A DNA stretch of 21,959 bases. Source: a virus. Below, one piece after another: positions 1 through 21,959 of this stretch. Below the pieces are notes generated by a model. It was not told the DNA's origin and did not search any database. It saw only the letters and a list, made by a program, of their open reading frames with translations. The stretch is taken from IMG/VR virus record IMGVR_UViG_3300034022_001308, positions 1-21,959 of that record; one strand, written 5' to 3'. A program made the position numbers and the translations under genes. Position 1 is the first letter of the stretch. Each line of letters opens with the position of its first letter.

Positions 1-291
1 TCTAACGGTTACCCACTCCCACCGGACATAGAACACATAAAAACAGTAGGAGTTTTGAAGAATGACCAAATCACAATGTCAGTAATTCAAAACTCTGACT
101 ATTTTTCGATGATAGATTCAATGGATGATATAATCGCATTATGTTGGGAAAATGAAAGTGAAGACGTTGACTTCACCCGTCAAAAAAGATTGGTATTTAA
201 GTTTGGAGAAACAGAACAATCAGTCAAAGATAAATTATACGAAAGAGATATCGTATTAGAGTTTGAAAAAAAAATTGAATATGAACACTAA
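1..291 (+). CDS. C-terminal part of an unknown protein (5' truncated)
   Basis: The reading frame is open from the first base of the window, so this is the last 96 residues of a longer gene that starts to the left. In-frame TTG and ATG codons (55, 79) exist but nothing favours them over a start outside the window. The visible part is acidic, has no membrane segment or low-complexity tract, and ends in a charged Glu/Lys stretch. I do not recognise a family. Its stop overlaps the next gene's ATG by 11 bases, so the two are probably co-transcribed and translationally coupled. Position upstream of the terminase suggests a virion or assembly role, but that is inference from context only. Confidence 0.7.
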   Translation, partial: SNGYPLPPDIEHIKTVGVLKNDQITMSVIQNSDYFSMIDSMDDIIALCWENESEDVDFTRQKRLVFKFGETEQSVKDKLYERDIVLEFEKKIEYEH

Positions 292-1240
292 TCAAAAAAA
301 ATTAAAACTAGTGAAGGAGGGGATTAAAACATCTACTCTAAATAAAATGACTGATAGTCAGGTTGATACGTTGTTCAGTAAATTACAAGAACAAGTTACA
401 ACTACAACTAAACAAGTTAAAACAATTACGGTTCCTCAAAATATTGCAAAAAGTACAGGTGCCGACATTGGTAATGTAAATGTTAAAACAGATGAAAATG
501 GAAATGTAGTTGCAACTGAAATGACGGAAGATGACACATTAAATGTGGTTCAAGACCCAGATGCTACTGAAGATGGAATGGGTATGTTTGAAGAAAAAGA
601 AATTGACGAAAAATTTGAATCAAAAAAACAACAAAAATATTTCTTTGCCAAATGTGGCGATGGAAAAACAAAAGAACAAAAAAAATGGTGTAAAATGGCT
701 GATGAGTTTGCAGAAAAGACTAACTTTGCTAAACTTCCTGAAAAGAAAAAAGAAACAAAAGAAGAATTTGGTATGGGTGACTATAATAAAAAAATAGCAT
801 CTGTTGTGTCTAATTTACATATGAAAAATTTAGACCAAACAACAACACCTAATGTTGAAATTTTTGGGGAGAGTGAAATAGAAAAACATATTATGAGACT
901 CGTAGAAAAACACATCACACCTAAAATGTCTAAAAAAGATTTTAATAATCTTTTAGAAGGAGACACAAAAACTGCACCCGCAAAACCAAAGGTTAGTCCT
1001 GGTACAAAACCAAAACATCCGTTCCAACCTGACCCTGATAAAAAAGGGGCTCCTAAAGCGATGAAAAAAGAAGTTGGTGAAGGAACTGAAGTTGCTCCGG
1101 CAAAACCAAAAGTTAGTCCTGGTACAACACCAAAACATCCTTTTGCTCCGGACCCAAGTAAACAAGGGGCTCCAAAAGCAATTAAAAGAGAATTACCAAG
1201 TTTTTTAAAATTTAATCAGTTAGGTCTTAAAACAAAATAG
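281..1240 (+). CDS. Unknown protein with two tandem Pro/Lys-rich repeats
   Basis: This encodes 319 residues from the ATG at 281. An in-frame TTG at 263 lies deeper in the preceding gene and is less likely. The N-terminal ~110 residues are Thr/Val/Asn-rich. Residues ~105-165 are very Lys/Glu-rich and include QQKYFFAKC and a second Cys (KKWCKMADEF), resembling the short 'QQ-K-F' helical motifs seen in many small phage proteins, though I cannot name a family. The C-terminus has two copies of a 33-residue repeat (residues ~232-264 and ~272-304) of the form PAKPKVSPGT-PKHPF-PDP, likely an extended basic segment. It ends two bases before the next gene. No function is assigned; a structural or nucleic-acid-contacting role is conceivable from the basic repeats. 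Confidence 0.75.
   Translation: MNTNQKKLKLVKEGIKTSTLNKMTDSQVDTLFSKLQEQVTTTTKQVKTITVPQNIAKSTGADIGNVNVKTDENGNVVATEMTEDDTLNVVQDPDATEDGMGMFEEKEIDEKFESKKQQKYFFAKCGDGKTKEQKKWCKMADEFAEKTNFAKLPEKKKETKEEFGMGDYNKKIASVVSNLHMKNLDQTTTPNVEIFGESEIEKHIMRLVEKHITPKMSKKDFNNLLEGDTKTAPAKPKVSPGTKPKHPFQPDPDKKGAPKAMKKEVGEGTEVAPAKPKVSPGTTPKHPFAPDPSKQGAPKAIKRELPSFLKFNQLGLKTK
974..1192 (+). repeat. Two 99-base in-frame tandem repeats, 120-base period
   Basis: Copies at 974-1072 and 1094-1192 encode near-identical Pro/Lys-rich segments (AKPKVSPGT, PKHPF, KxGAPKA). They are separated by a 21-base spacer and differ at scattered bases, so this is an older duplication rather than a fresh slippage product. Confidence 0.85.
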
Positions 1241-1242
1241 TT

Positions 1243-2631
1243 ATGAGCGTAAATTTAAAAATGGAGAAAATATTAAAAGTCAAAAGTGACTTAGATAAAA
1301 AATTAGTTAACGAAGGGTTAACCGGTAATCAACAAACTATGTTAAACGAAATAAATCGTCGTTTAAATGAAGCTCCTGTTAGTTATGATGGTCCTGAAAG
1401 AATGGAACCGGGTATTGAAAGACAAATCAATCAAAGAGAAACACCATATAACGAACATCCGGGATTACCACAAGATGGTGATAGAGATTTTGTTGAACTA
1501 GTTTCTTCACAACGATTTAAAGACTCTGTAGATAAAGTAAGAAGATTTTTAGGTGATACTACACCAATACAAGGAGATAATCCAATGATGGGACTAATGA
1601 GTTCTGTTATGGGTAGTTTACAACAAATTAAAAGAGTTGAAGTTCAACACAAAGAATATCTTGAAAATTTGGCAGTTAATTTAGTTAAGAAAGAATTAGG
1701 TATTCCTGAAGGTCAATTACAATTTGATGTAGAATTAGTTAGTGGTCCGATGGGAGCGTCTGAAGGAATGCAAACACAACCTGAACAACCGGATGAAGAA
1801 GATGTAGAAGAAGCGTTCAAAGAGAGTGAAGAACACCAAGAAGAAATAGAAGACTTTATGGATTCTATGGAAAAATTTAATTTAGAGAAAGCAAAAAGAA
1901 GAATGATTAATTCATTAGTTCAAGGAGCAGCATTTAAAGGTGGTCATATGTATACGTTAGTTAGTGATGAGATAAATAGATTAAGTCCAAACTTATTAAA
2001 TTTATACGGTGTAACACAATCACTAATGGAACATTTATATTGGTTATATCCGGATATGGAAAATATGGCTGGTGGTGGTGGTGGTCAAATGGGACAATCA
2101 GAATCAGACCCTGAAACTGACCCACCAACAATTAAAGCAAAAGCATTCACGTTTCCTTTATTGGTTCACGAGATAGTTAAAGGTATTTATTCATTATATG
2201 GTGACCAAGGCTTACCAAACGACCCTGTTCAAAGAAGTATGGTTGTTGGTGCTGAAGATACATTACCAGCAGAAATTTGGGATTCAAGATTAGGTCCTGT
2301 GTTTTGGGAAAAATTCAGAGAATCTTGGCCTGATAAATTATACGAAGACGACCAAAGACATCTACAACAATACTTATTTATGAAATTGTCTCAATTAGAG
2401 GCGAAGGACTTTGTAGTATTATCAAAAGCTATTATGGCTGATAAACCTGAAGCAAAAGAGGTAATAAATAGAATGGTTAACGAAATCGTTGAAATCCTTA
2501 AAAAACACGAATATGAATCAAAAATGTCAGATGACGAAGATGGTGAGGATGATAGTGAAAATTATGGAGATTACGGATTTGATGACTTAGATGACTTAGA
2601 CGATATTGATTTATCTTCGTTAGGATTCTAA
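1243..2631 (+). CDS. Unknown 462-residue protein upstream of terminase
   Basis: The ATG lies two bases after the previous stop; no other start is competitive. Residues 1-50 form a probable Lys/Glu helix. Residues ~120-150 look helical and amphipathic, residues ~185-215 are strongly acidic, and a Gly-rich linker (GGGGGQMGQ) sits near residue ~280. The C-terminal ~35 residues are almost entirely Asp/Glu/Ser with aromatic residues (DDLDDLDDIDLSSLGF). An acidic tail ending in a hydrophobic residue is common in phage assembly factors that contact basic partners. Its position directly before the large terminase is where T4 has the small terminase gene 16, but the protein is much longer than small terminases and I see no diagnostic motif. 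It stays unassigned. Confidence 0.8.
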   Translation: MSVNLKMEKILKVKSDLDKKLVNEGLTGNQQTMLNEINRRLNEAPVSYDGPERMEPGIERQINQRETPYNEHPGLPQDGDRDFVELVSSQRFKDSVDKVRRFLGDTTPIQGDNPMMGLMSSVMGSLQQIKRVEVQHKEYLENLAVNLVKKELGIPEGQLQFDVELVSGPMGASEGMQTQPEQPDEEDVEEAFKESEEHQEEIEDFMDSMEKFNLEKAKRRMINSLVQGAAFKGGHMYTLVSDEINRLSPNLLNLYGVTQSLMEHLYWLYPDMENMAGGGGGQMGQSESDPETDPPTIKAKAFTFPLLVHEIVKGIYSLYGDQGLPNDPVQRSMVVGAEDTLPAEIWDSRLGPVFWEKFRESWPDKLYEDDQRHLQQYLFMKLSQLEAKDFVVLSKAIMADKPEAKEVINRMVNEIVEILKKHEYESKMSDDEDGEDDSENYGDYGFDDLDDLDDIDLSSLGF

Positions 2632-2652
2632 AAATTACCGACAACATTATGT

Positions 2653-4422
2653 ATGTCGAATTTAACAAGAGAACAAGTATTAATAGAATACGTAAAATGT
2701 AATAGAGATGTTGAATACGCACTTAAAACGTATTTAGAAACATATGATAATACGGTTAAAAAATATGTTCCATTGGAACTTTTCCCTGACCAATTAGCAT
2801 TACTCAACGATTACGAAGAATACAATGAGAATATAGCATTAAAGTACAGACAGGCCGGGGTATCAACAGTTACCGCGGCTTGGATGTCACGTAAACTTAT
2901 ATTTGCAAGAAAAGACGCTCCCGAGAAAATATTGATTATTGCCAACAAGTTGGATACATCATTGGAGATGGCGAACAAAATAAAAGCGTTCGTTGGTCAA
3001 TGGCCGTCTTGGACCGGTGTTGAATTTGATAAAGCCAAAAATTCCCAAAAACATTATAAATTAACAAATGGATGTGAGGTTAAAGCCGTTGCAACATCTA
3101 AGGATGCCTTGCGTGGATTTACACCAACCATACTTGTATTTGATGAGGCGGCCTTTATCGAGGCCGATAGTGATTTCTGGTCTGCCTGTATGGCGTCCCT
3201 ATCTACGGGGGGTAAAGTAATTGTGGTATCAACACCCAATGGTTACGACCAAATTTATTATGAAATATATGACCAAGCATTACGTAATATGAACGACTTC
3301 AAAATTACGGAGATGTTTTGGTATAGAGACCCAAGATACACTAGTGATTTATTTTTAGTTAAAACAAACGATATCATTCATTATCTTTTAAATAAAGAAG
3401 ATTATAAATCAGATGAATTTATTGATTGGTCAAAAATACCTTATAAAGATAGAAACTATGTAGAATTAAGAGTTCTTATGGATGCCGGTTACAAACCTTG
3501 TTCTTCTTGGTTTGAAGCGATGGTTAAGAAATTAAAATACGATAAACGTAAAGTATCTCAGGAGTTAGAATGTAACTTCTTAGGTTCCGGAGATAACGTA
3601 TTTGATTCTCTTATGATGCAAGATATTCGTGAAAATCAAGTGAAAGAACCTGTTAGTAAAATGATGGGTAATGCTCTTTGGATTTGGAAAGAACCCGTTG
3701 TTGGACATAAATACATTATGGGTGTCGACGTTTCTCGTGGAGATTCAGAAGATTTTAGTTCATTTCAAATTGTCGACTTCGATACAATGGAACAAGTTGC
3801 CGAATTTGTCGGTAAATTACCACCTGACACTATGGCAGAAATTTGCCATAAATGGGCGACAATATATTCTTGTTTCATTGTAATTGATATTACCGGTGGA
3901 ATGGGGGTATCAACATCAAGAAAACTACAAGAAATGAATTATCGTGATTTATATGTTGATGGTGTTGATTTATCTAATAAATGGAAATACGACCCAGCTG
4001 CGGCTGATAAAATTCCCGGAATAAATTTTAATAATAAAAGGGTTCAAATTATTGCGTCATTTGAAGAGGCGATGAGACATAAATTCAGAATTTATAGTTC
4101 TCGTTTATATAATGAAATGAACACCTTTGTATATATCAATGGTCGACCTGACCACCAAAAAGGACATCACGACGATTTAATTATGTCAATCGCGATGGCC
4201 ACTTACGTTGCGGAATCTTCATTTAGTAAATTAACAAAGGTTACAGAACATACTAAAGCAATGTTAGATTCTTGGTCTGTTAATAATAATGAGGCTATTA
4301 AAGAAAGTATTAATTTTGACCCTGTGATACCTATGTATCAAAATAGGGTTAACCAATTTAATGGTCAACAAGTCAGTAAAGACGATTATGCAAAATATGG
4401 CTGGTTATTTGGAGTTAGGTAA
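2653..4422 (+). CDS. terL: Terminase large subunit, T4 gp17-like
   Basis: This is the ATP-driven DNA packaging motor and headful nuclease that docks on the portal. The 589 residues are close to the ~610 of T4 gp17. ATPase motifs: deviant Walker A KYRQAGVSTVT (residues ~64-74), Walker B ILVFDEA (160-166, with D164 and presumed catalytic E165), and coupling motif STPNG (193-197). The C-terminal RNase H-like nuclease is marked by GVDVSRGDSEDFS (D359), IVIDITGGMGV (D412) and GHHDDLIMS (D507/D508), the expected acidic metal-binding triad. The usual P-loop Lys just before Ser/Thr is Val here; other terminases of the K-x-R-Q-x-G-x-S-T type also lack it. The gene begins 21 bases after the previous stop with no Shine-Dalgarno. 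Confidence 0.97.
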   Translation: MSNLTREQVLIEYVKCNRDVEYALKTYLETYDNTVKKYVPLELFPDQLALLNDYEEYNENIALKYRQAGVSTVTAAWMSRKLIFARKDAPEKILIIANKLDTSLEMANKIKAFVGQWPSWTGVEFDKAKNSQKHYKLTNGCEVKAVATSKDALRGFTPTILVFDEAAFIEADSDFWSACMASLSTGGKVIVVSTPNGYDQIYYEIYDQALRNMNDFKITEMFWYRDPRYTSDLFLVKTNDIIHYLLNKEDYKSDEFIDWSKIPYKDRNYVELRVLMDAGYKPCSSWFEAMVKKLKYDKRKVSQELECNFLGSGDNVFDSLMMQDIRENQVKEPVSKMMGNALWIWKEPVVGHKYIMGVDVSRGDSEDFSSFQIVDFDTMEQVAEFVGKLPPDTMAEICHKWATIYSCFIVIDITGGMGVSTSRKLQEMNYRDLYVDGVDLSNKWKYDPAAADKIPGINFNNKRVQIIASFEEAMRHKFRIYSSRLYNEMNTFVYINGRPDHQKGHHDDLIMSIAMATYVAESSFSKLTKVTEHTKAMLDSWSVNNNEAIKESINFDPVIPMYQNRVNQFNGQQVSKDDYAKYGWLFGVR

Positions 4423-4429
4423 TATTTAT
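4422..4429 (+). promoter_or_regulatory. ATATTTAT motif, candidate late promoter element
   Basis: This octamer is in the 20-base gap after the terminase gene, 13 bases before the ATG at 4443. The same octamer recurs before several other plus-strand genes in the window. T4 late promoters have the comparable AT octamer TATAAATA, whose reverse complement is TATTTATA, so orientation and function are inferred, not shown. Confidence 0.45.
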
Positions 4430-4442
4430 CAAATAAAGAATA

Positions 4443-6476
4443 ATGGGTTTAACGGAAAGAAAAAAGTCAGGTAGGATATTTGACGGGTCATTACTTAATG
4501 TTCCGGGCCAAGGAATATTGACCAAAAAAATTCAATCTTCATTTACAAAAAATTTACCTTATCAATCTGATATTAATGGGGGAGTACCTCCGTTACCTAC
4601 ACCGTCTATTACACCATCGTCAACTCCATTATTACCTTGTGACTTTACTGGTGTAGATATTACTACACAGACACCTACACCAACACCGTCAAATACTCCT
4701 ACACCAACTATTACGCCAAGTACAACACCATTAAACTGTGATTTCACATATGTTATTGGTTCTATTACAAATACCCCAACACCTACAAATACGGTAACAC
4801 CAACAAATACTCCAACAAATACGGTAACACCAACACAAACACCAACAAATACTCCAACAAATACGGTAACACCAACATATACTCCAACTCCAACGGTTAC
4901 ACCTGCGGAATGTAGCATTTCATTAGATAATGTTGTATTAATCTCAGGAACAACTTGGGCTTATTACTTTAATAATTTACCAGCAAATTGTGAACAATTA
5001 TTCTTATCATATTCGTTAGATAATGATAATTGGACTTCAATTGAAGTTAATGATTGTTATACAAATCCAGCCTTATATGATATCGGTCCACTTGGTGATG
5101 TTTTAATTTATTTTAGAATAACTCAAGAATGTGGTGGATATCCAACAACATCAAATGTTTTCACTAGTTGTACTAATTGTGGTTATTATGAATTAAGTGG
5201 AACTTATTTCCCTGTATTTGGGTCGTACTCTACTTTTGAATATATCCCTTGTGATGGAAGTAGTCCAGTCACAGTTAATGTTGATAATAGTTATCTTCCA
5301 TTTATCCCACCACCTGTAGTAAATGTTTGTGCCAAATGTTCTTATGGTGTGGTAAAACTAATAGGTAAAGGTTCTTATACTTTAATAACAAATATTTGCC
5401 CAAGTCCTACACCAACACCAACTCCAACTCTTACCCCAACACCTACAGTTACATTAACACCAACATTAACAAATACCCCAACTGAGACCCCAACAAATAC
5501 ACCAACTGAGACTCCAACAAATACACCAACTAATACTCCAACACCTACACCAACTAATACATTAACACCAACATTAACACCAACAAATACTGAAACTCCA
5601 ACAAATACACCAACTAATACTGAAACTCCAACAAATACACCAACTAATACATTAACGTCAACACCAACATTAACACCAACTAATACATTAACACCAACAC
5701 CGACAATGACGCCAACACCAACAAATCCATATGCACCGGGTAATAATGTATTTGTCGATAATTTTACTAGAGCCGCGGTTAGTCCGGGTGGTACTCCATC
5801 AATTGCATACACATCTACAATAACAAATCTTGGTAATATTGGTATTGGTGCGGGAATTTTCCTAAGAATGAGGTCGGACACTACTCTCACAACAGGTAGA
5901 CTTTATACTATGTCAACGTATACTTTAGTCGGTAATCCTAATTTCTATTCTCAATTAAATTTAAACCCAACAATTGTTAATTGGTCTGTGAATGTAAGGA
6001 ATAATTACAACGCAATTTTAGATGGGTTTGATTCAGGTCTTTTTGGTCAAGCAGTTATTTTAGCATCAAATGGTAGTGACGTATTGACTAATGGTAATGG
6101 ATACGCATTAGTTTATGGTGGTTCAGGAACTAGACAGTGGAGATTAGTTAGTTTCACAGGAGGATTACAAGCAAACGCTAATATAACAACAATTTTATCA
6201 ACACCATTGTCACCAGGATTTTCGGATACGGATTATTTAAGCTTAAAAGTGTCTTACAATTCAACAACAAATAATTGGACTTTATCTTTTAGAAATGATG
6301 GTAATTCTGATTGGATAGATTCTAGATTAACAACAGGATATAGTACCCCTAGTTCAGCAACAAATTCAACATATACCAATGTAACATTAGATTCGTTCGG
6401 ATATTTCTATAATTTTGGAGCAACACCAACTTTAGTCAATTCTCTTTTTGACAACTTTAACGTATATTACAATTAA
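4443..6476 (+). CDS. Modular Thr/Pro-stalk protein with LamG-like C-terminus
   Basis: This 677-residue protein is probably a virion adhesin or fibre component; the role is inferred from architecture and position. Residues 1-45 are a basic N-terminus unlike those of the three following proteins. Residues ~75-153 are T-P-T/N-T-P repeats broken by Cys-containing spacers ([19 protein letters not shown]). Residues ~155-251 are a Cys-containing beta module nearly identical to one in the next gene. Residues ~245-320 are a second Cys module ([10 protein letters not shown]). Residues ~320-430 are a long T-P stalk. From ~435 to the end is a beta-rich domain starting VFVDNFTRA with Trp/Gly-rich strands ([11 protein letters not shown]), reminiscent of LamG/concanavalin-type sugar-binding folds. 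There is no signal peptide or membrane segment, fitting a virion protein and not a secreted bacterial one. Confidence 0.85.
4671..4904 (+). repeat. Thr/Pro (PTPT, TNTPT) codon repeats, first block
   Basis: Six-base units of the type ACNCCN, mixed with AAYAC, encode alternating Thr-Pro and Asn-Thr-Pro. The block is interrupted at ~4735-4775 by a short non-repetitive spacer. It encodes an extended stalk joining globular modules. Confidence 0.85.
4895..5195 (+). repeat. Cys-module cassette, copy 1 of 2
   Basis: This ~301-base segment is repeated at 6860-7163 in the next gene with long exact stretches, including synonymous positions, and one 3-base length difference (Gly-Asp-Val versus Ala-Asn-Asp-Ile region). 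It encodes residues ~153-251, from [10 protein letters not shown] to CGYYEL. Confidence 0.9.
5401..5730 (+). repeat. Thr/Pro codon repeats, second block
   Basis: About 330 bases of near-continuous ACNCCN/AAYACN units encode TPT, NTPT and ETPT repeats (residues ~320-430). It contains internal larger repeats such as the [10 protein letters not shown] unit. It links the Cys modules to the LamG-like domain. Confidence 0.88.
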
Positions 6477-6482
6477 TAAAAT

Positions 6483-9359
6483 ATGGGAACAATTATAGAA
6501 ATATTAACAACAAATTACGACGGACAATTATCCGATATTACCTTTTACCCTTGTTCGGGGGGAAGTATTAATATTGGGCAAGTTACCTTACCATATAATT
6601 ACGAAACAGAAGATTACTACGGTACATATGTTATTTATATACCTAATTACGATAAAACTTGTGAATTAGTTGTTCCTTGTTTGTCCCCAACACCAACATT
6701 AACACCAACAAATACGCCAACAAATACACCAACAAATACACCAACAAACACTTTAACTCCAACAAATACCGAAACACCAACAAACACACCAACATATACT
6801 CCAACAAATACGGTAACACCAACGTATACTCCAACACCAACATATACTCCAACACCAACGGTTACTCCTGCGGAATGTAGTATTACGTTAGATAATGTTG
6901 AATTAATCTCAGGAACAACTTGGGCTTACCACTTTACTAATTTACCGGCAAATTGTGAACAATTATTCTTATCATATTCATTAGATAACGATAATTGGAC
7001 TTCAATTGAAGTTAATGATTGTTATACAAACCCAGCCTTATACGATATTGGTCCACTTGCTAACGATATTTTAATTTATTTTAGAATAACTCAAGAATGT
7101 GGTGGATATCCAACAACATCAAATGTGTTCACTAATTGTACTGATTGTGGTTATTATGAATTAGACGGTGGTTTAGGTAACGGAGGTATTTCAACTTTCC
7201 AATACCAACTTTGTAGTGGAGGTGCTCCGGTTACCGTGAATATCCCACAAATAGAAACTATTCCAACAAATAAAGTTTATGTATGTGGTAAATGTTCATA
7301 TGGTATAAATAAATTAACTATATCAGGTAGTTATGAGTTACTTACAAATGTTTGTCCTTGTGATTTAACAGGGGTTGACCTTCCTTCACCTACATTAACA
7401 CCAACAAATACCCCAACACCTACGTATACACCATCACCAACACCAACACCTTTACCTCCATTTATTTCAGTTTGGAGAACAACAACACCATCTGAAAGTA
7501 TTACATTACCATATTTAATTGATGGTACTTATGAAGGTATTATTGATTGGGGTGACGGTAATACATCAGTAAATTCATACGCAAATAGAACACATACATA
7601 TACCTCATCAGGTGACTATACAGTAACAATTACAGGAACTATTAAACGATTTACTTTCGCATCTACATCACAATTTAATTATATTAATAATAGTAAAATT
7701 AGAGAAATACTACAATGGGGTTCGATTAATTTAGGTAGTGACTATAATAATTTTTACAATTGTGTTAATTTAATATTAACAAATGTGACGGATGTTTTAA
7801 ATTTATCTGAAAAACAAACTTTAATATCTTTATTTCATAATTGTAATTCAATAACTACAATTAATAACATCAATAGTTGGGATATATCGAATATTACAGA
7901 TATTAGTAATACGTTTTATAATACTCAATTTAATCAGGACATTAGTGGATGGGATGTTTCAAATGTGAATGTTATGAATTATACATTTTATAGTACACCA
8001 TTTAATCAAGACATTAGTGGGTGGGACGTTTCAAATGTGACTAGTATGTTCGGTATGTTTTGGGATACACCATTTAACCAACCTATAGGTATTTGGAATG
8101 TTTCAGGCGTTACCAATATGGGTAATATGTTTACTAACTCTACGTTATTTAACCAACCGTTATCGGGATGGAATGTGTCTAATGTAACTAATATGTCTCA
8201 AATGTTTGCGGGGACCGCATTCAATAGACCTATTGAAAATTGGGATGTTTCAAAAGTTAGTAATATGTACTATATGTTTAATAACGCTACGTCATTTGAC
8301 CAACCATTATCCGGATGGAATGTAAGTAAAGTGTTTGTTATGCAAAATATGTTTGCGGGAACTCCATTTAACCAACCTATTGGAAATTGGAATGTATCGG
8401 GTGTTACTAATATGGGTTATATGTTTTATAACAATTTAGTATTTGACCAACCATTATCAGGGTGGAACGTATCAAGAGTTCAAAGTATGGCGGGTATGTT
8501 TTATGGTTGTATTCAATTTAATCAAGATATTACTGGTTGGGATGTGTCAAAAGTTGTTGGTATGAGTCAAATGTTTGTTAACACACCATTTAACCAACCT
8601 ATAGGTATTTGGAATGTTTCAGGCGTTACCAATATGGAAAGTATGTTTGTTAATGCTACGTCATTTGACCAACCATTATCAGGATGGAACGTGTCTAATG
8701 TAACTAATATGTCTCAAATGTTTTACAATAGTCCATTTAACCAACCAATTGGAAATTGGGATGTATCAAACGTTACCAATATGGGTTATATGTTTTATAG
8801 TACACCATTTGACCAACCGTTATCAGGATGGAGTACAAGTAATGTTCAATCTATGACCGCTATGTTTTGGTCGTCACCATTTAATCAACCAATTGGAAAT
8901 TGGGATGTTTCAAGTGTTGTTAGTATGAATTTAATGTTTAATGACACACCATTTAACCAACCATTATCCGGATGGAATGTGTCAAATGTTGGTAATATGA
9001 CTAGTATGTTTCAAACAAGCCCATTTAATCAACCAATTGGAAATTGGGATGTTTCAAGTGTTGTTAAAATGGCAAATATGTTTAATAATAATTCATCTTT
9101 TAATCAACCAATCGGAAATTGGGATATATCTAACGTAAATGATTTTACGGGTTTTATGGCGAGTAAAACATCGTTAACATTCTCAACATTAAATTTAGAC
9201 AATATTTACAATGGATGGTCGACCAAAAATCCTCAAATAGGTAGAACAATAACCTTTGGTTCGGCCAAATACACATCAGCAGGTTCTGCTGGAAAATCAA
9301 TCTTAGAAGGAACCGGTAGTGGTGAATATGGTTGGTTTATAACAGATGGAGGAATTTAA
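6483..9359 (+). CDS. Giant modular adhesin with PKD-like domain and BspA-type repeats
   Basis: This 958-residue protein begins six bases after the previous stop. Residues ~1-65 are an N-terminal module shared with the next two proteins ([31 protein letters not shown]). Residues ~69-129 are a T-P stalk. Residues ~130-227 are the Cys cassette shared with the preceding gene, and ~227-300 a second Cys module (CGKCSYG). A short T-P linker leads to a PKD-like domain at ~326-385 with the signature DWGDG (355-359), [15 protein letters not shown]. Residues ~463-896 hold about 18 repeats of 24-25 residues of the form [18 protein letters not shown], the bacterial surface 26-residue/DUF285 (BspA-like) repeat. 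A Gly-rich cap follows ([17 protein letters not shown]). Such repeats are best known from bacterial surface adhesins; here a host- or polysaccharide-binding virion role is inferred. Confidence 0.9.
6687..6869 (+). repeat. Thr/Pro codon repeats in second adhesin
   Basis: Short-period ACACCAACAAAY units encode [10 protein letters not shown] and related repeats between the N-terminal module and the Cys cassette. A smaller block of the same type occurs at ~7387-7456 before the PKD-like domain. Confidence 0.85.
6860..7163 (+). repeat. Cys-module cassette, copy 2 of 2
   Basis: This is the partner of 4895-5195. Copies match over long uninterrupted runs, for example around the [19 protein letters not shown] coding part, while flanking stalk sequences differ. 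That points to recent duplication or gene conversion. Confidence 0.9.
7870..9170 (+). repeat. About 18 DUF285/BspA-like repeats (72-75 bases each)
   Basis: In-frame repeats encode FNQ[PD]I-[GS]-W-[DN]-VS-[NK]-V-x-x-M-x-x-MF. Many neighbouring units alternate between a QPIGNW type and a QPLSGW type, giving a two-unit higher-order period of roughly 147 bases. The array forms a probable elongated solenoid. Confidence 0.92.
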
Positions 9360-9361
9360 AT

Positions 9362-11434
9362 ATGACTAAAAAATTTAGAATATCGACAGATAATTTTGAC
9401 GGATTTACCGCAGATATTACCTATTACCCATATACAGGTGGTACAATAAATTTAGGAACACAAATGTTACCATATGATTATAACACAGATTATTTTTATG
9501 GGATATATGAAGTTTACATACCATATTTTGATAAAATTTGTATTATAGATAATCAACCACCCGTTTGTGATTTAATTGGTAGTTTTACAAGTCCATTTAT
9601 TTCCACTTGGAAAACAGACAATGATGGTGTTAGTTTATCTAACCAAATATTTTTAAATTTAGATTCATCAGGTACTTATAATTTTGTTGTTGACTGGGGT
9701 GATGGTAGTTCTGATAAAATAACTACGTGGGACCAACCTGAAACTACACATACCTACAATGTTATTGGGACTTATGTAATAACAATAACGGGTGTTATTG
9801 AAGGATTTAATTTCAATTATAATGGTGATTATGGTAAAATTTTAAATGTTTTACAATGGGGTTCACTTAAATTAGCGGATGGAGGTTATCAATTTGCATA
9901 TTGTTTTAATTTAAATTTATCTACGGTTAACGATGTTTTAGATATTTCTAACTTAACGTCTATTGACGGGATATTCCAAGAATGTTATTCTTTAACCGCA
10001 GTTAATAATATAGAACAGTGGAACATTTCAAATTTAACAAGTTTAAGTTCATTATTTTCAGATTGTGGAAGTTTTATTCAACCACTGAATGATTGGGATA
10101 TTTCAATGATAACTAATATGAGTTATATATTTAATGGGTGTTACCAATTTAATCAACCATTAAATAATTGGAATGTTTCAGGTGTTACCAATATGAGTAA
10201 TATGTTTCAATCAACCCCATTTAATCAAGACATTAGTGGGTGGGATACCTCAAGTGTTACCAATATGAGTTATATGTTTGCGGGGGCATCATTTAATATA
10301 GATATAACAGGGTGGGATATTTCAAACGTAACAAATATGTCCGGTATGTTTGCAGGGGCAACAGCATTTAATCAACCTATTGGTGTTTGGAATATGTCAG
10401 GTGTTACTAATATATCCACAATGTTCCAATATAATACAGTTTTCACTCAAGATATTACAGGGTGGGATGTATCAAATGTAACGAATATGTCGTATATGTT
10501 TCAAGGTTCAATTTTTAACCAAAACATTACCGGATGGGATGTTTCTAACGTTACTAATATGTCAGGTTTATTTATGAATCCATTTTTTAATCAAGCCATA
10601 GGAATTTGGAATGTATCAGGTGTTACTAATATGTCCTCTATGTTTAATAGTTCAAATTTTAACCAAGACATTAGTGGATGGGATGTTTCTAACGTTACTA
10701 ATATGTCCGCTATGTTTTCTAATTCAAAATTTAATCAAGACATTAGTGGTTGGGATGTTTCAAATGTGAATACTATGAATTTTATGTTTAATAATTCAAA
10801 ATTTAATCAAGACATTAGTGGATGGGATGTTTCAAAAGTTACGTCTATGTCGGGAGTGTTTACATCATCAATATTTAATCAACCCATAGGGATTTGGAAT
10901 GTATCAGGTGTTACCACTATGGGTAGTATGTTTTTTGATTCAGAATTTAATCAAGACATTAGTGGATGGAACGTTTCAAAGGTGACAAATATGAATAGTA
11001 TGTTTAATAGTTCAAAATTTAATCAAGACATTAGTGGGTGGAATGTTTCTAAGGTTATGTTTATGTCTCAAATGTTTAATAATTCAAAATTTAATCAAGA
11101 CATTAGTGGTTGGGATGTTTCTAAGGTTATTAATATGACTTATATGTTTAGTCAGAATCAGTATTTTAAACAAAATATTGGAAATTGGAATATTTCTGGT
11201 GTAACCAATTTCTCTTTCTTTATGGCGAACAAAACTGATACAACATTATTAACCTCAAACTTAGATGATATTTATAATGGATGGTCAACTAAAAACCCTC
11301 AAATAAATATAACAATCCATTTTGGTACTGCAAAATACACGTCAGCAGGTTCTGCAGGAAAAGCAATCCTTACAGGGTCAACCGGTAGTGGAGGATATGG
11401 TTGGACAATATTTGACGGAGGATTATTTACATAA
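9362..11434 (+). CDS. Modular adhesin with PKD-like domain and BspA-type repeats
   Basis: The 690-residue start at 9362 is chosen because the ATG begins two bases after the previous stop and yields an N-terminus aligning with its neighbours; an ATG 30 bases upstream would overlap the preceding gene. Residues ~1-65 are the shared N-terminal module (STDNFDG, DITYYP, GGTINLG, LPYDY, VYIP). Residues ~75-150 are a PKD-like domain with DWGDG at 111-115 and THTYNVIGTYVITITG. Residues ~218-620 hold about 17 surface repeats of the [16 protein letters not shown] type. The C-terminal cap ([22 protein letters not shown]) matches that of the preceding protein. Unlike its neighbours it has no T-P stalk and no Cys cassette. 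It looks like a paralogue made by tandem duplication; a receptor-binding or surface role is inferred. Confidence 0.9.
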   Translation: MTKKFRISTDNFDGFTADITYYPYTGGTINLGTQMLPYDYNTDYFYGIYEVYIPYFDKICIIDNQPPVCDLIGSFTSPFISTWKTDNDGVSLSNQIFLNLDSSGTYNFVVDWGDGSSDKITTWDQPETTHTYNVIGTYVITITGVIEGFNFNYNGDYGKILNVLQWGSLKLADGGYQFAYCFNLNLSTVNDVLDISNLTSIDGIFQECYSLTAVNNIEQWNISNLTSLSSLFSDCGSFIQPLNDWDISMITNMSYIFNGCYQFNQPLNNWNVSGVTNMSNMFQSTPFNQDISGWDTSSVTNMSYMFAGASFNIDITGWDISNVTNMSGMFAGATAFNQPIGVWNMSGVTNISTMFQYNTVFTQDITGWDVSNVTNMSYMFQGSIFNQNITGWDVSNVTNMSGLFMNPFFNQAIGIWNVSGVTNMSSMFNSSNFNQDISGWDVSNVTNMSAMFSNSKFNQDISGWDVSNVNTMNFMFNNSKFNQDISGWDVSKVTSMSGVFTSSIFNQPIGIWNVSGVTTMGSMFFDSEFNQDISGWNVSKVTNMNSMFNSSKFNQDISGWNVSKVMFMSQMFNNSKFNQDISGWDVSKVINMTYMFSQNQYFKQNIGNWNISGVTNFSFFMANKTDTTLLTSNLDDIYNGWSTKNPQINITIHFGTAKYTSAGSAGKAILTGSTGSGGYGWTIFDGGLFT
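10012..11222 (+). repeat. About 17 DUF285/BspA-like repeats (72-75 bases each)
   Basis: The array is dominated by the [16 protein letters not shown] variant, with every few units replaced by [16 protein letters not shown]. Several adjacent units are almost identical in DNA around the segment aatttaatcaagacattagt, suggesting recent unit-level duplication. Confidence 0.92.
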
Positions 11435-11437
11435 CTT

Positions 11438-14260
11438 ATGAAATACGTATTTACAATATCGACAGACAATTACTCCGGATACACCGGAGACGTAACCTAT
11501 TACCCATCAACGGGTGGAACAATTAATATAGGTTTAGTTACATTACCATACGACTATATTACCGATTATTTTTACGGGACGTATGATATATACATTCCTG
11601 AAACAGCGGTTACTTGTACAATAACCAATTTAGAACCGTTACATTTAACCCTTTTTGTTGAGTACACACCTGGTTCTATAATTGTGTTTTATACATTAGT
11701 ATTAAACCGTCCGCATAGTGAAGAAATAAATGTTACTTTTGAAAATGTTTTAAATTTTTATAGTGGTCCTCCGGTTACAATATTTACAGGAGTTACTGTT
11801 AATTCTGGCGATTTATCAGGACAAACTATTATTACAATAGATGAAGATTATATCAACTACACAGGAGTACCATTTTTTAGTCAATTATCGGGAACTCCGG
11901 TTGAAAGTACGTGGGAAATAATTGTTATTCCTTTTATTCCTACATTAACTCCAACACCAACAAATACGGTAACACCAACCTTGACTCCAACAGAAACAGT
12001 TACTCCAACTATTACCCCAACAAATACGGTAACACCTACAAATACGGTAACACTAACTAATACGGCTACCGTAACACCTACAAATACTTTAACACCAACT
12101 AATACGACTACCGTAACGCCTACAAATACTTTGACACCAACTAATACGTCTACCGTAACACCAACAATAACAGTAACACCATCTCCGTTACCTCCAACAA
12201 TTGAATATTTCCAAGATTGTTGTACCCCATTTAATACCTATAAAGTTGGTGGTTTTGTAACACCAATTATATTAGGTAATGTGTATTATATTGATACTGA
12301 CGGATTTAATGGATGTGTTACGGCAGTAAGTGGACCATTATTTGATGCTCAATATAACATCATAAGTTTTACAACAGAAACTAGTTGCCTTAATTGTACA
12401 ACCACTTATCCTTGTATACCTCCATCTCCATCTCCAACAGAGACACTAACACCAACACCAACGTTAACGCCAACAAATACTCCGACAGAGACAGTTACAG
12501 AAACGCCAACTTCAACTCCAACATTAACTCCAACTTTCACACCTACAAATACTCTAACACCAACGTTAACGCCAACAAATACTCCGACAGAGACAGTTAC
12601 AGAAACGCCAACTTTAACTCCAACATTAACTCCAACATTAACACCAACAAATACTTTAACACCAACTAATACGTCTACCGTAACACCAACAATAACAGTA
12701 ACACCAACATTAGGAGCGACAAGTACCCCAACAAATACTCCAACAAGTTCAATTCAAGCAACAGCAACACCAACGTTAACTCCAACAATTACGCCAACAA
12801 ATACTTTAACTCCAACAATTACTCCAACAATTACGCCAACAAGTTCAATTCAGGCAACAGTGACTCCAACATTAACGCCTACAATTACGCCAACAAAATC
12901 AATTCCGGCAACGGCAACACCTACATTAACTCCAACAATTACGCCAACAAGTTCAATTCAGGCAACAGTGACTCCAACATTAACGCCTACAATTACGCCA
13001 ACAAAATCAATTCCGGCAACGGCAACACCTACATTAACACCAACAATTACGCCAACAAAATCAATTCCGGCAACGGCAACACCTACATTAACACCAACAA
13101 TTACACCAACAAAATCAATTCCGGCAACGGCAACACCTACATTAACTCCTACCCCAACAATTACACCAACAAAAACATTAACGCTTACACCTACATTAAC
13201 ACCAACAATTACGCCAACAAAAACATTAACTCCTACCCCTACATTAACACCAACAATTACACCAACAAAAACATTAACTCCTACCCCTACAGTAACACCG
13301 ACTGAATCACCGGTAATAACTTGTGTATGTTATACAGTGACTTATACAGGACCTCCACCACCTCCAACTCTGTATTTTGGTAATACAGATTTCTCATATG
13401 TTAATTGTTCAGGTGTTACAGTGAATACCTCGGTGTTTGAAGATTACCCTGTTGAAATTTGTGCTCAAGTAAACTCTATTATAATAACTGGTGGTGATGA
13501 ACTCGCTGGATGGACCCTATCACCATATAATTGTTGTATACCACCACCAACATTCTATATAATAGGATTGGGATATGGTACAACTCTTAGCCAAGCTTGT
13601 AATACACCAGCCTATGTTGATGTTTGTGTGGATGACCCTAGTTTATGTAGTGCAACATATTTGAAAGGTTCTGATGGTACAAATTGTTATCTAACACCAG
13701 CAACTACAGGGTTTTATAGTAATGGATTTTCCAGAAGATATTGGGACGGTACAACATTATCTTTGTGTCTTGGATGTGGTTGTCTTGTTGCTGACACAGT
13801 AATAACATTATCAGACGGGTCAACTAAATTAATACAAGATGTTCAAGTCAATGATGTTCTTAAATCTATTGATGTATCAGGAATGCCACAACCTGCAGAT
13901 GAGTGGTACTCTTGGAGTAGTGATACCTTAAATTATGTTGATTCAACATCAACAGTAATTGACGTTAAAATATATGAATTTGACTCAGTTGTTAATATTA
14001 ATAATGGTATATTAATTGCTACCGATGCTCATAACCACGTTGTTAAACAAAATGGTATATGGTATATCAGAACAACATCGGAATTAAATGTTGGTGATGT
14101 ATTATTAGATATTGATAATACTGAATTTGAAATTACATCATTAGTTACAATTATAGAACCAACAACGGTATATGATGTTAATGTTAATAATAGTAACCTA
14201 TATTTTGCAAATAATGTGTTAACACATAATAAAGACGAGTTTGTACCATTTGAACCATAA
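11438..14260 (+). CDS. Giant Thr/Pro-stalk protein ending in a Hint (intein-like) domain
   Basis: This 940-residue protein starts three bases after the previous stop. Residues ~1-65 are the shared N-terminal module ([25 protein letters not shown]). Residues ~66-165 are a beta-rich domain of Ig-like or Calx-beta-like appearance (a guess). A T-P stalk covers ~168-250, a Cys module with adjacent cysteines (FQDCCTPFN) ~255-327, and a very long T-P stalk ~328-625 that includes a 54-base minisatellite. Residues ~627-780 are Cys-rich (CVCYTV, YNCCIPP, LCLGCGC). Residues 782-931 form a Hint domain: Cys782 opens block A ([13 protein letters not shown]), TDAH at 862-865 matches the TxxH of block B, and [13 protein letters not shown] then LTHN close it. 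Only nine residues follow. Self-cleavage or ligation is plausible but unproven. Confidence 0.9.
11938..12190 (+). repeat. Thr/Pro/Val codon repeats, first block of fourth adhesin
   Basis: Units encode TPTNTVTPT and [16 protein letters not shown] segment around 12066-12180 ([15 protein letters not shown]) recurs almost verbatim near 12643-12705, showing copying between the two stalk blocks of the same gene. Confidence 0.82.
12421..13308 (+). repeat. Long Thr/Pro stalk-coding repeat
   Basis: Almost 900 bases of T-P repeats. It contains a ~53-base segment repeated at 12459 and 12561 (102-base offset, encoding [17 protein letters not shown]) and the 54-base tandem array annotated separately. The 3' part repeats an [16 protein letters not shown] unit about three times. 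Confidence 0.88.
12821..13145 (+). repeat. 54-base minisatellite, about six copies, with 108-base higher-order unit
   Basis: The anchor tcaattc recurs at 12845, 12899, 12953, 13007, 13061 and 13115, exactly 54 bases apart, encoding 18-residue units [11 protein letters not shown] plus SSIQATV or KSIPATA. The order is SSIQ, KSIP, SSIQ, KSIP, KSIP, KSIP, so a 108-base pair of units and then single units were duplicated. Confidence 0.93.
13781..14230 (+). other. Hint domain coding region (intein-like, non-canonical +1 residue)
   Basis: This encodes residues 782-931 of the preceding protein. Seen: N-terminal Cys782 in [14 protein letters not shown]862-D-A-H865 in the block B position, a [14 protein letters not shown] stretch typical of block F, and terminal His930-Asn931. 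At ~150 residues there is no room for a homing endonuclease. The residue after Asn931 is Lys932, not Cys/Ser/Thr, so standard intein splicing should not occur. Bacterial intein-like (BIL) domains with such +1 residues are known to cleave at their ends and sometimes ligate. The nine-residue tail KDEFVPFEP ends the protein. Confidence 0.88.
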
Positions 14261-14312
14261 AAATGTCTTAACCCATAATAAGTCATAAAGGGTCATAATA
14301 GAACAAAGTAAA

Positions 14313-14320
14313 CTATTTAT
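14313..14320 (+). promoter_or_regulatory. CTATTTAT, variant of the recurring late-promoter-like octamer
   Basis: It lies in the 89-base gap between the fourth adhesin and the portal gene, 29 bases before the portal ATG. It differs from the ATATTTAT form only in its first base. The rest of this gap holds small tcataa direct repeats and an AT-rich leader, with no convincing terminator. Confidence 0.4.
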
Positions 14321-14349
14321 ATAAGTAAAATTATATTTAAATTTAGAAT

Positions 14350-16242
14350 ATGGAAAATAATAAAAATAACGATTTAACGGTTTGGCAGAGGCTTTCACAA
14401 GCATTCGGGCCAAACTCGTTATTAAATCAAGACTACCCAACATACAAATTAGATAAGAAGGAGTTATTAAAAACTACCTCTAAAGATGAATATGAAAGAG
14501 AGAAATTACAAGCTCAACAAACTTTCTATTTAGCAAATCAATGGACAAAGATTGAAAGTAATCTTTATACCCAAGCCGTGTATTATGAACCAACTCGTTT
14601 GGCATCATTCTATGATTATGAGTCAATGGAGTATACGCCTGAGATATCAGCAGCGTTAGACATATACGCAGAAGAATCTACAACCGTTGATGAAAATGGT
14701 TATATATTACAAATTTATTCAGAATCAAAAAGAATAAAATCTATACTAGCCGATTTATTTAATAACGTGTTAGACGTTGACACCAACTTACCAATGTGGA
14801 CAAGAAATGCTTGTAAATATGGTGATAACTTTGTGTATTTAAAATTAGATTCTGATAAAGGAATTGTTGGTTGTATGCAATTACCAAACATTGAAATAGA
14901 ACGTTTGGAAAGAGGTATGGCCGCAAAATCAGCAAATGTTGAAGAACCGGCAGAAAACAAAGGATTAAGATTCCATTGGAAAGCAAAAAATATGGAGTTC
15001 AACTCTTGGGAGATGGCTCACTTTAGATTATTAGGTGATGATAGAAAACTTCCTTACGGTACTTCTATGTTAGAAAAGGCAAGACGTATTTGGAAACAAT
15101 TATTATTATCTGAAGATGCGATGTTAATTTATAGAACAGCAAGAGCACCTGAAAGACGTGTGTTTAAAGTGTTTGTTGGAAATATGGATGACAAAGATGT
15201 TGAAGCTTACGTACAACGTGTTGCAAACAAATTTAAAAGAGAACAAGTTGTTGATGGTAAAACCGGAAACGTAGATATGAGATTCAACCAAATGGCTGTT
15301 GACCAAGATTACTTTATTCCTGTTCGTGATGCCGCACAAGCATCTCCAATAGAGACATTACCTGGAGCAACAAACTTATCTGAAATAGCCGACATCGAAT
15401 ATATCCAAAAGAAATTATTAACAGCACTTAGAGTACCAAAAGCATTCTTAGGTTTTGAAGACGCTGTTGGTGGAGGAAAAGATTTATCTTTAATGGATAT
15501 TCGTTTTGCAAGAACAATCAATAAGATTCAAAAATCTATGGTTGCAGAATTAAATAAAATTGCAATTATACATTTATTTCTATTAGGGTTTGAGGATGAA
15601 TTATCAAACTTTTCATTATCATTAACTAACCCATCTTCACAAGCTGACTTATTAAAAGTTGACCTTTGGAAAGAAAAAATCGCATTGTACCAACAAGCCG
15701 TAGCGGCAATCGCAGGTATTGCACCGGTATCAGTATCGTGGGCTAAGAAACATATATTAGGATTCTCTGATGAGGAAATCAAACTTGATTTACAACAACA
15801 AAGAATTGAGATGGCAGTCGGCGCTGAGTTAACAAACACAGCAACAATGATTACACATACAGGTTTATTTGATACTATTGATAAATTATACGGAAATAAA
15901 GTTTCCGGAGCAACAGCAGGTGGAGCAGCACCATCATCACCACCCCCACCAGGAGGTGGAGGAGGATTCGGCGGTGGCGGAGACATAGGCGGAGGAATGG
16001 AAGATTTAGGAGCACCTGAACCGGGTGGAGCCCCTGAAGGAGGAGCCCCTGAAGCAGGAGCCCCTGAGGCGGCAGCACCACCGGAAGCTGAACTAACACC
16101 GGAATCATTTAAAAGAGATAATTTAAAAATATTAGTGGAACAAGGTTCCTTAACTGAAGACGATTCTTATATTGATTTATCTAAAGGAAAAAATTCTTTA
16201 GGAGATATTGAAGACCAATTAAGTAAACTTCTAAAAGACTAG
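14350..16242 (+). CDS. 20: Portal vertex protein, T4 gp20-like
   Basis: This forms the dodecameric ring at one capsid vertex that initiates prohead assembly, serves as the DNA channel and docks terminase and neck. The 630 residues exceed T4 gp20 (~524) mainly through a C-terminal extension. Diagnostic segments: EYTPEISAALDIYAEES near residue 97, SWEMAHFRLL with LPYGTSMLEKAR, the family hallmark IYRTARAPERRVF (R265-R270 around the APERR core) followed by VFVGNMDDKDVEAYVQ, and EIADIEYIQKKLLTALRVP. Residues ~518-582 are a low-complexity Gly/Pro/Ala/Glu linker (PSSPPPPGGGG, repeated GGAPE/AGAPE units) noticeably richer in G and C than its surroundings, ending in a short charged helical tail. Starts with no Shine-Dalgarno in an AT-rich leader. 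Confidence 0.97.
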   Translation: MENNKNNDLTVWQRLSQAFGPNSLLNQDYPTYKLDKKELLKTTSKDEYEREKLQAQQTFYLANQWTKIESNLYTQAVYYEPTRLASFYDYESMEYTPEISAALDIYAEESTTVDENGYILQIYSESKRIKSILADLFNNVLDVDTNLPMWTRNACKYGDNFVYLKLDSDKGIVGCMQLPNIEIERLERGMAAKSANVEEPAENKGLRFHWKAKNMEFNSWEMAHFRLLGDDRKLPYGTSMLEKARRIWKQLLLSEDAMLIYRTARAPERRVFKVFVGNMDDKDVEAYVQRVANKFKREQVVDGKTGNVDMRFNQMAVDQDYFIPVRDAAQASPIETLPGATNLSEIADIEYIQKKLLTALRVPKAFLGFEDAVGGGKDLSLMDIRFARTINKIQKSMVAELNKIAIIHLFLLGFEDELSNFSLSLTNPSSQADLLKVDLWKEKIALYQQAVAAIAGIAPVSVSWAKKHILGFSDEEIKLDLQQQRIEMAVGAELTNTATMITHTGLFDTIDKLYGNKVSGATAGGAAPSSPPPPGGGGGFGGGGDIGGGMEDLGAPEPGGAPEGGAPEAGAPEAAAPPEAELTPESFKRDNLKILVEQGSLTEDDSYIDLSKGKNSLGDIEDQLSKLLKD

Positions 16243-16250
16243 ATATTTAT
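16243..16250 (+). promoter_or_regulatory. ATATTTAT motif, candidate late promoter element
   Basis: The octamer starts directly after the portal stop codon and ends 14 bases before the ATG at 16265; the extended form is GATATTTATAATAAAA. Spacing to the start resembles that at 4422 and 17741. Confidence 0.5.
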
Positions 16251-16264
16251 AATAAAAATTAGAT

Positions 16265-16984
16265 ATGAAAAATTTTGGTTTATTAAAAACAAAGATAGAA
16301 AATGTATTGTTAGAATCATATGCTAACGACACATTCAAAAACGAATTAAAAACATTTAAGAAACTTGTTATTGAAAATAAAAACATTAGCAAATTGTTTT
16401 ATTTATACGATGAACTAAGTTCACCAAAATCTTTAAGTGAATCTTACTGTAATGATTACATCAATGAGTGTATTAAAATTTACGAGAATACCGTAAACAA
16501 AATAAAACAATCTGATATTAATAAAATCGTTGCTTGGGTTGGAAATAAAAATGTGGAAAGTAGTTATACAGATATTGACACATTATTCTCTAGTGATGTT
16601 TTAACTATTGAATCAAAAATCAAAAGTAGAAAAGTAATTGCCGAATCTCTTAAAAAATTACCAATAACAAAAACTGAAGGTATCGACCTACCATTATCAA
16701 CAATGGTGAGCGTTGCAAACAAAACTATCAAAAATTATATTGACGGTTTAAATGAATCTGACAAAAAAGAATTAATGAATTTATTGTCTGAGGATGACTC
16801 AACATTAAATGAAAAATATATCACACTTAAAGAAGGTGTGGTTGAAAAACTAACAGAAATGAAAAATGCTAGCACTGATAATTCAATGCAAACAAGAATT
16901 GATGAAACAATATCAAAAGTAATTTCTGAAAAATACGACAAACTTACGTATTTCAAACTTAAGAATCTTAAAGAGAATCTTTAA
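16265..16984 (+). CDS. Unknown helical protein between portal and protease genes
   Basis: This 239-residue protein is rich in Lys, Asn, Glu, Leu and Ile, with long predicted helices and no Cys-rich, membrane or low-complexity region. I recognise no family. In T4 the small prohead core proteins gp67 and gp68 lie between the portal and protease genes, so a prohead core or assembly role is a positional guess; the protein is larger than either. Ile/Leu-x-Glu tripeptides, the T4 protease cut pattern, occur (for example near LLESYAND and LSESYCND) but are common by chance. Its TAA overlaps the stop of the convergent bS21 gene. Confidence 0.8.
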   Translation: MKNFGLLKTKIENVLLESYANDTFKNELKTFKKLVIENKNISKLFYLYDELSSPKSLSESYCNDYINECIKIYENTVNKIKQSDINKIVAWVGNKNVESSYTDIDTLFSSDVLTIESKIKSRKVIAESLKKLPITKTEGIDLPLSTMVSVANKTIKNYIDGLNESDKKELMNLLSEDDSTLNEKYITLKEGVVEKLTEMKNASTDNSMQTRIDETISKVISEKYDKLTYFKLKNLKENL

Positions 16985-17175
16985 TCATTATCGGAATTGA
17001 ACTTTTTTTGGACATACTTAGCCTTAGAAAGTTCAGCTCTTTTAATAACAGATTTCTTAACAAATTCCTTTCTTTTAAAAAGTTCCCCACTTTGACGTGT
17101 CTTAATTACTTTACTCTTATAAAGTTTTAAGGCCTTTTCAATCGTAATGTTGTTATTTAGTTTAACTATTATCAT
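16981..17175 (-). CDS. rpsU: Phage-encoded ribosomal protein bS21
   Basis: This is a 64-residue small-subunit protein, the length typical of Bacteroidota bS21. It begins MIIVKLNNNITIEKALKLYK, matching the family opening (short beta strand, then a helix with ALKRYK-like residues). It continues with basic GELFKRKEFVKKS and VIKRAELSKAKYVQKK, corresponding to the R-R-x-x-F-x-K-P-S and R-R-A-x-L-x-K-A-x-Y segments of host proteins. bS21 sits near the 3' end of 16S rRNA on the 30S subunit and influences initiation. Phage bS21 genes are known from metagenomic phages. This is the only minus-strand gene in the window, convergent with its left neighbour (overlapping stops) and divergent from its right neighbour. 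An upstream TAnnTTTG element suggests host RNA polymerase transcription. Confidence 0.88.
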   Translation of the reverse strand: MIIVKLNNNITIEKALKLYKSKVIKTRQSGELFKRKEFVKKSVIKRAELSKAKYVQKKFNSDND

Positions 17176-17190
17176 ATATTACATATATCA

Positions 17191-17198
17191 CAAATATA
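17191..17198 (-). promoter_or_regulatory. Bacteroidota-type -7 element (TATATTTG) for bS21
   Basis: The minus strand reads TATATTTG, matching the TAnnTTTG -7 consensus of Bacteroidota primary sigma factor promoters, 15 bases upstream of the bS21 ATG. A clear TTG at the expected 17-23 base upstream spacing is not seen, so only half the promoter is supported. Confidence 0.5.
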
Positions 17199-17207
17199 CG
17201 AAAAATT

Positions 17208-17236
17208 TTGACTATTGACCTAAAAACCCCTATTTT
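17208..17236 (+). promoter_or_regulatory. Possible promoter before the 156-residue gene (TTGACT-17-TATTTT)
   Basis: TTGACT at 17208-17213 and TATTTT at 17231-17236 are 17 bases apart, close to a classical sigma-70 pattern, in the 95-base divergent gap. Bacteroidota hosts do not usually use that consensus, and TATTTTTAT could instead be a degenerate form of the recurring ATATTTAT motif. Confidence 0.25.
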
Positions 17237-17270
17237 TATGGAAACAATAAACAGAATAATATGAAAATTA

Positions 17271-17741
17271 ATGAAAAAGGGGAAAACCTCTCAGCTATCC
17301 GGTTTTAAAACCGCTAAAGTTATCTACGGAACAGTCGATTCCATAAACCTCAAATCTCTATACTTAAACATCCAAACGTGGGTGGAACCAATAGAAGAAT
17401 CCGAAAATTGGACAAGAGTCGTCCTAAACCTAAGTCGAGGTGTCAAACACTCAATTTACGAAACAATTAATAAAAAAATTTTTACTGACAAATTTATCGT
17501 TGATTTAGATTTACGTTCAAGTGGTCTTAATATGGGAAAAAAATCATTTATGAATCTTGAAATAAATTTCTACCTACAAGAAGAAGGTTTAGATATCAAA
17601 GGTACTGAAATAAAAAACACACTCCAAGAAATTACAAAACAAATCTTTAAAACAAATTTTTTAAAAAATGAATATTTCAATTTTTATTTAACTAAAAAGA
17701 GCAAAATAGAAGAAGAATCGTTACAAACCGAGAATGTTTAA
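17271..17741 (+). CDS. Unknown 156-residue protein upstream of prohead protease
   Basis: The ATG at 17271 is used; an ATG ten bases earlier is in another frame and gives only a 15-codon peptide. The protein is basic, with alternating hydrophobic strands in the first two thirds (KVIYGTVDSINLKSLYLNIQ, FIVDLDLRSSGLNMGKKSFM) and a helical C-terminus ending in Lys/Glu-rich sequence. I recognise no family. The start region (MKKGKTSQLSGFKTAKVIYG) is unusually C-rich in codon choice compared with its neighbours. It is followed at 23 bases by the protease gene, with a promoter-like octamer starting inside its stop codon, so it may be transcribed separately from the protease. Confidence 0.75.
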   Translation: MKKGKTSQLSGFKTAKVIYGTVDSINLKSLYLNIQTWVEPIEESENWTRVVLNLSRGVKHSIYETINKKIFTDKFIVDLDLRSSGLNMGKKSFMNLEINFYLQEEGLDIKGTEIKNTLQEITKQIFKTNFLKNEYFNFYLTKKSKIEEESLQTENV

Positions 17742-17753
17742 TATTTATAAATA
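17741..17753 (+). promoter_or_regulatory. ATATTTATAAATA, candidate late promoter of the protease gene
   Basis: This contains both the window's recurring ATATTTAT (17741-17748) and a perfect T4 late-promoter octamer TATAAATA (17746-17753), 11 bases before the ATG at 17765. It is the best single candidate for a T4-style late promoter here. Confidence 0.5.
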
Positions 17754-17764
17754 AAACATTCAAA

Positions 17765-18490
17765 ATGAAATTAAGAATATTACAACCAAGCGAATCAGGA
17801 AAAGGTATATTAGTTGAGTACGATGCGGGATATATTAATCCAAATGACAATCGTAATGAAAGCTTAATTAGAGAATCTAACGAAATGTTAGACCACTCTA
17901 AACCATTTGAATTTTATGCTGTATTACAAAAATATAATACCCCAAATAGAAATGGTAGAACATACCCTGAACGTATATTAAAAAGAGAGGCCGAGAACTA
18001 TAAAAAAATGATTAAAAAGGGTACCGCCCTATCCGAGTTAAATCACCCGGAATCATCTCTAATCGATTTAGATAGAGTGTCTCACGCAATCACCGAAGTA
18101 TGGTGGGAAGGTAATGTACTAATGGGTAAGATAAAACTTCTTACTTCACCAGGTTACCACGAAAGAGGTATCGTATCAACCAAAGGTGACTTAGCCGCTA
18201 ACTACCTTAGACAAGGTGTTACATTGGGGATATCCTCAAGAGGTGTAGGGTCCCTTAAAAAAATTGGGGAACAAAATGAAGTACAGGATGATTTTGAATT
18301 AATCTGTTTCGACTTAGTATCTTCACCTTCAACTCCGGGAGCGTATCTATTCTTAAATAAAGACGACAAACATCTATATGATGAGAACTTAGAAGAAGAG
18401 AAAAAAATGAGTGTTGAAAGACACGTTGGAGATTCCGGAAATAAATCGCTTGACTTAATGAAAAAATTAAACGATTATTTGGGATACTAA
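17765..18490 (+). CDS. 21: Prohead maturation protease, T4 gp21-like
   Basis: This serine protease is packed inside the prohead; it degrades the scaffold and trims capsid proteins, typically after Ile/Leu-x-Glu. The 241 residues fit the family (T4 gp21 ~212). Motifs in order: FYAVLQKYNTPNRNGRTYP (~50-68), a typical opening of phage prohead proteases; ELNHPESS with candidate catalytic His94; GVTLGISSRGVGS with candidate nucleophile Ser157 or Ser158; and ELICFDLVSSPSTPGA (D183). The ~40 C-terminal residues are charged and probably removed or used for scaffold contact. It lies between an unknown gene and a 69-residue gene, three genes after the portal, matching the T4 order portal-protease-scaffold-capsid. 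Confidence 0.95.
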   Translation: MKLRILQPSESGKGILVEYDAGYINPNDNRNESLIRESNEMLDHSKPFEFYAVLQKYNTPNRNGRTYPERILKREAENYKKMIKKGTALSELNHPESSLIDLDRVSHAITEVWWEGNVLMGKIKLLTSPGYHERGIVSTKGDLAANYLRQGVTLGISSRGVGSLKKIGEQNEVQDDFELICFDLVSSPSTPGAYLFLNKDDKHLYDENLEEEKKMSVERHVGDSGNKSLDLMKKLNDYLGY

Positions 18491-18504
18491 ATTAATAACA
18501 AAAA

Positions 18505-18714
18505 ATGGAAGAAAAGTATTTTATCGCAAAAGTTACCTTAGACTCAGTTGATGAGGCATCAGGAAAGATTAAAAAAATGAGAGAAGAAAAATTAGTAAGT
18601 GGTTATAACCCTACTGACGTAGAGGCAAAAGTTACTAAAGTTTTCGAACATTACACAATGGAGTGGAGAATCACTGCAATTGTAGAAAGTAAAATTGACG
18701 AAGTAATCGAGTAA
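18505..18714 (+). CDS. Small unknown acidic/basic protein (69 residues)
   Basis: It follows the protease by 14 bases with an A-rich leader (aacaaaaATG) and is followed 21 bases later by a terminator, so it closes this transcription unit. The composition (KYFIAKVTLDSVDEASGKIK, then a beta-like WRITAIVESKIDEVIE) suggests a small alpha/beta fold with a central helix. The pattern of an opening 'F-x-A-K-V', a central 'A-x-x-K-V' and a final strand of I/V residues weakly recalls small DUF4494-type Bacteroidota proteins, but the match is too loose to assign. No membrane segment or Cys is present. Confidence 0.75.
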   Translation: MEEKYFIAKVTLDSVDEASGKIKKMREEKLVSGYNPTDVEAKVTKVFEHYTMEWRITAIVESKIDEVIE

Positions 18715-18735
18715 TTAAATTTTCAATTATCAAAC

Positions 18736-18763
18736 AAAAGAGGACATATAGTCCTCTTTTTTT
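18736..18763 (+). terminator. Strong intrinsic terminator after the protease unit
   Basis: A perfect 10-bp stem AAAAGAGGAC / GTCCTCTTTT with a five-base loop (ATATA) runs straight into a T tract. It lies 21 bases past the 69-residue gene and separates the protease unit from the scaffold-capsid unit. Confidence 0.9.
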
Positions 18764-18783
18764 ATGCTTTTTATTTTTAGGTG

Positions 18784-18791
18784 ATATTTAT
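18784..18791 (+). promoter_or_regulatory. ATATTTAT motif, distal copy upstream of scaffold gene
   Basis: This is the first of two copies in the gap before the scaffold gene, 90 bases before its ATG and about 20 bases after the terminator. Extended form: TGATATTTATGA. Confidence 0.4.
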
Positions 18792-18818
18792 GAATGTATA
18801 AAAAACCTGATGTGATTT

Positions 18819-18839
18819 AAGTTTAATTTAAACTTTTTT
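18819..18839 (+). terminator. Weak AT hairpin with T tract between the two octamers
   Basis: AAGTTTA-ATT-TAAACTT followed by TTTT could form a 7-bp hairpin. It is AT-only except for one G-C pair, so it is a weak terminator, a 5' leader structure or a chance feature. Confidence 0.3.
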
Positions 18840-18850
18840 CGTATTAGGAG

Positions 18851-18858
18851 ATATTTAT
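18851..18858 (+). promoter_or_regulatory. ATATTTAT motif, proximal copy upstream of scaffold gene
   Basis: It lies 23 bases before the scaffold ATG in an AT-rich leader. With the copy at 18784 it forms a possible tandem promoter for the highly expressed scaffold and capsid genes. Confidence 0.5.
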
Positions 18859-18881
18859 ATATTAAAAACAATATAAAACCA

Positions 18882-20405
18882 ATGGCAAAAGAAAAATCTT
18901 TAGTTGAAGAGGCTATCATCCAAATGAAAAATTTGGAAGAAGCGGTAGCTGAAAATGCAAAAGGAATACTTGCTTCTACAATGAAACAAGAAATCAAAGA
19001 CCTAGTAAAAGAATCTTTATCTGAACAAGATGATGAGATTGAAACCGATGACGTTGAAATGGAAGACCCTATGGGTTCTGATGATATTGCCGATATTGAT
19101 ATGGGTGATGATTCAGACGAAGAAGAGGATGAAATGGATACTGATGATATGGACGACACAGAAGAAGATGGTGACGACGAAGAAATTGATATGGACTTCG
19201 ATGACGAAGAAGATATGGACGACGAAGAAGACACTATTGACTTAACTGACGCTGACGACGAAGAAGTACTAAGAGTATTTCAACTTATGGGACCGGATGA
19301 TAACATTGTTGTTACTAAAGACGACAAAGGAAACACTCACCTTAAAGATGAAGAAACTGGAAAAGAGTATATGATTGTTGGTGAACAAGAAGAAGGCGAT
19401 GACTTTGGAATGGTTGATATGGAAGAGTCTTGGAACGAACTTGAAGAAGACGATAATTTAATGGGTGAAGAATCTATTGAAGAAATTGTTGAAAGAATGT
19501 TCGGTTCAGATGACGAATCTGACGAATTAGATGAAATCGTTTATGAAATCGAAATGGGTGAAGAAGAGTACGAAGGGTATGACTTAGAAGAGGGTGAAGA
19601 CTTAGAAGAGGATGAAGACCCTACAGTTATGGAATCTAAAAAAATGTCTATCAAACCTAAAGGAGTTGGAATGGGAAGTCCAAAATTCAAATACAACGCA
19701 AAACCTAATCAAGGAACAGGATTCAAAACTAAAATGAAAACGGCTCCTAAATCTGTCGGTACTGGTAAAGCGAAATTTGAATACAAAGAAGGTGAAAACT
19801 CAGGAAGTAAATTGGGTAAAAACTCAATGGTTAAAAAAACTGAAACAAAAGAATCATCAACTAACAAACCAATGGTTAAAAAAGTTGAAGGTAAAAAAGA
19901 AGAGACAAAAGAGGCGTCACGTACTTTAGGTGCTGGGTCTAACTTTAGAAAAGGTGGTTTACCAAAACCAAGAGCTCATTCAAGCTTTAATACCGCGATT
20001 AAAGAAAATACTTCTAACTCTGAACTACAAGTTCTTAGAGAAAAAAATGAGGAGTACAGAAAAGCACTTAATATTTTTAGAAATAAATTAAATGAGGTTG
20101 CAATTTTCAATTCAAACTTGGCTTACGCTACACGTTTGTTCACTGAACATTCAACATCTAAACAAGAAAAAATTAACATTTTAAGAAGATTTGATGGTGT
20201 TGAAACTATTAAAGAATCTAAAAATTTATATCAAGTCGTTAAAAACGAATTGTCAGGTAACTCTAACGTTCAAAATATGAATGAATCAATCGAAAGAACA
20301 ATTGCTAAATCACCGTCTACGGGAGCAGTTAACTTAATTGAATCTAAAACATATGAGAACCCACAGTTCTTGAGAATGAAAGACTTAATGTCAAAAATAA
20401 AATAA
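18882..20405 (+). CDS. 22: Prohead core scaffold, T4 gp22-like
   Basis: It forms the internal core on which the capsid shell assembles and which the protease then destroys. This 507-residue protein is longer than T4 gp22 (~269). Assignment rests on position between protease and capsid genes and on composition. Residues ~1-45 are helical. Residues ~45-250 are extremely acidic, with runs such as DEEEDEMDTDDMDDTEED. Residues ~255-375 are basic and Gly/Pro/Lys-rich with FKY/FEY repeats (KPKGVGMGSPKFKYNAK, GTGKAKFEYKEG). The C-terminal ~130 residues are helical (LQVLREKNEEYRKALNIF, NLAYATRLFTEHSTSKQEK), the part best conserved in T4-like scaffolds and expected to contact the shell. The first methionine is preceded by ataaaacca and no Shine-Dalgarno. 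Confidence 0.85.
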   Translation: MAKEKSLVEEAIIQMKNLEEAVAENAKGILASTMKQEIKDLVKESLSEQDDEIETDDVEMEDPMGSDDIADIDMGDDSDEEEDEMDTDDMDDTEEDGDDEEIDMDFDDEEDMDDEEDTIDLTDADDEEVLRVFQLMGPDDNIVVTKDDKGNTHLKDEETGKEYMIVGEQEEGDDFGMVDMEESWNELEEDDNLMGEESIEEIVERMFGSDDESDELDEIVYEIEMGEEEYEGYDLEEGEDLEEDEDPTVMESKKMSIKPKGVGMGSPKFKYNAKPNQGTGFKTKMKTAPKSVGTGKAKFEYKEGENSGSKLGKNSMVKKTETKESSTNKPMVKKVEGKKEETKEASRTLGAGSNFRKGGLPKPRAHSSFNTAIKENTSNSELQVLREKNEEYRKALNIFRNKLNEVAIFNSNLAYATRLFTEHSTSKQEKINILRRFDGVETIKESKNLYQVVKNELSGNSNVQNMNESIERTIAKSPSTGAVNLIESKTYENPQFLRMKDLMSKIK

Positions 20406-20436
20406 AAATAAATTAAAATTAATAAAAACCAAAAAA

Positions 20437-21959
20437 ATGGGAGCATTATTAGAATCAGGTCTAGTTGGTAACATCGGGTTAAAACACCTTAAAGTTATTA
20501 AAGAAGACACAATCAACAAATGGGATAAATTAGGATTCCTAGAAGGCCTTAAAGGTCACTTAAGAGAAAACGTAGCTCAATTATATGAGAACCAAGCGTC
20601 TTTCTTGATTAACGAAGCTACTTCTGACGGGTCTTCAGGTTCATTCGAAACTGTTGTATTCCCTATCGTAAGAAGAGTATTCTCAAAATTATTAGCGAAT
20701 GAAATCGTATCAGTACAAGCTATGAACTTACCAATCGGTAAATTGTTCTTCTTCGTACCTAAAATTCAAGGTTACCAAACAGGACAAGTTCCTTCGGCTG
20801 ATAATGATTACGATGGTTATGGTAATCACTTTGGACCACAAGGTGCTGTAGGTGGTTTATCTGTTGCAGCGGCTCAAGGTCAAGCAGGTACAGATAACGG
20901 TTACAATGGAACAACCGCTTTCAAGAAAAATCTTTATGATTTATTCTATGAAGGTTCAGAAGGTCAATTAGACCCTCCAGGATTGTTTGATTATTCTAAA
21001 GGTCAATGGTCAGCAGTTACTAAAACTGCGGTTGTTATGGTTTGGTCTAACGGAGAATTAGTTGTTGCTGACGCAAGTGCATTAGCAAACCAATTTAACG
21101 GTAAAAACGTTAGAAAAATTATTATCGCGTTATCAGGTTTCACAACTGCAGGTACAGGTAAATTAATTGGACCTGATGGAAATGAAGTTGATACTGAAAC
21201 TTTCTTATCTGATTTAAGAATTTATACATCAGCTCAGGCAACTGCATTCAGTGGAGATTCTCCTTGTGATGTTGTTGGTACTGTTGCGGCACCAAACTCA
21301 TTATTGTTTAGAGTTGTAACTCAACAATATGGTCAAGGTATTGTTAATAACTTAAACAAACAAGGTACTACTTCATTCCCTGGAACAGGTAGTAATGGAA
21401 CTTACAATGACGTATGTTCTCCTGAAGGTCGTATCTTCTTAGAAGTTGACTTATCTTGTCCTACTTGTCCTTCTTGTGGTGAAACATTAGACGGATATAC
21501 AGGAACAACTCTTGGAGTTTTAGCTTCAGGTGATTTCAAAGCTGTTTACAGACGTTACGCTGATATGGAATTTGAAGATAAAATCGGTGAGGTTTCTTTC
21601 GAATTAGATTCAGTTACTGTTTCTGTTACAGAAAGAAAATTAAGAGCACAATGGTCTCCTGAGTTAGCTCAAGACGTTGCGGCTTTCCACAACATCGATG
21701 CTGAAGCTGAATTAACAGCTTTATTATCTGAACAAGTTGCGGCTGAAATTGACCGTGAAATCTTAAGAGATTTACGTAAAGGTGCAGCGTGGAACTTACG
21801 TTGGGATTACAATGGTTGGAGAAGAATATCTGCAACAACAAACTATACACAAAAAGATTGGAACCAAACTTTGATTACTGCAATTAACCAATTGTCAGCA
21901 CAAATCCACAAATCTACTTTAAGAGGTGGAGCTAACTGGATTGTAGTATCTTCTGAGGT
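20437..21959 (+). CDS. 23: Major capsid protein, T4 gp23-like (3' truncated)
   Basis: This frame is open from the ATG at 20437 to the window edge, 507 complete codons, so the C-terminus is missing. It is the shell-forming HK97-fold protein. Matches to the T4 gp23 pattern: FPIVRRVFSKLLANEIVSVQ followed by PIGKLFFF (residues ~70-100), and SVTVSVTERKLRAQWSPELAQD then FHNIDAEAELTALLSEQV with AEIDREI. INEA at residues 58-61 fits the Ile/Leu-x-Glu|Ala cut of the gp21 protease and lies close to the T4 cut after Glu65. An uncommon CPTCPSC cluster occurs at residues 341-347. The A-rich leader aataaaaaccaaaaaaATG has no Shine-Dalgarno, and no separate promoter motif lies in the 31-base gap, so co-transcription with the scaffold is likely. 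Confidence 0.96.
   Translation, partial: MGALLESGLVGNIGLKHLKVIKEDTINKWDKLGFLEGLKGHLRENVAQLYENQASFLINEATSDGSSGSFETVVFPIVRRVFSKLLANEIVSVQAMNLPIGKLFFFVPKIQGYQTGQVPSADNDYDGYGNHFGPQGAVGGLSVAAAQGQAGTDNGYNGTTAFKKNLYDLFYEGSEGQLDPPGLFDYSKGQWSAVTKTAVVMVWSNGELVVADASALANQFNGKNVRKIIIALSGFTTAGTGKLIGPDGNEVDTETFLSDLRIYTSAQATAFSGDSPCDVVGTVAAPNSLLFRVVTQQYGQGIVNNLNKQGTTSFPGTGSNGTYNDVCSPEGRIFLEVDLSCPTCPSCGETLDGYTGTTLGVLASGDFKAVYRRYADMEFEDKIGEVSFELDSVTVSVTERKLRAQWSPELAQDVAAFHNIDAEAELTALLSEQVAAEIDREILRDLRKGAAWNLRWDYNGWRRISATTNYTQKDWNQTLITAINQLSAQIHKSTLRGGANWIVVSSE

Follow-up and report, generated by a model that had tools for sequence, protein, structure and literature searches.

A BIL-like Hint domain at the end of a phage stalk adhesin as a candidate self-cleaving module

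Results and Discussion

The window, i.e. the whole stretch of DNA analysed here, comprises positions 1-21,959 of the IMG/VR virus record IMGVR_UViG_3300034022_001308 (21,959 bases) and encodes a stalk adhesin with a C-terminal Hint domain, the features of which are collected in Table 1. The adhesin gene sits between the terminase and portal genes, and the head genes recognized around it are those of the terminase large subunit (2653-4422), the head maturation protease (17765-18490) and the major head protein (20437 onward). The N-terminal domain of the adhesin matches those of the two upstream DUF285 adhesins (59% over 68 and 53% over 62 residues), and Pfam DUF2510 was matched by eight of 13 aligned Cys-rich domains, the window's own copy giving no match. 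Among 100 rows retrieved, the portal gene starts at most 140 bases after the His-Asn pair in 84 (21 of 28 distinct sequences) and at a distance of 2.2 kb in two; for 14 none was found in the retrieved DNA. A phage structural setting of the Hint-bearing adhesin is well supported by this gene neighbourhood.

Table 1. Features of the stalk adhesin gene and of the adjoining portal gene, in positions of the window.
Feature	Positions	Strand	Remarks
Stalk adhesin ORF, 940 aa	11438..14260	+	residues 782-931 are the Hint domain
N-terminal domain, ~68 residues, putative anchor	11438..11641	+	common to two upstream DUF285 adhesins
Thr-Pro-rich block, second and shorter	near 11930-12199	+	bounds by eye; phrog_15511 match
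Thr-Pro-rich low-complexity stalk, main block	12431..13312	+	bounds set by eye; phrog_15511 match
Cys-rich domain	13526..13780	+	ends CLGCG just before the predicted cut, Hint directly next
Predicted N-terminal scissile bond Gly781-Cys782	13778..13783	+	Gly781 at 13778, Cys782 at 13781; Hint-less relatives end nearby
Hint domain, Cys782 to Asn931, 150 residues	13781..14230	+	PDB sequence match, AlphaFold2 model, structure matches
WYSWSS, residues 823-828	13904..13921	+	insert common to most of the phage tail-Hint family
Block B TxxH, Thr862-His865 (TDAH)	14021..14032	+	Thr862 at 14021, His865 at 14030; TxxH in 24/24 distinct family sequences
Block G His930-Asn931	14225..14230	+	His930 at 14225, Asn931 at 14228; HN in 23/23 complete family sequences
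+1 Lys932 and rest of the nine-residue tail KDEFVPFEP	14231..14257	+	Lys932 at 14231; single-Lys tail in 19/23 complete relatives
Portal protein gene, directly downstream of the adhesin	14350..16242	+	phrog_213, 1.2e-66

An earlier note on this DNA had read the end of the adhesin as a Hint domain that profile searches would recover. This held for comparison with the PDB, where phmmer found the chains of 6y75/6tmm, by title the BIL2 of the Tetrahymena thermophila BUBL1 locus, with matches of about 7e-6 that span the entire domain. It failed at the curated Pfam level, all scores staying under the gathering cut-offs: Intein_splicing with 19.6 of 35.8 bits (8e-4), PT-HINT with 17.4 of 27.7 (0.0056) and Hint with 15.4 of 29.7 (0.015); a search of NCBIfam with the domain gave no match at E 0.01. 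The AlphaFold2 model of the Hint domain, built on a 52-row alignment, reached a mean pLDDT of 90.6 and a pTM of 0.85, and its best solved match in VIA-align was again 6y75 (Z 20.4, rmsd 1.8 over 139 residues), ahead of 2lwy (Z 18.5) and Hedgehog 1at0 (Z 17.1). Foldseek ranked BIL2 of T. thermophila first, then the Clostridium thermocellum BIL 2lwy and the gp41-1 intein, with a best solved TMq of 0.72. BIL, the type that the earlier note had brought up, is the nearest solved type. The catalytic residues that it had named are encoded where it placed them, and alongside the Hint fold the domain shows the block A Cys1 (Cys782) and the block B TxxH (TDAH, 862-865). The usual block F His is missing; by our reading of the alignment its place is taken by Asn920, and Asn stands there across the window family. 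A Hint domain of BIL-like kind makes up the 150 residues immediately ahead of the tail. Modelling the Cys-rich domain together with the Hint on a 20-row alignment gave a mean pLDDT of 50.5 (Hint below 50, residues 11-80 at about 87-95); no junction geometry was obtained from this model, and its structure comparison yielded nothing above Z 3.6.

Conservation of the catalytic residues was assessed on two sets. The set least selected on motifs is a 16-row alignment of 14 proteins from 13 named phages with the window and locus L039 (L numbers are our labels for loci), the 14 being chosen from 58 and 66 tblastn records, except that NCTB BN7874_136 was taken by its annotation beside a match. All 16 rows have Cys1, TxxH and the C-terminal His-Asn, with the named-phage domains 22-27% identical to the window's Hint where the tblastn listing gives identity. 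The residue after Asn (+1) is Thr in ten of these rows, Ala in two (NCTB), Lys in two (the window and L039), and Val and Met in one each, and the tails of the 14 named-phage proteins run to 7-12 residues. The second set is the window's own family, in which all 24 distinct domains have Cys1 and TxxH and all 23 complete ones have HNK, one ending at a contig end; the search for this family was not wholly blind, as one of its six peptide patterns holds THNK and one of two others starts at the block B His. Rows from pattern scans were chosen on His-Asn, with a Cys required by the script used, and their invariance is for that reason not used as evidence. In the relative L104, whose portal gene is 89% identical, the adhesin ends early and the Hint is an out-of-frame remnant reading Tyr-Asn in place of His-Asn. 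This single case (n = 1) illustrates what becomes of a Hint once selection is absent and demonstrates that loss of the domain is possible.

These data bear on the alternative that the Hint has given up its chemistry and serves as a structural tip or a folding domain. The missing block F His, a related marine lineage lacking the block B His and the toleration of Hint loss among relatives would fit such a role, which we nonetheless hold to be unlikely, given the invariance of Cys1, TxxH and His-Asn in the 16 aligned members, that of HNK in the complete near relatives, and the loss of this His in the sole decayed copy seen.

The earlier note had regarded a self-processing stalk on a virion as unusual. 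As stated, that view lacks support: phage tail proteins repeatedly carry a Hint domain at the C-terminus, and the records of phages NCTB and Y3 already carry the annotation 'putative phage tail protein, contains intein domain'. Sequence comparison groups the window's Hint with a phage tail-protein Hint family that is marked by a W..WSS insert and includes phages NCTB, Y3, Alexandra and others: the similarity extends over the whole domain, the insert is shared, and the Hint is C-terminal here as in every family member examined. It aligns with that of L211 without gaps (31% over 153 residues, 1e-25) and with that of L151 at 31%. When 89 Hint domains were placed in a tree, the 19 rows of the window family (SH-aLRT 99) fell inside a 26-row clade (SH-aLRT 98) that also holds L209, L127, L162, L151, L211, L277 and Dickeya phage AD1. 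The tree was built without the +1 residue from 89 of 95 rows, six being dropped for doubtful domain bounds; it is a quick search with many open forks in which L044 and L277 form long branches that meet, and it includes pattern-scan rows. Because Lys-selected bacterial rows are mixed in, neither the tree nor Lys counts made with such rows were used for the frequency of Lys. Across nine aligned domains (six phage Hints of the clade, two of NCTB and that of AD1) the tails after His-Asn measure 1-21 residues, and a W..W[ST][ST] insert between blocks A and B is common to most of them. PHROG 38766, 'virion structural protein', was matched by L151 (2.9e-11), L127 (7.5e-10), L209 (1.4e-4) and L277 (0.0084), and weakly by the window's Hint (E 0.018).

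In addition, the three viral structure models nearest to the window's Hint (TMq 0.84-0.92, rmsd 1.3-1.5) correspond in protein length to NCTB BN7874_136, _132 and _135 (506, 1304 and 153 residues). Neighbouring genes within the clade include the central tail fibre J before L211 and terminase and portal beside L151 and L209. Relative to the C-terminal Hints of NCTB BN7874_132/_136, Erwinia phage Y3_110 and the Alexandravirus relatives (PHROG 38766), which have the same insert and a short tail, the window differs in its carrier, theirs being collagen-like or other tail proteins, in the +1 residue (Thr, Val, Met or Ala in theirs) and in the low identity given above. No relative of the standalone NCTB protein was found in the viral contigs searched, nor any bacterial relative when bacterial genome contigs were scanned with the window-family alignment.

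Relatives that lack the Hint were found in two stalk architectures. The pre-Hint part of AD1_108 matched 57 records of the phage collection, of which five further ones were inspected: those of Erwinia phages SNUABM_7, _13 and _25 have the Hint and those of Dickeya phages JA29 and JA13 do not. The latter two proteins, JA29_099 and JA13_097 (324 residues), are about 50% identical to AD1_108 over 322 residues and end ITARNPK where AD1 reads ARNPTSSTSG (VVARNPTSSTSG) followed by Cys329, which sets their stop some six residues before Cys1; two tail-fibre genes of similar size are annotated downstream in both phages. The Cys-rich domain of the window family was found at 43 loci of IMG/VR, 39 of which continue into a Hint (one ending at the contig end), the other four representing two distinct proteins that have none. 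The first has the C-terminus FTDPCYSCGAY and so extends by two residues beyond the CxxCG found ahead of Cys1 in Hint-bearing forms; the second, with the C-terminus FTLSGSCY, stops in nearly the same place and has no CxxC. The homology of these four loci (L336-L339) rests on a short domain, with tblastn values of 2e-5 to 8e-5 against candidates only and hmmsearch E-values computed on a set of four sequences. A search for a Hint elsewhere in the four Hint-less contigs gave none; it was run without a positive control on records that are possibly fragments.

In two unrelated stalk architectures, then, the pre-Hint part is able to stand as a complete protein. The ends of these proteins fit release by cleavage, and they also fit the gain of a domain at an old stop codon or its loss with a return to that codon; as a C-terminal domain added at such a codon leaves the same Hint-less ends, it is modularity that they demonstrate and not cutting. 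A redox trap formed by the CxxC before Cys782, an idea that reportedly stems from an intein study, was considered and dropped because the Hint-less L338 still has the CxxC.

Our computations establish the fold, the catalytic residues and their conservation, the C-terminal position and the ends of Hint-less relatives near the predicted cut. By analogy with BILs, we consider it probable, at roughly 0.62, that self-cleavage is the function in use and that the domain is a BIL-like C-terminal module on a phage stalk. Cys782 would attack the Gly781 carbonyl to give a thioester, as expected from BIL and intein chemistry (PMC4031507, PMC7664689); its resolution by water or an amine would free the stalk with Gly781 as its end, and cyclisation of Asn931 would release the Lys932-led tail, which measures one to nine residues in the family. 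The Hint would then be a self-removing cap, discarded or only non-covalently bound after assembly, in a role like that of the S74 chaperone domains. The Peptidase_S74 fold differs from the Hint fold, and the catalytic residues of S74 are Ser and Lys, unlike those of a Hint; the fibre of L197 carries an S74 domain as well as a Hint. The Peptidase_S74 intramolecular chaperone is a self-detaching tail-fibre module (PMC7824862), and the likeness is one of role only. What speaks against self-cleavage is the Asn in place of the block F His throughout the window family, the missed Pfam cut-offs and the toleration of Hint loss in several phages (JA29/JA13, the Hint-less IMG/VR forms and L104).

Experiments have shown cleavage, and in some cases splicing, by type A BILs (PMC4031507, PMC7664689). 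The window's domain has the C-terminal His-Asn with no nucleophile at +1 by which these sources define the type, and it shares the fold, Cys1 and the C-terminal Asn with the C. thermocellum BIL 2lwy and with BIL2 of T. thermophila, which is likened here by structure. The window's Hint differs in its place at the very end of a structural protein of a phage, where Asn is followed by 1-9 residues in the family, in the additional W..WSS insert and in the +1 Lys of all complete members seen. Furthermore, type A BILs are described as residing in hypervariable regions of non-conserved bacterial proteins (PMC7765530), and the carrier of the window's Hint is a phage protein with a variable stalk. Judged by its residues, this Hint should work like a type A BIL within the phage tail-protein Hint family.

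The Hedgehog autoprocessing domain (1at0) has the same fold and N-terminal thioester chemistry and is also a C-terminal module; in Hog the Hint is followed by a sterol-recognition region (PMC7765530), whereas the window's protein ends nine residues past Asn931 and keeps the C-terminal Asn. Hint thioesters can be passed to external nucleophiles, as to cholesterol in Hedgehog (PMC7664689, PMC7765530), and in an adhesin of Cys-rich and Thr-Pro-rich architecture an amine on the host surface or on a different virion protein might capture the thioester, so that the Hint would attach the stalk covalently. We regard this as very unlikely, and the present data do not set attachment apart from hydrolysis.

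The earlier note had also described a Lys at +1 and a tiny C-extein, which agrees with the nine residues (counting Lys932) of the tail. This length is a minority form in the window's own family, in which 19 of 23 complete domains end exactly HNK and four carry 7-9 residues after Asn. A block G pattern blind to the +1 residue returned at least 120 matches in IMG/VR, and among the matches listed Cys occurs 83 times, Lys 20, Ser 5, Thr, Arg and Ala twice each and Val, Leu, Gln, Phe and Gly once each, with one artefact. When the listed matches were merged by similarity of their ends, rows with fewer than 40 residues before the site being dropped, 68 clusters remained, seven of them with Lys, the largest group without Cys. 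A pattern of HN, any residue and stop, applied with the window family excluded, found six stretches, all with Lys, and its repetition gave the same six. A wider residue-blind form of this pattern yielded 28 viral stretches with 29 matches and 24 distinct ends (a few shortened by the locus edge), and the single residue was Lys in 29 of 29. By eye these comprise about five families dominated by a marine one, so the 29 do not represent 29 events.

The marine HNK family shows TxxQ at block B together with Pro at -1, features of 16 and 15, respectively, of the 22 long sequences of this survey; the N-terminal step may therefore be missing from at least one lineage. The W insert is present in the four members inspected. 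The bulk of this family was found later and stands outside the tree, in which the tail-Hint clade takes in the window family and L277, and L276, L280, L278, L281 and L131 group at weak support among tandem Hints and Bacteroidota proteins. Both Lys codons occur at +1. A second bacterial scan, which required Lys at +1, returned 38 stretches, 12 ending exactly HNK and four with one extra residue; on account of that requirement it is uninformative on the frequency of Lys. A residue-blind pattern run over 395 genomes of one phylum gave two matches, both with Ser, too rare to use.

These sequences lead us to conclude that, where Asn is followed by a lone residue, strong constraint keeps this residue Lys. 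A mere leaving group could be any residue, so the constancy of Lys makes a case for an active role; its strictness in single-residue tails suggests that the side chain matters. After cyclisation of Asn931, the freed alpha (or epsilon) amine of the Lys fragment might take the thioester, leaving a stalk that ends Gly-Lys or an alternative. Such ligation is the splicing route proposed for type A BILs (PMC4031507), and a role of the side chain is suggested by the Lys of all 29 single-residue tails and by the occurrence of both Lys codons. We nevertheless judge it rather unlikely, as tested BILs yield mostly cleavage products according to the same source, sister lineages carry T, V, M, A, Q or F at +1, the tandem Hints L131 and L166 carry Arg, and Lys is retained in the marine family where the block B His is gone. 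The Arg of the tandem Hints, the other +1 residues in longer tails and the Lys kept without that His also argue against a simple nucleophile role of Lys. More speculatively, HNK-ending Hints might form a distinct mechanistic class in which the side chain of the terminal Lys resolves the thioester to give an isopeptide-joined stalk, in effect splicing onto a single residue, with a branched or lariat fibre, or after Asn cyclisation a Lys-capped stalk, as the product; this joint proposal appears distinctly unlikely to us.

Canonical splicing, already doubted in the earlier note, is indeed unlikely, because Lys932 provides no Cys, Ser or Thr nucleophile at +1. Class 1 inteins such as gp41-1 (6qaz) and Ssp DnaB (1mi8) resemble the window's Hint in fold and in blocks A, B and G; they differ from it in the +1 Cys, Ser or Thr and in the host protein that continues after the domain, where the window has Lys, as have all 23 complete relatives, and a C-extein of nine residues (one residue in 19 of the 23). 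A mini-intein or intein remnant, mobile or once mobile, parked at the gene end would account for the Hint fold, and inteins with +1 Cys are common in viral genes, as the 83 Cys in the block G survey (among the matches listed) indicate. We consider this origin most improbable: 150 residues leave no space for an endonuclease domain, there is no real C-extein and no +1 nucleophile, and the domain belongs to a clade of its own with an insert and keeps a steady place before the portal gene.

Conclusions

The Hint superfamily, BILs and Hint domains in phages are already known, as is the annotation for NCTB and Y3. Our literature search, covering open-licence papers, found no study of C-terminal Hints of phage tail proteins, of their Hint-less relatives or of a terminal or +1 Lys. 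If self-cleavage is indeed the function of the window's domain, phages would use intein-type chemistry as a self-removing tail or adhesin module and not as a parasite, in parallel to the S74 chaperones. Two predictions would follow, namely the position of the mature fibre end, as marked by the Hint-less relatives, and an importance of the +1 side chain, as suggested by the strict single Lys. Moreover, an autoprocessing domain that naturally ends in one Lys would be of interest for protein engineers.

Hint domains in related phage and cellular proteins

Hint domains with Lys directly after the terminal Asn (position +1) lie at or close to the C-terminus of proteins of L206, L219 and L278; by profile, these proteins match families of tail proteins or of the baseplate hub (phrog_2048, phrog_196). 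On the tail fibre of L197 an internal Hint domain with Lys at +1 is combined with a C-terminal Peptidase_S74 chaperone. Phage NCTB encodes a standalone Hint-like protein whose neighbour, a tail protein, has a complete Hint domain. The start of the standalone protein appears, by eye, to lie downstream of block A with no Cys1 seen, and it nevertheless ends in HNKVD.

Coordinates of Hint-bearing and neighbouring features
Sequence	Position	Strand	Feature
L206	2141-3271	-	Hint, tail or baseplate hub match
L219	4020-5114		Hint, tail or baseplate hub match
L278	181-1128		Hint, tail or baseplate hub match
L197	58-1497		Tail fibre
L105 (phage NCTB)	698-1159	-	BN7874_135, standalone, 153 aa
L131	4241-6976		Triple Hint array
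L104	900-1180		Decayed copy
Window	4443-11434		Three large adhesin-like ORFs

Three successive Hint domains separated by two-residue linkers (HN-RA-C and HN-KF-C) were found in L131 and L166, both from IMG/VR, and the final domain of the array ends in HNK, that is, His-Asn-Lys right before the stop. Lys at +1 was also observed in further tandem Hints (L128, L140, L172, L190, L193, L202, L216). In the scan of bacterial and archaeal contigs, which selected on Lys, the Hint end was exactly HNK before the stop in 12 of 38, ten of these on contigs titled as Bacteroidota groups. The HNK-ending proteins of L276, L280, L131, L354 and L355 share the N-terminus M[KQ]GT.FS.D...IN/LNTDT, which we take to resemble ATP-grasp-type ligases; in L276, L280 and L131 this N-terminal part gave no family match. 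A marine-type IMG/VR family (L341, L342, L343, L353 and kin) has Phe/Pro-rich stalks leading into FGPP-Cys Hint domains with Pro at -1, a W insert, TxxQ rather than TxxH in block B and an HNK end.

In L104 the adhesin is truncated and the Hint end is reduced to an out-of-frame remnant directly ahead of the portal gene. The window's adhesin-like ORFs are flanked by the terminase and the Hint-bearing gene, and two of the three carry DUF285 repeats and sub-threshold PKD matches. To our knowledge, adhesins placed between terminase and portal represent an unusual gene order.

The Pfam AXH model scores above cut-off on the phage Hint domains of L120, L131, L197, L206, L219, L278, L280 and L281, and automatic annotation may therefore label them AXH.
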